From assembly GCA_017881265.1 (NCBI GenBank), contig JADGRA010000023.1, positions 1-64,000 on the forward strand: a stretch of 64,000 nucleotides of DNA, written 5' to 3'. Shown piece by piece: positions 1 to 64,000 of this stretch. This DNA is from Myxococcaceae bacterium (GTDB lineage: Bacteria; Myxococcota; Myxococcia; Myxococcales; Myxococcaceae). The notes beneath the pieces were generated by a model. That model saw only the letters and a program-made list of their open reading frames with translations. It did no database searches and was not told the DNA's origin. Made by a program: the position numbers and the translations under genes. Numbering within the stretch: position 1 is the stretch's first letter; every line of letters starts with the position of its first letter.

Positions 1-141
1 CTCGACGACGTCCGGGTCTGCTTCCTTGATGAGCTTGCGCATTCTGCTGAGGGTTTCCCCGCGCCAGTCCCCGAGTTCGGCGATTCTTTTCGAGATGAGC
101 TCCGATGCCGACTGGCCTTGGCTCGCGGCCGACTTTTTCAT
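1..141 (-). CDS. DUF1801-type protein, N-terminal part (cut by window edge)
   Basis: Only the first 47 codons are present; the frame runs off the left edge. The start is the ATG at 141. The visible residues include an N-terminal lysine/serine segment, then [18 protein letters not shown] and a helix ending in EADPDVVE. This helix-Gly-Asp-Trp-Arg-helix beginning is typical of DUF1801/YdhG-like small proteins, sometimes annotated as iron chaperones. No function is established for most of the family. It is transcribed away from the rest of the window, so no operon partner is visible. The assignment rests on N-terminal pattern alone. Confidence 0.6.
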
Positions 142-1355
142 GTTCTCATCCTAGAAGTTTCAGATTTGTTTCATTTGCAAGACAGTGGAGGATAGCTTCA
201 GAGCAATGTTACGGCGGGCGTACATGCGCGGGAATAGCCAATCGTAATGATTTCACCTCGAACCGCGACATCTCAGAGTGGGCAGGTTTTTTTGGCAATC
301 CCCTCCTCGCCAGCGCCGCCATGGACCGCCTCCTCCACCACGGCCACGTCCTGGTCGTCGAGCGCGACTCGGACCGAGACCCGCCGGCAACCAAGAGGAG
401 GCGCACCGCGGTGGCAGCGACGGCCTCGTTCTTGTCGTTCGGGAATAGCTTTCCTGTGTCTGCTGAACCCGAGCGGCTTCGCCTCAACGAACGACGGGTT
501 GGACGTGGCGACGTCTCCTTGCCAGTCGACCCTCACTCGCGAACCGTTCCATCGCAACGGCCCGAATCGCTCTGCACACGGCTTCCACGGGGAGCTGGCG
601 ACCGCCTTGGGACCTCGGGTCACCCATTCTGGAAGCCCTTGGGGGGTTTCGGAGTACCGCCGACAACAGAAGTACACGCGCCCCCGTCGCCCGAGCGCGC
701 GCACGAAGGTGATCGACGAAGATTTCGTTGCGCACGAATCGCTCCGACGGCCCGATCAGATGTCCCTCACCGACGATGACGAGCCTCACGTTCGCGAAGA
801 TCTCTGGAGCAGCCCGGAGCCTTCTTGAGTGCCAAGGTTCGGAAGGGCGCGAGATAGAAGATGCGCGCCGCGGGGTCCGCAAGAGTACGCGCGCTTGTTC
901 AATAGGAATCGGCATGTCTCACTTCAGCTTCTCGTAGCAGGAGGCGACAAGAGCATCTGGGAAATCGACGCTGAACGAGGTCATGCGGGTAGCCGGGGGT
1001 CGACGTGTCGATCCGATCTGCAGCCTGCGCATCGCTCAAGAGCAGCCCGACATAGTCGAACCGAAGCTCGGCGCAAGCGAATAGAAGGCACTAGAGGACG
1101 TGCATCCCCATGTCCACTTGGCCGTCGTCGAAGAGGCGGTCAGCGACGAGCATTACCGGGCCGCAGCAGATTCGTCGGAATGAGACCCTTGGGGAGCCTG
1201 GCCGATGAGTTGACCCCAAAAAAAGACGCAGGCCGGAAAGGGCTTTCAAGCGTGCTCCCCGAGATGGACGAATTTAGAACCGCACTGATGGGACGAACGC
1301 TGATGTCTCCGAGCCATATTGCCGGGCACATGGCGGTGTGCTGAAGGGAGGGGCC
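142..1355. other. 1.2-kb stretch without a confident gene
   Basis: No frame on either strand here gives a convincing protein: the open frames are arginine- and serine-rich translations typical of noncoding high-GC DNA. The minus strand between about 273 and 915 holds protein-like fragments spread over different frames, listed separately as a possible decayed gene. A weak purine-rich ribosome binding site at 1344-1354 belongs to the next gene. Confidence 0.5.
273..915 (-). pseudogene. Possible decayed gene in three frames
   Basis: Reading down the minus strand, three adjacent stretches look protein-like but lie in different frames. The first (about 830-560) contains FANVRLVIVGEGHLIGPSER and a following helix. 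The second (about 545-450) contains RVRVDWQGDVATSNPSFVEA. The third (about 465-400) contains KLFPNDKNEAVAATAVRLLL. The pattern fits a gene broken by two or more frameshifts. I do not recognise the family, and chance open frames are common at this GC content. Confidence 0.2.
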
Positions 1356-1742
1356 ATGAACCTGGGCGGCTGCTATTGCGGGGCGATTAGGTACGAGGTG
1401 AGCACACCAATGACGGCGGTGACGTACTGCCACTGCTCGAAGTGTCGCCGGTGGCATGGGCACGTCGGGGCATACACTGCGGTGGACCGCGGGGGATTCC
1501 GGCTCACCGAGGCGCGGGGCCTTAAATGGCACACGGTGTCATCTACGGTCAGGCGGGGCTTCTGCAGCGAGTGCGGCTCGAGCGTGCTCTTTGACGAAAC
1601 GCCGGATCCGAAGATGGGGATTTGCGCCGGCACCCTCGATGCGCCCACCGGCATCCGTGAGAAGGCCCACATATTCGCGGCCAGCAAGGGCGACTACTAC
1701 GAGATTTCGGGAGATTTGCCCAAGTACGACACCCTCAAGTGA
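1356..1742 (+). CDS. GFA/CENP-V family zinc protein
   Basis: 128 residues. It matches the GFA fold (glutathione-dependent formaldehyde-activating enzyme / CENP-V family), a small beta-rich domain binding two zinc ions. The expected cysteine signatures are present: GCYCGAIRY near residue 5, CHCSKC near residue 30 and FCSECGS near residue 70. Most bacterial members have no proven substrate, so a formaldehyde role should not be assumed. The ATG at 1356 is preceded by a strong GGGAGGGG ribosome binding site; an upstream in-frame start at 1338 lacks one. The gene stands alone, with a convergent minus-strand membrane gene after it. Confidence 0.85.
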   Translation: MNLGGCYCGAIRYEVSTPMTAVTYCHCSKCRRWHGHVGAYTAVDRGGFRLTEARGLKWHTVSSTVRRGFCSECGSSVLFDETPDPKMGICAGTLDAPTGIREKAHIFAASKGDYYEISGDLPKYDTLK

Positions 1743-1810
1743 CGAAGGACCTGGTTCGAAAAGCTGTGAACGGGGATGCCCCGCCGCCCACCAGCACCAA
1801 GCCTTTTCCA

Positions 1811-2257
1811 TCACGTCGACCTGCCCGCTTTGGTCTGGTTCAGCCAGCCGAGGCCAACGAGCAGGATCACGGTCCCGAGTGCGAGGTAGAGAGCCTGTAG
1901 CGGAGGCTCATTGCCGTAGCCCAAGATGGCGATCTCGACGGCGAGCCAGACAAGCAACGCCCCTCCGACCGCGCACGCCAGCAACGGAGCCGGCTGATGG
2001 CGCCGCCACGTTAGGACTGCCGCCGCCAGCGGTCCGCCGCCGATGACCAGAAACAGGATCGCGCCGGATACGAAGTAGTCGGCGAAAGGTGAGCCGGCGA
2101 GCGCTGACATCGGCAGCGGGATGATCTGGGCACGGGGTCCGAGCATGAGCGCTGCTCCTCCGCCGAGCGCTCCGAGTGCCAGGACGACCTCGAGAGCGAT
2201 CGCGGTCTTGGCCAGCCCCGCGAGCGGTCCTCGAGAGTTCGCTATCGACATGGGCAT
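1811..2257 (-). CDS. Small four-helix membrane protein
   Basis: 148 residues with four hydrophobic segments: an N-terminal glycine/alanine-rich helix near residues 15-40, one near 62-80, one near 92-112 and one near 120-138. It ends in a short basic tail. I recognise no family or catalytic motif, so it is described only as an inner-membrane protein of unknown function. It lies about 100 bp downstream of the AI-2E-type permease on the same strand and might share its transcript. Confidence 0.6.
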   Translation of the reverse strand: MPMSIANSRGPLAGLAKTAIALEVVLALGALGGGAALMLGPRAQIIPLPMSALAGSPFADYFVSGAILFLVIGGGPLAAAVLTWRRHQPAPLLACAVGGALLVWLAVEIAILGYGNEPPLQALYLALGTVILLVGLGWLNQTKAGRST

Positions 2258-2355
2258 TCTTCGAGGCGCACGTTGCTCAAGATCGACCTCGCGCCAAGGG
2301 CGTCACGGGCGGCCATGGCAGATGCCGCCCTCGTGGAGGCGCTTGGGGGCGAGAG

Positions 2356-3366
2356 TCAAGAAGCCTCCTCGCGCCGCCGTTCGAGCTCGATCGCCAGCGA
2401 CTCGACGCAGAGCCGTACTACCAGCGGACCAAGTATCGCTCCGGTTACGCCGAATACTGCAATGCCACCGAGCATGGATACGAGGACAACGAACGTTGGG
2501 AGTTTGAGGCGCCCGTACCGTGTGAGGAAAGGCCGAAGGAAGTTGTCGACAAGGCTGTGTACGCCGAGGCCCATGGCGACGACGACTCCGAGGCGCCAGT
2601 ATTGCCCGCTCGCGCCGAGTTCAATCGCGAGTGGAATCCAAACGAGGCCGGTACCAACGAAGGGAACGAGCGCGCACACGGCTGTCAGAGGACCGAGGAT
2701 GAACGCGCGCGGGATTCCGATGGCAAGGTACGCCGCTGTCGCGAGAGCGCCCTGGACGAGCGCGGTCCCTCCTGCGCCGACGATGAGCCCGCGACCGGTT
2801 TCGCGAAAGGCGGCCGCCAATCGGGCCAATGCCTGGCTCGGGATCGGCGCGTGCTCCTCAAGCCACGCATAACCACGCTCGCCTTCGCTGATGAACGTGT
2901 AGAGGGCGGCACCAAAGACGACCACTGCTATTGCCGCGCGTGCCGACGCGCGCCCCACGACGGCCATCGCGCGCCATGCGTTCGTGCCATAGCGGCTCGC
3001 AAGGTCAGCCCAGTCGCTCAGCTCTGGGTGTGCGCCAGCCTTGCCCTCACCAAGGAGTACGGCGGCGAGTGACCCCTGGCCCTCGAGTGCTGCACGCACC
3101 TGACCCAGGAATTCCAGGATGGAGTTGGTGAGCGCAGCGACGATGCCAATCAGAGGAGCGAGGATCCCCACCGCGACTAGAACGATGAGCACACCGGCGG
3201 CGCGTCGCCGCCCACCGAGATGTCGCTCGAAATTTCGTACCGCCGGTCGGAGCAGGTCAGCAATCCAAGCCGCGAGCACAAGGGGCGCCCAGAGGGGGGC
3301 GAGGACCACGACCGCCGCGCCGCAGAAGGCCACCGCGAGAATGCTCATCGGTTTGAGCGGGCTCAT
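2356..3366 (-). CDS. AI-2E family (PerM-type) permease
   Basis: 336 residues with the layout of the AI-2E/PerM family (formerly UPF0118): paired N-terminal helices, two central helices (about residues 75-95 and 150-170), an amphipathic stretch, and a C-terminal block of helices containing IPRAFILGPLTAVCALVPFVG and a later HSLVDNFLRPFL signature. Family members have been linked to autoinducer-2 release, Na+/H+ exchange or unknown transport, so the substrate is open. The start ATG overlaps the stop of the upstream P-type ATPase by 4 bp (ATGA), so the two are translationally coupled and may cooperate in ion homeostasis. Confidence 0.85.
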   Translation of the reverse strand: MSPLKPMSILAVAFCGAAVVVLAPLWAPLVLAAWIADLLRPAVRNFERHLGGRRRAAGVLIVLVAVGILAPLIGIVAALTNSILEFLGQVRAALEGQGSLAAVLLGEGKAGAHPELSDWADLASRYGTNAWRAMAVVGRASARAAIAVVVFGAALYTFISEGERGYAWLEEHAPIPSQALARLAAAFRETGRGLIVGAGGTALVQGALATAAYLAIGIPRAFILGPLTAVCALVPFVGTGLVWIPLAIELGASGQYWRLGVVVAMGLGVHSLVDNFLRPFLTRYGRLKLPTFVVLVSMLGGIAVFGVTGAILGPLVVRLCVESLAIELERRREEAS

Positions 3367-5981
3367 GCTGGCCTTTTGGCGCGCCGTCTAACGCGCTTCA
3401 CGACTTCGAACCAAAGGACACAGACAAATCCGGCTCCCAGGCTGAGGAGGGCGTCCGTGGGGTGGAGCGGAGCGAAACGGAACAGGCGCCGGGCGGACGG
3501 GACCAGGAGAGCCAGGGCGAGAAAGGTAGGAGCGCCGAGTAGAACCCAGCGCACGGCGGTGTTGGGAACGCGCAGCATCGCGGCGGCGGACCGGGTCCAA
3601 GAACGATTGACCAGAATGACGACGACGAAAGAGACCACCAGCGTCGCGAAGGTGTGAGCGCGAGCAGCGTCCGCGGAGTGACCCTTGCGTGCGAGCAGGA
3701 AGACGGTCAAGCACACCACGAGAATGCTGAGACCCTGCAGGATGGCGATGCTGAGGGTCTCTCTCGAGAAGAGCCCCTCGTCTCGCCTTCTCGGCGGCCT
3801 CCGCATCACGTCGCTCTCGGCCTCTTCGGCCTCGAAGATGAGCGTGCACGATGGGTCGATAATCAGTTGAAGGAACGCGATATGGACGGGCAGTAGCAGC
3901 AACGGCCAGTCGGCGAAGAAGAGAGGTAGCATCGACAAGCCGACGATCGGCACGTGCACAGCTACGATGAAGACAATGGCCTTCTTGATGTTGTCATAGA
4001 TACGTCGGCCGAGGCGCACCGCGCCGACGATTGAAGAGAAGTCATCGTCAAGTAGCACGAGGGACGCCGCCTCGCGCGCTACGTCAGTTCCGCGCCCTCC
4101 CATCGCGATGCCGATGTGCGCGGCCTTCAAAGCTGGCGCGTCGTTCACGCCGTCGCCGGTCATCGCGACCACCTCGTTGTTCGCCTTGAGTGCGTTGACG
4201 ATGCGTAGTTTCTGCGCGGGGACGACGCGCGCAAAGACCTGTACATCCGAGACGCGCCGGGCGAGCTCCTCCTCGGACATCCGTTCGAGATCGAGCCCGG
4301 TGAGCACGGTCTCGCAGTGGGTGAGGCCGGCGTGTCGAGCGATACTTTGGGCGGTGGCCGGATAGTCACCGGTGATCATCACTACCCGCACGCCAGCGGC
4401 CTGACACTCGGCCACGGCGCCAGGCACCTTGAGCCGCAGCGGATCTTCGAAGCCCAATAGGCCGACAAGCTCGAGGGAAAGGTCGTGGTGCTCAACAGGA
4501 AGCGCTTCCGCGCGCGTGATGCCACGCGCGACGCCAAGAACGCGTAGGCCCTGTGATGCGAGGCTCATCACGTCGCGCGCCATCGAGGCGCGTTGATTCG
4601 CCGTGAAATGGCAGAGGTTGGCGATGGCCTCGGGCGCGCCTTTGGTCGCCACCACAATGTCGTCGTTGGTACCGACGTGCCAAGCGTGGGTTACCGCGAG
4701 CAGGCCGGGCGTAAGTGGGTACTCGCGCACCAGCGTCCAGTCCGGATGGAGGTGCTCCGTGTTCTCGATGAGCCGGTCCCCCGCCTCGTGTAGTGCCCGC
4801 TCCATAGGATCGAATGGGTCGCGTTTGCTCGCCAGGATTGCGTGCTCGAGCAGGCTGTGCAGCTCTTCAGGAAGGTCTCCGTCGAGGCTGGCCAGGTCAA
4901 TCGAGCTGCCCGCTGTGGCAAGCTTTCGTAAGGTCATCTGGTTTTGTGTGAGCGTGCCCGTCTTGTCGACGCACAGGACGGTGGCGGCACCTAACATCTC
5001 GACCGCCGACATCCGTCGCGTGAGCACTTGGGTGCGCGAGAGCCGCCACGCACCGAGCGCGAGAAAAATGGTGAGCACGACGGGAAACTCCTCGGGGAGG
5101 ATGGCCATGGCCATCGCGATGCCCGCGAGGAAGCCCTGCTTCCATATGTCCGCACCACCACCGCGGGTGACCCCGAATACAACTACCACCAGCACGCAGG
5201 CTACGAGCCCCGTAATGGCCAGGATGCGAACGACGCGCCTGGTCTCCGTCTGCAGCATCGTCGGTTCGGACTTGGTTTGTTCGAGCGCCTTGCCGATCTT
5301 GCCAAGCTCCGCGCGCGGCCCCGTAGCCGTGATGTCGACGATGCCTTGTCCAGCCGTCACCAGGGTGCCGGAGAACACCGACGGCAAGTCGTCGCCGCCA
5401 GGCCGGTCAAGCGCCTGAGCATCGATGGATGGCACCTTGCGGACCGGCACCGACTCTCCGGTCAACAGCGACTCGTCGGCGGAGACGTGCAGTGCTCGTC
5501 GTAAGAGACCATCGGCAGGGATGCGGTCGCCCTCGGCAAGCACAACGAGGTCGCCGCGCACCACGTCACGACTGGCGATACGCCGCCGTTTGCCGTCGCG
5601 AATCACCAGGGCGCGCGGGCTAGAGAGATCGCGCAGAGCCTCGAGCGCGTGTTCCGTGCGCCGCTCCTGAACGATGGTGATGGTCATGACGACGAACACG
5701 AAGCCAAGCAGCATCAGCGCGTCGGTCGGCTCCCCCATGAGGAGGTACACGACGCCGGCAGCAACCAGCATGAGGAACATCGGCTCGCGCACGACCTCGA
5801 GTACGATGGTGAGCAGGTTGCGCTTCTGCTGTGCGGGGAGCTCGTTCGGCCCCTCCTGTTGCAAGCGAGTGCGCGCGTCTTCCTCGCGAAGTCCGACGAG
5901 CCCGTCGAGACTCAGAACACCGCTCGAAAACCGGGTGCGCGTGGTCGAGGGCTCCCGAGCGCTCTCACTAGGCTCGCTCAC
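3363..5981 (-). CDS. P2-type cation-transporting ATPase
   Basis: 872 residues with full P-type ATPase architecture: N-terminal cation-ATPase domain (about 20-55), two helices (about 55-105), actuator domain with TGES at 174-177, helices 3-4 with PEEFP at 296-300, phosphorylation site DKTGTLT with Asp339, the nucleotide-binding domain, a TGDGVND hinge motif near 610, and six C-terminal helices. The M4 sequence PEEFP replaces the PEGLP usual in SERCA-like Ca2+ pumps. The M6 region carries an Asp-Pro-Ser-Cys stretch. The ion could be Ca2+, Mn2+ or monovalent; the sequence does not decide. It is translationally coupled to the downstream AI-2E-type permease. Confidence 0.9.
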   Translation of the reverse strand: MSEPSESAREPSTTRTRFSSGVLSLDGLVGLREEDARTRLQQEGPNELPAQQKRNLLTIVLEVVREPMFLMLVAAGVVYLLMGEPTDALMLLGFVFVVMTITIVQERRTEHALEALRDLSSPRALVIRDGKRRRIASRDVVRGDLVVLAEGDRIPADGLLRRALHVSADESLLTGESVPVRKVPSIDAQALDRPGGDDLPSVFSGTLVTAGQGIVDITATGPRAELGKIGKALEQTKSEPTMLQTETRRVVRILAITGLVACVLVVVVFGVTRGGGADIWKQGFLAGIAMAMAILPEEFPVVLTIFLALGAWRLSRTQVLTRRMSAVEMLGAATVLCVDKTGTLTQNQMTLRKLATAGSSIDLASLDGDLPEELHSLLEHAILASKRDPFDPMERALHEAGDRLIENTEHLHPDWTLVREYPLTPGLLAVTHAWHVGTNDDIVVATKGAPEAIANLCHFTANQRASMARDVMSLASQGLRVLGVARGITRAEALPVEHHDLSLELVGLLGFEDPLRLKVPGAVAECQAAGVRVVMITGDYPATAQSIARHAGLTHCETVLTGLDLERMSEEELARRVSDVQVFARVVPAQKLRIVNALKANNEVVAMTGDGVNDAPALKAAHIGIAMGGRGTDVAREAASLVLLDDDFSSIVGAVRLGRRIYDNIKKAIVFIVAVHVPIVGLSMLPLFFADWPLLLLPVHIAFLQLIIDPSCTLIFEAEEAESDVMRRPPRRRDEGLFSRETLSIAILQGLSILVVCLTVFLLARKGHSADAARAHTFATLVVSFVVVILVNRSWTRSAAAMLRVPNTAVRWVLLGAPTFLALALLVPSARRLFRFAPLHPTDALLSLGAGFVCVLWFEVVKRVRRRAKRPA

Positions 5982-6467
5982 GCCCCAGCCATAGGCGGCG
6001 CGCCGACAGGGGCCCGATGAAATTCGAGCATCACTCTCTCCATGGCACTCGAGACCCTAGCCCGAACGCGGATCCAGGACTGCCATGATGTGACAGGGAG
6101 CCGAGTGGTTTGTGCGCGACCTGTTTCTCAAGCAGACCGCAGGGGAGCGCCATCCCACCAGCCGCTCGGAACCGGACGCGAAGAAGCAGCACAACCGCAC
6201 CGTCTGTTCAAGGCCCGGTCGAAAAAGAAGGTTAGAACGCTCGGTGTCGTTCTGAACCTCGACCGGCCGCCTCGATTAACAGCGGCGTCCCGAGATTCAC
6301 GAAGCGCCACGCGCATGTCAGTGGCGCGCGTTGGGCGGAGAGGTGTTCGTACTTTCTCTCCGGCTGTAAAACGGGTCTCGGTCCTCAGGAGAGCGAGGGT
6401 GCCACCTCGCCGCCGAGCACCCAGATCGCCGCGCTCGCGCACCTCCGCGACAGCACGCCAGAAAAGC
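5982..6467. other. Intergenic stretch, no gene seen
   Basis: About 490 bp between the divergent upstream end of the ATPase gene and the tRNA-Asn terminator. Both strands give only arginine-rich or proline-rich translations without a plausible ribosome binding site. It presumably holds the ATPase promoter, but no clear -35/-10 pair stands out. Confidence 0.5.
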
Positions 6468-6501
6468 GAAGCCCCGACCACCGCGAGGCGATCGGGGCTT
6501 C
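6468..6501 (-). terminator. Rho-independent-type terminator after tRNA-Asn
   Basis: A perfect 10-bp inverted repeat (GAAGCCCCGA / TCGGGGCTTC) with a 14-nt loop lies 39 bp past the 3' end of the minus-strand tRNA-Asn. On that strand it is followed by GCTTTTC, a short T run. Position and structure fit a terminator for the tRNA transcript. Confidence 0.65.
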
Positions 6502-6540
6502 CGTTCAACACCTGCTCGCCCTTTTTGAAGAGCGATGAAA

Positions 6541-6616
6541 TGGCTCCCCGACCAGGACTCGAACCTGGGACATGGTGATTAACAGTCACCCGCTCTACCA
6601 GCTGAGCTATCGGGGA
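6541..6616 (-). tRNA. tRNA-Asn (GTT)
   Basis: A 76-nt cloverleaf on the minus strand with acceptor stem TCCCCGA/TCGGGGA, D arm with AGCTCAGCTGGTAGAGC, anticodon loop CTGTTAA (anticodon GTT), T arm GGTTCGAGTCC, and an encoded 3' CCA. Confidence 0.97.
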
Positions 6617-6649
6617 ATGAGGGGCGGTGTTTAGGGTGCGACTTCCGCC

Positions 6650-7858
6650 ATGTCAACGCCTTGGCCCGCAGAGGAGCGACTCCGGAGCATTGACTGGGAA
6701 AGCCTCCCTAGGGTTCGGGCTGGTGTTACGGCGGCGCTCGGAGCGGTTCTGGCCGGCCGGGAGGCAACCCGGGCGCTGACCGGACTCCTCCGACAGAACC
6801 CTTCCTGGACCGGCGCGGAGCGGGGCGTCGCCGCCGAGGCGCTCCTCGGCGTGGCGCTCTGGCGGCGACGTCTTCGGCACCATTCCCTCGACGCTACCCC
6901 AGACGCCCTTCTGGGCGCGTTGCTTCGGGACCTCGCCGGCGCCAGCGGTCAACCCCAGCCTCCCCCCGAGGATTGGCCAACGCGTCTTTCCTACCCGGAC
7001 TGGCTCGCCGAGGAATTCCGCCGTGCGCTGGGCGAGGAGGCGGAGGCCTTCGCCGCGGCGAGCAACCTGCCGGGTCCCATTACCGTCCGCGCCAACAGCC
7101 TGCAGCTGCACCCGGAGGCGCTTGGCGAGCGTCTGCGGGCGGAGGGCGTCCCGAGCAAGCCGACAGCCCATGCACCGGATGGCCTGGTCCTGGGCGGTCG
7201 GCCCAACGTCCTCGGGCTGCCGAGCCACCAGTCTGGACTCTTCGAGGTCCAGGACGAGGGCTCTCAGCTGGTGGGCCTTTGTCTGGATGTGCACCCGGGG
7301 GACCATGTTCTTGACCTCTGCGCCGGCGCCGGCGGGAAGACGTTGCTCCTCGGAGCCGCACTCAAGGACGAGGGCCGTCTGGACGCCTTCGATGTCGACC
7401 ACGCCGCACTCAGCCGCCTCGAGCATCGCGCCGCCCGTGCGGGCGTGCGTACCTCGCTACGCATCCTCCGCGACCTCCCGCCCGGACTGCGGGCGACGCA
7501 CGTGCTGGTGGACGCGCCCTGCTCGGCCTTGGGGACGCTGCGACGGGGGCCGGACTTTCGCTGGCGGTTGGACCCCGGTGCCGTGGCCAGATTTCCCCGG
7601 CTGCAGAGGGAACTGCTCGAGACGGCGGCCCGGCACACGGCACCTGCCGGGCGCCTCGTCTACGCCACGTGCACCGTCCGGCCAGCGGAAAACCAGAACG
7701 TCGTCGAGGACTTCCTCTCAACGCACCGTGACTTCGCCCGGGAAGCGGCACCCGTGCCCCCCGCGCTGCAGTCTCCGGACGGCGACCTGGTGACGCTGCC
7801 GCACCGCCATGGGATGGACGCGTTTTATGCGGCGGTGTTGGGGCGCCGGGCAGGGTGA
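6650..7858 (+). CDS. RsmB/NOL1-NOP2-Sun family RNA m5C methyltransferase
   Basis: 402 residues. The N-terminal third resembles the NusB-like RNA-binding domain of RsmB. The Rossmann methyltransferase domain begins near 205, with an SAM-binding loop CAGAGGKT at 224-231. The two cysteines of this family are both present: Cys291 in DAPCSALG and the nucleophile-type Cys341 in YATCTV. These enzymes form 5-methylcytosine in 16S rRNA (C967 in E. coli) or tRNA, so 16S rRNA is the likely target. The gene starts 34 bp beyond the tRNA-Asn 5' end, which is divergently transcribed, and stands alone. Confidence 0.88.
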   Translation: MSTPWPAEERLRSIDWESLPRVRAGVTAALGAVLAGREATRALTGLLRQNPSWTGAERGVAAEALLGVALWRRRLRHHSLDATPDALLGALLRDLAGASGQPQPPPEDWPTRLSYPDWLAEEFRRALGEEAEAFAAASNLPGPITVRANSLQLHPEALGERLRAEGVPSKPTAHAPDGLVLGGRPNVLGLPSHQSGLFEVQDEGSQLVGLCLDVHPGDHVLDLCAGAGGKTLLLGAALKDEGRLDAFDVDHAALSRLEHRAARAGVRTSLRILRDLPPGLRATHVLVDAPCSALGTLRRGPDFRWRLDPGAVARFPRLQRELLETAARHTAPAGRLVYATCTVRPAENQNVVEDFLSTHRDFAREAAPVPPALQSPDGDLVTLPHRHGMDAFYAAVLGRRAG

Positions 7859-7884
7859 AGCGCCGATAGCCCGTTCCTGTGCTC

Positions 7885-8304
7885 TCAGGCGCGACCGCCT
7901 GCCGCGGAGGCACTTCGCGAGTGCCTTGTGAGGACGAGGCTACAGGCAAGGACGAGTGCCCCCTCGAGGATGAAGACGGACATGAAGGGGTCGCCGTGGC
8001 GGTACACCATCCCGCCCACGCCGGTGGCGAGGTAGAGCACGCCGATGAACGCCGTGACGATGAGCAGGCTAGGGTCCCCCCGTCGGAGACGAAACCAGGC
8101 CAGGAAGATGGTGACGCCGAAGAGCAGCATGGCACCGCCGACGAAGTACCAGGTGACGTAGAGCATGCTGTAGACGTCCCAGGCGACCGGGAACGTGTCG
8201 AGCTGCGCATCGACAGCCCGTCGTCCCAGGAAGGAGTGCCCGTAGGCGCCTAGGGCGATGAGGACACCGAGGAGGAGGAGCAGGGCCGCGGCCGCCCGCC
8301 TCAC
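7885..8304 (-). CDS. Four-helix membrane protein in the arsR operon
   Basis: 139 residues with four predicted transmembrane helices (about 5-22, 47-68, 78-100, 108-125) and a short Ser/Ala-rich cytoplasmic end. I recognise no catalytic motif. Its start overlaps the stop of the SRPBCC gene by 4 bp, so it is the third member of a translationally coupled arsR-SRPBCC-membrane protein operon. Function is unknown. Confidence 0.75.
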   Translation of the reverse strand: MRRAAAALLLLLGVLIALGAYGHSFLGRRAVDAQLDTFPVAWDVYSMLYVTWYFVGGAMLLFGVTIFLAWFRLRRGDPSLLIVTAFIGVLYLATGVGGMVYRHGDPFMSVFILEGALVLACSLVLTRHSRSASAAGGRA

Positions 8305-8780
8305 GACAAACCGCCTTCGGCTGCGGCGGCCGCCGCGAAGTCCTCGAGTGTCTTGCCCCAGCCTCCGGGGCCGTCGATGCCCTTGCGCAGCTCGGCTGCA
8401 TCTGCGCCGTAGCGTTCGAGGTTTCGGTGCTCAAGCTGCACCAGCGTCCGCTTCGGGCCCTCGGGGGTGAAGGTCACCTCGACCTCGGTGAGGAAAGTTG
8501 GGTCAAACTTCCACTGGGCGGTGATTTGCCAGGCCAGCACGAGCCGGCGAGGTGGGTCCCAGGTCAGCACCTTTCCGGTGTCGCACTCCGAGCCATCCTC
8601 GCAGACCGCGTACCACCGTCCGCCCGACCGGGGCTCGAGCACCGCCCGCTTGAGCGGGGACGCACCGATGTGGTGTTCGCGAGGCCACCAGCGGTCGATG
8701 CCCTCGCTGAAGACGCGGAAGGCCCGCTCAGCCGAGGTCGTCACCACCACCTTCTTTCGCACCGGTTCGACGCTGTTCAT
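8301..8780 (-). CDS. SRPBCC (AHSA1-like) domain protein
   Basis: 159 residues forming a single START/Bet v1-like domain of the AHSA1 type. Typical features are the N-terminal strand with RKKVVVTTSAERAFRVF, the segment GIDRWWPREHHIG, the motif GGRWYAV near 55-61, and a C-terminal GWGKTLEDF helix. Such proteins bind hydrophobic ligands and are often paired with an ArsR regulator, as here. The ATG at 8780 overlaps the end of the arsR gene by 4 bp; the frame stays open upstream but that part is antiparallel shadow of arsR. The ligand is unknown. Confidence 0.85.
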   Translation of the reverse strand: MNSVEPVRKKVVVTTSAERAFRVFSEGIDRWWPREHHIGASPLKRAVLEPRSGGRWYAVCEDGSECDTGKVLTWDPPRRLVLAWQITAQWKFDPTFLTEVEVTFTPEGPKRTLVQLEHRNLERYGADAAELRKGIDGPGGWGKTLEDFAAAAAAEGGLS

Positions 8781-9088
8781 GTGTCGGCCTCCTTGTTGGC
8801 TGCCACCGCGAAGGCGGCGAGGGCTTGGTTCCAGAAGCGGTCGAGATAGGCTTGCATCAGCTTCACTCCGCGCGGGTCGACCCGGTAGACGTGCCGGGTC
8901 CCCTCCTGGCGCTCCGTGACCAGCCCTGCGCCGCGGAGCACCTTGAGGTGCTGCGAGACGGCCGGACGTGTCACCGTCAGTCGCGAGGCAAGCTTGCCGA
9001 CGGACATGGGCCGGCGGGCGAGGCGCTCGAAAATCTCTCGCCGCGTCGGGTCTCCCAGCGCAGTAAAGCATCGCGCAGCGTTAGTCAT
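8777..9088 (-). CDS. ArsR family transcriptional regulator
   Basis: 103 residues with a winged helix: ALGDPTRREIFERLARRPMS begins helix 1-2, the recognition helix lies in TRPAVSQHLKVLRGAGLV (about 40-57), and a beta wing follows. No metal-binding cysteine pair is visible, so it belongs to the non-metal ArsR group that commonly controls SRPBCC genes. It heads a coupled three-gene operon (ATGA overlaps) and probably represses it through the AT-rich operator-like region just upstream. The effector is unknown. Confidence 0.9.
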   Translation of the reverse strand: MTNAARCFTALGDPTRREIFERLARRPMSVGKLASRLTVTRPAVSQHLKVLRGAGLVTERQEGTRHVYRVDPRGVKLMQAYLDRFWNQALAAFAVAANKEADT

Positions 9089-9099
9089 GAATAACGGTA

Positions 9100-9128
9100 A
9101 GCATTCGCTAACTAATAGGCACTGTCAA
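9100..9128 (-). promoter_or_regulatory. Promoter/operator region of the arsR operon
   Basis: On the minus strand a perfect TTGACA (9128-9123) is followed after 17 bp by AATGCT (9105-9100), a weak -10. Transcription would begin only a few bases before the ATG at 9088, giving a very short leader. The segment 9091-9118 is markedly AT-rich for this genome and contains the imperfect inverted pair TTAGC/GCTTA, a plausible site for the ArsR product itself. Confidence 0.4.
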
Positions 9129-9336
9129 GGGGGCAGACAGGGCCGGGGCGGCCTCTCCTGCGCGAGGGACGTTCCTGGGGGCCCGCCTCTCCCGCGCAAG
9201 ACGGCCGGGAAGCCACGCCTCACCTATGCCCCGTGCCCACCCGCGGTGGGCCGTCTCACGTCGCGCGCATACCAGAAGGTCCCCCTGGAGCTGCCTTCGG
9301 CGGTAGCATCGTCCGCCGGCGGACGGGGGTAGGGGC

Positions 9337-10263
9337 ATGAGGCTCGGCACGGCGCGCTGGCTTGTCGTCTTCGGGGCCTTCCTCAGCCCGCATGGACTCC
9401 ACGCGCAACCGGCCGACCGGTCGTGCGCCTTCGACGGCATTCGCCGGGGAGAGAAGCCGGTGTGCCTTGGCGGGGAGCGCTCCGTACTCCGACGGAAGTA
9501 TTGCGTGCATGTACCTGCCGCACCAAGAGCTGGCCTCCCCTTGGTGCTGCTTCTTCACGGATACACGAGCAACGGCGAGTCGCAATCGCGTTACTTCGAC
9601 TTGGACTCTTTCGTCGACAAGCGAGGCTTCATCCTGGTGAAGCCGAATGGGACGCCGGACTCCAAGGGCGCCTTGTACTGGAATACCGGCAGGCACCTCT
9701 CCGCCGTCGCGCCGGACGACGTGGCGTACCTCACCGCCGTGTTGCAGGACGTCGTCGCGGCCTTCGGGGCCGACAGCAACCGCATCTTCGTCGTCGGCCA
9801 TTCCAACGGCGCCTTCATGGCCAACCGGCTGGCCTGTGCACGCAGCGACCGCATCGCGGCCCTGGTGAGTCTGGCCGGAGCGGTCGACACGGGCAGCTGT
9901 CACCCGGTGAAGCCCGTGTCTGTCCTCACCGTGCACGGAACGGCTGACCGTCTCATCCAGTACGGTGGCGGCACAGCCGGTTTTCTCGGCGCCTACGCCT
10001 CGGCCGACGCCTCGCTTGCCTTCTGGGCCCAGGCCGACGGCTGCCACGGAGCGCGGACGCGCGGTAAGCAGTTGCATTTGACGTGTGACAGCTCCGCGGC
10101 CGACACGTCCGTGTCCTCGTACGCTGGCTGCCCTGCGGGAGTTGCCGTCGAGCACTGGAAGCTGGAGGGGGGAGGGCATGTGCCGAACTTCGCCCTCCCG
10201 GCCTGGCCGGAAGCGGTGCTGGACTTTCTCTGGGCCCATCCAAAGGCGGGCGCGCAGAAGTGA
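9337..10263 (+). CDS. Secreted PHB-depolymerase/feruloyl-esterase family hydrolase
   Basis: 308 residues. A signal peptide covers about 1-23 (cleavage near LHA-QP). The alpha/beta hydrolase fold shows an oxyanion-region HG at 74-75, nucleophile elbow GHSNG with Ser156, an acid candidate in VHGTADRLIQ near 210, and a catalytic His in GGGHVPNF near the C-terminus. This arrangement matches the LpqC/polyhydroxybutyrate-depolymerase-like esterase family, which acts on polyester oligomers or feruloylated sugars; the substrate is not determined. Several cysteines could form disulfides after export. It stands alone, divergent from the arsR operon. Confidence 0.85.
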   Translation: MRLGTARWLVVFGAFLSPHGLHAQPADRSCAFDGIRRGEKPVCLGGERSVLRRKYCVHVPAAPRAGLPLVLLLHGYTSNGESQSRYFDLDSFVDKRGFILVKPNGTPDSKGALYWNTGRHLSAVAPDDVAYLTAVLQDVVAAFGADSNRIFVVGHSNGAFMANRLACARSDRIAALVSLAGAVDTGSCHPVKPVSVLTVHGTADRLIQYGGGTAGFLGAYASADASLAFWAQADGCHGARTRGKQLHLTCDSSAADTSVSSYAGCPAGVAVEHWKLEGGGHVPNFALPAWPEAVLDFLWAHPKAGAQK

Positions 10264-10463
10264 AGCCCCGCCTCTCGGCATCGACGTTCTGCCCGGGTCC
10301 CCGGTAGCTGTTGGCGGCCGCTTCACCCGCGGGGGCGAAGGCGGGCGGTTCTGGTCCGTGACGACGGTGGGCCGCTTTGTGCCGCAGCTTGCGCCGGCGC
10401 TCGGGGCAGCCGGGAGGTCGTCCGCTGGCCCGCCACCGCGCCGGTGCTAGCCTCCTGCTCAGG

Positions 10464-11351
10464 ATGCTTCGCCCCCCGTCGCTCAGGCCTGGAGACCGCA
10501 TCTCCATCGTCAGCCCGTCGAGTCCCGTCGACCGCGAGGGTCTCGGGCGTGGCATCGAGCGACTCGCATCGCGCTACCGGCCCACCCTCGACGGACACGC
10601 CCTCGAGCGGCAGCACTACCTGGCCGGTCCAGACGCCGTCCGCGCCGAGTCCCTTCGGGCAGCGCTCCTCGACCCGGACGTCAGCGCCGTCTTCTGTACG
10701 CGGGGCGGCAGCGGAGCCGGAAGACTGCTTCCCCTCCTGGAGCTGGGCTCCTTTCCGCCCAAGCTTTTCGTCGGCTGCTCCGACGTCACCGTCCTGCACG
10801 CGGCGCTCCAGGCGCACGGCCGAATCAGCATCCACGGGCCGGTGGTGACGCAGCTGGGCGAACAGCCCCCAGGGGTGCTCGACCAGCTGTTCCAGCTCCT
10901 CGAAGGGGGCCTCCCGCCCCCCCTCACCGGCGCGACGCCTCTCGTCCCCGGCGTTGGGGAGGGGCCGCTCCTTGGAGGCAACCTCACCGTGCTGACGACC
11001 GTCCTCGGCACGCCCTGGCTGCCGGACATGCGCGGCGCCGTTCTCCTCCTCGAGGACGATGGTGAGCAGCCGTACCGCCTCGACCGGCTGTGGACACACC
11101 TGCGCAACGCCGGAGTCCTGGCCGGATTGGCTGGTATCGCGCTGGGCGACTTCACCAACTGCGAGCGCGCTGATGCGGACTTCACGGCGCGGGACGTGCT
11201 GCGTTCGCTGGCCGAGGAGACGCGCCTGCCGTGCGCGGTGGGCTTCCCCGTCGGTCACGGTCCGGTGAACATGCCGCTGGCCCTCGGGGCACGTGTCCGC
11301 CTGGACGCCGGTGCAGGCACCCTCACCCCGCTGGAGGCCGCGACTCAGTGA
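10464..11351 (+). CDS. LD-carboxypeptidase (peptidase S66)
   Basis: 295 residues matching the S66 family (LdcA/MccF). The N-terminal half contains CTRGGSGAGRLLP and the nucleophile in VGCSDVT (Ser106). The C-terminal half supplies the dyad Glu and a His in PVGHGPVNMPLALG. LdcA removes the terminal D-alanine from murein tetrapeptides in the cytoplasm, producing the tripeptide that Mpl reuses. The ATG at 10464 has an AGG just upstream. The stop overlaps the start of the next gene (GTGA), and mpl follows, so the context supports LdcA over the immunity protein MccF. Confidence 0.88.
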   Translation: MLRPPSLRPGDRISIVSPSSPVDREGLGRGIERLASRYRPTLDGHALERQHYLAGPDAVRAESLRAALLDPDVSAVFCTRGGSGAGRLLPLLELGSFPPKLFVGCSDVTVLHAALQAHGRISIHGPVVTQLGEQPPGVLDQLFQLLEGGLPPPLTGATPLVPGVGEGPLLGGNLTVLTTVLGTPWLPDMRGAVLLLEDDGEQPYRLDRLWTHLRNAGVLAGLAGIALGDFTNCERADADFTARDVLRSLAEETRLPCAVGFPVGHGPVNMPLALGARVRLDAGAGTLTPLEAATQ

Positions 11352-12505
11352 CCGACCCGCTCCAGGCGCTGCTCGACGCCGGCGTCAACGACGGCAGCTT
11401 CCCGTCGGCCCAGGCGTCCGTCTGGCACAAGGGCGCGCCCGTCTTCCGGGGCGCCGCCGGTGGCGTCTCGCGCGACACGCCCTTCGACCTGGCCAGTCTC
11501 ACCAAGGCCATGTGCACCGTCCCGCTCTTCCTGCGGGCGTGGACCGACGGCGCTGTCAACCCCGAGACGCCGGTGTCCCGCTTCCACACTGGGACTCCTG
11601 CGGCGGACGCAGGCGTCACGCTCGGGCAGTTGCTCACGCACACCTCCGGGCTGCCGACGTGGTTGCCGCTCTTTTCGGAGCCCATCCAGCGGCTGCCGGA
11701 CCTGCTCTCGCCGGACTGCACGGCGGCCACGCGGTTTTCCGTCCGTGCTCGACTCGTCGAAGCCGTCGTCCGGACGCCCCTGGTCGCCCCGCCCGACGCC
11801 GCGCAGACGTACGGCGATTTGGGTTTCCTCCTCCTCGGCGAAATCCTGGCTGACTTGGCGGGCAAGCCCCTCGACGCCCTCTACGACGCCCGGGTGCGGG
11901 AGCCCCTGGGCCTCGGTGCGCACTTCCACCGGCTGTCCGGGCGCGGGCACGACACGCGTGACCCGTGCGCCGGCAACTGGGAGGGTCTGCCCGTCACCGG
12001 ACAGGTGCGTCCGCGCCCCCCGGCGCCGGGCCAGGGTTACGACTGGGCCGGGATTGAACCGCTGCCCTCGCGCGCCGGAGAGGTGGACGACGACAACGCG
12101 TGGATTCTCGACGGGGTTGCCGGACATGCGGGGCTCTTCGGCAGTGCCGAGGACGTCGCTCGCTTCGGCCAGGCCACGCTCGAGGAGCTCTCGGGTGCCG
12201 GGCGAATCGCCCCGGCCCGCCTCTGGGAGCGTGCCGTCTCGCCCCTCCCCGGGGGGGTCCACGGGCTCGGCTTCGACACCCCCTCCCCCTACGGCTCCTC
12301 TGCCGGCGCACACCTCGGCAACAGCCCTCCGGGCGCCTTTGGACACCTCGGCTTCACCGGCACCAGCCTGTGGGTGGACCGGGGCCGGGACCTGGTGGTG
12401 GCCCTGGTGACCAACCGCACGGCCCGGGGCCGGGACAATGTGGGCATCCAGGGGTTTCGACCACGCTTCCACGACCGGGTGGTGGTGGCGCTTGGCCTCG
12501 AATAA
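11348..12505 (+). CDS. SxxK serine hydrolase (beta-lactamase/penicillin-binding fold)
   Basis: 385 residues from a GTG start that overlaps the LD-carboxypeptidase stop. The SxxK motif is DLASLTK with Ser50 and Lys53, the second motif is near QTYGDLGF (Tyr in place of the YxN tyrosine), and a C-terminal GHLGFTGTS supplies the third motif. This is the class C beta-lactamase/esterase family (PF00144). No signal peptide is evident, so it should act in the cytoplasm. Lying between ldcA and mpl, it may trim or hydrolyse muropeptides, but members of the family also act as esterases. Confidence 0.85.
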   Translation: MTDPLQALLDAGVNDGSFPSAQASVWHKGAPVFRGAAGGVSRDTPFDLASLTKAMCTVPLFLRAWTDGAVNPETPVSRFHTGTPAADAGVTLGQLLTHTSGLPTWLPLFSEPIQRLPDLLSPDCTAATRFSVRARLVEAVVRTPLVAPPDAAQTYGDLGFLLLGEILADLAGKPLDALYDARVREPLGLGAHFHRLSGRGHDTRDPCAGNWEGLPVTGQVRPRPPAPGQGYDWAGIEPLPSRAGEVDDDNAWILDGVAGHAGLFGSAEDVARFGQATLEELSGAGRIAPARLWERAVSPLPGGVHGLGFDTPSPYGSSAGAHLGNSPPGAFGHLGFTGTSLWVDRGRDLVVALVTNRTARGRDNVGIQGFRPRFHDRVVVALGLE

Positions 12506-12515
12506 ACCCCTCCCG

Positions 12516-13979
12516 GTGAATCCCGACGACGGAAACGTGCTGACGGAAATCGCTCCGGACGCCATCCGGCGGGTCCACCTCCTCGGCATCGCCGGCAGCG
12601 GCATGGGTAGCTTCGCTGGCATGCTGAAGGCACGGGGCTACGTCGTCAGCGGCAGCGACACGGACGTCTACCCACCGATGAGCGACATGCTGCGCGCCTG
12701 GGGGATTGACGTGCTCACCCCCTACCGCGCCGAGAACCTCAACGTGACGAGACCCGACCTGGTGGTGGTGGGCAACGTCATCCGCCGCGTTAACCCGGAA
12801 GCGACGGCGGCACGCGAGCAGGGCCTTCCACAGATGAGTTTTCCTGCGGCCTTTGGCTCCCTCTTCCTCGCCGGCCACCACCCGGTGGTGGTGACCGGAA
12901 CGCACGGGAAGACGACGACGTCGGCCCTGCTGTCCCACCTGCTGGTCTCCGCCGGCCTGGACCCGTCGTTCCTGGTGGGCGGGGTGGCACAGAACGGTGG
13001 AGTCAGCTTCCGCCTCGGCCAGGGGCCCCACGTCGTCGTCGAGGGGGACGAGTACGACACCGCCTACTTCGACAAGGGACCCAAGTTCCTGCACTACCGC
13101 CCACGCACGGCCATGCTGACCAGCCTCGAGCTGGACCATGCCGACATCTACCGCGACGAGGCGCATTACCAGTCGGCCTTCCAGCGTTTCGTCCAGCTGC
13201 TCCCCGAGGACGGCTTTCTCGCCGTCAGCGCCCACTGGCCCCTGGCTCTGGACGTCGCTCGGTCCGCGCCCTGCCGCTGCGTCCTGTACGCACGGGCTCC
13301 AGGCACACTCGCCGACGTCTGGGCGGACTCGGTGGAGCAGGGCCCTGGTGGAACACGCTTCACCCTGGTCGAGGCAGGGGTGGCCCTGGGTAGGGTGGAA
13401 CTGAAAGTACCTGGCCTTCACAACGTGGAGAACGCGGTAGGTGCCTGGGCGGTCGTCTCCTCATTGGGCGTCCCCTTCCCCGCGGCCCAGGCCGGGTTCG
13501 CCAGCTTCGCCGGTGTGCGCCGGCGTCAGGAGCTGCGCGCGGAAGTCGACGGCGTGGCCATCATCGACGACTTTGCCCACCACCCGACGGCGGTGCGCGA
13601 AACCGTTCAAGCAATGCTGGGCCGCTTCCCCGGCCGGCGCCTCTGGGCCGTCTTCGAGCCGCGCAGCAACACCTCGCGGCGCCGGCTACACCAGGCGGCC
13701 TATGCGACGGCGTTTGACGGGGCGGCCCGGGTCAGCCTTCGGATTCCTGCACGGCATGACCGTGTTCCCGAGGGCGAGGAGCTCGACGTCCCGCGGCTGG
13801 TGGCGGAGCTGCGCGCGCGTGGCCTCCAGGCGGACGCCGAGCACGAAGTACCCGCACTGGTGGACCTGGTAGCACACGGTGTCCGTCCGGGCGACGTCGT
13901 CCTCGTCATGTCCAACGGCAGCTTCGGCGGCTTTCACGCCTCCCTCATCGAGCGGCTGCGCGGGCGTCACCCCGCATGA
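12516..13979 (+). CDS. mpl: UDP-N-acetylmuramate:murein-tripeptide ligase
   Basis: About 487 residues; the start is uncertain between GTG 12516 and GTG 12537. The N-terminal Rossmann domain has HLLGIAGSGMGSFAG, the ATP site is GTHGKTTT (about 128-135), and the motif EGDEYDTAYFDKGPKF is characteristic of Mpl as opposed to MurC. Mpl joins recycled L-Ala-gamma-D-Glu-meso-DAP tripeptide to UDP-MurNAc. It follows ldcA and the SxxK hydrolase with almost no gap, giving a compact murein recycling operon. Confidence 0.92.
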   Translation: MNPDDGNVLTEIAPDAIRRVHLLGIAGSGMGSFAGMLKARGYVVSGSDTDVYPPMSDMLRAWGIDVLTPYRAENLNVTRPDLVVVGNVIRRVNPEATAAREQGLPQMSFPAAFGSLFLAGHHPVVVTGTHGKTTTSALLSHLLVSAGLDPSFLVGGVAQNGGVSFRLGQGPHVVVEGDEYDTAYFDKGPKFLHYRPRTAMLTSLELDHADIYRDEAHYQSAFQRFVQLLPEDGFLAVSAHWPLALDVARSAPCRCVLYARAPGTLADVWADSVEQGPGGTRFTLVEAGVALGRVELKVPGLHNVENAVGAWAVVSSLGVPFPAAQAGFASFAGVRRRQELRAEVDGVAIIDDFAHHPTAVRETVQAMLGRFPGRRLWAVFEPRSNTSRRRLHQAAYATAFDGAARVSLRIPARHDRVPEGEELDVPRLVAELRARGLQADAEHEVPALVDLVAHGVRPGDVVLVMSNGSFGGFHASLIERLRGRHPA

Positions 13980-14102
13980 AGTCCCGGCAGGGTTTCCTCC
14001 GCGTCTAGCGGACCGGGCAAGGTTTCCTGGTAGGACAAGGGCTGGCACGACAACATGTCGCCGCGCTCTCCAGTGCAGTCGTCACCGTCTTGGAGGTGGA
14101 AC

Positions 14103-14609
14103 GTGAAGCACATCCTCGTTGTCGGCCTGATGGCAGCCTTGTCCGGATGTGCCAGCGCCCCGCCAGCGCCGAAACCTGCCCCCGGGGGGCCGATTTCCTT
14201 TTCCCTGCCCATCTGGCCGGCGGGCACGGCGCAGCACTCCTTCGCCGACGACCGCGGCCACATTGTCGTCCTCGACGCGTGGGCCAGCTGGTGCCAGCCG
14301 TGCCAGGCGGAGCTCCCGAAGCTGGACGCCCTTGCCAAGCAGTGGGCTGCGCAGGGAGTGCGCGTCTACGCGGTCAACATCGACACGGCCAGCGGGGTGG
14401 TGCAGCCGTTTCTCATGACGTTTCATATCGACTTGCCCGTCCTCCTGGACCCGGGCGGCGGGGTACTGACGCAGAGCTTGGGCCTGCAGAACATGCCCAC
14501 CACCTGGGTCTTCGACCAGGCCGGCAACCTCGTCTTCACGGAGCAAGGCACCGCAGACCTCATCGCCGAGAAGGTCAATCTCATGCTGAGCACGCCGGCC
14601 AAACCGTGA
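14103..14609 (+). CDS. TlpA-like thioredoxin-fold lipoprotein
   Basis: 168 residues from a GTG start with a GGAGG ribosome binding site 7 bases upstream. A lipoprotein signal ends at LSGC (Cys16), so the protein is anchored in the envelope. The thioredoxin fold carries the active site WCQPC (Cys64, Cys67) and a cis-proline segment NMPTTW. TlpA-type proteins reduce or exchange disulfides in periplasmic clients, for instance during cytochrome c assembly. The stop overlaps the next gene's GTG (GTGA), coupling it to an inositol-phosphatase-family enzyme. Confidence 0.88.
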   Translation: MKHILVVGLMAALSGCASAPPAPKPAPGGPISFSLPIWPAGTAQHSFADDRGHIVVLDAWASWCQPCQAELPKLDALAKQWAAQGVRVYAVNIDTASGVVQPFLMTFHIDLPVLLDPGGGVLTQSLGLQNMPTTWVFDQAGNLVFTEQGTADLIAEKVNLMLSTPAKP

Positions 14610-15442
14610 CGTCGGACGTCGAATCACTCGAAGTCCTGCTTGCCTCGGCCGAAGCGGCCGCCCGCCTCGGCGGCGAGGTGCTGCGGGCCTCCTTCACGGG
14701 TGCGCGCACCATCAGCTTCAAAGGCGGCATTGACCTCGTCACGGACGCGGACAAGGCCAGCGAGGAGGCTGTCCTGGGCCTTCTCCGCACGCGCCACCCG
14801 CAGCACTCCATTCTGGCCGAGGAAAGCGGGGCCTCGGGCGCAGGGGTGTACCGGTGGATTGTCGACCCCCTCGACGGCACCACCAACTACGCGCACCGCG
14901 TGCCGCATTTCTGCGTCTCCGTGGCGGTGGAGGGACCAGAGGGACTCCTCGCCGGCGCGGTGTATGAGCCGCTCAAGGACGAACTCTTCGCCGCCGCGCG
15001 AGGCCGTGGCGCCACCTGCAACGGCGTGGCGCTGCACGTCTCGGAGGCCGTCGACTTGAAGCGTTCATTGCTCTGCACCGGCTTCCCCTACAACGTCCAC
15101 GAGCACCCCGAAGGGCCGATGGGCTTGCTCCAGCGCTTCATCCGCAAGGCGCAGGGCATCCGCCGGATGGGGAGCGCTGCCCTGGAACTGGCCTGGCTCG
15201 CCGCCGGGCGCTTCGACGGCTACTTCGAGTTTGGCCTCAAACCCTGGGACGTTGCCGCCGGTGCGCTGCTGGTGCTGGAGGCCGGTGGGCTGTGCCGCCG
15301 CATCGACGGCGCACCGCTCGACCTCGCCGTGGGGGACACGGTGGCCTGTGCGCCGGGCCTGGAGGGCCCGTTGGTAGGCGAATGCCGGACGTTTCTGGCC
15401 GAGTTAGGGTACCAGCCCCGGCCGGGTGGCTACGGCCGCTGA
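14606..15442 (+). CDS. Inositol monophosphatase family enzyme
   Basis: 278 residues from a GTG start overlapping the previous stop. It shows the Mg2+/Li+-dependent phosphatase signature: DLVTDADKASE near 43-53, metal ligands Glu72-Glu73, the motif DPLDGTTNY at 87-95, and the C-terminal KPWDVAAGALLVLEAGG. Such enzymes dephosphorylate myo-inositol-1-phosphate; SuhB members also bind RNA polymerase and help rRNA antitermination. Which role applies here is not decided by the sequence. Confidence 0.88.
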   Translation: MTSDVESLEVLLASAEAAARLGGEVLRASFTGARTISFKGGIDLVTDADKASEEAVLGLLRTRHPQHSILAEESGASGAGVYRWIVDPLDGTTNYAHRVPHFCVSVAVEGPEGLLAGAVYEPLKDELFAAARGRGATCNGVALHVSEAVDLKRSLLCTGFPYNVHEHPEGPMGLLQRFIRKAQGIRRMGSAALELAWLAAGRFDGYFEFGLKPWDVAAGALLVLEAGGLCRRIDGAPLDLAVGDTVACAPGLEGPLVGECRTFLAELGYQPRPGGYGR

Positions 15443-15508
15443 GGCCCCGGCGGTGGGCGACGCGCCTCGAAAAGCTGGGGTAGCGTCTTTTGGGTCTGGA
15501 GAACGCCC

Positions 15509-15841
15509 ATGTCCGACCGAATTCAAAGCTTTGCGCAGTTCTGGCCGTACTACCTGGGCGAGCACAGCCGCCCCGGGACGCGGGCCCTGCATCTGGTGGG
15601 CACCACCCTGGCGCTGCTCCTCTTGCTGTCCGCCGTGACGACTGCCCGCTGGTGGTTGCTGCCGGGCGCTTTAGTTTGCGGCTACGCCTTCGCATGGGTG
15701 GGGCACTTCTTCGTCGAACACAACCGCCCGGCGACTTTCCGCTACCCCCTGTGGTCGTTCGCGGCGGACTTCAAGATGTGGTTTGCCGCGGTCACCGGGC
15801 GGCTTCCCGGCGAGTTGCAGCGAGCGCAGCGCCCCCGGTAG
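15509..15841 (+). CDS. Mpo1-like (DUF962) membrane protein
   Basis: 110 residues with two hydrophobic hairpin segments. It contains the HxxGTT motif (HLVGTTLAL near 28) and the GHFFVEHNRPATF motif near 65-77, both hallmarks of the DUF962/YGL010w family. Yeast Mpo1 is an Fe2+-dependent dioxygenase that alpha-oxidises 2-hydroxy fatty acids, and the histidines needed for iron binding are present here. Bacterial members probably act on fatty acids too, which is inference. The ATG at 15509 is preceded by a GGAG-like region. Confidence 0.8.
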   Translation: MSDRIQSFAQFWPYYLGEHSRPGTRALHLVGTTLALLLLLSAVTTARWWLLPGALVCGYAFAWVGHFFVEHNRPATFRYPLWSFAADFKMWFAAVTGRLPGELQRAQRPR

Positions 15842-15889
15842 CGTCATCCGCTTCCAAGAAGCTGACCAGTCGAAGGAACAGCCCCGAAG

Positions 15890-16999
15890 TCACTCCGTGC
15901 GCCCTTCCTTCCCGTGCGCACCGTCGATGGGCTCGCCCCTCGCCCGGTTCTCCCTCCACACGCGTCGCAGGAAGTGTGCGCCGCGGCGAGCGGCCTCGGC
16001 GACCTGGAGCACGGGCCGAGGCACGCCGCGCAGTGGCGCGCGCAGGTGCAGCGTCGAGGTGAGGGGGTCCGGCCAGCGGGCGCGCACCGCGGCGGCGGCC
16101 CGTCTCCAGCCGAGACGGTGCAACTCCAAGAGGGAGTCAGGTGGCGCCTGGAGGCCCCCAGCCCAGGCGCGCAGCGTCGCTCGCCGGAACCACCCAGGGA
16201 CGGACATCAGCGGGGTCCCAGGCGGGAGTCGAGCGTCGAGCAGCTCCGCGGCCAGGGAGATGAGAGCCACCACCGCGTCACTGAGGTGTGGGTTTCCCGC
16301 AAGGCACAACTCCCAGCGGAAGCCTTCGGGCAGCGACTCGAGGAAGGCCGCGACGTCGCACAGCCAGAGCGGTCGCCAGCCGCCGTGGTCAAGTTGGTGC
16401 AGGCAAACCAGTCGAAGGTGGTCCTCCGGCGCGAGTACGCGGAACCGGGCGCTTCCCACCATTTCGGCAGAGCTGCGCTCCCGAAGCTCAGGGAATTGGC
16501 GATCCGGGAGAAAGCGCCGCAGCACGCGCATGTCGAGGTCGACAAAGGCCCGGGATTCCGCGGAAAGCGTTGCGAGGAGGGCGCGAGCCGCGGGCTCCTC
16601 GCTCACATCCACCAGCACGTCCACATCTCCGTAAGGCCGCAACCCTGGCCTGGCATACAGCCGGGCCAGGGACCAACCCTTGAAGACGAGTGGCTCCAGG
16701 CCGACGGCGTTGAAGTGGGTAATGACGTGCTCCAGGCTGTTCGCGTGCACCGCCGCCTGGAGCATGTGGAGACGAAACGCCTCTCGGTAGGGGAGGGCGC
16801 TCGCATGGGAGGCGAGGGAGGACGTGCGTACGCGCCACCAGGCGAGCGCGCCACAGCCCGTCCCGAGGAGCGGCCCTTCAACTGCGGAGAGAGCCTCGCG
16901 GAGGTCACCCGGCGCTTCAGGCGTTTCGCGCCAGGAAGTGCGCAGGACCGAGGCGATGGCCGCGCCTAGAGCCAGCGGGCGGCCGGCAGGCCCTGGCAT
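15890..16999 (-). CDS. Nucleotidyltransferase (NTP_transf_5 type)
   Basis: 369 residues of the uncharacterised nucleotidyltransferase family PF14907. The core runs from FKGWSLARLY (Lys108-Gly109) to RPYGDVDVLVD, where Asp125 and Asp127 form the metal-binding DxD pair. A helical C-terminal half follows, including HQLDHGGWRPLWLCDVAAFL. This family occurs next to HprK-like kinases and PqqD-type proteins in peptide-tailoring loci, for example with paeninodin-type lasso peptides. Here it lies about 150 bp downstream of a PqqD-domain gene on the same strand. Its substrate is unknown; transfer of NMP to a peptide or sugar is possible. Confidence 0.8.
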   Translation of the reverse strand: MPGPAGRPLALGAAIASVLRTSWRETPEAPGDLREALSAVEGPLLGTGCGALAWWRVRTSSLASHASALPYREAFRLHMLQAAVHANSLEHVITHFNAVGLEPLVFKGWSLARLYARPGLRPYGDVDVLVDVSEEPAARALLATLSAESRAFVDLDMRVLRRFLPDRQFPELRERSSAEMVGSARFRVLAPEDHLRLVCLHQLDHGGWRPLWLCDVAAFLESLPEGFRWELCLAGNPHLSDAVVALISLAAELLDARLPPGTPLMSVPGWFRRATLRAWAGGLQAPPDSLLELHRLGWRRAAAAVRARWPDPLTSTLHLRAPLRGVPRPVLQVAEAARRGAHFLRRVWRENRARGEPIDGAHGKEGRTE

Positions 17000-17146
17000 C
17001 AGCGACTTCCGTGCGGGCAGCTACGCCGAGCGCTTAGCCACCGGGGCTTCTCTGGCACGGAGTCCTCCAAGATTTCCAGTGTCCCCGGCTGCTGGGGCGG
17101 CGGTAAACCAGCATCTGCACGAGACTGGTCTCTCTCGAGCGCGGCC

Positions 17147-17770
17147 TTAGCGACAGATGTGCAACCTCGGCCGGCAGTGTCCCGACGGGCAGTCCGAATT
17201 CTGCGTACAAGCGCATCCGGTTGTGGAACAGGCTTCCGCAGCACCGGGCGCGACTACCAACCGGATGACGGGGATTGCCGCGATGGCGAGGTCTGCCAGC
17301 ATTCGCCGCCGCGACATGTCATGGCGGGGCGGAACCTCTGCACTGTTCTCGAGAAGGCCTGCATCGTCGGGCTGCCTCAGGGAGGCGAGCACGAGCTCGG
17401 GGAGGAGGTCTGCTTCCACAGAGATGTCTTGGACGGACCGCTGCCCATCACACAGTTCCCAGGTGAGACTGGCGGGCCCATTTAGAGCCAGAGCCTGGTG
17501 CGTGTCCTCGACATAAGGGTGCGTCTCGCCGTCGACCTCCTGAGTGACAAGCCCGCGGCGCCTAGGTCGCGGGACAAGGCTCGCGGGCTGGACACTGGTC
17601 GCAACGCTAGCACTTGGTGTCCGAAATCCAATGTAGCTGTAAGCGTATTGATGCAGAAGTGCCCATCTCCCTTGCCTTGGAACGAGGCGCGGCGGCTCAG
17701 GGAACAGGCGTCGGACGCGTCCCAATTCGCGGACTCTCGGTGCTGGCCCTGAAATTTTCCGGCTTGGCAC
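17147..17770 (-). CDS. PqqD-domain protein with Tat-like segment and six-Cys tail, copy 1
   Basis: From the only upstream ATG (17770) this gives 207 residues. Residues about 64-142 form a PqqD/RRE-type winged-helix domain (QEVDGETHPYVEDTHQALAL, then NGPASLTWELCDG). After a short linker comes SRRRMLADLAIAAIP at about 153-167, a twin-arginine-like charged and hydrophobic segment. It ends in a tail with six cysteines (181, 186, 188, 194, 199, 206). The paralogue at 20196-20648 begins with ATG exactly where this copy has ACC (17599), and no ATG, GTG or TTG lies in frame between 17770 and the domain. The 60-residue N-terminal extension is therefore probably artefactual, or the start has been lost. 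Confidence 0.65.
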   Translation of the reverse strand: MPSRKISGPAPRVRELGRVRRLFPEPPRLVPRQGRWALLHQYAYSYIGFRTPSASVATSVQPASLVPRPRRRGLVTQEVDGETHPYVEDTHQALALNGPASLTWELCDGQRSVQDISVEADLLPELVLASLRQPDDAGLLENSAEVPPRHDMSRRRMLADLAIAAIPVIRLVVAPGAAEACSTTGCACTQNSDCPSGHCRPRLHICR

Positions 17771-18003
17771 TCCGAACTAGAGCTGTTGGCCCAGCGTTTG
17801 GCCGGCGTCGGCCGCGGCAAGCACTCGCCGGCAATTCAGAACCGACTTGGGGAAACTGGGCGTACGATTCTCGCGCGTGATGGGCGCTGCCGGCGGTGTC
17901 ATCACCGCCGGCGTGTCGGGTGGCGGGGTCGTAGCGGACAAAGCCACTCTTGAGAGGCGGTCCGTTCCAGGGGGAAGTGCGGCGTTTCAGCTATTGTGGA
18001 GGG

Positions 18004-19986
18004 ATGCGAATGGCTTCGACCCGCGCGGTCTTCGTGGCGTTACTCGTGATTGGGATTGCCGGCTGTCCCGGTGGCGGCAACCCGGCACCGACCATTGTGA
18101 GCTTCACATGCACGTCCCCGCTTCCGTTTGGCGGCGGCCCTGTGACGCTGGCTTGGAACGTGAACGGAGCAGTCACTGTCTCCATCGACAACAACGTTGG
18201 CGTGGTGAATCCACCAACGTCGGGGAGCACTTCTGTCAACGTGACAGGGTCCACCACCTTCACGCTGACGGCGACTGGCAGTACCGGCAGCAGCAACAGG
18301 GCTACAAAGGAGTGCCTCGTGGTGGTGAACGCCCTCACCATCAGCAGCTTCACCGCGACGCCGTCGATCCTCCCCGTTGGAGGCGGCCCTGTAACGCTCG
18401 CTTGGAACGTCAAGGCTGCAACCAGTCTCTCCATCGACAACGGGGTGGGACAGGTGACGCCAGTCGATGTTGGTAGCAAGGTAGTTCAGGTCACAACCAC
18501 CACCACGTTTATGCTGACAGCAACGAATGCGAACGGGAGCAGCACCGCGACCGTAGGAGTAACGGTGCCCAAGACGCCGCCTGTTATCAATAGCTTCACA
18601 GCCACGCCGTCCAGTCTGCCCACCGGGGGCGGTCAGGTGAAGCTTGCTTGGGATGTGACTGGTGCAAACAGTCTTTCCATCGACCAGAACGTCGGCTCAG
18701 TTTCCCCCAACATCGGCTCCATCACAGTTCTCGTCTCAACCACCACCACGTTCACTCTGACCGCCACCGACCCCTACGGGATGAGCACTGCAACCGCGCT
18801 AGTCACCGTAACAGTGGGCCAGGCGATCGAAACCGTAAACGGGACCGTGGTCGACGAAAATGGCCAGCCCATTGCCGGCGAGACGGTGCTCATAGTGAGC
18901 GACGGGGGCACTGTAACAGCCGTGACGGATGGCGATGGCGGCTTCACCGTGCCGAACGTCCAGCCGCCGTACAACGCGACGGTCATCGAAACCGCTCAGG
19001 CCGTCCAGTACCAGGGCCTCACGCGTACAGACCCTTCGTTGTCTGCATTCGTTTTCCTTCCTTCGAATCGCACCGCTACGTTGTCGGGCACGTTCACCGG
19101 CAGCGGCGTTTTCCCCGAGCCTTCTGGGTATTCAACCGGTTTTCTGTTTGTCTCCCCACAAGCCATCAAGAACCTCTTTGATCATCCGACTGGAAGCTAT
19201 TCGTCGACGGTGACGTGGCCCGGACCGACCAGCACGACGGGTACTGTGTACGCCCTCCAGAAGCACACCGACGCCGGTCTACCGACGGACTACCCAGGCT
19301 ACGGCTCTTTAAGCGGAGTCGTGCTTCAGGACACCGGGACTCTTACCGGCCAGAACGTGCCCTTGAGCCCAGTGACGAGCGGCTTGGTCTCAGGCTCAGT
19401 CGTCAGCGTACCAAGCGGCTACACCTTGGTCGTCAAGTCGATGTCGATCGAAGTGACGTCAGGGGTCACAATGAGTCTGCTCATTGACGGCAGCCCGAGC
19501 GCCACGTTTTCCTACGTCGCCCCGTCTATTGCGAATACGCAGATCTTCATTTCAGCCACCGCGACAAGCGCAGCAGGTGAGGTCAGCGAAATCCTGCAGG
19601 CAGGCCTAGCAGCGAACGTCCCTAACGTTACGCTCGCCATCCCGGCCGCACCAGTGCTCAGTTCTCCGTCGAATGCGGCGACAGGCGTAACGGGAACGAC
19701 TGCATTCTCGTGGACGCCATTCCCGAGCGGGATTCACGAGTTTGTTGCATATCCGCAGTCGGGCCAGACTGGACCAACTTTTTACGTAGTAACGGCCGCC
19801 ACAACGGTTGACCTAGCGGACGCTGGGCTCCCGCTGCCCTCGACTACCGGTTACAACTGGTATGTGGTTGGTTTGTCTCCCGTGACTACGGTCGACATTG
19901 TGGCAGCGCCCGGCGGGCTTAATCGGATTAGCTTTAATCTGAGCGACGGAGTGAGCGCGGCTCGCACGTTTACGACCGGCCCTTGA
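18004..19986 (+). CDS. Lipoprotein with three Ig-like repeats and a carboxypeptidase-regulatory-like domain
   Basis: 660 residues. A lipoprotein signal ends at IAGC (Cys21). Three tandem repeats of about 85 residues (about 27-115, 116-200, 201-285) share the pattern GGGPVTLAWNV, SLSIDNGVG, then a Thr-rich strand TTTFTLTAT, an Ig/PKD-like beta sandwich. A carboxypeptidase-regulatory-like domain follows (GTVVDENGQPIAGETV near 290). The rest is beta-rich, with a late fibronectin-like segment. It is probably anchored in the outer membrane and surface-exposed. It lies on the opposite strand between the two PqqD genes, and its composition is less GC-rich than its neighbours. A second in-frame ATG at 18010 has better spacing to the ribosome binding site. 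Confidence 0.8.
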   Translation: MRMASTRAVFVALLVIGIAGCPGGGNPAPTIVSFTCTSPLPFGGGPVTLAWNVNGAVTVSIDNNVGVVNPPTSGSTSVNVTGSTTFTLTATGSTGSSNRATKECLVVVNALTISSFTATPSILPVGGGPVTLAWNVKAATSLSIDNGVGQVTPVDVGSKVVQVTTTTTFMLTATNANGSSTATVGVTVPKTPPVINSFTATPSSLPTGGGQVKLAWDVTGANSLSIDQNVGSVSPNIGSITVLVSTTTTFTLTATDPYGMSTATALVTVTVGQAIETVNGTVVDENGQPIAGETVLIVSDGGTVTAVTDGDGGFTVPNVQPPYNATVIETAQAVQYQGLTRTDPSLSAFVFLPSNRTATLSGTFTGSGVFPEPSGYSTGFLFVSPQAIKNLFDHPTGSYSSTVTWPGPTSTTGTVYALQKHTDAGLPTDYPGYGSLSGVVLQDTGTLTGQNVPLSPVTSGLVSGSVVSVPSGYTLVVKSMSIEVTSGVTMSLLIDGSPSATFSYVAPSIANTQIFISATATSAAGEVSEILQAGLAANVPNVTLAIPAAPVLSSPSNAATGVTGTTAFSWTPFPSGIHEFVAYPQSGQTGPTFYVVTAATTVDLADAGLPLPSTTGYNWYVVGLSPVTTVDIVAAPGGLNRISFNLSDGVSAARTFTTGP

Positions 19987-20195
19987 GGTGGCGCCCGCGT
20001 GAGTTGACCGAGGAGGGCTCGCCAGCAAGCGCCTTACTGCGGAGCGGCTTGGCGCTGCTGAGAATTTCCCGTTTCGCGCTAGTATGGGCGCTGCCGATTA
20101 GAACGAGCCGAGCAACTTACCAGAAGGCGCGGCCCATGCTGTCCTCTCGGCAAAGCGATTGCGAAGCAGGAGCCAAACCTGAGAACCAACTAGCC

Positions 20196-20648
20196 TTACT
20201 GGCAAGTGCCGGGGGGCGTACAAGGGTTGCCGGAGCTGCAGCACGGTACGGTGAGACTGCAAGTCTGGCCCGACGCGATGCAGGATGATGCCGCCGCCGC
20301 TGCTCTGGGTGCCAAGACCATAAGAACGACCGGTCCGGCCAGCGCAGCGCCGACGATCATGCGCCGGGAGAGATTGACTCTCTGTACGTACCCGCCGTTC
20401 TCTAGGAGACCCGCGTCTGCGAGTTGCTTGAGGGCACCCAACACTACGTCTGGGACGACGTTGGCCTCTGCAGCGATGGCCTCCACTGGCCGCTTGCCGT
20501 CACAAAGTGCCCAGATGCGGCTGGCCGGGCCATTCAAGGAAGACGCCTGGTGCGTCTCCTCTACGTAGAGCAACGTCTCACCGTCGACTTCCTGGGAGAC
20601 GACGCCGCGACGGCGGGGCTGCGGGACGAAGTCGCGCGGAACGGACAT
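20196..20648 (-). CDS. PqqD-domain protein with Tat-like segment and six-Cys tail, copy 2
   Basis: 150 residues. Residues 1-85 are a PqqD-type domain closely related to copy 1 (SQEVDGETLLYVEETHQ, SLNGPASRIWALCDG, LKQLADAGLLENGG). Residues 94-118 are a twin-arginine-like segment (LSRRMIVGAALAG and a hydrophobic core ending in Ala-rich APRAAAAA). The tail holds Cys123, 130, 136, 137, 143 and 149 in the order C-C-CC-C-C. PqqD domains bind leader peptides for modification enzymes, so fusion to an export-type segment and a cysteine-rich tail is unusual. The gene overlaps the end of the HprK-like gene by 71 bp and is probably co-transcribed with it. Confidence 0.78.
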   Translation of the reverse strand: MSVPRDFVPQPRRRGVVSQEVDGETLLYVEETHQASSLNGPASRIWALCDGKRPVEAIAAEANVVPDVVLGALKQLADAGLLENGGYVQRVNLSRRMIVGAALAGPVVLMVLAPRAAAAASSCIASGQTCSLTVPCCSSGNPCTPPGTCQ

Positions 20649-21510
20649 GAGGAGGCAGACTAGCACCCCTTGAGGGTCCGGCCGCCAAGCGCAATAGGGT
20701 CTTGGCCGCTTCTTCCGCTGACCCGCGAACACTGCGAAACCCCTCCGCTTTGGAGACCGCCTTGGCGAGGGTCGCCAGCACCTCGGCTGGACGCTCCCTA
20801 GCGGGGACCGTGTTGCTCAAAAGGGCAAGCACCAGCTCCCCCCGGCCAAGGCGCTTGGGCCGCCAGCGGCCTCCCTTAAAATATTCTGCCAGGACAACAA
20901 GGCCTAGGGGTAGGGGCCGGTTGCCCGTTCGGACCACTGACTGGTGGACGGCGACACGGACCTTTTGGCCCCCCTTCGTCCGTACCGAGAGCGCCCGCGG
21001 GTACGGGTGGACGCGGCCCTCCGTGTCCAGAAGGGCGTACTCGTCCGAGTAGTAGGTCGCGCCTGCGTCCAGAAGCGCCCGCACCAGCGTCGTCTTGCCC
21101 GCGCCAGAAGTGCCCGGAAGCACAAGGGCTTTCCCGGACACGCCCACGACGCCGGCATGGACGAAGACGAAGGCCCGCGAGTGCTGGGCGACGAAGAGTT
21201 GCAGGTCACTCTCCAGCACGTCCAGCGCGCCCAGATGGGCCAGGCCCCGGCCAAGCGCTAGGCCGTCAGCAGTGACGACGACGCCGTCCGTGGCATGCGC
21301 CAGCACGTACCCTCGCGTCGGCCGACCCCGGCGCCCAGGTCGCCAGGTGGGCGGCATCCGCAGACGGGCCTCCTCGAGAAGCGCCGAGGCGTCAGCCTCG
21401 ACGCTGAAGCCGACGCCAAAGGCGCTGCCCCGGAATTTCAGTGGCCTTGGCACTGAGGTCGGAACACTCGCACGGGCCGACGTCGTGGGGTGAGGAGTGC
21501 GTCTTCGCAC
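20578..21510 (-). CDS. HprK-like serine kinase-fold protein
   Basis: 310 residues from a GTG start; the exact start is uncertain. A P-loop GTSGAGKT lies at 133-140 after a beta-rich N-terminal half. Further on are ATYYSDEYALLD (HprK-like metal/catalytic acids) and HPYPRALSVR. This fits the HprK-related kinases found beside PqqD-type and nucleotidyltransferase genes, as opposed to true HPr kinase, which needs a PTS operon. In lasso peptide systems such kinases phosphorylate the precursor peptide. The last 30 residues are low-complexity where the frame overlaps the PqqD gene. The start lies 21 bp after the stop of the efflux outer-membrane gene. Confidence 0.8.
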   Translation of the reverse strand: MRRRTPHPTTSARASVPTSVPRPLKFRGSAFGVGFSVEADASALLEEARLRMPPTWRPGRRGRPTRGYVLAHATDGVVVTADGLALGRGLAHLGALDVLESDLQLFVAQHSRAFVFVHAGVVGVSGKALVLPGTSGAGKTTLVRALLDAGATYYSDEYALLDTEGRVHPYPRALSVRTKGGQKVRVAVHQSVVRTGNRPLPLGLVVLAEYFKGGRWRPKRLGRGELVLALLSNTVPARERPAEVLATLAKAVSKAEGFRSVRGSAEEAAKTLLRLAAGPSRGASLPPHVRSARLRPAAPPSRRRLPGSRR

Positions 21511-21531
21511 TGGCCAGGCAGGGGTTCGCCG

Positions 21532-23013
21532 TCACTTCGCCGCGGGCACAGCGGGATTGCTGCCCGCCGGGCTGGCCGTGGCCTCGGTCTTCGGCACCTG
21601 CCATCCGCCGCCCAGGGCTCGGTACAGGCTGATGAGGGCCAGGTACCGCTGGGCCCGAACGGCGGCCAGGTTGAGCTGGGCGGGGAAGAGGTTGTTCTGG
21701 TTGGTGGTGACCTCCAGGTAGCTGGACACGCCGCCTTCGAAACGGTCGATGGCCAGGTCGACTGCCTCGACCAGGCTGTTCACCTGGGACTCGCGCTGCT
21801 GAAGGACGGGCCCCAGGGCGGAGGTGTCGTTGAGAGAGCTAGCCACCTCCTGAAAGGCGTTGAGGACGCTCCGTTCATAGAACGCCTCGGACTGGAGCCA
21901 GCTCGCCCAGGCCGCGTCGTACTGACCTTTCAGCTGTGCACCCTGAAAAATGGGCGCCAGCCAGCTGGCGGTGCCTCCGACGGACCACACGAAGGAGGGA
22001 CCGGTGAAGAGCTTCGTCAAGTCTGGCGAGGCCAACCCCAGAATTCCGGTGAGGCTGATGGACGGGTAGAAGTTCGCCTGCGCCACGCCAACGAGGGCGT
22101 TGGCGGCGATGAGTTGCTCCTCGGCCTGGTGAACGTCCGGGCGCCGCTCGAGCAGCGAGGAGGGAAGGCCTGGGGGAATGGTTGGGGGTACGACAAACTG
22201 CAGGAGCGTCCGCCCGCGGGGAATGGGCCCTGGCGGCCGCCCCAGCAGGAAGGAAATATGGTTCTCCTGGTCGGTAATCTGTCGCTGCAGGTCGAAGGCC
22301 GTCGCCTGGGCGTCGTTCACTTGGGCCTGGCCGGTCGCGACCTCCAGCTTGGAGCCGGTCCCCCCCTCCAGCCGCGCGGTGTAGAGCTCGAGCGTCTTCT
22401 CGAAGTTCTTCACCGTGGCGTTGGAAATCTCGAGCTGCGAGTCCAGCTGGCGGAGCAGCACATAGGAAGAGGCCACATCGGCGATGAGGCTGACGATGAC
22501 GCCCCGCCGCCCATCCTCCGTGGCGAGGAACTGGGCGACGGCGGCCTCCGTGCCGCGGCGGAATTTGCCCCAGAAGTCGATTTCCCAGCTGAAGGAGGCG
22601 CCGACATTGAATTGCGCGCCAATCGGCTGCGGCGTCGTCGAGCCCAAGGTGGGGGTGGTTTGCCCAGGGATGAAGCTGCCCCGGCTGTAGTTGGCCCCCA
22701 GCCCCACCCCCACCGCCGGGTAAGCCTGGGCGGCGGAGATTCCTGCCTGGGCGCGCGCCTGCTCCACGCGTGCCGCAGCAATGCGCATGTCGGGGTTGTT
22801 CTGAAGCGCCTGGACGATGAGGTCCCGCAGCGCGTCGTCCTCGAAGAGCTCCCACCAGGGCAGGTCGGCGAAGGACTGCGCATCCGCCGGCTTCACCTGG
22901 TCCCGGAAAGCCTCAGTCATCGGCACCGGCGGACGCTGGTAATTCGGTCCGACGGTGCAGCCCACCAAAAGGGCGAGCAGCAGGACGGGGACCCGGGGCG
23001 TGCGCCGCCTCAT
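21532..23013 (-). CDS. RND efflux outer membrane factor (OprM/TolC family lipoprotein)
   Basis: 493 residues. A lipoprotein signal ends at LLVGC (Cys near 19), followed by TVGPNYQRP, the typical opening of NodT/OprM-family channels. Two OEP repeats (about 60-250 and 265-460) supply the helical barrel. The ATG overlaps the stop of the RND permease gene (ATGA), so it is translated with the pump. It forms the outer-membrane exit duct of a tripartite efflux system. The C-terminus is Ala/Pro-rich and probably periplasmic. Confidence 0.93.
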
Positions 23014-26000
23014 GGGTGACCTCCCGCACCCTCCGGCGGGGCGACCGGGGACGCGACGCCAGGCTTGTTGGCAGCGTCCTTGTGACCGGTGATTTTCTCG
23101 AAGAAGACGAAGAGCGCGGGCACGAGAAAAATGGCGATGCCGGTGGCGGCCAGCATCCCCATGATGACGACCGTCCCCAGAATTTTTCGGGAGTTGCCTC
23201 CGGCGCCGGCAGCAAGCCACAAGGGGACGCAGCCGAGGATGAAGGCGAAGGACGTCATGAGGATGGGCCTGAGCCTCAGCTTGGCGCCGGCCAGGGCAGC
23301 GTCCACGAGGGGCCGGCCCTTCTCGAGCTCAGCCTTGGCGAACTCCACGATGAGAATCGCGTTCTTTGCCGCCAGGCCGATGAGCATGATGAGCCCAATC
23401 TGCCCGTAGACGTCGAAGTCGAACCTCCGCATCACGAGGCCGGCGAAGGCACCCAGGATGGCGACGGGCGTCGACAAAAGCACGCTGAAGGGAAGCGACC
23501 AGCTCTCATACAGCGCGGCGAGGATGAGGAAGACGAAGACCAGGCTGAGGACGAAGACCTGCGTCGCCCCGCCCTCGGCCGCCTTCTCCTGGTACGACAT
23601 GTTAGTCCAGGCGATGCCCATACCGGCAGGGAGGACCTCCTTCGCCGTCTCCTCGACGGCCTTCATCACCTGTCCCGAGCTGAAGCCTGGCCTGGCGCTG
23701 CCGAGGAGCTCAGCTGACCGGAAGAGGTTGAAGCGCACCGTGAACTGTGGGCCGCTGATGTTCTCGATGCTGACGAGGGTGGACAGTGGCACCATCTCGC
23801 CCGTGTTGTTGCGGACGTAGAAGCCCTCCAGGTCGCTGGGTTTGAGGCGGTAGTGTGCTTCGGCCTGCATGTAGACGTTCCAGGTTCGCCCGAAGCGGTT
23901 GAACTGGTTGATGTACATGCCGCCGAGAAACGTTTGCAGCGTGTCGTAGACGGCGTTCAGCGGGATCCCCTGTTTGAGGACCTTGTCCTTGTCCACGTTG
24001 ACGAAGAGTTGCGGCACGGCCGGGGCGAAGTTGGGAAGGACGCCTCCAACCTCCGGTCGCTTGTTCAGTGCTTGCACCAGCTTGGCGACATTCTCAGTCA
24101 GGAACTGCTGGCTCCCGCCAGAGCGGTCCTGCACCATGACGTCGAAGCCGCCGGCGGTCCCGATGCCGGGAATGGCAGGCGGAGGGAACGCCACCACGCG
24201 CGCCTCGGGGATGGCGGCAAACGCGGCGTTGAGGTGGCGCAAGATGCCGTCGGCGCTCTCCTCTGGCGTCTCCCGTTCCGACCAGTTCTTGAAGGAGACG
24301 AAGGCCGTGCCGACGTAGCTCGCCGAGTTGGCGGCGAGCATGTTGAGGCCGTTGATGACGTTGTAGCTGCGGACGCCCGGTGTCTGCTTGAGAATCTCCT
24401 CAATCTTCTTCCCGACCTCCCGGGTGCGCTGCAGCGACGCCGCGTTGGGAAGCTGGAAGGAAACCACGGCGTAGCCCTGGTCTTCCTGAGGCACGAAGCC
24501 CCCCGGCAGTCGGCCGCCGACCAGGCCGTCCACCACGCCCACGCCGACAAGAAAGGCGAGCGGGAGCACCATTTTGCGGATGAGGCCGCCCGACAGCTTT
24601 CCGTAGCCGTCCGTGACGCGGTCGAACCACCGGTTGAAGCGGTCGCCGAGCCGCCCCAGCAGGCCCTTCTGGGCCTTCTTGGGGCGCAGCAGCATCGCGC
24701 TCAGGGCCGGACTCAGCGTCAGGGCGTTGAAGGCGGAGATGAGGACGGAGACGGCGATGGTGACTGCAAACTGCTGGTACAGCCGGCCGGTGATGCCGGC
24801 CAGGAAGACGGTGGGGATGAAGACCGCCGCGAGGATGAGGGCGATGCCGATGACGGGCGCCTGCACCTCCTCCATCGCCTTGAAGGTCGCGTCCTTGGGC
24901 GTCATCCCCTTCGCGATGTGGTGCTCGACGGCCTCCACCACCACAATCGCGTCGTCCACCACCAGGCCGATGGCCAGCACCAGCCCGAGGAGCGATAGGG
25001 TATTCACCGTGAAGCCGAGGAGAGGGAAGACGGCGAAGGTCCCCACCAGCGACACCGGCACGGCAATCATCGGGATGAGGGTGGCTCGCCACGACTGCAG
25101 GAAGATGAAGACGACGATGATGACGAGAATCATCGCTTCGTAGAGCGTCTTGATGATGTCGTGCATGCCCTCGCTGATTTGAAGCGTCGTATCCAGCGAG
25201 ACCTCGTAGGCCATGCCGGGCGGGAACTTGTCCTTGAGCTGGGCGAAGGTCTTCTCCACGCCGGCTACGACTTCGAGGGCATTGGACCCTGGCGCCTGCT
25301 GGACTGCGATGACACCGGCCGGCTGGCCGTTGTAGCGGCCCTCCTGCGAATAGATGAGGGCCCCGAGCTCGATGCGGGAAACGTCCTTGAGCCGGACGGT
25401 CGAGCCGTCGGGATTCAGCCGGACGATGACGTTGCCGAAGTCCTCCGCCGTCACCAGGCGTCCCGGGGCGCGGACGGTGTAGGTGAACTGCTGCCCGGGT
25501 GGAGCGGGCTCCGCGCCCACCTGGCCAGAGGGGTTGACGACGTTCTGCCGCTTCACGGCGTCCGCGAGGTCGTTCACCGTGAGGTTGAGCCGGGTGAGCA
25601 AATCCGGGTTCACCCAGATGCGCATCGCGTAGTTGGACGAGCCGTACAGGACGACGTTGCCCACGCCCGGGATGCGCTTAAGCGCATCGACGATGTTGAT
25701 GGTGGCGTAGTTGCCGAGGAAGGTCTGGTCGTAGCGGTTGTCGGGCGAGAAAAGCGAGACGATGATGAGCGGAAAGGAATACGAGGGCTGGATGGTGACG
25801 CCGTTGTTCAGCACCGACTGCGGCAGGCTGGACTGTGCCTGCGAGTAGCGGTTTTGGCTGAGGACGTTGTCGGTGTCGATGTCGGAGCCCACCGCGAATG
25901 TGACGACCATCGTCATCGTCCCGTCGCTGCCGTTGGTGGACTGCAGGTACAGCATGTTCTGAACGCCGTTCATCTGCTGCTCGATGGGCGTCGCGACCGA

Positions 26001-26177
26001 CTGCTCAACCGTGATGGCATCGGCGCCGGTGTACGTCGTCGTCAGCTGAATCTGCGGCGGGACGATGTTTGGAAACAGGGCGATGGGTAGCTTGGTCAAC
26101 GCCACCACGCCGGCAATGACCGTGATGATGGCGATGACAATCGCCACAATCGGCCGCCGGATGAAGAATGCAGACAT
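23010..26177 (-). CDS. RND multidrug efflux permease (HAE1/AcrB family)
   Basis: 1055 residues, the usual length for AcrB-type pumps. It begins with [20 protein letters not shown] (TM1). The proton-relay pair Asp408-Asp409 sits in [17 protein letters not shown] (TM4). Periplasmic loops carry the porter and docking domains (for example [13 protein letters not shown]), and the second half repeats the fold. HAE1 pumps export hydrophobic compounds with proton influx. It is sandwiched between the membrane fusion gene (30 bp) and outer membrane factor gene (4-bp overlap). Confidence 0.96.
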
Positions 26178-26207
26178 GGTGTGGAGTCTCGCCTCGGGCG
26201 CCCGGAG

Positions 26208-27389
26208 CTAGCGAGGCGCCTCTGCCTGCGGGGTGGGAGCGGGCTCCGGCTTGACCTGCATGCCGTCAGTGACCTTCTGGAGTCCTTCCACAATCACCCG
26301 CTCGCCAGCGTTGAGGCCGGACGTCACAATCCACCGCGTCCCGACGCGCGATCCGACCTCCACCTGTCGGAGCTGCACCTTGTCGTCCGGGCTGACGACG
26401 GCAACCGAGTAGGCCCCTTGCACCTCGCTCACCGCGGCCTGCGGAACGAGTAACTTGCTCCCGGCCTCCCCTGGCAGGGTGCCGCGGACGCGGGCGTACT
26501 GCCCGGGCCGAAGCAGCGCAGTGGGGTTGGGAAAGACCGCTTCCACCTGGATGGTGCCGGTGGTGGTCTGCACCTGGCGCTGCACGGCGATGACGAAGCC
26601 CCGGTACGGGTAGGTGCTGTTGTCGGCGAGGATGAGCTGCAGTCCACCGGTCCCCCCGTCCAGCATGTCGGCAAGACGCCTGTTCATCTCAGTCGGGTTA
26701 CGCTGCTCAATCATCTGGCGGACGAGTGGCGCCTGGCGGAGGTACTCGGCCTCCGACACGCTGAAGATGACTTTCGCGGGTTCCACCTGGGACACGGTGG
26801 TGAGAAGCGTGGGCACGCCCTGCCCCACCAGCCCGCCGATGTTGACCTGCGCCGTCCCGGCGATGCCCTCTACGGGAGAGGTGATGCGCGTGTAGCCGAG
26901 GTTGAGCTTGGCCTGCTCCAGGGCGGCCTTGGCCGACTCCACCTGGCCCGTCGCGGCTTGCTGGCCGGCGAGGGCATTGTCCAGGTCCTGCTGGCTGACG
27001 GCCTGCTTTGCGGCCAGCGGCCGGTAGCGCTGGACAGTGACGTTGGCGCGGCTCAGCAGCGCTTGTGCCTGGGCCAGCTCCCCTTGTGCCTGAAGTACCT
27101 GGGATTGGTACTGGGCCGGGTCGATGGTGAAGAGCAGCGTGCCGGCCTTGACGTAGGCGCCATCCTTGTAGTCCTGGGACTTGAGGAAGCCGGCGACGCG
27201 CGCGCGTATGTCCACGTTGAGGTAGCCGTTCACCGTCCCGACGAATTCCGAGTAGACGGAGACGTCCTCCTTCACCGCCGGCGCCACCAGGACGGTGGGC
27301 GGCGGCGGGGGCGGCGGCTTCTTCTCGGCGCAGCCGAGGGCCAGGAGGCCCGCGACGAGCCATGCTTCACACCGCTGCCGACGGCGCAT
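26208..27389 (-). CDS. RND efflux periplasmic adaptor (AcrA family lipoprotein)
   Basis: 393 residues. The lipobox is ALGC (Cys20), followed by a proline run. Then come a barrel-sandwich/lipoyl half (GYLNVDIRARVAGFL), an alpha-hairpin (about 90-165), the second lipoyl half (TRITSPVEGIAGTAQV), a beta-barrel domain and a membrane-proximal domain. It bridges the permease and outer membrane factor. The ATG at 27389 has an AGGAGGG ribosome binding site; the frame stays open upstream but that extension is not protein-like. It is the first gene of the efflux operon. The 176 bp upstream, after the OPX gene, may hold its promoter. Confidence 0.95.
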   Translation of the reverse strand: MRRRQRCEAWLVAGLLALGCAEKKPPPPPPPTVLVAPAVKEDVSVYSEFVGTVNGYLNVDIRARVAGFLKSQDYKDGAYVKAGTLLFTIDPAQYQSQVLQAQGELAQAQALLSRANVTVQRYRPLAAKQAVSQQDLDNALAGQQAATGQVESAKAALEQAKLNLGYTRITSPVEGIAGTAQVNIGGLVGQGVPTLLTTVSQVEPAKVIFSVSEAEYLRQAPLVRQMIEQRNPTEMNRRLADMLDGGTGGLQLILADNSTYPYRGFVIAVQRQVQTTTGTIQVEAVFPNPTALLRPGQYARVRGTLPGEAGSKLLVPQAAVSEVQGAYSVAVVSPDDKVQLRQVEVGSRVGTRWIVTSGLNAGERVIVEGLQKVTDGMQVKPEPAPTPQAEAPR

Positions 27390-27565
27390 TTCACCCTCCT
27401 GACGCACGCCAGCCACCCGCACGCATGGCTGGCCAGCCGCGGCATACTCCATCTTTCGATGGGGGTTGGCTACCGAGGAAGCACGCCTGCGCATCCCTCA
27501 GCGCCGCGTAGCCTTTATTACGTGGTGCATGCGAGACGTCTGTGCTTGGTGAACGGCCCGGCAGG

Positions 27566-28201
27566 CTAGAAGAGACTCTCCGGGACAAACACAATATCCC
27601 CGGGCAGCAGCTTCAAGTTCTTCTCGCGCCCGGTGCCGATGTCCGCCACCCGCACGCGGATTTTCGTCTCCTTGCCATTCACCAGCCGCGTCACCGCCAC
27701 GTCGTTCTTGCTCGCCAGTTTGCCGAAGCCTCCGGCGACGGTGATGGCCTGGATGATGGACATGTCCTCGTCGTAGGGAAACGTGCCGGGCTTCTGCACT
27801 TCACCGAAGACAAAAATCTTCTTGCTGTTGTACTCGCGGACCAGCACCGACACCTGGGGCCGCTTGAGGTACTTCTCCCCCAGGCACTTGGTGAGCAGGT
27901 CCGCCGTCCCGCTGCCGTTGAGGCCTTCCACCTTCACCTTGCCGCACAGCGGGAAGTCGATGGTGCCGCCCGGGCTGACCCGGTAGGGGCCGGACAGGTC
28001 CGCCTCCTCGAAGACCCGCACCTCCAGAAGGTCCCCGGCCCCGAGCGTGCTGGAACTGGGTGCCACCCCCTGGGGGGCCGGCATGTCCGAGGCGTTGGTG
28101 GTGGGGACGCTGCCGCCGTGCGGGCCGACGCAGGCCGACGCACAAAGTAGCAGCAACAGCGAGGGAAGACGGGGGCGGGACGTCACGCGGGTAAGCACCA
28201 C
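27566..28201 (-). CDS. Short polysaccharide-export (OPX/Wza-type) lipoprotein
   Basis: 211 residues from a GTG start. A signal peptide leads to ASAC (Cys24). The Poly_export (PES) domain spans about 53-125 ([29 protein letters not shown]), and one SLBB domain about 126-208 ([31 protein letters not shown]). The protein stops there, lacking the C-terminal amphipathic helix that lets E. coli Wza cross the outer membrane. In M. xanthus, short OPX proteins of this size are completed by a separate Wzp beta-barrel. Here the start lies one base pair after the stop of a beta-barrel gene, which fits that pairing. Confidence 0.88.
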
Positions 28202-28202
28202 T

Positions 28203-29495
28203 CTAGTACGTGAACGTCACCTGCACGTAGGGCTGCCACTGCGTGTAGTTGAGGGCGTTGTTCGTCGACTGCGAACTGGTGTGGTACGTGAACAGCAGGC
28301 CGCCACCCACCAGGAACCAGCGCATTACCTGGTACTCCGCCACCAGGTTGAAGGTCAGCTGGGTGTCATTGCGGCCCGGCGTCGGGTTGGGTGGGGGGTT
28401 GCCCAGGGCGAAGTCGAAGAAGTCGTAGGCTGCGGTGAGGCTGATGGACAGCCGCCCGCCGAGGAAGATTTTGCCCGTCAGGTAGGGCCGGTCGTCCACG
28501 TAGCTGCCGTTGCCGGCCACTGGGTACACGTCGCGCAGAAAACCCACCGTGAGGCTGGCGAGTTCTGTGGGAAGCCACGTCACCTCCGCCTGGCCGATGA
28601 CCGTGGAGATGGAGCCCGACCCCCAGCCCTGCGCCCAACCCACTTTCAGAAGCGTGGACAGCTTGGTGGTGATGAGGCCGGCCAACCCCACCTGCAGCTT
28701 CAATTCCTGCGCCTCGGGGTTCAGCTGGGGCTGGCTATAGAAGGGGGCGTTGTAGCTGCTCCAGAACATGAAGGCCGTCTCGGGCAGAAACTTCAGCCGG
28801 ACGTCCAGCCCGCCGATGAGGTCCTGGTAGTTGTACTGGGTGAGGTCCGCAGGGGTGGCGCTGCCCGGGACCGCGCCCGAGTAATTCTGGAAGAGTTCCA
28901 CCGTGTAACTGCCGTGGGGAATAATCTCCAGGGCGCGTCCCCCGGGGCGGATGGGCACTTCCACGCCCACCGTGTTGTAGAGCGAGATGACGCCCACCGG
29001 CACCGAGACGGTGTACGTGTTGGCGGACCGGCTGAAGCTGTCGATGATGTTGAAGCCCACCACGCCGTTCTTGTTGAAGGAGCCGTGCAGGTCTGCGGCG
29101 GCATTCAGGGTGCTCGCAGCGCTGTCGCCGGGCGTGATGAGGCCCGTGTACCAGAGGTAGTCGATGTCGGCGTTCAACCCGAAGCTGTTGTTGTCCCCGT
29201 CAATCTCGAGATTCAGGCCGGGCCGGGTGTGCAGGATGAGCTCGCCCGAGACGGTGTAGTTCCCCGTCGCGTTGGGCACGACGATGGCGGCCGAGTTGTA
29301 GACAAGCCCCTCGGTGAGGAAGAGGTGCAGCCGGCCGGGCCCGATTTTGAAGCCGTTAGGCTGCGGCTTCTCCCCGGACAGTGCCTCCGGCGCGCCGGAC
29401 CCGGTGTCGGACGTGTCCTGCGCCGACGCGAGATACGGCAGCAGTAGCAGCGCCCCGAGGAACCCAGCGGTGGCTATTTGGTGCGGACGCCTCAT
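28203..29495 (-). CDS. Outer-membrane beta-barrel (GltH/NfsH-like or Wzp-like)
   Basis: 430 residues. A signal peptide (about 1-25, ending YLASAQ) is followed by about sixteen to eighteen alternating amphipathic strands and a C-terminal aromatic signature (VQVTFTY) typical of BAM substrates. By position after a GltG-like gene it corresponds to GltH/NfsH. By its direct linkage to a short OPX gene it also fits a Wzp-type barrel that forms the outer-membrane exit for polysaccharide. The sequence alone does not choose between the two. A 165-bp gap separates it from the upstream gene. Confidence 0.75.
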
Positions 29496-29660
29496 GCCTC
29501 CCGCGAACCCCTTGGGCTCATAGGTTGGGTCCGTACCCCGCCTTACGCGCTACGGCGCAGCGCGTGGCAACGACATAGCACGGTGCGGCGGAGCCATTCC
29601 AACAATCGGGAGGAGGATTCCCTACCCGTCAGTCCAGCCCAGCGGAAGGTTTACAACCGT

Positions 29661-30233
29661 CTATTTAATGGGACTGGCCGGGGGCGGGCAGACGGTGGCT
29701 GGCGTCGGGGGGCCTGGGTTGGTGGGGTCCCCGCCGGGAAGGTCGGTCGGCACCAGCACCTCGACACTCAGGTTCTCGTCCGTGCGGAAGGCCAGCTGGC
29801 CGATGCACTGCTCGGCTTCGGTGCGCAGCTGCTCCACCTTCGACTGGGCGATGGTGACCTTGGTGTATTCGTGGTCGGCGGTGGCCTCGTCCTTCTTGGA
29901 CACTGCCTCCTGGAGCGCGACGTCCGACTGCTCGGAGATGCGCAACAGGCCCTTCACCTGGGTGAGCTTTTCGTTTACGCAGTTCAGCTTCACCACGTCC
30001 TTGGTGTTGCGGGCCTCTTCCACCTTGCCCAGCACCATCTTCAACGTGCCCTGCATCTGCGTCACGGCCGCTGAGCTCCGGCTGAGCTTCTGGGCGTCCG
30101 GCACCTCGGAGGCCTTCTCGTCGGGCTGCGCCAGGGCGGCGCCGTTGCGCACCGGGGGGGTGGGCGACGTCTGGGCGAGCGCCACCGGGGCTAGCAGCAG
30201 GGCCGGCAGCAGAAGTGGGAGGCGGCAGGACAT
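29661..30233 (-). CDS. Periplasmic coiled-coil protein of the glt-like array
   Basis: 190 residues. A signal peptide ends at about LAQTS (20). Residues about 45-160 are predicted helical and coiled-coil with few prolines (TQMQGTLKMVLGKVEEARN, QSDVALQEAVSKKDEATAD), and two cysteines lie near 84 and 138. The C-terminus is Pro-rich. I recognise no named family. Its place between the FHA/TonB-C protein and the beta-barrel suggests a periplasmic linker of the envelope machine, which is inference. Confidence 0.7.
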   Translation of the reverse strand: MSCRLPLLLPALLLAPVALAQTSPTPPVRNGAALAQPDEKASEVPDAQKLSRSSAAVTQMQGTLKMVLGKVEEARNTKDVVKLNCVNEKLTQVKGLLRISEQSDVALQEAVSKKDEATADHEYTKVTIAQSKVEQLRTEAEQCIGQLAFRTDENLSVEVLVPTDLPGGDPTNPGPPTPATVCPPPASPIK

Positions 30234-30349
30234 GGGTACCTAGGGCGGTAGGTTAGGAACCGCTCGAGCGGGGTGTCAAACCCTGAAGGCGTCAGCCCCC
30301 GGGGTCAGGGGGACTCGGGACCGCCGCCACCACCGCCCCTGGGCGGAGG

Positions 30350-31660
30350 CTACTGGGAGGCGGTGAAGAGGAAGGGATACTGGACGGGCACCTCGTCCGG
30401 CGGCTTGAAGGGGAACACCCAGGAGCGCATGAGACTCTGGATGCATAGGCCCACCTCGGAGCTTCCCACCGAGTTCTCCTCGATGCGGATGTCGGAGGCG
30501 CGGCCGGCGGGGGTGATGTTGAACCGCACCACCACCTTGCCCTTAAGCGTCGGGTTGCGCTTGAGCTCTTTTTCATAGCAGCCGCGGATGGCGGTGAGAC
30601 GGGCCTTGATGTAGCGGGCCAGCGCCTCGCGGTCGACGTCCGCGCTGTCCACCTCCGGCGCCGCCGCAGCCACCCTGCCGCTCACCCGGGCGTCCCCCTT
30701 GGAACCGAGGGAGACGTTGCCGCCGCCGGCCGTCCCGACGTCCCCGATGCCTGCGGCGGAGCCGGCGCCGCCGCCGCGCGGGCCACCGACGCCCCCGGTG
30801 GTGGCCACCACCACCCCGCCCTGGGCGCCCTTGAGGGCGGAGGCCACGTCCTGGGTGCCGGTCCCCTCGCCGAGCAGGTCCTTGAGCGCGCCCTGGCCTC
30901 CCGAGGAACCGAGGATTTTGAGGATGCCCTTGCTCTGCACCTTCTGGGCGATGGCCGCCTTGCGCGCCTCGTCCGAGGCGGGCTTGTCCTTCTTCTTGGG
31001 CGGCTCCTTCTTCTCCACCTTCTCCTCGCCCTTCGCCTCCTCCTTGGGCTTTTCCGGCTCTGGGGGCTTGGGCGGGACGAGCAGCTTGGCGAAGCGGTCC
31101 GGCAGCTGGTCCAGCGTCACGTCCGAGTCGGGCGGCTTGGGGCTGAAGGCGATGCAGGCGGCACCGGAGAAGTTGAGCAGCACCGAGGCGGCGAGGATGG
31201 CGAAGAAGAGGTGGTCCAGGGAGGACCACACCGTGCCGCGGAATTCCTTCGGCAGCGCCATGCGGGCCGGCGGCGGCGGGGCCGGGACGAATTGAAAGAG
31301 GAGGGTGACTTCTCCCAACGACACCTTGCCCTTTGCCGACTCGTCCAGCTGCAGCGCGTAGAAGGTGCCGCGCTTCTGCGCCAGCTTCTGGGTGCGCAAG
31401 GTGGCGAAGTCCACGTCGCGCTCGCCGATGCGGACGCGCCCGTCCATGCGTTCTGTGAAGAGCAGGTAGTAGTGCGTCCCGCGGAAGTCGAAGACGGGGA
31501 AGGTGGGCGGGAGGTTACTGGCCGGGACGACGAAGGTGTTCTTCGCGTCCTGGCCGATGGAGACGCTGTCCGGGCGCCGGATGTGGCGCTCCTCGACGAT
31601 TTTTCCGTCCTGGATGATGCCCACGCGGAGAATTTTGGGACCGGCCGAGGTGCGAGTCAT
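30350..31660 (-). CDS. FHA-like / AgmX-PglI C-terminal domain protein (GltG/NfsG-like)
   Basis: 436 residues. The N-terminal ~125 residues form an FHA-like beta sandwich (PDSVSIGQDAKNTFVVPASN). One transmembrane helix lies at about 149-171. A Pro/Lys/Glu-rich periplasmic spacer (about 190-240) and a Gly-rich linker follow. The end is an AgmX/PglI C-terminal, TonB-C-like domain (about 345-435: YIKARLTAIRGCYEKELKRN, GKVVVRFNITPAGRASD). The same architecture occurs in M. xanthus GltG (PglI) and NfsG, which couple an inner-membrane motor across the periplasm. No AglRQS-type motor is encoded in this window. It follows the GltF-like gene after 6 bp. Confidence 0.85.
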   Translation of the reverse strand: MTRTSAGPKILRVGIIQDGKIVEERHIRRPDSVSIGQDAKNTFVVPASNLPPTFPVFDFRGTHYYLLFTERMDGRVRIGERDVDFATLRTQKLAQKRGTFYALQLDESAKGKVSLGEVTLLFQFVPAPPPPARMALPKEFRGTVWSSLDHLFFAILAASVLLNFSGAACIAFSPKPPDSDVTLDQLPDRFAKLLVPPKPPEPEKPKEEAKGEEKVEKKEPPKKKDKPASDEARKAAIAQKVQSKGILKILGSSGGQGALKDLLGEGTGTQDVASALKGAQGGVVVATTGGVGGPRGGGAGSAAGIGDVGTAGGGNVSLGSKGDARVSGRVAAAAPEVDSADVDREALARYIKARLTAIRGCYEKELKRNPTLKGKVVVRFNITPAGRASDIRIEENSVGSSEVGLCIQSLMRSWVFPFKPPDEVPVQYPFLFTASQ

Positions 31661-31666
31661 GGGGCC

Positions 31667-31978
31667 CTAGAAGGGGTCGTGCTCTACGCTCTTGAGCACC
31701 TTGTTGAGAAAACTCTCGGTGCGGTTGAGCTCGTCGAAATTGAGGTTCTGTCGCTGCAGAATGTAGAAGGCCTGCGGCTTCTGGATGCGTCCTTCGACGG
31801 TGATGGCCTCCAGCTTGATGACTTTACGCCCGCCCTTGCTGCGCGCCTCTTTTGACACCTTGGCCGCAGGCGCAGCCGGTGCCGGGGTGCTGCCAACGCT
31901 GTCCTGGGCGGCGGCCGGCAAGGCCAGCAGCACCAGGGCGAGCACACCGGCGCGGCCTTTCGGGGGGAGGGGCGTCAT
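31667..31978 (-). CDS. Small periplasmic protein (GltF/NfsF-like position)
   Basis: 103 residues. A signal peptide ends near ALPAAAQ (25), then a Pro/Ala linker and a conserved-looking C-terminal half (KLEAITVEGRIQKPQAFYIL, then ELNRTESFLNKVLKS). The start overlaps the stop of the TPR lipoprotein gene by 4 bp. In the glt and nfs clusters of M. xanthus a short protein sits between the TPR lipoprotein and the FHA protein, so the assignment is mainly positional. Confidence 0.7.
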   Translation of the reverse strand: MTPLPPKGRAGVLALVLLALPAAAQDSVGSTPAPAAPAAKVSKEARSKGGRKVIKLEAITVEGRIQKPQAFYILQRQNLNFDELNRTESFLNKVLKSVEHDPF

Positions 31979-33300
31979 TTCTTGTCCGCCCCAACCTTAG
32001 CAGGGGCCTGCGGGGGTGGGGCGGCCGGAGGCGGGCTGGCGGGGGTGGAGGATGCCGCCTTACTGGCCGCCTCCTTGTCCTTTTCCACCTTGCGCAGCTG
32101 GTCCTTCTTCTCGCGCTCGCGCCGGCGCTGCTCGCGGTCGATGCCCTTGGCGGCGTCTTTCAGGTACTGGTCCACCCGCTCGTCGGTGCCGCCCTTCTCC
32201 CGGTACGTCTTGAAGTAGGCGATGGCGCGATTCATCCGGTCCACCGTGTCCACCCCGGGGACTTCCGAGTCCAGGTTGAGGATGGCGAGGTTGAAGTAGG
32301 TGTCGGCCAGCGCCGGCTGCAGCTGCACCACCTTCTGGTACTGCGCGTCGGCCTGGGCGAGCGCGAGCTTGCCCCGGTAGGCGTTGCCGAGGTTGAGACG
32401 GGCCGGGACGAAGTCCGGGGCCAGGGCTACGGCCGCTTCCAGCTCTCTCACCGCAGCGTCGAAGTCCCCGGCCTCCACCAGCATGACGCCGTAGTTGTTG
32501 CGGGCCTCGGCGAAGTCCGGCCGGGCCTGGGCCGCGGCGCGGAACTCCTCCAGTGCCAGTGGCCTCTGCTTCAGCCGCAACAGGGTGGTGCCCAGAAGGT
32601 TGTGGGTGGCCGCGTCGGTGGCATCCACCGCGCGCGCATTCTCCAGCACCAGCTTGGCCAATTCGTACTTGCCCTCGCGGAAGTAGGCCTGCGCCAGAAG
32701 CTGCATGGCCCGGACGTTGCGCTCGTCGTCCTTCAGCACCTTCTTCGCCTCGGCCTCGGCCGCCTGGGGCTGGTTCAGCTGCAGCAGGGCGAAGGCCAGG
32801 GCGTTGCGCGGCCCGGCGGCGGTGGGCGCCGCCGCGCATCGCGCCGTGGCCAGCGCTTGGGCCTCCTGCGCCCGCCCTTGCCGGCACAACAGCCGCGCCA
32901 GGAAGTCCCAGGCCGCCTCCTGGTCCGGGGCCAGGGCCAGGGCCTGCCCGTAGTCTTTTTCCGCGGCGGCGAGGTCCCCCCGGCGTTCGGCCAGCACGCC
33001 GAGGTCCGTCCAGGCCTGGTCCAGCCGGGGGTCGCGCTGCAGCACGTCCTGCAGCGCGCGCTCGGCGCCGGCCACGTCGCCCCCTTGGGCCAGCTGCACG
33101 GCGTGCGCGAAGGTGGCCCGGGCGGCCGGGTCCTGGGTGGCTGGCGGCGTCACCTTGGGCGGCGGAAGGCCAGTGGGCTGGGCCGCGGGCGCTGCCGCGG
33201 ACGGCGGCGCGGCGGCCGCCGCCTCCGGGGCTGGCTTGGGCGCAGACGCGCAGGCGGCGAGGAGGGCCAAGACGGCCATGGCACGCAGCGGCCCGCGCAT
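31975..33300 (-). CDS. TPR lipoprotein (GltE/AglT or NfsE-like)
   Basis: 441 residues from the ATG at 33300; upstream frame is shadow of the preceding gene. The lipobox is LAAC (Cys17), followed by a Pro/Ala linker. About eight TPR units fill residues 55-370 (for example RLDQAWTDLGVLAERRGDLA and NYGVMLVEAGDFDAAVRELE). The C-terminus is a charged helix (about 385-415) and a Pro/Ala tail. It resembles the TPR lipoprotein AglT/GltE required for M. xanthus gliding and its sporulation paralogue NfsE. Both flanking genes overlap it by a few bases. Confidence 0.82.
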   Translation of the reverse strand: MRGPLRAMAVLALLAACASAPKPAPEAAAAAPPSAAAPAAQPTGLPPPKVTPPATQDPAARATFAHAVQLAQGGDVAGAERALQDVLQRDPRLDQAWTDLGVLAERRGDLAAAEKDYGQALALAPDQEAAWDFLARLLCRQGRAQEAQALATARCAAAPTAAGPRNALAFALLQLNQPQAAEAEAKKVLKDDERNVRAMQLLAQAYFREGKYELAKLVLENARAVDATDAATHNLLGTTLLRLKQRPLALEEFRAAAQARPDFAEARNNYGVMLVEAGDFDAAVRELEAAVALAPDFVPARLNLGNAYRGKLALAQADAQYQKVVQLQPALADTYFNLAILNLDSEVPGVDTVDRMNRAIAYFKTYREKGGTDERVDQYLKDAAKGIDREQRRREREKKDQLRKVEKDKEAASKAASSTPASPPPAAPPPQAPAKVGADKK

Positions 33301-36300
33301 CACTGGGTGCCTCCTGCCGGACTCTTGCCGGCGGGGGCGGCGTCCCGGGGCGGCTGCTTGCCTTCCAGCGTCACCACCAGGCCATCCGGGTGGGTGACGT
33401 CCTGGGCGACAACCGACTTGGGCTCCTTCAGTACCGGGTATTCCTTGGGACGGTAGCGGTTGAGCGCTTCCAGGGTGCGCTTCGTCCACTCGTCGTTGAT
33501 GCGGTTCTTCCGCGCCTCGGTGAGGGTGGCGACGTAACTCTCCACCGCCTTGTCTTCCAGGGCGGCCGTCTGCTGCTGCAGCTGGTCCTGGTAGGAGGCC
33601 ACCGCCTCGTCGCCGAGGCGCTTCACCTCGGGAGGCGTCGGCGTCTCGAGGATGGTCTGCCCGAAGCGCTCCAGGGCGAAGCCCTTGCGGTACAGCGACG
33701 CCAGCGTCCACTCCAGGCGCTTGTACTTGAAGACTTCGCCGTAGGCGTCGTTCACCTTCTTCACCGCGGCGCGCTTCACAGTGAAGCTGTTCTCCAGCGC
33801 CTTGCCCCGGCCGCCAATCTTCAGCCGGTCGAACTCCTTGAAGACGTACTCCGCCAGCTGGAAGCGGGCCTGGGCGGCGGCCTCGGCGGCCAGTGGGGCT
33901 GCCTCCGGCTTGAGGCCGCGCCGGTCAAACTCCCGCGCCGCCTCCTCGAAGGCCCTTCGTGCGGCCTTCTCGTCTCCCAGCTTCTGGTAGGCCTCGCCGA
34001 TGCGCTTCTGCGCGTCCACCACCAGTTCGGCCTGCTGCGGCTTGCTGGCGAACTTCTTCACGAAGGCCTCCAGCGCCTTGATTTCGCCCTTCGGGTCTCC
34101 CTGCCTCTCGTACAGGAGCGCCGCCCGGTACTGATTCTTGGGCGCGTCCTCGGCGCTCGGGAACAGTTCCACGTAGCGGGTGAACGTCTGCGCCGCTTCG
34201 CGGTAGCGCTGCTGGCCCTCGAGGAGGCGCCCGGCGTTGAAGAGGGCGGCCTCCCGGTTCTTGCTCGCCGGGTAGTCCTTCACCAGGCGCTGGTAGTTCT
34301 CCACCGCCTTGTCGAAGTCGTAGCTGTTCTCGGCGTTGACGGCCACGCGGAAGAGCGCTGCGTCGGCGAGCTTGCTGTTGGGGTACTCGCGGAAGATGCG
34401 TTCGTACAGCTTGAGGGCGGACTCGAAGCGACGGGTGTTCTCGTAGCAGACGGCGGCGTTGTTGAGCGCCTTGTCGGCGAACTCGTTCTTCGGGTCCTCG
34501 TCCACCAACTCAATGTATTTCTTGGCCGCATTGTCGTAGTCGCCCTTGGCCATCAACTCGTCCGCCAGCTTGAAGCGCCCGGCGAGCTTGAACTTGTTGA
34601 GGTCCTTGTACAGGTCGCTCTTCGGGTCGATGACGGCGCTGTTCTTGGCGAGCCGCGCCGAGACTTCCTCGACGCTCTTCCAGTCCTTGTCGATGAGGTA
34701 GCTCTCGACGATGAGGTTGGTGGAAAACTTCGCCACCTCGTTGCGCGGGTAGCTTCCAATAATCGCCTCGAAGCGCTTCCGGGCCTCGGGAAAGTCGTTG
34801 TGGGCGTAGTACAGCTCGGCCGCCTTGTAGGCGACGCCCGGGGCCTTGTCCTCCTTGCCATAGCGGGCCAGGTACGCGTCGGAGGCGGCGAGGAAGCCCT
34901 TCTCCACCTCGGCGAAGGGGATGGGCTTGGCCGTCTCCCCCTCCGGCCGGTCCTTGCTGCGCAGCACCGGGTAGACGGCCAGCTTCTTGTCGCGCTGCAG
35001 CTGTTCCAGAAGCTTCTGCCAGGCCAACACCGCGTTGAAGGCGGCGTCCTTGGTGTAGCGGCTGTCGGCGGTGCTGTCGCGGACGGTGTCGTAATTCTTC
35101 GCCGCGGCGGCGAACTGCAGGGAGTTGTACTGGCACTCCGCCGCGAAGAATTGCACTTCATAGGCATTCTTGCTGCGCGGGTAGCGCTGCAGGTAGGAGG
35201 CGTACGCGCGGGCGGCCACCTCGAAGGCGGCCTTGGCCTCCTCCAGCTTGCCCTGCTGCTTGAGCGCCAGGGCCTGCTGGTGGTGGTAGACGGCGCTGCC
35301 GTAGAGGCTCTTCTCGGCCATGGCCTGCACCTGGCTGATGAAGTCCGGGTCGCGCTTGTGCTTGTCGTACCAGGCGGTGCCCGGCCCGTAGGAGGAGGCC
35401 AGCTTCTCGGACTCCTTGAAGGCCTCGTCCAGCTTCCGGTCTCTTTCGTACGCCTCGACAATCCGCTGCTGGACGAAGGGCGCCTCGTCCATGGTGGGGT
35501 TCTTGCTGAGGGCCAGCTGGTAGGCGGCCACTGCCTCGGCGTGGCGCGTCTGGTCGAAGAAGACGTCGCCCATCTTCTTGTAGACCTCGGCCTCGTAGGG
35601 CCGGGGCCCCAGCTTGGCGAAGGCGGCCTTGGCCCTGTCGATGGAGCCCCACTTCTCGTCGGCCAGGCTGATGGCCGCGTACTGCAGCGCCTCGTTGCGG
35701 AGGTCGCCGCCACTGTCCGCCCCCTTCTCCTTCTTCTGCCCCTCGTAGTAGTCGGCCAGGGCGAGGAAGCGGGCCACCGCTTCGTCGAAGCGGTCCATTT
35801 TGTAATACGTCCACCCCAGCTTGTAGAGCGCCTTGTCGTAGAGCGGGCTCTCCTTGTCCTTCACCGCTGCTTCATAGGCCTGCGCCGCCTTGGCCAGCGC
35901 ACCCTTGTCGTTGTAGGCGTCGAAGTAGTACTCGCCGATGCGCACCCAGGCCTCGGTGACGAATTTGCTCTTCGGGTAGCGGCCGATGAGCGTCCGGTAG
36001 GCCACCTGGCCGTTGTCGAAGTCGTTCTGCTTCTCCAGGCAGTAGCCCAGGAGGTAGTAGGCCGCGTCGTTGAGCGCGTAGGTGGGGAAGCGCGTGATGA
36101 GCTGCTGGTAGATGGCGATGGACGGCTGGAAGTCGGGCAGCGGTTCCGGAGGCGGCTCGGCGCTGGCGTTCGCCTCGGTGGCCTTCAGCTTTTCCTCGAA
36201 CTCGCGCATGGCCAGAAGGTGGTCGTCGCTCGAGCGCTCGTAGTACAGCTCCGCCAGCCGGAACATGACGTCCGGGGTGTAGCGAGGTTCATCCGGGTAG

Positions 36301-36719
36301 CGCTGGAGGAATTCCTCGAACTGGGCGATGGCGTCCAGCCGTTCCTTGCGCTCGAGGACTTCCAGGTCCCGGATGGCCTTCTCGTAGGAGGCCCCCAGCG
36401 CGCTGCGCTTGTCCTCGTACTTCTTCTGCACCAAGAGCTGGACGTCCTTGCGGTACTCGGTGGCCTCGGCTTCGTACGCCTCGATGGCCGTCCCCAGCTC
36501 ATCCAGCTGGCGCTGCTCCTCGGGCGTGCGTCCAAGGCCCCGCATCAGGTTGGGCTTGGCTGCCCCGGGCGTCACGTCCGCCTTGTCCTCATCCGTGCTC
36601 TCCGCCGCGGCTGGACCGGGGGCGGCCGGGGCCGCTTTTGGCGCCGCCGCCTTCTTGCCGGCGGTGGACGCACCGGGGGCCTGCGCGGCCACCAGAAGGA
36701 GGAAGGGGAGGAGCAGCAT
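33300..36719 (-). CDS. Large periplasmic TPR protein (GltD/AgmU or NfsD-like)
   Basis: 1139 residues. A short signal peptide (LLLPFLLLVAAQA) is followed by an Ala/Pro linker and a coiled-coil (about 70-125). More than fifteen TPR-like repeats then run to about 1000 (for example YALNDAAYYLLGYCLEKQND and AVCYENTRRFESALKLYERI). A C-terminal helical part ends in a Pro/Ala tail. Length and architecture match M. xanthus AgmU/GltD and the spore-coat protein NfsD, which span the periplasm. The stop overlaps the next gene's ATG, and the upstream gene ends 5 bp before it. Confidence 0.82.
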   Translation of the reverse strand: MLLLPFLLLVAAQAPGASTAGKKAAAPKAAPAAPGPAAAESTDEDKADVTPGAAKPNLMRGLGRTPEEQRQLDELGTAIEAYEAEATEYRKDVQLLVQKKYEDKRSALGASYEKAIRDLEVLERKERLDAIAQFEEFLQRYPDEPRYTPDVMFRLAELYYERSSDDHLLAMREFEEKLKATEANASAEPPPEPLPDFQPSIAIYQQLITRFPTYALNDAAYYLLGYCLEKQNDFDNGQVAYRTLIGRYPKSKFVTEAWVRIGEYYFDAYNDKGALAKAAQAYEAAVKDKESPLYDKALYKLGWTYYKMDRFDEAVARFLALADYYEGQKKEKGADSGGDLRNEALQYAAISLADEKWGSIDRAKAAFAKLGPRPYEAEVYKKMGDVFFDQTRHAEAVAAYQLALSKNPTMDEAPFVQQRIVEAYERDRKLDEAFKESEKLASSYGPGTAWYDKHKRDPDFISQVQAMAEKSLYGSAVYHHQQALALKQQGKLEEAKAAFEVAARAYASYLQRYPRSKNAYEVQFFAAECQYNSLQFAAAAKNYDTVRDSTADSRYTKDAAFNAVLAWQKLLEQLQRDKKLAVYPVLRSKDRPEGETAKPIPFAEVEKGFLAASDAYLARYGKEDKAPGVAYKAAELYYAHNDFPEARKRFEAIIGSYPRNEVAKFSTNLIVESYLIDKDWKSVEEVSARLAKNSAVIDPKSDLYKDLNKFKLAGRFKLADELMAKGDYDNAAKKYIELVDEDPKNEFADKALNNAAVCYENTRRFESALKLYERIFREYPNSKLADAALFRVAVNAENSYDFDKAVENYQRLVKDYPASKNREAALFNAGRLLEGQQRYREAAQTFTRYVELFPSAEDAPKNQYRAALLYERQGDPKGEIKALEAFVKKFASKPQQAELVVDAQKRIGEAYQKLGDEKAARRAFEEAAREFDRRGLKPEAAPLAAEAAAQARFQLAEYVFKEFDRLKIGGRGKALENSFTVKRAAVKKVNDAYGEVFKYKRLEWTLASLYRKGFALERFGQTILETPTPPEVKRLGDEAVASYQDQLQQQTAALEDKAVESYVATLTEARKNRINDEWTKRTLEALNRYRPKEYPVLKEPKSVVAQDVTHPDGLVVTLEGKQPPRDAAPAGKSPAGGTQ

Positions 36720-36724
36720 GGCGG

Positions 36725-39061
36725 TCAGTCGACGTCCTTCAGCACTTCCTTGAATTCATCATCCAGCGCCTTCAGCTCGCGTTCCTTCTGCGCGGCCACC
36801 GCCTGGATGTCGGCCGTCTTGTCGCGCTTCCGGGTGAAGGCCACGTCCACCACGCCCACGTCGGCCTTCAGCACCAAGTCGTAGAACTGTCCCCGGACGC
36901 GGCGGAAGCTGTCGAAGGCGATGCGTCCCACCAGCTGCCGGGCGTCGCCCGAGGCCCGTGTGACGTCGCCGGTGTACTCCTGGAGCAGGGTCTGCTCGGC
37001 CAGCACCTTGTCCCGAATCTCATCGCCCTTCTTCCGCACCCGTTCCTGCAGGGCCAGCTTGGCCGCATCGTTGCGCTTGGCGATGGCGTCCAGGCGGGCC
37101 CGGGTGGCGTGGGCGCGGGCCAGCACGGCCTGGGCGGCCGGGTCGGTGAGACGCCCCTCGGCCTGGGCGATGACCTGGTGGGCCTGCGACTCCATGGAGG
37201 TGACTTCCGCCCGCAGCTGTTCCTCGCCGGAGAGCGAGGTGTCCACCTTGGCGCGGGCGTCGCGCAGCTCGGCCCGCAGCGCGTCTACCTGCTTCTCCAG
37301 CGCGGCGGCGGACTGCTGCTCGGTGCGCACCCGTTCCTGGAAGGCCTTCTCGTCCGACGCCGTCCCCTTGCGCTGGCCGCGGGTGTCCACCACCCACTTC
37401 TGCACCGCCGCCAGCACGGCATTCATGCTCTGCAGTTCATAGCCGAGGCGGTAGACCTCCCGGTCCAGGAGGTCCACGCGCTCCTGCATGGCCTTGCGCC
37501 GGTCGGCCACCGCGGTGTTGCTGGTGGGAAGCGAGGCGAGCTGCGCGCGGGCGGCGGCGTCACCTTTTCGCAGTGCCTGCAGCTGTGCCTTCTCCTCGGC
37601 GGTGAGCACCGGCGCCACCAGCTCGGACTCGACGTCGGTGAGCGTCTGCTCGGCCGACACCAGGGCGTTGGAGACGGCGTCGGCGCGGGTGTAGCCCTCC
37701 TGCAGCGTCGGGAAGGCTTCCATGCCGCGCTCGCCGAGCGCCTTGAGGATGCGGTCGGCCAGCGTCTGGCCGTCGCGGACGCCCTTGCGGCCGTCCTCCA
37801 TGGCCTTCACCACGTTGAGGGCGTCGCCCACGTCGGACTGGGTGGTGGCCCACTTGAGGGCCACCGGGGGCAGCAGCGTGTTGACGTCGAGGTTCCGTTC
37901 GTTGCGCAAAAGCAGGTTGTCGAAGTAGGCGACCGGGTCCTTGTTGACGTTGAGCAGCGCGTCGAGCTCATCGCGCACCGGGGCGTAGGTGTTGATGACG
38001 CCGTTGTAGGTGTCGGTGGCCTCGCCGTAGCGCTTCAGCTTGAGAAGCAGGTGGCCCTGAAGAATCTGCGCCTGCGGGGCGAGCGTCGAGTCGGGGGCCA
38101 CCAGGAGCAGGATGTCGGTCGCGTTCTTCGCCCCGGCGTAATCCCCGGCGCGCACCTTGGCCCAGGCCGTCTCGTAGATGCTGTCCGGGAAGGCCTCGCT
38201 CTGGCGGGGCACGTCCTGGTAGCGGTCGATGGCTTCTGCGAACTTGCCCTGCTCTACCAGCACGCGCCCCTGGGAGAGGTTGCCCAGCTCGACCAGCTTC
38301 TGCTCCTTGGCGTCCTTCGCTTTGCTGTTCGCCACCTCGGTGAAGCGGGCGAGGGCCGCGTCGTAGTTGCCTCTGTCCACCTCAATGACGCCGAGGAAGT
38401 ACAGGGCCTGCAGCCGGTAGCGGCCGTCCGGGGCCGAGGCAATCTTCTCGAAGGCCGCCGCTGCCTGGGTAAGGCGCTCCGCCTTGGGCACGTTGGTGCG
38501 CTTGAAGAGCCACTTGCCGTAGATGTAGCCAAGCTCCGGGGGCAGCTCGCCATTGGGCCCCCGGGCGCGCTGGATGTACGGCTCGATGTTGCTGAAGTCA
38601 TTCAGCCGGCTGGTGGCGTCGAGGTACTCCGCCAGCGCCTCGCGGTAGCGCGGGCTGTCCAGCGTGAGCAGCATGCGCAGGTACACCCGAGCGCTGCCCC
38701 AGTTGCCCTGCTGGTAGAGCGCATCCCCCAGGTAGAAGAGGGCCTCCGGGTACTTGGGGCTCTGCTGGAACGTCTTGTCCCCCACTAAGTCGTAGAAGAG
38801 GACGGAGGCGGTGGCGTAGTCGCCCAAGAGGTACTGAATCTCCCCGTCGCTAAAGCGGCGCATCAGCGCCTGCTCGCCACTGGGTTCGGCCTGGCCGACG
38901 TACTGCGTCTCCACCACCAGGAGGTTGTCCTCGGCATTCTTCGCCTGGGCTTGGACCAGCTCGACCTGGGCGGCGAGCTGGGCCGTGGACCGGCCCTGCG
39001 CCGACGCCACGCCGGCGAGGAGCGCCGGCAGCAGCGCGACCCACGCCGGTGGGTGTCCCAT
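36725..39061 (-). CDS. Periplasmic TPR/coiled-coil protein (GltC/NfsC-like position)
   Basis: About 778 residues. A signal peptide ends at VASAQ. Residues about 30-400 are TPR-like repeats (ALFYLGDALYQQGNWGSARV, RLQALYFLGVIEVDRGNYDA). Residues about 460-778 are long charged coiled-coil with many Ala/Arg/Glu heptads and an acidic end. The ATG at 39061 overlaps the upstream stop (TGATG). M. xanthus NfsC precedes NfsD in the same way and GltC is a periplasmic TPR protein, so a GltC/NfsC-type role is a positional inference. Confidence 0.72.
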   Translation of the reverse strand: MGHPPAWVALLPALLAGVASAQGRSTAQLAAQVELVQAQAKNAEDNLLVVETQYVGQAEPSGEQALMRRFSDGEIQYLLGDYATASVLFYDLVGDKTFQQSPKYPEALFYLGDALYQQGNWGSARVYLRMLLTLDSPRYREALAEYLDATSRLNDFSNIEPYIQRARGPNGELPPELGYIYGKWLFKRTNVPKAERLTQAAAAFEKIASAPDGRYRLQALYFLGVIEVDRGNYDAALARFTEVANSKAKDAKEQKLVELGNLSQGRVLVEQGKFAEAIDRYQDVPRQSEAFPDSIYETAWAKVRAGDYAGAKNATDILLLVAPDSTLAPQAQILQGHLLLKLKRYGEATDTYNGVINTYAPVRDELDALLNVNKDPVAYFDNLLLRNERNLDVNTLLPPVALKWATTQSDVGDALNVVKAMEDGRKGVRDGQTLADRILKALGERGMEAFPTLQEGYTRADAVSNALVSAEQTLTDVESELVAPVLTAEEKAQLQALRKGDAAARAQLASLPTSNTAVADRRKAMQERVDLLDREVYRLGYELQSMNAVLAAVQKWVVDTRGQRKGTASDEKAFQERVRTEQQSAAALEKQVDALRAELRDARAKVDTSLSGEEQLRAEVTSMESQAHQVIAQAEGRLTDPAAQAVLARAHATRARLDAIAKRNDAAKLALQERVRKKGDEIRDKVLAEQTLLQEYTGDVTRASGDARQLVGRIAFDSFRRVRGQFYDLVLKADVGVVDVAFTRKRDKTADIQAVAAQKERELKALDDEFKEVLKDVD

Positions 39062-39870
39062 CACTTCTGCTCCGCGGGCCCGGCCGGCGTCGCCGGTTTC
39101 GTCCCTTCGCCCTGCGCCGACTTGAGGCCGGCGTCCTTGGTGACCTCGACGTCATAGCGGACCGCGGGCCGGTCCTTGAGGTCGGTGGTGAGTCCGCCCT
39201 TCTCGTAGCCCACCACCTTCACGTTGGTGACTTTTCCGGGCTCGGCGGTGAAGGTGTAGCTGGAGGTGACGGTGAACTTGTACCCCTCGAGGTAGCTGAA
39301 GACGCCGTAGCCGCGGCCGCGGTAGACCAGCCGCACGGCAATCTGGTGCTGGCCGGGGACAATCCGGCCGTTGAAAATCTCCAAGTCAGGCCGGCTGGCC
39401 AAATCGCCCTTCTTGTCCACCTTGGTGAAGATGGGGGCGCCATCCAGGGCGTAGGCCACCGAATCCAGCGCGAAGGTGCCGCCCATCTCGTTCTTGCTGG
39501 AGATGATGGCGCGCGCGCCGCTCGACAGGTCGCCGCCGAGCACCGTCTCCTGCAAGAGGAGCAGGCGCGCCTTGGTGCGGTAGATTTTCTCCTTCAGGTC
39601 GACCACCTGCTCTTCCAGCGTCTTCACCCGGGTGTTGAAGGCGTCGTTGGCGGTGGAGGGCGCGGCGGTGTCGGGAGCCTTGGCATCGGCCGGCGGGGGC
39701 GGCGGGACGACGTCCGTGGCCGGCGCCGCGTTGTCCGGCGGCGGCGCGGGTGGGTTACTGGGCGCTCCGGCGGGAGCCTGGACCGTGGTCTTGGTCGCGG
39801 ATTGCGCCAGGACCGGCAGCCCGATGAGCTGGACTGCTGCGGCGAGGGCGACGACGTGAGAACCGCGCAC
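39061..39870 (-). CDS. Periplasmic beta-rich protein with coiled-coil, unknown family
   Basis: 269 residues from a GTG at 39870 with AGGAG 8 bases upstream; a TTG at 39957 that would overlap mglA is less convincing. A signal peptide ends at about VLAQS. Then come a long Pro/Ala region, a coiled-coil near 80-115 (VKTLEEQVVDLKEKIYRTKA) and a beta-rich C-terminal domain (GTFALDSVAYALDGAPIFTK, IVPGQHQIAVRLVYRG). I recognise no named family. It is the first gene after mglA and joins the polarity switch genes to the TPR genes. Confidence 0.72.
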   Translation of the reverse strand: MRGSHVVALAAAVQLIGLPVLAQSATKTTVQAPAGAPSNPPAPPPDNAAPATDVVPPPPPADAKAPDTAAPSTANDAFNTRVKTLEEQVVDLKEKIYRTKARLLLLQETVLGGDLSSGARAIISSKNEMGGTFALDSVAYALDGAPIFTKVDKKGDLASRPDLEIFNGRIVPGQHQIAVRLVYRGRGYGVFSYLEGYKFTVTSSYTFTAEPGKVTNVKVVGYEKGGLTTDLKDRPAVRYDVEVTKDAGLKSAQGEGTKPATPAGPAEQK

Positions 39871-39953
39871 GGGATGGCTCCTGTGGAGCGCTGCTCCGAA
39901 AAGGAACGTCCGGCGACACATAGCACGAGGGACGACGTGCTCGACGTTCCAGC

Positions 39954-40541
39954 TCAACCGCCCTTTTTCAACTCCGTCAGCACCAGCTTGGCCACTGCCT
40001 TCAATGTGTCAAAGACTCCGACACCGGTGGGCGCGACGGCCTGGTATTCCGGCACGCCACGGGTGTTGAGGACGCCCCGGAGCTCCTCCACCGCCACGGC
40101 GTTGGGAAGGTCCCGCTTGTTGTACTGCACCACCGAGGGCACCTTCGCCAGGTCGTACCCCTGCTCGGCGAGGTTGGTCTTGAGATTCTCGTAGGACTCC
40201 ATGTTCGCTTCCATGCGCTCGACCTGGCTGTCGGCGACGAAAACGACGCCGTCCACGCCCTTGAGGATGAGCTTGCGGCTGGCGTCGTAAAAGACTTGGC
40301 CGGGGACGGTGTAGAGGTGGAAGCGTGTCTTGAAGCCGCGAATCTCGCCCAGCGACAGCGGGAGGAAGTCGAAAAACAGGGTGCGGTCCGTCTCGGTGGA
40401 CAGCGAGATGAGCTTGCCCTTCGTCTCCGGATTCGTCTTGTTGTAGATGTACTGTAGGTTCGTGGTCTTCCCGCAGAGCCCCGGCCCGTAATAGACAATT
40501 TTGCAGTTAATCTCGCGGGATGAGTAGTTGATGAAGGACAT
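39954..40541 (-). CDS. mglA: Ras-like GTPase MglA
   Basis: 195 residues, the length of M. xanthus MglA, with the opening [20 protein letters not shown] also as I recall it from that protein. The P-loop is [10 protein letters not shown], and the switch I area is [13 protein letters not shown]. Switch II has [13 protein letters not shown], and NKRD supplies guanine specificity. MglA in its GTP form marks the leading pole and drives assembly of both gliding and type IV pilus machines; MglB is its GTPase-activating partner. mglB ends 13 bp upstream. Downstream genes run in the same direction into a glt-like array. Confidence 0.97.
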
Positions 40542-40554
40542 TGGCTTTCTTCGT

Positions 40555-41037
40555 TCACTCGCTGAACAGGTTGTCGATGTCGTCGTCGGAGATTTCGGCG
40601 AAGGGCGACGCCATCCCTCCGGGGCTCTCCGTCTTCTTGAGCAGTGCCTCGAAGATTTTCGCCAGCTCGTCGGAGGCCTTCTTCACCCGGAGCCGGACCA
40701 GCCCGAGCGAGGTGCTGCTCTCGAAGATGACCACCAGCACGACACGGCTGCCGACAATGGTCATGTAGAGAGACTCGCGCGCTCCTTCATGAATCTGGTT
40801 CGGGAACTCGTTCTCTCCGATGAGCTTGGCGAGCCCGCCCATGGCCGCCACGTTGCCAGCGGTCAGCGAGGCCAGTGAGGTGGTGTCGATGTTTTGGGTT
40901 TGTCCGGAGGCGGAGATGAGCTGCCCATTCTTGTCCACCAAGAACACCACCTTGGCATTTGCATCCTTGGTGAGTCTGTCGCAGACGGCATTGATGCGGT
41001 TGTACTCCTCGTCATACATCACCAGTTGCGTGCCCAT
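40555..41037 (-). CDS. mglB: Roadblock/LC7 GTPase-activating protein MglB
   Basis: 160 residues with a roadblock/LC7 fold: [20 protein letters not shown] near 27-46, then [20 protein letters not shown], and a conserved acidic C-terminus ([16 protein letters not shown]). It closely resembles, from memory, M. xanthus MglB. MglB stimulates GTP hydrolysis by MglA and sits at the lagging pole. It heads the minus-strand array and faces a divergent peptidase-fold gene across a 130-bp intergenic region. Confidence 0.97.
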
Positions 41038-41106
41038 TGACGTGAACCAGTCCCCTTCGCTGTCGATCGCGTCCTGCTGGGTCGCTCCGCGCTGCCCTGG
41101 TTTTCG

Positions 41107-41136
41107 GAGTGAACTCGGAGGGTTAGAGACTTAACC
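41107..41136. promoter_or_regulatory. Inverted repeats in the mglB / peptidase intergenic region
   Basis: Two small palindromes lie between the divergent genes: GAGT-GA-ACTC at 41107-41116 and GGTTA-GAGACT-TAACC at 41121-41136. Their location suggests operator or promoter elements for mglB or the divergent gene. No convincing -35/-10 pair was identified, so this is only a candidate site. Confidence 0.3.
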
Positions 41137-41169
41137 ACACCATAGCGTCCGGTTCCAGGAGTCCTCACC

Positions 41170-43131
41170 TTGGCAAGGCTGTTCCCGCTGCTCGCACTGC
41201 TGCTTGCCCAGGGGCGTGAGGCCGCGCCCGCGCCGCTTCCACTCGAGGCCGTGCCCGGGCGCCCGGCCTTCCTGGCCGCCCACGTCCCCAAGGCCCCCCC
41301 GGCGCTGTCGTTGCGTGTGCTCCAGTATGCGCAAGCGCGTTCGGCCGCCCTGCGTGACGTCTCCGAGGACGGACGTACTCTCCTCGTCTCCACCCGGCTG
41401 GGCACCGGGGAACAGCTGCACCGGGTGTCGACGCCCCTGGGCATGCGCGAGCAGCTCACCTTCCTGGACGTGGCGCCGGGCAAGGCGGCCCTTCTGCCCG
41501 GAGACCCCTCCACCCTCTTCTTCCTCGCGGACCAGGGCGGTGGGGCCCTGTCCCAGCTGTGGCGCCTGGACTTGCGCACCGGCCGCACGGAACTTCTCAC
41601 CGACGGGACGGGTCGCCATGACACCTTCGTCCTCTCGCGCGAGGGCCGGTGGCTGGCCTACGCCGGCACCGGCCGGAACGGCAAGGACACGGACGTCTAC
41701 CTGGCCGAGGTGGCCGACGCGCGGCGGGCGCGGCGGCTGACGGAACTGGACGGCCGCTGGCTTCCGCTCGCCTTTTCCCCCGACGGCGGCCGCCTCCTCC
41801 TCGCCGAGGCCGAGGGCGAAACCACACGCCGGCTGTGGCTTCTGGACATTGCCACCGGGGCTCGGCGCCTGTTGTTCCCAAGGGCCCCCGGCGCGGCCCC
41901 CGCCTCCGTGCGCCAGGCGCTGTTTCGCCCGGACGGCCGGGCGGTGTACCTCCTCAGCGACGCTGGCACAGACTTCACCGTCCTGCGCGAGCTGCCGCTG
42001 TCCCCGGAGGAGGCGCCGCTGCAGGTGGTGGCGGCTGACCCGGGCGCCGACGTGGAGGAGGTGGCGGTGGCCCGCGACGGCACCCTCGTCTTCTCCACCA
42101 ACGAAGCTGGCGTCTCCCGGGCCTACCTCGTTGTCCACGGCAGCCGCGCGGAACGGCTTCCGCTGCCGGACGGCGTGCTGCATGGCCTGCGTTTTGCGGC
42201 GGGGCGCAGCGACGTAGTGTTTTTTGCCCTGGAAGGCCCCACCTCGCCCAGCGACGTCTGGCAGCTGTCGCTGAAGACGAGGAGGCTGGAACGCTGGACG
42301 AAGAGCGAGGTGGGTGGGCTGGACGCCCGCACCTGGGCGGCTCCGAAGCTACTTCGCTACGCGTCCGCCGACGGCGTGCCGCTGTCGGCCTTCCTGTACC
42401 TTCCCCGCGAGGTGCCCGCCGGTGCCCGGGTGCCGGTGGTGGTGGCCTTCCATGACGGGCCGGAGGCGCAGGAGCGGCCGGTGTTCCGCTGGGACTACCA
42501 GCTGCTTCTGGAACAGGGCCTCGCCGTGCTGGCCCCCAACCTGCGCGGCTCCACCGGCTTCGGGAAGGCCTTCCGTGCGCTGGACGACGGCGTTCTGCGC
42601 GAGCAGGTGGTACAGGACATGGCCGCCACGCTGGCGCTTGTCCAGAGGCAGCCGGAACTCGACGGCGCGCGCATCGCGGTGTGGGGTGAGGGCTACGGGG
42701 GCACCCTCGCGCTTCTGGCGGCGGCCTTCTTTCCCGAGGGCGTGTCCGCCGCGGTGGACGTCTCGGGCCTTTTGGACTTGCCCGGCTTTCTGGAGGCCGC
42801 GCCGCCCTACCGGCGGGACGCGCTGCGGGCTGAGTACGGCGACGAGCGCGTGCCCGAGGTGCGCGCCGTCCAGGAGCGGCTCTCTCCCCTGCACGCGCTG
42901 GGCGGCAGCAAGGCCCCCCTGTTGGTGGTGCACGGCAAGCGCGACAGCCGCGTCAGTGACAAGCAGGCGCAGTCCCTCCTGCAGGGACGGGGCGCGGACG
43001 GCTGGTACCTGCTGGCCCTGGAGGAGGGACACGGCTTCTGGCGCGTGGAGGACCGCGCCCTGGCCACCCAAGTCCTGGTCCTCTTCCTCACCGAGACCCT
43101 GCGGGCGCCGCCGCGCACGGCCGTGCACTGA
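41170..43131 (+). CDS. Prolyl-oligopeptidase-fold (S9) protein lacking nucleophile Ser
   Basis: 653 residues from a TTG start with AGGAG 8 bases upstream. A short signal-like segment is followed by a WD40-like beta-propeller (about 45-390), then an alpha/beta hydrolase domain (about 395-645). In S9 peptidases the nucleophile elbow reads GGSYGG; here it is GEGYGG (506-511), with Gly508 at the serine position. The Asp (HGKRDSRV) and His (EGHGFWR) of the triad remain. The protein is probably not a standard peptidase and may act by binding. It is divergent from mglB and faces convergent minus-strand genes. Confidence 0.82.
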   Translation: MARLFPLLALLLAQGREAAPAPLPLEAVPGRPAFLAAHVPKAPPALSLRVLQYAQARSAALRDVSEDGRTLLVSTRLGTGEQLHRVSTPLGMREQLTFLDVAPGKAALLPGDPSTLFFLADQGGGALSQLWRLDLRTGRTELLTDGTGRHDTFVLSREGRWLAYAGTGRNGKDTDVYLAEVADARRARRLTELDGRWLPLAFSPDGGRLLLAEAEGETTRRLWLLDIATGARRLLFPRAPGAAPASVRQALFRPDGRAVYLLSDAGTDFTVLRELPLSPEEAPLQVVAADPGADVEEVAVARDGTLVFSTNEAGVSRAYLVVHGSRAERLPLPDGVLHGLRFAAGRSDVVFFALEGPTSPSDVWQLSLKTRRLERWTKSEVGGLDARTWAAPKLLRYASADGVPLSAFLYLPREVPAGARVPVVVAFHDGPEAQERPVFRWDYQLLLEQGLAVLAPNLRGSTGFGKAFRALDDGVLREQVVQDMAATLALVQRQPELDGARIAVWGEGYGGTLALLAAAFFPEGVSAAVDVSGLLDLPGFLEAAPPYRRDALRAEYGDERVPEVRAVQERLSPLHALGGSKAPLLVVHGKRDSRVSDKQAQSLLQGRGADGWYLLALEEGHGFWRVEDRALATQVLVLFLTETLRAPPRTAVH

Positions 43132-43153
43132 CGGCCTGAAGCCGGGGCAGCCA

Positions 43154-43606
43154 CTACTTTTTGAGCTGGGCAGGAAGCCCGAACTCCAGCGTCCGGATGG
43201 CGATGAAGACTTCCTGCAGGAAGAAGAGAAGGCTCAGCACCAGCGCCGCCATGGCCAGGATGAAGAGGACGGCGACCAGCCCGCCAAGCTTCACGTTCAA
43301 CAGGTAGCCGACGAAGGCCATGGCGATGAGCAGGCACACCAGCAGGGCCGCGCCGGTTCCGAAGGTGAGCGCGGCGTGGATGAGTTTGGCCCGCCGCGAC
43401 AGCGGCGCGAGTTCCTCGAGAACGGCACCTGCGCCCGTCTGCGCCGGGTCGAACTTCTCCTCGAGGCGGCGGGCCCGGTCGACGATGCGTCCCAGGCGGT
43501 TGGACAGGACGGACAGCATCATTCCGATGGAGCTGAGGAGGAAGACGGGCGCGACGGCCAGCTGGATGGTGTGGGTGATGCCTTCCAGCTGAGTTTCCGG
43601 ACCCAT
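43154..43606 (-). CDS. DUF2721 membrane protein
   Basis: 150 residues with three transmembrane segments (about 14-35, 78-100, 108-130) and a cytoplasmic loop containing SNRLGRIVDRARRLEE, the signature of DUF2721 proteins. Function is unknown. The ATG at 43606 was chosen because residues upstream are Arg/Pro-rich readthrough. It follows recR by 46 bp on the same strand and might be cotranscribed. Confidence 0.82.
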   Translation of the reverse strand: MGPETQLEGITHTIQLAVAPVFLLSSIGMMLSVLSNRLGRIVDRARRLEEKFDPAQTGAGAVLEELAPLSRRAKLIHAALTFGTGAALLVCLLIAMAFVGYLLNVKLGGLVAVLFILAMAALVLSLLFFLQEVFIAIRTLEFGLPAQLKK

Positions 43607-43652
43607 TGCACGCCGAAGCGTACTCCGCCGGGGCCGAGGGCGGGGGGGCGAA

Positions 43653-44246
43653 CTACAGCTCCCGGCGCCCGACCAGCGCGCGCGCCAGCGTCGCCGGGTC
43701 CGCAAACTCGAGGTCCCCACCCATGGGCAGCCCCTGCGCCAGCCGCGTCACGCGGATGCCGCTGGGCTTCAACAGACGCTGCAGGTACAGGGCGGTGGCC
43801 TCGCCCTCCACGTCCGGGTTGGTGGCGACAATCAGCTCCTCCACCGTGCCGTCCTCCAGCCGCTGAAGCAGCTCGCGGATGCGCAGCTGGTCCGGGCCGG
43901 TGCCGTCCAGCGGGGACAGCACGCCATGCAGCACGTGGTAGCGCCCCTTGAATTCGCGCGTGCGCTCGATGGCCATAAGGTCCGCGATGCCCTCCACCAC
44001 GCACAGCACGCGCTCCTCGCGCCGTGCGTCGGTGCAGAAGCCGCAGAGCTCGCCTTCGGTGAGGGCGAAGCAGCGCACGCACAGGCGCACCTTCATCTTC
44101 ACCTCGGCCAGGGCCTGGCCCAGCTCTGCCGCCAACTCCGGCGGGGCGCGAAGAATGTGGAAGGCCAGCCGCTGGGCTGTCTTCTCTCCAATGCCAGGCA
44201 GCTTGGCCAGCGCTGCCACCAGGCGGTTGAGGGGGTCCGGCGTCAC
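43653..44246 (-). CDS. recR: Recombination protein RecR
   Basis: 197 residues, standard length. It has an N-terminal helix-hairpin-helix (LAKLPGIGEKTAQRLAFHIL), a C4 zinc finger beginning CVRC and ending CGFC near 57-72, a Toprim domain (LCVVEGIADLMAIERT) and a C-terminal Walker-B-like segment. RecR works with RecO or RecF to load RecA on gapped DNA. The GTG start overlaps the ybaB stop, as in the conserved dnaX-ybaB-recR operon. Confidence 0.97.
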   Translation of the reverse strand: MTPDPLNRLVAALAKLPGIGEKTAQRLAFHILRAPPELAAELGQALAEVKMKVRLCVRCFALTEGELCGFCTDARREERVLCVVEGIADLMAIERTREFKGRYHVLHGVLSPLDGTGPDQLRIRELLQRLEDGTVEELIVATNPDVEGEATALYLQRLLKPSGIRVTRLAQGLPMGGDLEFADPATLARALVGRREL

Positions 44247-44563
44247 GGCAACAGCCCCGGCAGGTTGACGCCGCCGCTCACCTTGGCCAACTCCCTTTGC
44301 ATGTGGGCCCGGCTGGCGGCCAGGGCGGCATTCACCGCGGCCGTGACCAAGTCCTCCAGCAGGGGCACCTCGGCCGGGTCCACCACGTCCTTGGACAGGG
44401 CAATGCTGCGCACCTCCTGCAGGCCATTCACCACAACCACCACGCGGCCGTCGCCGGCCCGACCCTCCAGCGTCTCGTCGGCCAATTCTTTCTTCCGCGC
44501 CTCAATCTTCTCCGTCAGCTTGGTGGCCTGGCGCATGAAGTAATTCAGGTCGACTCCCGGCAT
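44243..44563 (-). CDS. ybaB: YbaB/EbfC family nucleoid-associated protein
   Basis: 106 residues from ATG 44563. It has the YbaB layout: an N-terminal amphipathic helix (FMRQATKLTEKIEARKKELA), a beta-hairpin core (VVVVNGLQEVRSIALS) and C-terminal helices ending in a Gly/Pro tail. YbaB binds DNA as a dimer and is almost always found between dnaX and recR, as here. Confidence 0.95.
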   Translation of the reverse strand: MPGVDLNYFMRQATKLTEKIEARKKELADETLEGRAGDGRVVVVVNGLQEVRSIALSKDVVDPAEVPLLEDLVTAAVNAALAASRAHMQRELAKVSGGVNLPGLLP

Positions 44564-44599
44564 GTCTCTCTCCGTCTGAAGCAAAGGGGGGGCGGCCAA

Positions 44600-45436
44600 T
44601 CAGCCCGGCGGTTCATCCACGACGTCGGACCCCGGCGCGCCGGTGCGCTGGCGCTCCAGCACCTGGATGTGTTCCAGCTCGCCGCCCAGAATCCTCAGCG
44701 CGGCGCGGATGGCGGGGTGGCCGCGCACCGACTGGTCCGTGGACACCTCGTGCGCGGCCCGCGCCTCCGCGTCCTGTTCGGCAAGGCTTTTGGGCGCCGT
44801 CGCCGCGGCCGCGTCGTCCAGGACAATGCGCGTCGGCCGGCCGAAGTGCTGGCCCAGCAGCTTTTCCACCGCCGCGCGGCCACTCTGCCCGGTGACGGTG
44901 GTGCGGTGGAAGCTGGACTCTGGCCGGTAGGCCAGCACCACCTCGCCAGGGCGCAGCGCCACCAGCCGGCCCTGGGCCAGGGACGCGGCGTGCCGGGCGG
45001 ATGCCGAGCGGACGGTTTCCACCGCCGCGCGCCAATGCGCCTCCGCGGACAGGGCTGGCGCCGGTGGGGCGGCCGCCGCCGGCACGGCCTCGGGCAGGCA
45101 CTCGCCGGAGGCGCAGCCGGACGGCGACGCTTCCTGGGGAAACAGGCGGCCGTCCGCCGCGGCCATGCCCAACGGTTGGGCCGGCGGCGGGGCAGTGGCC
45201 GCCGGAACGGGGGTCGCCACCGCCGCGGGCGGCGGGGCCGAAGGGGGTGGGGGGGCGGTGCGGACAGGAACGGGCGGCGCCGGCGGGGCGGCGGCCCGCG
45301 GCGTGGGTCCAGGGACGGCGGTGGGCGCCGGGCTAGACGCGAAAGGGTGCGGGAGCGGAGCGACCTCCAGGCGCTCCGGCAGCCTTGCGCGCGGGCTCCA
45401 GGCCCCCGGCGCCGGCCAGCTTCTCCACCCGGGCAA
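44600..45436 (-). CDS. dnaX: DnaX tau-specific C-terminal region in a shifted frame
   Basis: This open frame continues the dnaX gene in the +1 frame relative to the main dnaX frame and has no convincing start of its own. It begins with a long Pro/Ala-rich linker. It ends in a domain (about the last 150 codons: AHWRAAVETVRSASARHAAS, ALRPGEVVLAYRPESSFHRT) that matches the tau C-terminal region contacting the polymerase alpha subunit. The overlap with the main frame spans 45333-45436. Either a frameshift makes tau here, or the sequence carries a one-base error. Confidence 0.75.
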   Translation of the reverse strand: MPGWRSWPAPGAWSPRARLPERLEVAPLPHPFASSPAPTAVPGPTPRAAAPPAPPVPVRTAPPPPSAPPPAAVATPVPAATAPPPAQPLGMAAADGRLFPQEASPSGCASGECLPEAVPAAAAPPAPALSAEAHWRAAVETVRSASARHAASLAQGRLVALRPGEVVLAYRPESSFHRTTVTGQSGRAAVEKLLGQHFGRPTRIVLDDAAAATAPKSLAEQDAEARAAHEVSTDQSVRGHPAIRAALRILGGELEHIQVLERQRTGAPGSDVVDEPPG

Positions 45437-46541
45437 TCAGTTCGGGAATGGACGCGGCCGGGGCCAGCTGGACGGCCTTGAGGAGGGCCATCTCCAGGGC
45501 CAGCCGCGGCTGTGCCGCCCGTCCCACGTCCCACACCGCGCCATGCACCACGTCAAACAGACGCGCCAGCTGCGCCCCGTCCGCCTCCGCCGCCAGCTTC
45601 CGCACGGCCTGCTGCTCGGCGTCGGCCAGCTCCTCGGGCGCTGCCCCGGTGGCCAGCGTGACCAGGACATGGCGCAGCTGCAGCGCCACCTCCTCCGCCA
45701 GCCGCTTCAAGTCCACGCCCTTCACGTGGCTGTCTTCCACCAGGCGCAACAGGGCGGCCGGGTCCCGGTGCACCAGGCCCTCGGCGAAGCCCTGCACCAC
45801 CGTCCGGTCGATGGCCCCCAGGGCCTCGGCCACCGCTTCGTCTGAGGCGCCCGGCCCGGCGGCGGACAGCACCTGGTCGAGCAGCGAGAGGGCGTCGCGC
45901 ATCCCGCCCTCCGCCTGTCGGACGATGAGGGCCAGCGCGGTGTCGGACAGGGCGGCCTTCTCGGCCGCCGCAATCTGCTTGAGGCGCTCCAGCATCCGTG
46001 CGGCCGGGATGCGCCGGAAGTTGTGGCGCTGGCAGCGGGAGAGGATGGTGTCCGGCAGCTTGTGCGGTTCCGTCGTCGCGAAGATGAACTTCACGTGCGG
46101 CGGCGGCTCCTCCAGCGTCTTGAGGAGGGCGTTGAAGGCCGCGCCGGACAGCATGTGCACTTCGTCGATGATGTAGATTTTGTTCCGGTCACGCTGCGGG
46201 AGGTACTTCGCGTTCTCGCGAATCTCCCGGACGTTCTCCACGCCGTTGTTGGACGCGCCGTCAATCTCCGCCACGTCCACGCTGGTGCCGGCCGTAATCT
46301 CCACGCACGGCGCGCACTTTCCGCAGGGCGTGGCGGTGGGGCCATTCACGCAGTTGAGAGCCTTGGCCAGCAGGCGGGCGGCGGTGGTTTTGCCGACGCC
46401 GCGGGGTCCGCAGAAGAGGTAGGCGTGGGCCACGCGGTCCTGCGCGATGGCGTTGGCCAACGTGCGGACGACATGTTCCTGGCCCGTCATGTCCTCGAAG
46501 CTCTGAGGGCGCCACTTGCGTGCGAGGACGAGGTAACCCAT
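45333..46541 (-). CDS. dnaX: DNA polymerase III subunit gamma/tau (ATPase part)
   Basis: 402 residues holding the AAA+ clamp-loader module: Walker A in GPRGVGKTTAARLL, a C4 zinc site between residues about 65 and 79 (CVNG...CGKC..C), Walker B with IIDEVHML, sensor 1 with FATTE and the arginine-finger SRCQRH. Domain III follows (KLAAEADGAQLARLFDVVHG). The frame then ends at 45333 in a Pro-rich linker, giving a gamma-like product without the tau C-terminus. The next gene is ybaB. Confidence 0.95.
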   Translation of the reverse strand: MGYLVLARKWRPQSFEDMTGQEHVVRTLANAIAQDRVAHAYLFCGPRGVGKTTAARLLAKALNCVNGPTATPCGKCAPCVEITAGTSVDVAEIDGASNNGVENVREIRENAKYLPQRDRNKIYIIDEVHMLSGAAFNALLKTLEEPPPHVKFIFATTEPHKLPDTILSRCQRHNFRRIPAARMLERLKQIAAAEKAALSDTALALIVRQAEGGMRDALSLLDQVLSAAGPGASDEAVAEALGAIDRTVVQGFAEGLVHRDPAALLRLVEDSHVKGVDLKRLAEEVALQLRHVLVTLATGAAPEELADAEQQAVRKLAAEADGAQLARLFDVVHGAVWDVGRAAQPRLALEMALLKAVQLAPAASIPELIARVEKLAGAGGLEPARKAAGAPGGRSAPAPFRV

Positions 46542-46617
46542 GGGGGGGTTGCCACCATAACAGCCTCCTCCTCGCCTGGCCGCGCGGCGATAGAGTCCCC
46601 AAGTAGCGCCAAAGCCC

Positions 46618-48003
46618 TTGCTCTCCCCGCTCGCCCGCTCAGCGTCAGCCGCCGTCCGAGCGCGGGCGCCCCTGTTGGCCGCGCTGGCCCTGGGCGCGCT
46701 TCCCGCCGTGCTGGCGGTGGCCCAGCTGGGCCGGCTCCACCCGGATGAGGTGTACCAGTCGCTGGAGCCGGCCTTCTACCGCGTGCACGGCTACGGCGTC
46801 CTGGCCTGGGAGTGGCGCTCCGGCCTTCGCAACTGGGCCGTGCCGCTGGCCCTGTCCGGCCTCTTCCGCGCCGCCGGGGCGCTTGGCCTTGAGGACCCCT
46901 GGACGCTGCGTGGTCTGGTCGGCGTTCCCCTGGCGCTGCTGCACGCCGCCGCGCTGCTGGCGGCCTTCCGGCTGGGCAGCCGCCAGTCGCGGCTGGCCGG
47001 CTGGACGTCCCTCCTCGGACTGGGGCTGCTTCCCATGGCGTGGGCCTACGCCGGCCGGACGCTGAGCGAGTCGCTCTCCGCAGCAGCCCTGGTGCTGGCC
47101 GCGGATGCGCTGGACCGCCCACGCCCGCGCGCGACAGGGGGTGGCGTCGCCCTCGGCCTTTCGGTGGTGGCCCGCTATGGCAGCGCCCCGGCCGTGCTGG
47201 GGGCGCTGGCCTGGCTGGCCGGCTGCCGCCGCTGGTGCGCGCTGCTTTTGGTAGTGGCCGGCGGGGCGGCGGTGGCCGCGCTGCTGGGGGCCCTGGACTA
47301 CGTCAGCTGGGGTGCGCCGTTTCACTCCCTCGTCGCGTGGACGAACTTCAACGTCCTGTCCGGGGGGGCCGCGCAGGCCTTCGGCGTGGAAGGGCCGGGC
47401 TTCTACGTCTCTCTGCTGCTGCGCCTTCTGCCGCTGTGGGTGTGGCCGCTTCTCCTCTATGGCCTTCTACGGCCGGCGTCCGGACGCCCGCGGGTGGGTG
47501 TGGCGCTGGCCATGGCGGCGGTGTCCCTGGGCGCGCTTCTGGCCACCCCGCACAAGGAGGAGCGCTTCCTGTACCCGGTGGTGGTGCTGTTCGTCCTCGA
47601 AGCCGCCCCGGCCCTGGGGCGCCTGCTTGGGGCGCTGCCCCGCGCCGCGGCCTTCGGCCTTCTGACGCTGGCCCTTCTGGCTAGCCTTGTCGCGCGGCCC
47701 ACCACCATCGACGCCCGGGGCGACCAGTTTCGCGCGCTGGTGCGGGCCACCCGGCCCGACGGCGTCACCGGACTCCTCATCGTGAATGAAGGGCTGTGGG
47801 GCAGCGGCGGCTTCTTCTACGTGGGCAAGCGCATTCCGTGGCTCACCTGCGACTGGCCCCAGGACGGCAACTTCCGGCTGGCCATGGGAGACAGGCGCTT
47901 CAACCGGGCCATTACGTTTGAGGGCCGCGCCCTGGAGGCCTTGCAGGCCGCCGGCTTCCACGTGACGGAGACGGTGGGCCGGGAGACGGTGCTGGCCCGC
48001 TGA
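46618..48003 (+). CDS. GT22-like (Alg9/PIG-B type) mannosyltransferase
   Basis: 461 residues with about ten transmembrane helices. The first loop carries LHPDEVYQSLEPAF, matching the acidic HxDE loop of GT-C fold GT22 enzymes (yeast Alg9/Gpi10). A later HKEERFLYPVVVLF matches the HKEERF signature of that family. GT22 enzymes transfer mannose from a polyprenyl carrier. Bacterial members are sporadic; the acceptor is unknown, and a lipid or surface glycan is likely. The TTG start is at 46618. It lies divergently beside dnaX and is not part of the ancestral serS-recR gene order. Confidence 0.78.
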   Translation: MLSPLARSASAAVRARAPLLAALALGALPAVLAVAQLGRLHPDEVYQSLEPAFYRVHGYGVLAWEWRSGLRNWAVPLALSGLFRAAGALGLEDPWTLRGLVGVPLALLHAAALLAAFRLGSRQSRLAGWTSLLGLGLLPMAWAYAGRTLSESLSAAALVLAADALDRPRPRATGGGVALGLSVVARYGSAPAVLGALAWLAGCRRWCALLLVVAGGAAVAALLGALDYVSWGAPFHSLVAWTNFNVLSGGAAQAFGVEGPGFYVSLLLRLLPLWVWPLLLYGLLRPASGRPRVGVALAMAAVSLGALLATPHKEERFLYPVVVLFVLEAAPALGRLLGALPRAAAFGLLTLALLASLVARPTTIDARGDQFRALVRATRPDGVTGLLIVNEGLWGSGGFFYVGKRIPWLTCDWPQDGNFRLAMGDRRFNRAITFEGRALEALQAAGFHVTETVGRETVLAR

Positions 48004-48004
48004 C

Positions 48005-48027
48005 GCCCGCCCCCCTGGGGGGTGGGC
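48005..48027. terminator. GC-rich hairpin between convergent genes
   Basis: The near-perfect inverted repeat GCCCGCCCCCCTGGGGGGTG and its complement lies between the ends of the mannosyltransferase gene and chrA, which converge here. It lacks a T run on either side, so it may be an attenuated or factor-dependent bidirectional terminator. Confidence 0.45.
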
Positions 48028-48033
48028 GGCCCG

Positions 48034-49206
48034 TCAGCCAAGGTGGGCACGCCCAAGGCCCACCAGGGCCGCACCCAGCACCACCCAGCTGCCATTCACC
48101 TTGCCGAAAAGAAGCAGGCCGAGTGCGGCGGCGCCCATGAGCGCGGACGGCACGTCCACCAGCGCGGCGCGCCCCAGCACCAGCGTCACGTGGGCCATCA
48201 GCGCCAGGGAGGCGGCGTTGATGCCGTCCAGGACGGCGCGGGCCCGGGCGTCCGCGCGTAGCCGCACCAGCAGCCCGCCACTCGCCCAGACGCCCACGAA
48301 GGCGGGCAGGAAGACGGCCAGGGTGGCCACCGCCGCACCGGCGGGCCCCCGCAGCAGAAACCCTATAAAGGTGGCCGTGGTGAAGACGGGCCCCGGCGTC
48401 ACCTGGCCCACCGCCACCGCGTCCAGCAGCTGCGGCGTGGTGAGCCAGTGCAGGCGGTCCACCAGGTCCGCTTGCAGGAAGGCCACCAGCACGTAGCCGC
48501 TGCCCAGCACCACCGCGCCAATTTTCAAAAAGGCGAGGAAGAGGGGCAGAAGGCCCACCGCGGTGGTCGTCGCGGCAAAAAGCCAGAGGGGCGGGACCAC
48601 GGCGGCCGCCGGGGTCCCCCGCTTGGACAGAAGCAACAGCGCCACCAGGCCGGTGGCGGCCAGCACCAGCAGCGGGTTGGTGCCGGCCAGGGCGAGCGCC
48701 AGGGCGAGCGCGAAGAGGGCCCAGTCCACGGCCGCCCGCAGCGTGCTGCGGGCGAGCGGCAGGACGGCCGTGGCCACCAGCGCCACCACCACCGGCTGCA
48801 CGCTGGCCAGCACGGCCTGGGTGTCCGGGCGCAGGCCGAAGCGGACGTAAAGGGCGGCCAGGGCACCCACCAGCAGGGCCGCGGGGAGGATGAAGCACGC
48901 CCCAGCCAACAGAAGGCCCGCCCGGCCGGCCCGGGCGCGGCCCAGCTGCATGGCCACCTCGGTGGAGGTGGGCCCAGGAAGCAGGTTGGCCAGAGAGAGG
49001 AAGTCGACGAAGGTGCGCTCGTCCACCCAGGCCCGGCGGCGCACCAATTCCTCCCGCATCAAGGCCAGGTGGGCCAGCGGGCCGCCGAAGGCGGTGGCGC
49101 CGAGGCGGAGGAAGACGGCCGCGACCTCGGCCAGCCGGGCCCGTGCCGCAGGCCTCTCCTCGGGAGGGGACGGCAGGGGAGACAGGGCTTGGCCTCCGGA
49201 CGTCAC
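48034..49206 (-). CDS. chrA: Chromate transport protein
   Basis: About 390 residues. It contains two copies of the chromate-transporter domain: FLRLGATAFGGPLAHLALM near 30 with NLLPGPTSTEVAMQLG near 75, and LKIGAVVLGSGYVLVAFLQ near 215 with AVGQVTPGPVFTTATFIGF near 260. The family exports chromate or other anions. The GTG at 49206 is preferred because the ATG at 49233 lies inside the SRP RNA; the true start is not certain. It sits between SRP RNA and the mannosyltransferase, inserted into an otherwise conserved gene order. Confidence 0.85.
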   Translation of the reverse strand: MTSGGQALSPLPSPPEERPAARARLAEVAAVFLRLGATAFGGPLAHLALMREELVRRRAWVDERTFVDFLSLANLLPGPTSTEVAMQLGRARAGRAGLLLAGACFILPAALLVGALAALYVRFGLRPDTQAVLASVQPVVVALVATAVLPLARSTLRAAVDWALFALALALALAGTNPLLVLAATGLVALLLLSKRGTPAAAVVPPLWLFAATTTAVGLLPLFLAFLKIGAVVLGSGYVLVAFLQADLVDRLHWLTTPQLLDAVAVGQVTPGPVFTTATFIGFLLRGPAGAAVATLAVFLPAFVGVWASGGLLVRLRADARARAVLDGINAASLALMAHVTLVLGRAALVDVPSALMGAAALGLLLFGKVNGSWVVLGAALVGLGRAHLG

Positions 49207-49222
49207 CGACGTGAATGGGAAC

Positions 49223-49302
49223 GGCCGGGACACACGCGGTGGTGCGCTACCGTTGCTTCCTTCCGGACCTGGCGGGGTTCACGTCCCCGCGTCGTCCCGG
49301 CC
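49223..49302 (-). ncRNA. ffs: Signal recognition particle RNA (4.5S)
   Basis: On the minus strand the sequence has complementary ends (GGCCGGGAC and GTCCCGGCC), inner stems and the diagnostic SRP domain IV loop CCAGGTCCGGAAGGAAGCA. This is the short bacterial SRP RNA that binds Ffh and guides membrane proteins to SecYEG. Flanking nucleotides may extend the transcript a few bases. It lies between tRNA-Ser(GGA) and chrA, and in the conserved order upstream of dnaX. Confidence 0.95.
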
Positions 49303-49329
49303 ACAAAGTGCTTGTCCTTCTTTACCAGT

Positions 49330-49416
49330 CGGAGAGGGAGGGATTCGAACCCTCGATACCCTTTCAGGTATACACGCGTTCCAGGCGTGCGCCTTCAGCC
49401 GCTCGGCCACCTCTCC
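49330..49416 (-). tRNA. tRNA-Ser (GGA)
   Basis: A class II tRNA on the minus strand with acceptor stem GGAGAGG/CCTCTCC, anticodon loop CTGGAAC (anticodon GGA), a long variable arm, T loop GTTCGAATCC and discriminator G. It reads UCC and UCU codons. No CCA is encoded. Confidence 0.95.
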
Positions 49417-49495
49417 AGCAAATGTCCCGCTGCAGGCGAGGCCAGCCCTTGGCCTTCTGCAGCGACCAACCCCTCTTTCCACAAAACGACTGCGA

Positions 49496-49582
49496 CGGAG
49501 AGCGTAGGATTCGAACCTACGGTACCGTTGCCGGTACGCCTGATTTCGAGTCAGGTGCCTTCGACCACTCGGCCAGCTCTCC
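49496..49582 (-). tRNA. tRNA-Ser (CGA)
   Basis: A class II tRNA on the minus strand with acceptor stem GGAGAGC/GCTCTCC, anticodon loop CTCGAAA (anticodon CGA), a long variable arm, T loop GTTCGAATCC and discriminator G. It reads UCG. No CCA is encoded. Confidence 0.95.
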
Positions 49583-49928
49583 AAAGGCCCCGTTCCGCGG
49601 CCTCCTCTTGCGGCCCGCGTGGCTACCATACCTGTGCCCGAAAGCGAGAGGACCCAAAGCTCCCGGCGCCGACGCGAAGCCCCGTGGAGGCGGGCCGGCA
49701 GGGAAGCGTGGTGCCGGCCCCCCGGCCTCCGCGGAGAACAACACTCCCGCCGCGTACCGGATTTTCTGGTGCTACGGACTCGACGAGTTAGCGGGGACTG
49801 GCAAGCAGACCAAGCGCACCCCAGTCAGCAGCGTCCTGGCAATCACGCCACATCCGTAAGTCGTCCGGCCCTCGACACCCCGGAGTGGAGTCGCTCCGTT
49901 TGCGTGCAACTGCGTCGGACCCGGAAGC
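49583..49928. other. Intergenic stretch, no gene seen
   Basis: About 345 bp between tRNA-Ser(CGA) and the end of tadA. Both strands give short, low-quality frames. Part near 49765-49860 is less GC-rich than its surroundings but contains no recognisable gene, terminator or repeat. Confidence 0.5.
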
Positions 49929-50402
49929 CTAGTCTTCGCCCCGGCGGAGCCCGGTGAAGAAGCGCTTCAAGAGCTCGGCACAGGCCTCGGCGGCGACGCC
50001 GCCACTCTTCTCGAAGCGGTGGTTGTGGGCGGCGGCCGTCATGTCGAGGAGGCCCCCGAGGGCACCGGCCTTCGGACTGCTCGCCCCCCATACGACTCTG
50101 GCAGCGCGCGCCGCCAGCATGGCGCCCACGCACATGCTGCAAGGTTCAAGGGTGACGTACAGCGTCACCCCGGTGAGGCGCCAACGCCCGAGGGCGCGCA
50201 CGGCGTGAGCGAGCGCCTCCATCTCGGCGTGGGCGAACGGGTCATTGGCCGTCTCCCGGCGGTTGCGGCCGCGGCCAACGGCCACCCCGTCGTGCACGGC
50301 CACCGCGCCCACCGGGACCTCTCCCTCCAGGCCGGCCTCCTCGGCCAGCGCGATCGCCTCGTGCATCCAGCGTACGTCCGTGTCCGGGGTGGGCAATGGC
50401 AC
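49929..50402 (-). CDS. tadA: tRNA adenosine-34 deaminase
   Basis: About 157 residues from GTG 50402, or 145 from ATG 50366. The deaminase signature is HAEMEAL (catalytic His and Glu) plus the zinc-binding PCSMC. GEVPVGAVAV near 26 and GAMLAARAARVVWGA complete the fold. TadA converts A34 to inosine in tRNA-Arg(ACG), letting it read CGU, CGC and CGA. The 3' half of a tRNA-Arg(ACG) copy lies about 35 bp upstream at 50436, and the intact tRNA is at 54612. Before the island inserted, enzyme and substrate tRNA were probably neighbours. Confidence 0.93.
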   Translation of the reverse strand: MPLPTPDTDVRWMHEAIALAEEAGLEGEVPVGAVAVHDGVAVGRGRNRRETANDPFAHAEMEALAHAVRALGRWRLTGVTLYVTLEPCSMCVGAMLAARAARVVWGASSPKAGALGGLLDMTAAAHNHRFEKSGGVAAEACAELLKRFFTGLRRGED

Positions 50403-50435
50403 GGGCTTCGTGGTTTCGGGGGGCGGGGGGGAATG

Positions 50436-50478
50436 GCGCGCCCCAGAGGATTTGAACCTCTGGCCTTCGGATTCGTAG
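50436..50478 (-). repeat. Duplicated 3' half of tRNA-Arg(ACG), left att-like end
   Basis: This 43-bp segment matches 54611-54653 at 42 of 43 positions in the same orientation. It covers the acceptor 3' strand, T arm, variable region and anticodon arm up to the anticodon, and then diverges completely. Such a partial copy at the far side of foreign DNA is the expected product of site-specific integration into a tRNA gene. Confidence 0.85.
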
Positions 50479-50748
50479 GCCAGGCGGACCGTCGGGCACA
50501 ACAGGCGAGTCAGTATAACCACCGTCCGCGGCCCCAGTTTTCCTTGAGGTTTGCGGCAACCGCCACCGCCCATCGCCGCCGCGGTTGCCAGCAACGCCAG
50601 CGGTACAGCACCGTGGGAGCCACTCAGCTGGCCCGGCCCTTCAACGGGCGCGGCAAGCGGCGCCGGCGGATTCCACCCGGACGTTACTGCCTGCGTAGTG
50701 CGTCGGGCCCGTGGCGCTGCCCGGTGCCACTCTCCTCGCGGCCGCGGG

Positions 50749-50949
50749 TCAGGGCTCATCCAGAGGCGGCCCCACCAACTCCCCAGTCGCCGGGTCCACG
50801 GCGTACCTGACCACCCTGCCGCCGTCGCGCGGCTGAAGCAGGACGAAGTGAACGCTGCCGGCCGTGTCCACGTCCCTGGCAACGATGACCCCATCGGGCG
50901 CCGGCACCCGGCAACGGATTCGCACCAGCTTCAGTACGTCGCCGTCCAC
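50749..50949 (-). CDS. Small hypothetical protein in the island
   Basis: 66 residues from a GTG start. The translation is protein-like: a mixed alpha/beta pattern with VLKLVRIRCRVPAPDGVIVA, a strand HFVLLQP and an acidic Pro-containing tail (DPATGELVGPPLDEP). No family is recognised. No strong ribosome binding site precedes the GTG. Confidence 0.4.
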   Translation of the reverse strand: MDGDVLKLVRIRCRVPAPDGVIVARDVDTAGSVHFVLLQPRDGGRVVRYAVDPATGELVGPPLDEP

Positions 50950-51039
50950 TCAGGCGGCCCTAACCTTCTCGGTTCTTGCCGCGGGCACGACCGTCAGCTG
51001 TGCCACCCCGGTCGTTGTCATCATTGTCTACCCCTCCGT

Positions 51040-51456
51040 TCAAGCCGGGCCGGTGGAAAGGCCCAGGGCTCGGGTTGCGCCGACGACCATTCGGGTCAGT
51101 TCGCCAAGGTCGATCGGCTTCTGCGCCCGACCGGCCACCATTGGATGACCGGCTGCGACGCGCTCGACGGTATGGTGGGCCGAAACCAGCACGACGCGGA
51201 TAGTGGCGGCGCGCGGACTCTTCGAAAGCTCTCGCAGCAATCCTTCGCCAGTGACCCGAGGCATCCTCAAATCCAGCAGAACCACCAGCGGCGCGGTCCA
51301 ACTGCCGACGAACTCCAACGCTTCGAAGGCGTCCGCTGCTGTGGCCACTGAATAGCCGAGCTCCTCGAACTTTTCTCTGAGGAAGGCGCTGAAGAAGGCC
51401 TCGTCATCTACGACGAGGAGCTGCGCACCATCCGTTCGTTGCTCGGCTCCAGCCAT
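51040..51456 (-). CDS. Single-domain response regulator
   Basis: 138 residues consisting of one receiver domain. It has the acidic pocket VVDDEAF near 14-20, the phosphoacceptor Asp in VVLLDLRMP near 61, the Thr/Ser-type position in VVLVSAHH, and Lys in AQKPIDLGEL near 112. No output domain follows, so it works as a CheY-like signal protein. No histidine kinase is nearby. The ATG at 51456 starts just before the receiver; residues upstream in the same frame look noncoding. Confidence 0.82.
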   Translation of the reverse strand: MAGAEQRTDGAQLLVVDDEAFFSAFLREKFEELGYSVATAADAFEALEFVGSWTAPLVVLLDLRMPRVTGEGLLRELSKSPRAATIRVVLVSAHHTVERVAAGHPMVAGRAQKPIDLGELTRMVVGATRALGLSTGPA

Positions 51457-51903
51457 TCGCCGACGAAAGGTGCCACGGGGCTCGCCTCCGCGGAAGCGGG
51501 GTCGCGACGACCCGGGCACAGTTCCACGGATGCGAAATTTCGAAGCCGTGGGGGCCGGCTTGGACTGCCAGCCCTGTCGTATGTTGGGGCAAGCGGGCAG
51601 GGGTCGCATGAGGCCAGTGATTGGTCTGGAGGCGACTCCAGCCGATGCCACTCCCACAACTGCCGTCGCGCGCCCCTACCTGCTTCTCCCAAGAGTGAGA
51701 CGCGCGAGCTGTTTCCGCAAGTCCTGTAGGCCACTGTAGCCCAGCGCCCAGGCCCGCCGATTGAGGCGCGCCGACTACAATCCACCGCGATTTCCCTCGG
51801 GTCGTGCCGCTGGCGGACGTTGAAGAGGCGAACGCGCGGGCGCTCCGGCCGGGCCGCAGGTGCCCGTCGTGACTACCTTTGCCGTCCGGGCGGAGGAGAT
51901 TCC

Positions 51904-52110
51904 ATGGCCGTGGAGTCCTACAGTCTGGAGTTGAAGCAGCTTCCGAGGCTCGGCCTGACCGGCCTGCTCCTCGGCTCCATCTGCATGGGCGGCCTTGGCT
52001 CCGGCACCGGCCTGGACGGCGTCATCGGAGGCCTGGTCCTCGGCGGCCTACTCGGCGTCGTCGGCTTTGCCGTGCACGTCGCCACGCTGTCGGCGGTCGT
52101 AAGGAAGTAG
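51904..52110 (+). CDS. Small Gly-rich membrane protein in the island
   Basis: 68 residues from ATG 51904 with a strong GGAGGAG ribosome binding site 6 bases upstream. A short polar N-terminus precedes a glycine-rich hydrophobic stretch (about 18-62) that could form two transmembrane helices with a GLGSGTGLDG turn. It ends in RK. No family is recognised. Confidence 0.65.
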   Translation: MAVESYSLELKQLPRLGLTGLLLGSICMGGLGSGTGLDGVIGGLVLGGLLGVVGFAVHVATLSAVVRK

Positions 52111-52166
52111 CGCACCCGCGGCCATCGGCGACCGGCCGCCCCCATCACTCTGTCCCTTCTAGCTTA

Positions 52167-52230
52167 CGGTCCCCTGGTCCGGAGGCTTCTCCTCTGAAAA
52201 CCAGGCCACTACAGCCAGCCTCTGCGGCTG
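52167..52230. repeat. 64-bp island repeat, copy A
   Basis: This segment matches 54471-54534 at 56 of 64 positions, with the shared core CTCTGAAAACCAGGCCACTA. It includes a short inverted pair (CCTGG / CCAGG) that could fold. On the minus strand both copies encode a similar short peptide, but neither frame is a convincing gene, so it is recorded as a dispersed repeat. Confidence 0.6.
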
Positions 52231-52382
52231 CAGACGCAGCGGGAGTGCGGAAACAGGGGCGTCCTGGAGCAGGTAAAAGCGGGCGGATAGCGGCATTTGC
52301 GGCCATTTCCCGGCCCTAGCCGGGCTCCTCGGCAACAGCAGGTGCCGCGGCCGGCATCTGGCTCTGGCGAGCCACTGTGAGA

Positions 52383-52532
52383 CTAAGAGGCGAGCGCGCG
52401 AACCCAGAAGCGCCACCCCGTCCAGACTGCTCCAGCAAGGACGATGACGCCAACGAGAAGCAGAAACGCTGCGAAGGCAGCGCCAACCTGCGCGAAAGTG
52501 CTTTGCTCGAGCCACCAGCTAACGAACTGCAT
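52383..52532 (-). CDS. Small one-helix membrane protein in the island
   Basis: 49 residues: a short N-terminus with two tryptophans, one hydrophobic helix (about 14-38, GAAFAAFLLLVGVIVLAGAV) and a basic C-terminus with WRFWVRA, consistent with an inner-membrane peptide. AAGGT lies immediately before the ATG. It resembles small stress or toxin-like membrane peptides only in size; no family is assigned. Confidence 0.4.
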   Translation of the reverse strand: MQFVSWWLEQSTFAQVGAAFAAFLLLVGVIVLAGAVWTGWRFWVRALAS

Positions 52533-53355
52533 ACCTTGTAAGGTAGTCCTGCGTGGAGGGCCGGGTAAGCGCCTCCCTGTCCCCACTTGAGCGCCCTGAA
52601 GCCGGATCCGGTGACGCAGTCCACCATCGCCCGGCCGGCGCTCGTGTCGCTGTCGCAGGGGGCGCGCCAGTGACCGCGCAATTACTGCCCAGGCACCCTG
52701 TTCCTCGCGAAGCAGGTGCCATTTCAGGTGTCTTGATTCGTCGCGGGAGAGCGCCCAAAGCGATACCGGCACCGGTCAGATGCTGCAGTCAATTTCGGAG
52801 ATTCGGGAGCCACTCTGCGGGCTGCAGGCCAGAGCGGAGTCCACACCGGCCGGTGCCAGGCATATCGAGAGCCGAGACCACGCCCTGATGGTCGCGGCCG
52901 CGGAGGCATCCGGCGTCACGCTGCTGGTGGCCGCTTTCCGTTCAGCTTCGGGCGCGGTCGATTTTCTCAGCAGCGTCCTCCGCGAACATCCACCACGAGT
53001 CGAACGGTCTTGGCTGTTCTGGTGGCCATGGGCGCATTCGCGGACTTAGGGCCGCCGCGGCCCCGGGCTCCACGCCCGCAGTCAGGGTTACGCGCGCGGG
53101 CCCGGCGCACCATTTTTTTCAAGTCGGGAGACGAGATGGAAGCCAGTGCTGTAGCAGTCGGGGCCAATGGGCCACCCCCGATGCAGGCTCCAGTCTCGTC
53201 CGGCCTGGTGCCCCTCCGCCCAGGGCATCGTCGGCCGGTAGTGGAGTGAGGACGAGCTGCGGGATGAGAGCGTCCGGATTCGGCGGTTTGCCGCCCTGCC
53301 GATGGGAAAGCTGGGCCACTACTTACCAACCCCATCACGCCCTACCTTGTCCACA
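52533..53355. other. Island stretch without a confident gene
   Basis: About 820 bp. A plus-strand frame at 52780-53049 gives 89 residues with a plausible central part (GVTLLVAAFRSASGAVDFLS), but it lacks a good ribosome binding site and its flanks look noncoding. The rest is Pro/Arg-rich in all frames. I see no repeat or RNA gene. Confidence 0.4.
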
Positions 53356-53604
53356 ATGGAAGCCCAAGTAGTCGAGGACAGGAAGAAGGCACAGCCGTGC
53401 GACTGTGGACACCCGGCGGGCCTGCACGGATTGGACGGGGTCGGCCCCTGCACGGCAGCCGGCTGCGGCTGTAGGGGCCTTGCGGTCACGGACGACGAGG
53501 TGGCCGCGGCCGACGGAAGCCGGCACGCTGTCCCGGTCGTTCGCTTCGGCCTCCGCGCGCTGAACGGGGACTCGCCGGTCGCTGGGACGCTCGGCGTACG
53601 TTAG
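53356..53604 (+). CDS. Small zinc-ribbon-like protein
   Basis: 82 residues from ATG 53356. The central CDCGHPAGLHGLDG and CTAAGCGC give the pattern CxCGHx4H...CxxxxCxC, the ligand layout of a small zinc-binding module. Acidic residues follow. I do not recognise a named family. It is one of the clearer genes of the island. Confidence 0.55.
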   Translation: MEAQVVEDRKKAQPCDCGHPAGLHGLDGVGPCTAAGCGCRGLAVTDDEVAAADGSRHAVPVVRFGLRALNGDSPVAGTLGVR

Positions 53605-54011
53605 ACGGGGTAGGCCGCTGAACAGCCTCGGGATGCGACTGTCGGGGCCCAGCGGCTGAGGACGACGAAGGCATGCCGGCGCCGAGCCCGTCCGTAGTGG
53701 TCCAAGTCTTCTAGCGTTGGCCCAGGCGCCTATTGAACGCGACGCTGCAGGCTCGCTCATGCCGCCGCCGCAACCGGACGACGGCTGCGCGGATGGCGGC
53801 CCCCTCCGCATGGGCCGCCAGCTGCTTCCCCAGGAGGTTGGCCAAGGGACCATCCGGGGCCCCGGTCTGCCCGCTCCGGCACCGCCATCGCGGCGAGCGG
53901 GGACAGGGACCTGGAGCGGCTGGGGCGGCACCGGGGTTCTTTTCGAGGCCCCAGCTTGCGGCTGGGGGTGGTCGTGGCCACCTTTCCAGGTTCAATGAAC
54001 GGAGACGCCAA
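53605..54011. other. Island stretch without a gene
   Basis: About 400 bp with only Arg/Pro/Gly-rich translations on both strands. A GGAG-containing ribosome binding site at its right end serves the small lipoprotein gene. No repeat or hairpin stands out. Confidence 0.45.
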
Positions 54012-54203
54012 ATGCGGAGATTGGTGATTGCCAGTTGTGTCGTAGCTGCTCTCGGGTGTTCGACCGCGAAGGAAGCGGCAGCGCCTCCCCCGGCCGCCCA
54101 GCCGGTGGTTGTTACGCCGCCGCCGGCCCAGCCGTCGACAGTCATCGTTACTACCCCCCAGGCTCCCCCTGCCAAGGTCATCGTAGTTCCCAACCCCAAC
54201 TAG
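54012..54203 (+). CDS. Small Pro-rich lipoprotein
   Basis: 63 residues from ATG 54012 with GGAG upstream. The signal peptide ends at AALGC (Cys near 16). The mature part is Pro/Ala/Val-rich with repeated VVVTPPPAQP-like and VIVTTPQAPP-like units and ends in NPN. Such short proteins are often outer-membrane lipoproteins of unknown role in myxobacteria. The 400 bp that follow hold only a copy of the 64-bp repeat. Confidence 0.65.
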   Translation: MRRLVIASCVVAALGCSTAKEAAAPPPAAQPVVVTPPPAQPSTVIVTTPQAPPAKVIVVPNPN

Positions 54204-54470
54204 ACGCGTAACTCTTGGTCCTCGCCGCCAACTGCCGGCGCTATGTAGTCGCCGCCACTCTCTGACGCTTTTCCACGTCTTGTGGCTATCGCCGACGCGC
54301 CAGAAACTCCGCCAGGTGCGCGGCGCAGCGGACGCGGGCCGGGCTCGGGCACCAGCGGCCAGGCCGGTCCTGGCAGACCAGCCGCGGCCGAGCCGCGCAC
54401 CCGCCTGCTCTGCTGCGATGCGCTGGTGGGGTTGGGGCCCGCGCCGGCTTCCCTGTCCCCGCGGAGCCGC

Positions 54471-54534
54471 CGGTCCCTTGGCCCGGAGGTTTCTGCTCTG
54501 AAAACCAGGCCACTACTGCCAGCCCACGCGGCTG
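54471..54534. repeat. 64-bp island repeat, copy B
   Basis: Second copy of the dispersed repeat, 56 of 64 identical to 52167-52230 in the same orientation, 2.3 kb away. It lies about 75 bp from the intact tRNA-Arg end of the island. Confidence 0.6.
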
Positions 54535-54610
54535 TCGGTCCAACGTCCGATGCTCGTGCTCCGACTGCCGACATGGGATGCTTCCGCGAATGAAACCAAC
54601 GCACTGCGAG

Positions 54611-54653
54611 GCGCGCCCTAGAGGATTTGAACCTCTGGCCTTCGGATTCGTAG
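54611..54653 (-). repeat. tRNA-Arg(ACG) 3' half, right att-like end
   Basis: The 43-bp segment shared (42 of 43) with 50436-50478. It starts one base outside the tRNA 3' end and stops just past the anticodon, so the integrated DNA restored an intact tRNA on this side. Confidence 0.85.
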
Positions 54654-54685
54654 TCCGACGCTCTATCCAACTGAGCTAAGGGCGC
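54612..54685 (-). tRNA. tRNA-Arg (ACG)
   Basis: A 74-nt cloverleaf on the minus strand: acceptor GCGCCCT/AGGGCGC, D arm TAGCTCAGTTGGATAGAGC, anticodon loop CTACGAA (anticodon ACG), T arm GGTTCAAATCC, discriminator G. The A34 is the substrate of TadA, encoded across the island. No CCA is encoded. Confidence 0.96.
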
Positions 54686-54699
54686 GTTTTGAAACTTGG

Positions 54700-54786
54700 C
54701 GGAGAGAGAGGGATTCGAACCCTCGATACCCTTTCGAGTATGCAGGTTTAGCAAACCTGTGCCTTCAGCCTCTCGGCCATCTCTCC
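54700..54786 (-). tRNA. tRNA-Ser (GCT)
   Basis: A class II tRNA on the minus strand with acceptor GGAGAGA/TCTCTCC, anticodon loop TTGCTAA (anticodon GCT), a long variable arm, T loop GTTCGAATCC and discriminator G. It reads AGC and AGU. Confidence 0.95.
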
Positions 54787-54823
54787 ACAGGAACCAACAC
54801 CTACCAATGTCAAAGAGCAGCGA

Positions 54824-54910
54824 CGGAGGAAGTAGGATTCGAACCTACGAAGGGCTTTCACCCTTGGCGGTTTTCAAGACCGCTGCCTTCAGCCGCTCGG
54901 CCATTCCTCC
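54824..54910 (-). tRNA. tRNA-Ser (TGA)
   Basis: A class II tRNA on the minus strand with acceptor GGAGGAA/TTCCTCC, anticodon loop CTTGAAA (anticodon TGA), a long variable arm, T loop GTTCGAATCC and discriminator G. It reads UCA and other UCN codons by wobble. serS ends about 100 bp upstream. Confidence 0.95.
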
Positions 54911-55013
54911 AAGACGGCAGGAGGCGACGCCCTCCACCCCTTCGAAAAGGGTCGCCTTCTTTACCGTATTGCAGGGGCATTGCAACCCATAGCCCCCAGG
55001 GGTGGACGCTCGC

Positions 55014-56288
55014 TCAGGGGCGAAGTTCCTTCAAGCCCCCCAGGTACGGCCACAGCGCCTCGGGCAGCGCCACCGTGCCGTCCTCGCGCTGGCCGTTTTC
55101 CAGCAACGCCACCAGCGTCCGCCCCACGGCGAGGGCCGAGCCGTTCAGGGTGTGCACCAACTGCGGCTTGGCCCCGGCCTCGGGCCGGAAGCGGACTTTC
55201 GCCCGCCGCGCCTGGAAGTCCGTGCAGTTGGAGCAGGAGGAAATCTCCCGGAAGGTGTTTTGCCCCGGAAGCCACACCTCCACGTCGTACGTCTTGGCGG
55301 ACGTGAAGCCCATGTCCCCCGTGCACAACAGCACCACCCGGTGGTGCAGCTGCAGCCGGCGGAGGACTTCACATGCCCCGTCCACCATGGCCTCCAGCGC
55401 CGCCATGCTGTCCTCGGGCCGGACGAAGTTCACCAGCTCCACCTTGTGGAACTGGTGCTGGCGCACCAGTCCCCGGGTGTCCTTGCCTGCTGCGCCGGCC
55501 TCGGCGCGAAAGCACGGGCTGAAGGCGACGTAGCGCAGGGGAAGTTTCTCGCCGTCCAGAATCTCATCCGCGTGGTAGTTGGTGACGGGCACCTCGGCGG
55601 TGGGGATGAGGAAGTACTCATCCTCGCCCGAGACGACCCGGAACAAATCCTGTTCAAACTTGGGCAGCTGCCCCGTTCCGATGAGGGCCTGCCTGAGGAC
55701 GAGGTAGGGGGGCAGCAGTTCCAGGTAGCCGTGCTCGGTGGCCACGTCCACCATGAGGGACACCAGGGCCCGTTCCAGGCGGGCCAGCGCGCCCCGGTAG
55801 AAGGCGAAGCGCGCGCCGGACACCTTGGCCGCCCGCTCGAAGTCGAGCATCCCCAGGGCCTCGCCCAATTCAAAGTGCTGCCTGGGGGTGAAGAGAAAGC
55901 GCGGCGCCTCCCCCCACCGCCGGACTTCCTTGTTGTCCTGGGGCCCGCCGCCCACCGGCACGGAAGCGTCGGGCAGGTTGGGGAGGTCCAGCCGAATCTG
56001 CTGCAGTTCCTCCTCCAGGGCGGCCAGGCGCTTCTCCTGGTCCTTGATGGACTGGCTGACCTCGCGCATCTGCCCGCGCAGGGCCTCCAGCGCGGATGGC
56101 GACTCCTTCGCCAGCCGCTTCATCTCCTCGTTGGCCGTGTTGCGGCGCTGCTGCAGCGATTCCAGGGCCACGTTCAGGGTCCGGCGCTCCGCCATGAGGC
56201 GCTGGAACGGCCCGAGGTCGAGGGTGCCGCCACGGGTGCGCAGCCGCTCCACCAACTCAGGGTCCTCGAGGCTGCGCAAATCCAGCAT
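55014..56288 (-). CDS. serS: Seryl-tRNA synthetase
   Basis: 424 residues, usual length. The N-terminal long coiled-coil arm (about 30-100) grips the tRNA-Ser variable arm. The class II core has motif 1 near [11 protein letters not shown], motif 2 as [19 protein letters not shown], and motif 3 as [19 protein letters not shown]. It charges tRNA-Ser and also tRNA-Sec where present. The ATG overlaps the stop of the preceding zinc-ribbon/TPR gene by one base, and two tRNA-Ser genes follow directly. Confidence 0.97.
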
Positions 56289-59200
56289 CAGCGGCCGCCT
56301 TGCAGATCGAGAATCTCGTCCTCCACTTCCTGACGTTCTTTGGCTTTGGGGGCCTTCTGCAAGTAGGCCTTGAAGGCGGAGATGGCCTCGCGGCGGCGCC
56401 CGCGTTCCTTGTAGGCGTAGCCGAGGTGGTAGAAGGCGAGCGCGTTGGAGGGGTCGGCGACGGTGGACTTCACGTAGTAGGGCAGCGCGCGCGTCTGGTC
56501 GCCCTGCTCGGCGTAGGAGCGGGCGATGCGGTAGTTCAGCCCCGGAATCTTCGGGTCCACGCGCAGCGCCTGCAGGTAGCGGGCGCCGGCCTCCGCCCAG
56601 TGGTTGGTTTGCGCGTAGCAGTCGCCCACTGCTACCAACAACACCGTGCGCGAAGGGTCCGCCTGCAGCCCGCCTTCGTAGGCGGTGATGGCCTCCTCGC
56701 ACTGCTGGGCTTCTTGCTCGGCCTGCCCCATGGCCATCCAGGCGTCGGTGTACTTGGGGTTGAGCCTCACCGCTGTCTTCCACTCCTCGATGGCTTCCGG
56801 CACCTTCTTCGCCCCGAGGTAAATCTTCCCCATTTCGTAGTGGTAGCTGGCGCGCTGCGGGACGCGGTCCAGCGCGGCGCGCATGCTCTCGATGGCGCCC
56901 GTCCACTCCAAGCGCGCGGCGTGCACCTGGGCCATGTAGAAGTTGGCCTCGGGGTTGCTGGGCTCCACCCGAAGGGCGGCGGTGAGGGCCGTCTCGGCGG
57001 CGGGCAGGTTTCCCTGCTCCAGGAGGACGGCGCCTACCGCCACGTTCACCTTCAGGTTTCCGCTGCTGGGGCGGGCCGCCTCCATCTCCTTCAGGGCGCC
57101 GGGCAAGTCCTTCAGCTTCCACAGTGCGAGGCCACGCTGCAGCCGTCCGTCGGGGACGTTGGCGTCCAGCTTCAGGGCGCGCTCGGCGTCGACGCGCGCG
57201 TCTGCCCAGCGCTGCTGCTCGATAGCCACCCGCGACTGGCCCAGCCAGGCGGCCGCGTACTTGGGGTCCGCGGCACTGGCCTTCTCGTACTCGGTACGGG
57301 CGTGGGCCGCGTCGCCGTCGGCCATGGCCAAGTCGCCCAGGCCCACCAGCACGCGCGGGTCGTCGGGGAGGCGTTGCGCCAGCGCGTCGAATTGGGCGCG
57401 CGCCTCGGTGTTGCGGCGGAAGCGGAGGAAGAAGCGTCCCAGGGCCAGCGCCGGGTCCGGATTCTTGGGGTCGGCGGCGAGCGCCTGCGTGTAGCGGGAC
57501 TCCGCCTCGCCGAGGCGGTCGAGGGTCTCATTCACCTGGCCGGCCAACAGCAGCAGCCGGGCATCCGTGGGCAAGCGGGCCAGAGCGGCCGTCACTGCTG
57601 TCTGGGCCTCCGTCGGCCGCCCGAGGGCCAGGAGCGCGGTGACGAGGGCCTCGGCCAGCGCTGCATTCTGCGGGTCCTTCTGCGCCGCCTCCATCAGCAG
57701 CGGCAGGGCCTTCTCGAGGTCGTGCTTGGCCAGGTAGGCGCGGGCCAGTGCCCCGCGGGCCACCGGGGCGGCGGGGTCGGCTTTGGCGGCGCGCTCCAGC
57801 ACCTCCAGGCCGCCCTCCGCATCGCCGGTGGCAAGCAGCGCCAGGCCCTCCAGGGTGAGTGCCCGGGCCTGTTCCACGGGGGCCAGGGTAGCCAGTGCCG
57901 CCGGTTCGACAGCGGGCGCCAGCCAGGCCAGCGCGGCCGGACCGTCGCTGTCCTTGGAGAGGGCGAGGCCGGCCCGTTCTATGGACGAGGAGAAGTGCTT
58001 GCTGTCCAGGGTGAGGGCCTGGGCGAAGGCCGCGTCCGCCCCGGGCGCATCGCCGCTGGCCAGGCGGGCGAGGCCGAGGGCGTGCCAGACGCGGGCGCTG
58101 GGGGAATTCTTGGAAAGCGGTTCCAGCAGCTGCACGGCGGCCTTGGCCTGGTTCTTCTGCAGCGTGGCCTCCGCCTGCAGCAGCACCACCTCGGTGTTCC
58201 CGCCCGGGGCCAGCGCGAGCTCCGCCAGGGCCTGGTCCGGCTGTCGCGCGGTGAGGGCCGCGCTGGCGACGGCCTTCACCCGTTCCACGTCGTGCTTCCC
58301 CAGGAGGGAGAGGGGGCCGTCCAGGGCCGCCGTCACCCGCGGTGCGTCCGCTGCCTGGGTGGTGGCGTACTGCCTCTCCAGTCGGGACACGGCCTGCACC
58401 CAGGCGGCGCGCACCAGCGGCACCTCGCGAGCGGCCAGAAGCCCGTCCAGCTGGGCGCGCGCGGTCTTCAGCGCCGCGTAGCTGTCCTGTCCCAGCGCCT
58501 TCTGCGCCGCGGCGAAGCTGGCCGCCTCGGGTGAGCCGGCCTTCAGGGATGCGGGGAACAGCCACTTCCAGCCGAAGGGGCCAAAGCTGGTGAAGCCCAG
58601 GCTTCCCCCGGCGGCCAGCACCAGAAGGCCCACGCCCGCCAGGGCGCCCAGCGTCAGAAGCTTCTTGCGCCGCGAGGCGTCGGCCTCGCTGTCCACCATG
58701 GTGCTGACCACCGCCATGCGGCCTTCGTAAACCTGGCGCAGACGCTCCAAGTCCGCCGGGGCGGAGGGGCCGGAATGGGCGGCTGGCGTTCCGGGGGCCG
58801 GCGTGGGTGCGTCCGGGCGCGTCAGTAGGTGCTGCATGACGGCGGCGAAGCCGGGCACAGAACCCAGCGGCACCCACGTGTCCTGGTCCGTGGAGACGTC
58901 CTCGTTGCCGAGGAGCTGGCCGTCGCCCAGCATCTTCGCGATGACGCCCTCGTCGAAGGGGCCGAAGATTTTTCCGCTGCGCCGCCGGACGTGGAAGCGC
59001 GTGGGCTTGGCACGCTTGCCCTTGCTTTCCTTGGCCGCCTCCTCGAGGAAGCCGAGCATCTCCAGGCCGTCCTCTGGCTCGGGTTCCTTCTCCGGGCCGC
59101 GCGGCAACGGTGCGGACAGGTCCGCCTCCAGTTCCTCCTGCGCGGGGGCGGACGGGTCGAACTCGAGCGGGTCCACCGCCGGCGTCGCCGGGGTGGCCGG

Positions 59201-60205
59201 CGGTACCGCCGCCGTCGATGCGCTTACCGTGGCCCGGGCCGGGGCCTTGGGGCTGGGCGGGGCGGTGGGTGGGGGCGCCGTCGGGGAGGGGGGCGGGAAG
59301 GCCGGCGCGTCCCAGGCGAAGCCGCCTGGCTGCGCCGGTTCAAAGTCCTCCGGCAGTGGCAAGTCGGTGGCGTTGGCGTCCCCGCCTTCCAGTTCCACTT
59401 CGCCGAAGGACGGGCGCGCGGGGGCGGAGGCGTCGGGCGAGGCGTCCCAGGCGTCGGCGAAGGCAAGGTCCGCCGGGGCGCTGGACGCCGCGGCAAATTG
59501 CTCATCGGCCGCCGGGACGTCGGCCGTTGCCGCGGCAGGGGAGGCGAGGGCTTCATCCAGCACCGGGAAGGGCGCGGGTGCGGGGGGCTGCACGTCCAGC
59601 ACCGGGGGCGGAGGCACGTCGGCGGCGGGACGCGGCGGGGCTGCCCTCGGCAGCGGCGGTGGGGGAGGCGGGCGCGCCGGCGCCGCCGTGGGTGCGGGCA
59701 GTGGGATGGTGGGCGGCGCCTCTTTGGGGACGGAAAACACCACCGTGCGGTCCGGCGGCCGGGGGGCACCGGGGACAGCCGGAACGGCGGGGCCGGCGTT
59801 CGGTGGTGGGCTCGGCATGGCCGGCAGGGGGATGACTCCCGTCGTCATGGACAGGCCTTCGGCGCTGGCGTCCGGCGCGTGGGGCGTCAGCCGGGGCAGG
59901 CCGGTGTTGCCGAGTCCCAGCGAAGGCAGGGGGATGACTCCCGTCGTCATGGACTGCGGGGCCGTCGCCACCGCGCGCGCGGCCGGGGCGGGGGAAGCGC
60001 CGGGCAGGGGGACGGCGCCCTCAGCGGGCCGGCGCGCGGGCGGCGGCGGCGGCGGCGTGGCCGGCAGCGGCACCGCGTCCGGGGCACCCGCCTGGATGGG
60101 GAAGACGGTTTGGCACTTGGTGCACTTCAGCTTCGCCCCGCCGGGCGGAATGCGCCTCTCGTCGAGGTTGTACGTCGCCTGGCAGGAGGGGCACGTCACT
60201 CTCAT
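56288..60205 (-). CDS. Zinc-ribbon, GYF-like, single-TM TPR protein (AgmX/GltJ-like cytoplasmic half)
   Basis: 1305 residues from ATG 60205. Residues 1-40 form an MJ0042-type zinc ribbon (CPSC...CTKC). A long Pro/Ala-rich region holds the repeated motif MTTGVIPLP twice. A GYF_2-like domain lies at about 400-460 ([26 protein letters not shown]). One transmembrane helix lies at about 513-538. About twenty TPR-like units then fill 560-1290. Zinc ribbon, proline linker and GYF domain before one helix are the cytoplasmic features of M. xanthus AgmX/GltJ, which binds MglA; here the exported part is a TPR array. It overlaps serS by one base. Confidence 0.8.
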
Positions 60206-60276
60206 GGGACACGGCAAACGTTACCAGAAAGGCCAGGGAAGGCCGGGGGGCTATGCTAGGTAGCTCGCCCTCTTAC

Positions 60277-61596
60277 ATGGACCCCGTGCTCATCCTCGGC
60301 GGTGGACTGGCCGGCCTCTCCACGGCCGTCTTCCTCAAACGCCCCTGGCTTCTCGTCGAGAAGGAGGCGCGTGTCGGCGGGAAGACACGCACCGAAGTCC
60401 TCCACGGGGGCTTCCACTTCGACGCCACCGGCCACTGGCTGCACCTGCGGGACCCGGAGATGACGTCCCTCGTCACCACGGCCTGGCTTCCGGACGGCTT
60501 CGTGCGCATCGACCGGCGCGCCGCCGTCTACTCCCGGGGCGTCTTCACCCGCTTCCCCTACCAGGTGAATACCAGCGGCCTGCCGGCCGAGGTGGTGGCG
60601 GAGAATCTCCTCGGCTTCATCGACGCGACGCTGGGGGACAAGGGCCGGGCGCTGCGCGAGCGCGAGCCGCGCAACTTCGAGGAATTCATCCTGCGGCACC
60701 TGGGCGAGGGCTTCGCGAAGAATTTCATGGTGCCCTACAACCGAAAGCTGTGGACGGTGCCCCCGGCGCAGCTGTCCGCCGCCTGGTGTAGCCGCTTCGT
60801 GCCGAAGCCCACGCTGAAGGAGGTGGTGGAGGGCGCGCTCGGCCTGGGGGGTGACCAGCTGGGCTACAACGCCAGCTTCCTCTACCCGCGCCAGGGCGGC
60901 ATCGAGGCGCTGCCCCGCGCGCTGCTGCAGTCCGCCACCGGGGGCCGCGTGCTGGTGGGCACCGTACCCACCAAGCTGGACTGGCGCGCGCGCACCGCGG
61001 CGCTGTCCAGCGGGGAGACGGTCCGCTTCTCGGACGTGGTGTCCACCATCGAGTTGCCGCAGCTGGTCCGGCTTCTGGCCGAAGGGCCGTCGGGCGTGCC
61101 GGAGGAGGTGCGGGCGGCGGCGGGTCGGCTGCGGTCCTTCACCGTCACCTACGTCCGGGTGGGCGCCCGCGGCCTCAACCGGCAGCCCTGGCACTGGGTG
61201 TACCTGCCGGAGGCGGAGTTTCAGACGTACCGCATCGGTTCCCCTTCGGCGGTGTACGCGCCGCTGGCGCCGGAGGGCACGGCGTCCTTCTACGTCGAGT
61301 ACAGCCACGCCGGGGAGCGCAGCCGGGCCGCCTGCGAGGCGGCCGCGGTGGAGGACCTGGTGGCCGCGCAGATGGTGCACCGGCGCGAGGACATCCTCTT
61401 CGCGGAGGCGGAGGAGATTCCGCACGCCTACGTCATTTACGATGACGCCTACGGGCCGGCGCGCAAGACGGTGATGGACTTCCTCGCCGCCGCGCGCCTG
61501 TACACCGCCGGACGCTACGGCCAGTGGGAGTACTCCTCGATGGAGGACGCCCTTCTGGCGGGACGGGCCGCCGCGGACACCCTCAACGCGGCCTAG
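60277..61596 (+). CDS. FAD-dependent amine-oxidase/UDP-galactopyranose-mutase-like protein
   Basis: 439 residues from ATG 60277. The dinucleotide-binding motif is ILGGGLAGLSTAVFL at the N-terminus, followed by VEKEARVGGKTRTE and a GGFHFDATGHWLHL segment typical of protoporphyrinogen-oxidase-like and UDP-galactopyranose-mutase-like flavoproteins. The C-terminal GRYGQWEYSSMEDALLAGRA closes the FAD site. Substrates in this group include nucleotide sugars and isoprenoids. Neighbouring glycan genes favour a sugar role, which is inference. An ATG at 60253 may instead be part of a TATGCT -10 element. Confidence 0.82.
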   Translation: MDPVLILGGGLAGLSTAVFLKRPWLLVEKEARVGGKTRTEVLHGGFHFDATGHWLHLRDPEMTSLVTTAWLPDGFVRIDRRAAVYSRGVFTRFPYQVNTSGLPAEVVAENLLGFIDATLGDKGRALREREPRNFEEFILRHLGEGFAKNFMVPYNRKLWTVPPAQLSAAWCSRFVPKPTLKEVVEGALGLGGDQLGYNASFLYPRQGGIEALPRALLQSATGGRVLVGTVPTKLDWRARTAALSSGETVRFSDVVSTIELPQLVRLLAEGPSGVPEEVRAAAGRLRSFTVTYVRVGARGLNRQPWHWVYLPEAEFQTYRIGSPSAVYAPLAPEGTASFYVEYSHAGERSRAACEAAAVEDLVAAQMVHRREDILFAEAEEIPHAYVIYDDAYGPARKTVMDFLAAARLYTAGRYGQWEYSSMEDALLAGRAAADTLNAA

Positions 61597-61647
61597 CCTC
61601 TCTCGGGAGGGCAGGGGCACGCGCCACCCACCCAACGCCGGGGCGTC

Positions 61648-61679
61648 CGGGGGGGCCCCCCGAGGGGAAGGACGTCCTT
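61648..61679. other. GC hairpin and palindrome between genes
   Basis: A strong GC hairpin (CCGGGGGGG / CCCCCCGAGG, 61648-61665) is followed at once by the perfect 12-bp palindrome AAGGACGTCCTT (61668-61679). The first could terminate the oxidoreductase transcript; the second could be a protein-binding site before the glycosyltransferase. No T run follows the hairpin. Confidence 0.35.
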
Positions 61680-61749
61680 GGGCGACACCCAGGGCCCGTG
61701 TTAGTCCCCTCGCGCGCCCGAAACCGCCCCCGGGCCCGCCCCAAGGCCA

Positions 61750-62469
61750 ATGGCTTCCGCGCCGCAACTCAGCGTCGTCATCCCCGTCTACAACGAGGCG
61801 TCCATCGTCGCCTCCGCCGTGGGCGAGCTGGCGCATGCCCTGGACGCGCGCGGGCTCTCCTGGGAGATGGTGCTGGCGGAGAATGGCTCCCGCGACGAGA
61901 CGCCGGAGATTCTGCAGCGGCTGTCGGCGGCGGATGCCCGCGTGCGCTTCCTGCACGTGGAACGCCCCAACTACGGGGCGGCCCTCAAGGCGGGCATCCT
62001 CGCCGCCCATGGCACGCTGGTGGTGTGCGACGAGATTGACCTCGGGGACCTGCACTTCTACGACGCCGCGCTGGACGTGCTGAAGGACCCGAAGGTGGAC
62101 CTGGTGGTGGGCAGCAAGGCCGCCCGCGGCGCGGTGGACAGGCGGCCCATGCTGCGGCGGGTGGCCACCCGGGTGCACAACGGGCTCTTACGCCTGCTGT
62201 TGGACTTCCAGGGCACGGACACCCACGGCCTGAAGGCCTTTCGCCGGGAGCGCCTTCTTCCGGTGGTGGAGGCGTGCGTGGTGGACCGGGACGTCTTCGC
62301 GAGCGAGCTGGTCATCCGCGCCTGGCGGGCGGGCTTGCGGGTGCTGGAGATTCCCATCGAGTTGCGCGAGAAGCGCAAGCCCACCATCAACCTGTACAAG
62401 CGCGTCCCCAACGTGCTGCGCAACGTGGCCAAACTGGTGTGGGTGGTGCGCCTCAAGGGCGGCGCATGA
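61750..62469 (+). CDS. Family 2 glycosyltransferase
   Basis: 239 residues of a DPM1/ArnC-like GT2 domain: LSVVIPVYNEASIVASAVGE at the start, ENGSRDETPEIL and RPNYGAALKAGI in the nucleotide-sugar site. The usual DxD appears as DEIDLGD near 96-102. No transmembrane helix follows, unlike many DPM1-type enzymes, so it is probably a soluble or peripheral enzyme. Its stop overlaps the deacetylase start (ATGA), so the two form an operon, probably for a polyprenyl-linked or surface sugar. Confidence 0.88.
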   Translation: MASAPQLSVVIPVYNEASIVASAVGELAHALDARGLSWEMVLAENGSRDETPEILQRLSAADARVRFLHVERPNYGAALKAGILAAHGTLVVCDEIDLGDLHFYDAALDVLKDPKVDLVVGSKAARGAVDRRPMLRRVATRVHNGLLRLLLDFQGTDTHGLKAFRRERLLPVVEACVVDRDVFASELVIRAWRAGLRVLEIPIELREKRKPTINLYKRVPNVLRNVAKLVWVVRLKGGA

Positions 62470-63410
62470 GGCGCGCGTGCGTCTCCGTCGACCTCGACGG
62501 GCTGCACCACTATGCGCGCATTCACGGACTGGCCGAGAGCGCGCTCGACGCCCGGGCGCGAGCCCTCCACCTCACCGTGGCGCTGCCGCGGCTGCTGGAG
62601 CTGTTCCAGGCGGCGGGCGTCCGCGCCACCCTCTTCGTCGTCGGCGAGGACGTCCACGGCCCCGGGGCCGAGGTCCTGCACCGCGCGGTGCAGGCCGGGC
62701 ATGAATTGGCCAGCCACAGCCACACCCACCCCTACGCGCTGGCCCGGGCCGCCCCGGGGCAGCTGGACGAAGAACTGGGCCGGGCGGAGGAGGCGCTGCA
62801 GGCCGTCTCCGGCCGCCGGCCGGAGGGCTTCCGGGCCCCGGGCTACACGCTCAGCTCCCCGCTGCTTCAAGCGCTGGTGCGAAGGGGCTACCACTACGAC
62901 GCCTCCGTCTTCCCGGCGGTGCCGTACTACCTGGCCAAGGCGGCGGTGCTGTTCGCCATGCGGCTTGCAGGCCGGGCCTCGGCCTCCTCGCTGGACAGCC
63001 CGGCCGTCCTGTGGGCGCCGCGCCAGCCCTACGCGCCGGACGTGGACAGGCCCTACCGCCGCGGGACGGCGCCGCTTGTGGAGTTGCCCATGGCGGTGAC
63101 GCCCGTCCTGCGCGTGCCCTTCTTCGGCACGCTTCTGACGTCGCTGCCCGGCTGGGCCGTGCGCGCGGCCTACCGGGCGGTGGCCGGGGACGACTTCCTG
63201 TCCTTGGAATTGCACGCGGTGGACGTGCTGGACGGCGCGGACGGCATTCCCGGGGCGCTGCTGTCTGTGCAGCGGGACGTGGCGCGTCCGCGTGCGGAGA
63301 AGGAACGCCGCCTGGCCCAGGTGCTGGGCTGGCTGGCCCGGGACTTCCAAACCGCCACCCTGGCCGAGGCGGGCCGGGCGCTGGCGCAGCCTGCGCCGGA
63401 AGGCGCCTAG
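62466..63410 (+). CDS. Polysaccharide deacetylase family protein (NodB fold)
   Basis: 314 residues. The NodB domain has CVSVDLDGL at the start (Asp pair), RATLFVVGEDV near 52, the metal-binding HxxxH as ASHSHTHPYALA near 82, and a GFRAPGYTLSSPLLQAL segment near 120. Later residues include ELHAVDVLDG. These enzymes remove N-acetyl groups from glycans or act on lipid-linked deoxyaminosugars (ArnD/PelA-like). It is translationally coupled to the glycosyltransferase, which suggests a sugar is attached to a carrier and then deacetylated. Confidence 0.85.
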   Translation: MRRACVSVDLDGLHHYARIHGLAESALDARARALHLTVALPRLLELFQAAGVRATLFVVGEDVHGPGAEVLHRAVQAGHELASHSHTHPYALARAAPGQLDEELGRAEEALQAVSGRRPEGFRAPGYTLSSPLLQALVRRGYHYDASVFPAVPYYLAKAAVLFAMRLAGRASASSLDSPAVLWAPRQPYAPDVDRPYRRGTAPLVELPMAVTPVLRVPFFGTLLTSLPGWAVRAAYRAVAGDDFLSLELHAVDVLDGADGIPGALLSVQRDVARPRAEKERRLAQVLGWLARDFQTATLAEAGRALAQPAPEGA

Positions 63411-63423
63411 GGCCCGCCCACGA

Positions 63424-63443
63424 AGGCCCCCTCGGGGGGCTTG
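63424..63443 (+). terminator. Hairpin after the deacetylase gene
   Basis: AAGGCCCCC-TC-GGGGGGCTT forms a tight 9-bp stem 15 bp past the deacetylase stop and ends in TTGGGG. It is a likely terminator or boundary before the acyltransferase gene. Confidence 0.45.
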
Positions 63444-63478
63444 GGGAGTGCTTCCACCGGCCCTGGCCGAGCGTGCTA

Positions 63479-64000
63479 ATGGAAGGGAAACCCGTGCTCG
63501 AGAATCTTGCCGACGAGGTGAAGCGCTCGCTGCGCAGTTGGACGGACACCCTCGCCGGGGAGCGGGCGGGTGCGCTGCGGACGTTGCGGCGGCCGGCCAA
63601 TGAATTCGGGGTGGACCGCTTCGGCTTCGACGTCGACTACCTGCTGGCCGCCGCCGCGCCCCTCATCTGGCTGTACAAGCACTACTTCCGGGTGGAGACG
63701 CACGGGATTGAGAAGGTCCCCAAGGGGCGCGTCCTGCTGGTGGCCAACCACGGCGGGCAGCTGCCGTTCGACGGGGCCATGGTGGGCATTTCCATGCTGC
63801 TGGAAGCCAACCCCCCCAGGGCCGTGCGCAGCATGACGGAGAAGTGGGCCGCGACGCTGCCCTTCGTCTCCACGGTCTTCGCCCGCAGCGGGCAGATTGT
63901 CGGCACGCCGGAGAATTGCCGCCGGCTGTTGGAGGCGGACGAGGCCGTCATGGTGTTTCCGGAGGGCGTCCGGGGCATCAGCAAGCTGTGGCCGCAGCGC
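63479..64000 (+). CDS. LPLAT-family acyltransferase, N-terminal part (cut by window edge)
   Basis: The first 174 codons, from ATG 63479. After a helical N-terminus comes the acyltransferase core: VANHGGQLPFDGAM, an expanded HxxxxD-type block I as in some MGAT-like and glycerol-lipid acyltransferases, then a block with FARSGQIVGTPENC and block III VFPEGVRG. These enzymes transfer fatty acyl chains to lysophospholipids or related alcohols. The C-terminus lies outside the window. It is downstream of glycan genes with a hairpin between, so probably a separate unit. Confidence 0.82.
   Translation, partial: MEGKPVLENLADEVKRSLRSWTDTLAGERAGALRTLRRPANEFGVDRFGFDVDYLLAAAAPLIWLYKHYFRVETHGIEKVPKGRVLLVANHGGQLPFDGAMVGISMLLEANPPRAVRSMTEKWAATLPFVSTVFARSGQIVGTPENCRRLLEADEAVMVFPEGVRGISKLWPQR

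What the first reader, a model, noticed from the sequence alone, without database searches (positions are those of the whole stretch)
15890..21510. HprK-like / PqqD / nucleotidyltransferase locus with PqqD domains fused to secretion-type Cys-rich tails
Seen: an HprK-like kinase, two paralogous PqqD-domain proteins and an NTP_transf_5 enzyme lie on one strand. Both PqqD proteins continue into SRR-type hydrophobic segments and six-cysteine tails. Known: HprK-related kinases, PqqD-type chaperones and this nucleotidyltransferase family co-occur in peptide-tailoring systems such as phosphorylated lasso peptides. PqqD domains bind leader peptides. Inference: recognition domain and substrate may be one polypeptide here, so the tail would be modified in cis (phosphorylated or nucleotidylated) and then exported. 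No lasso cyclase or leader protease is present.
Basis: partly seen in the sequence, partly recalled or inferred. Interest (0 to 1): 0.8.

Follow-up and report, generated by a model that had tools for sequence, protein, structure and literature searches.

The report
Leader-binding domain fused to secreted peptides
Several bacterial phyla carry a gene set in which a domain that normally grips a separate peptide for modification is instead built onto the peptide itself, ahead of an export-like signal and a fast-changing cysteine-rich tail, which points to an undescribed way of making and secreting modified peptides.

Summary
On the minus strand lie an HprK-like kinase, two proteins with a PqqD/RRE domain, an RR-hydrophobic segment and a six-cysteine tail, and an NTP_transf_5 enzyme. 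Copy 1 lacks a usable start codon near its homologous start and may be decaying. The tail is real: the architecture recurs in 40 of 396 Acidobacteriota genomes and in Chloroflexota, Cyanobacteria and Myxococcaceae, often as HprK–PqqD-tail–NTP. Tails have even cysteine numbers (87 even, 8 odd). In Okeania the first 135 residues are 96–98% identical while the tails are unrelated, with the break at the AxA site. One genome has about 36 scattered copies but a single HprK. Best reading: these are substrate proteins with a built-in recognition domain; HprK phosphorylates them, the NTP enzyme probably extends that, and they are exported and cut after AxA. A Ser/Thr two residues after AxA (87%, against 25% in control signal peptides) is the leading acceptor candidate. 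The closest known systems are LPP RiPPs (2026) and pseudomycoidin-type lasso peptides; here the RRE is fused to the substrate, and no lasso B2 or LPP leader motif was found. I found no published description. Chemistry, Tat export and function are inferred.

The parts
20578..21510 (-). HprK-like kinase gene (first gene of the set; exact start uncertain, GTG 21510; 3' end overlaps the start of PqqD copy 2)
   Evidence: TIGR04352 E=2e-19, below its equivalog cut-off; 34-member family alignment with invariant H118, K139 (P-loop) and D156
20196..20648 (-). PqqD/RRE protein with tail, copy 2 (150 aa, ATG 20648)
   Evidence: translation; PF05402 over cut-off; homologues with tails
20388..20648 (-). 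RRE domain of copy 2 (residues 1-87)
   Evidence: AF2 pLDDT mostly 84-95 per block of ten after residue 10; VIA Z 8.9 to TbiB1 5v1v, 8.8 to FusB1 6jx3
20292..20369 (-). SRR-hydrophobic-AxA segment of copy 2 (residues 94-119), Tat-like export signal or in-cis recognition strand
   Evidence: RR in 99 of 99 family members, conserved P-hh-x-S-hh-AP pattern
20286..20288 (-). Ser121 of copy 2, two residues after AxA: candidate acceptor site
   Evidence: S/T at this position in 87% of the family, 25% in control signal peptides
20199..20291 (-). six-cysteine tail of copy 2 (residues 120-150)
   Evidence: family Cys counts even in 87 of 95
17147..17596 (-). PqqD/RRE protein with tail, copy 1; no canonical start codon near the homologous start, possibly decaying
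   Evidence: codon listing and GC3
15890..16999 (-). NTP_transf_5 enzyme (369 aa)
   Evidence: PF14907 E=6e-23; D125, D127 and D215 invariant in 38 relatives

Best explanation
The PqqD proteins are secreted-peptide precursors with a built-in recognition domain. Step 1 (inferred): the N-terminal RRE domain presents its own C-terminal part to the modifying enzymes; the conserved P-hh-x-S-hh-AP stretch may dock in the RRE peptide groove as an extra strand. Step 2 (inferred from homologous systems): the HprK-like kinase phosphorylates a Ser/Thr, most likely the conserved one two residues after AxA; the NTP_transf_5 enzyme then adds a sugar or nucleotide to that phosphate, as PsmN appears to do in pseudomycoidin. 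Step 3 (inferred): the RR-hydrophobic-AxA segment acts as an internal Tat-like export signal, signal peptidase cuts after AxA, and the Cys-rich tail forms disulfides outside the cytoplasm. Shown by comparison: the architecture, the recurring gene set, the leader/cargo split in conservation, even Cys numbers, and one kinase gene for many tailed copies.
For: Gene set: among 41 neighbourhoods outside G201, 19 hold all three genes and 13 more hold one of the two enzyme genes beside the tailed PqqD, mostly in the order HprK-PqqD-NTP (more). All 13 genomes tested (some are the same organism fetched twice) encode an HprK of this family, nearly always one; G201 has 35 tailed matches at E<1e-35 but a single HprK, next to tsaB as in other Acidobacteriota. 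Leader/cargo split: Okeania paralogues are 96-98% identical over 135 aa, tails 23-29% over the alignable part, break at AxA. Cys parity 87 even / 8 odd. S/T at +2 after AxA 87% vs 25% in 120 control signal peptides, kept in most non-Cys tails. RR in 99/99, K/R four residues after it in 78/99. Catalytic residues conserved. RRE fold closest to lasso B1 proteins. A strand in the conserved P-S-AP segment in two AF2 models. HprK homologues phosphorylate Ser of lasso precursors and PsmN is needed for hexoses on the phospho-Ser (PMC9266682); in LPPs the HprK phosphorylates Ser3 of the core (PMC13381572). TatC is in the own genome.
Against: No chemistry or export was measured. The conserved Ser inside the hydrophobic segment is absent from both window copies (Met and Leu there). 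Phe of the classical Tat motif is rare (3/99). NTP_transf_5 was not found in G201. Nine of the 41 neighbourhoods hold neither enzyme gene, some at contig ends. Parity and site statistics ignore shared ancestry.
Confidence: 0.6

Rival explanations
1. The PqqD-tail protein is a membrane-anchored chaperone: the RR-hydrophobic segment is an N-in/C-out anchor, the Cys tail a disulfide-stabilised periplasmic cap, and the enzymes modify a separate, unlinked substrate such as another peptide or a glycan.
For: Tail-less PqqD proteins sit with HprK and NTP genes in Gammaproteobacteria and Chloroflexota, so the enzymes can work with a discrete RRE. Polysaccharide genes (Wzz, SLBB export, GT4, Wzy_C, Polysacc_synt_2) lie beside several tailed loci.
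Against: A structural cap should not be hypervariable behind a 96-98% identical module, nor multiply to about 36 copies beside a single kinase gene. The AxA plus S/T site is conserved beyond what ordinary signal peptides show. No recurrent separate small ORF was noticed among recurrent neighbours or around tail-less triads.
Confidence: 0.2
2. The tail is an ordinary secreted disulfide-rich protein that uses the PqqD-RR module only as a delivery or quality-control signal; HprK and NTP regulate delivery by modifying the module, not the cargo.
For: Cargo varies widely, including Pro/Thr-repeat and Gly-rich tails without the Cys pattern. The conserved Ser inside the hydrophobic segment (79 of 99) lies in the module, not in the cargo.
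Against: Homologous kinases phosphorylate precursor core residues (PMC9266682, PMC13381572). The segment Ser is missing in both window copies, while the +2 Ser is present in both.
Confidence: 0.15
3. The tail is a read-through or annotation artefact and only the PqqD domain is functional.
For: Copy 1 has no recognisable start codon and may be decaying.
Against: Full-length homologues in four or more phyla keep RR, AP, AxA and paired Cys; codon-position GC continues through the tail.
Confidence: 0.02

Closest known systems
Linear polyphosphorylated peptides (LPPs), Bacillota, PMC13381572 (Nat Commun 2026)
   Same: HprK-like kinase, RRE and NTP transferase without lasso cyclase; precursors with a conserved N-terminus and highly variable C-terminus; loci within polysaccharide gene clusters; phosphorylation at Ser3 just after the leader cleavage site
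   Different: RRE is a discrete protein there, fused to the variable tail here; LPPs have an archaeal-type signal peptidase, an MsbA-like exporter and a YxxPxVLxHQxIxFET leader motif (0 hits in 298 held sequences); here an internal RR-hydrophobic-AxA segment; different phyla
Paeninodin / pseudomycoidin lasso peptides (PadeK, PsmK, PsmN), PMC9266682
   Same: HprK-type kinase, PqqD-like B1 protein and nucleotidyltransferase-like enzyme; phospho-Ser carrying hexoses in pseudomycoidin
   Different: No lasso B2 peptidase over cut-off in the own genome; substrate is fused to the RRE and lies C-terminal of it
HPr-rel-A system (NCBIfam TIGR04352 / TIGR04353)
   Same: HprK-related kinase with a PqqD-type protein; best-scoring NCBIfam model for the kinase
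   Different: Kinase scores 70 bits against a cut-off of 200; the best PqqD-tail score seen is 31.1 against 35 in Okeania; the model is 74 positions long and covers no tail
Bufferins and other MNIO-linked RiPPs
   Same: RiPP precursors with secretion signals in their leaders and Cys-containing cores; DUF2063-associated RREs (PMC12710340)
   Different: MNIO enzymes and a separate RRE partner; no HprK or NTP enzyme; Sec-type signal at the N-terminus (general knowledge of the family, partly)

Membership tests
[quoted passage not shown]
   AF2 models show three strands then three helices; Foldseek E=7e-4 and VIA Z 8.9 to TbiB1
RRE / PqqD-fold domain | binds a leader peptide in the beta3/alpha3 groove | not testable with these tools
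LPP RiPPs | HprK-like kinase and NTP transferase in the cluster | tested here: met
LPP RiPPs | discrete RRE protein | tested here: not met
   RRE is fused to RR segment and tail in both window copies
LPP RiPPs | leader motif YxxPxVLxHQxIxFET | tested here: not met
   0 hits in six frames of 298 held sequences, 2.46 Mb
LPP RiPPs | archaeal-type signal peptidase and MsbA-like exporter nearby | tested here: inconclusive
   none noticed among recurrent neighbour families, most of which were judged by sequence only, not by a family search
Lasso peptides | B2 leader peptidase (PF13471) | tested here: not met
   no match over cut-off in the own genome; best 24.2 bits vs 26
Lasso peptides | Asn-synthetase-like cyclase | not tested
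   no genome-wide search was made; none noticed in the gene listing of the window
HPr-rel-A system | kinase over TIGR04352 equivalog cut-off | tested here: not met
   69.9 bits vs 200
Tat substrates | (S/T)RRxFLK-like motif, hydrophobic stretch, AxA site | tested here: met
   S/T in 85/99, RR 99/99, K/R at the last motif position 78/99, A at the AxA end 79 of 95; Phe only 3/99
Tat substrates | signal at the N-terminus and Tat-dependent export | tested here: inconclusive
   signal is internal, after about 90 residues; TatC exists in the genome; export not measurable here

The most novel reading that the evidence does not exclude
A separate class of phosphorylated (perhaps phospho-glycosylated) secreted peptides in which the RiPP recognition element is the leader itself: the precursor's own RRE folds over its own hydrophobic segment, presents a Ser/Thr next to the cleavage site to a shared HprK kinase, and the same segment then serves as export signal. 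Single-kinase genomes with dozens of such precursors would form a diversified peptide arsenal or surface coat.
Probability: 0.4. Interest if true: 0.85.

Novelty: new variant of a known kind. Interest (0 to 1): 0.74.

Why it matters
RiPP genome mining assumes that the recognition domain and the precursor are separate polypeptides. A widespread family in which they are one, with a conserved module and hypervariable cargo, would be annotated merely as a PqqD chaperone and its peptides overlooked. It would give a simple handle for finding modified secreted peptides in Acidobacteriota, Myxococcota, Chloroflexota and Cyanobacteria, a natural design for attaching a phospho-tag to arbitrary cargo, and a direct test of what HprK/NTP pairs do outside lasso peptides.

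Tried and rejected
Translation artefact: rejected by cross-phylum conservation and codon-position GC. Member of the lasso family: lasso B2 not over cut-off in the own genome. Member of LPP: discrete RRE and leader motif not met. A separate precursor beside tail-less PqqD-HprK-NTP triads: a crude small-ORF comparison found only the PqqD proteins themselves, antisense or out-of-frame ORFs and unrelated genes. The known fold of the tail could not be tested: structure matches cover residues 1-87 only. Literature: nine searches gave no description of a PqqD/RRE protein fused to a Cys-rich tail; a Nature 2026 paper on acidobacterial RiPPs (PMC13083261) concerns lanthipeptides. The library holds only open-licence papers and no bioRxiv set.
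Full report
What is in the window. On the minus strand lie an HprK-like kinase (21510-20578), a PqqD-domain protein of 150 aa (copy 2, 20648-20196), a second PqqD-domain frame (copy 1, about 17596-17147) and an NTP_transf_5 protein (16999-15890). Pfam and NCBIfam support each assignment, with the kinase and copy 1 below curated cut-offs. Both PqqD frames continue into SRR, a hydrophobic stretch, an AxA site and a tail with six Cys. A plus-strand gene with a CarboxypepD_reg domain (17950-19986) sits between the two copies, so the locus reads as HprK-PqqD-[insertion]-PqqD-NTP. Copy 1 has no ATG/GTG/TTG near the homologous start and its upstream extension does not look coding (GC3 0.52 against 0.71 and 0.74); it may be decaying. 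In the own genome these are the only two good matches.

The tail is conserved as an architecture. In the same family three further full-length relatives have the same layout. A scan of species genomes found it in Pyrinomonadaceae and gp4 Acidobacteriota, an Actinomycetota MAG, Okeania and Chloroflexota. A profile search found strong matches (E<1e-30) in 40 of 396 Acidobacteriota genomes, and matches at E<=1e-20 in 9 of 301 Chloroflexota and 2 of 244 Cyanobacteria. In Myxococcota only 3 of 195 genomes gave full-length matches. Only some candidates per genome were scored, so these are lower bounds.

Anatomy of the module. In 99 non-identical members RR is invariant and is followed by a conserved pattern: [ST]RRxhh[RK], P in 94, S at 79, AP (A 77, P 97), then A-x-A-x-[ST], usually followed by Cys. 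This resembles a Tat motif, but about 90 residues from the N-terminus and with Phe rare. The Ser/Thr two residues after AxA is present in 87% of the family against 25% at the same offset in 120 control signal peptides from the same neighbourhoods, and in most members whose tail is not Cys-rich. Cys counts in the tails are even in 87 and odd in 8, as expected for disulfide-bonded extracytoplasmic peptides; shared ancestry inflates the significance.

Leader/cargo split. In Okeania, paralogues and a second genome share 96-98% of 135 aa up to AxA, while the tails align at only 23-29% over part of their length. In Chloroflexota the same module carries Pro/Thr repeats or Gly-rich sequence instead. 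Across the wider set the difference is smaller (domain 0.41-0.44, RR segment 0.45-0.52, tail 0.34-0.36); the tail figure is inflated by shared Cys and short alignments.

Gene set. Of 41 neighbourhoods outside G201, 19 hold HprK, PqqD-tail and NTP, mostly in that order, and 13 more hold one of the two enzymes (further cases). All 13 genome handles tested encode an HprK of this family, nearly always one (G006/G204 and G026/G203 appear to be the same organisms). G201, a Pyrinomonadaceae MAG, has 39 matches to the tailed family, 35 at E<1e-35, but one HprK, which sits beside tsaB as the triad does in other Acidobacteriota. One enzyme gene with many tailed proteins is what is expected if the tailed proteins are the substrates. 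In G201, 2OG-Fe(II) oxygenase genes adjoin six tailed genes and may be further tailoring enzymes. Polysaccharide genes (Wzz/tyrosine kinase, SLBB export, GT4, Wzy_C, Polysacc_synt_2) flank many loci, as reported for LPP clusters (PMC13381572).

Enzymes. HprK H118, K139 and D156 are invariant in 34 relatives, and D125, D127 and D215 of the NTP enzyme in 38; all are present in the window. Published relatives: paeninodin-type kinases phosphorylate a Ser of the precursor; PsmN is needed for hexoses on the phospho-Ser of pseudomycoidin (PMC9266682); LppK phosphorylates Ser3 of the LPP core (PMC13381572).

Fold. AF2 models of copy 2 (mean pLDDT 82) and of an acidobacterial relative (86) give the RRE fold for residues 1-87 and, in both, a five-residue strand in the conserved P-S-AP segment (block pLDDT about 60 and 89). 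Best structural matches are lasso B1 proteins in complex with leader peptides; the only sequence-profile match in the PDB is TbiB1. The segment resembles the xxPx[hydrophobic] core of lasso leaders, so it may occupy the groove in cis.

Verdict. Most likely these are self-presenting, exported peptide precursors modified by a shared HprK kinase and NTP enzyme. They work like LPPs or phosphorylated lasso precursors but fail the defining tests of both. Chemistry, route of export and biological role remain to be shown. I found no published account in the library searched.

Noticed in passing
L169-L188 (G201, Pyrinomonadaceae MAG IP29b_bin.76): About 36 scattered tailed-PqqD copies in one genome, three or four with internal stops; six of them adjoin 2OG-Fe(II) oxygenase genes.
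   Followed up: partly
L045, L050, L059, L061, L069, L070, L073, L074, L075: Tail-less PqqD genes beside HprK-like and NTP_transf_5 genes in Gammaproteobacteria, Chloroflexota and others; their substrate is unknown.
   Followed up: partly
L285, L289, L290, L041: Chloroflexota members whose tail after AxA is Gly-rich or a Pro/Thr repeat instead of Cys-rich.
   Followed up: no
window 15890-21510: GC3 of this locus (about 0.66-0.81) is lower than in the neighbouring RND operon and downstream genes (0.82-0.93), which may indicate acquisition by transfer.
   Followed up: no
window 21532-27494; L204, L266: An RND efflux operon lies directly upstream of the kinase on the same strand; a related RND permease gene also lies near the tailed PqqD gene in the other Myxococcaceae MAGs.
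   Followed up: no
window 17950-19986 (+): Lipoprotein-like gene with repeated segments and a CarboxypepD_reg domain inserted between the two PqqD copies.
   Followed up: no
L218-L228: In one acidobacterial group the triad is fixed between a GT4 glycosyltransferase gene and tsaB, within polysaccharide genes.
   Followed up: partly
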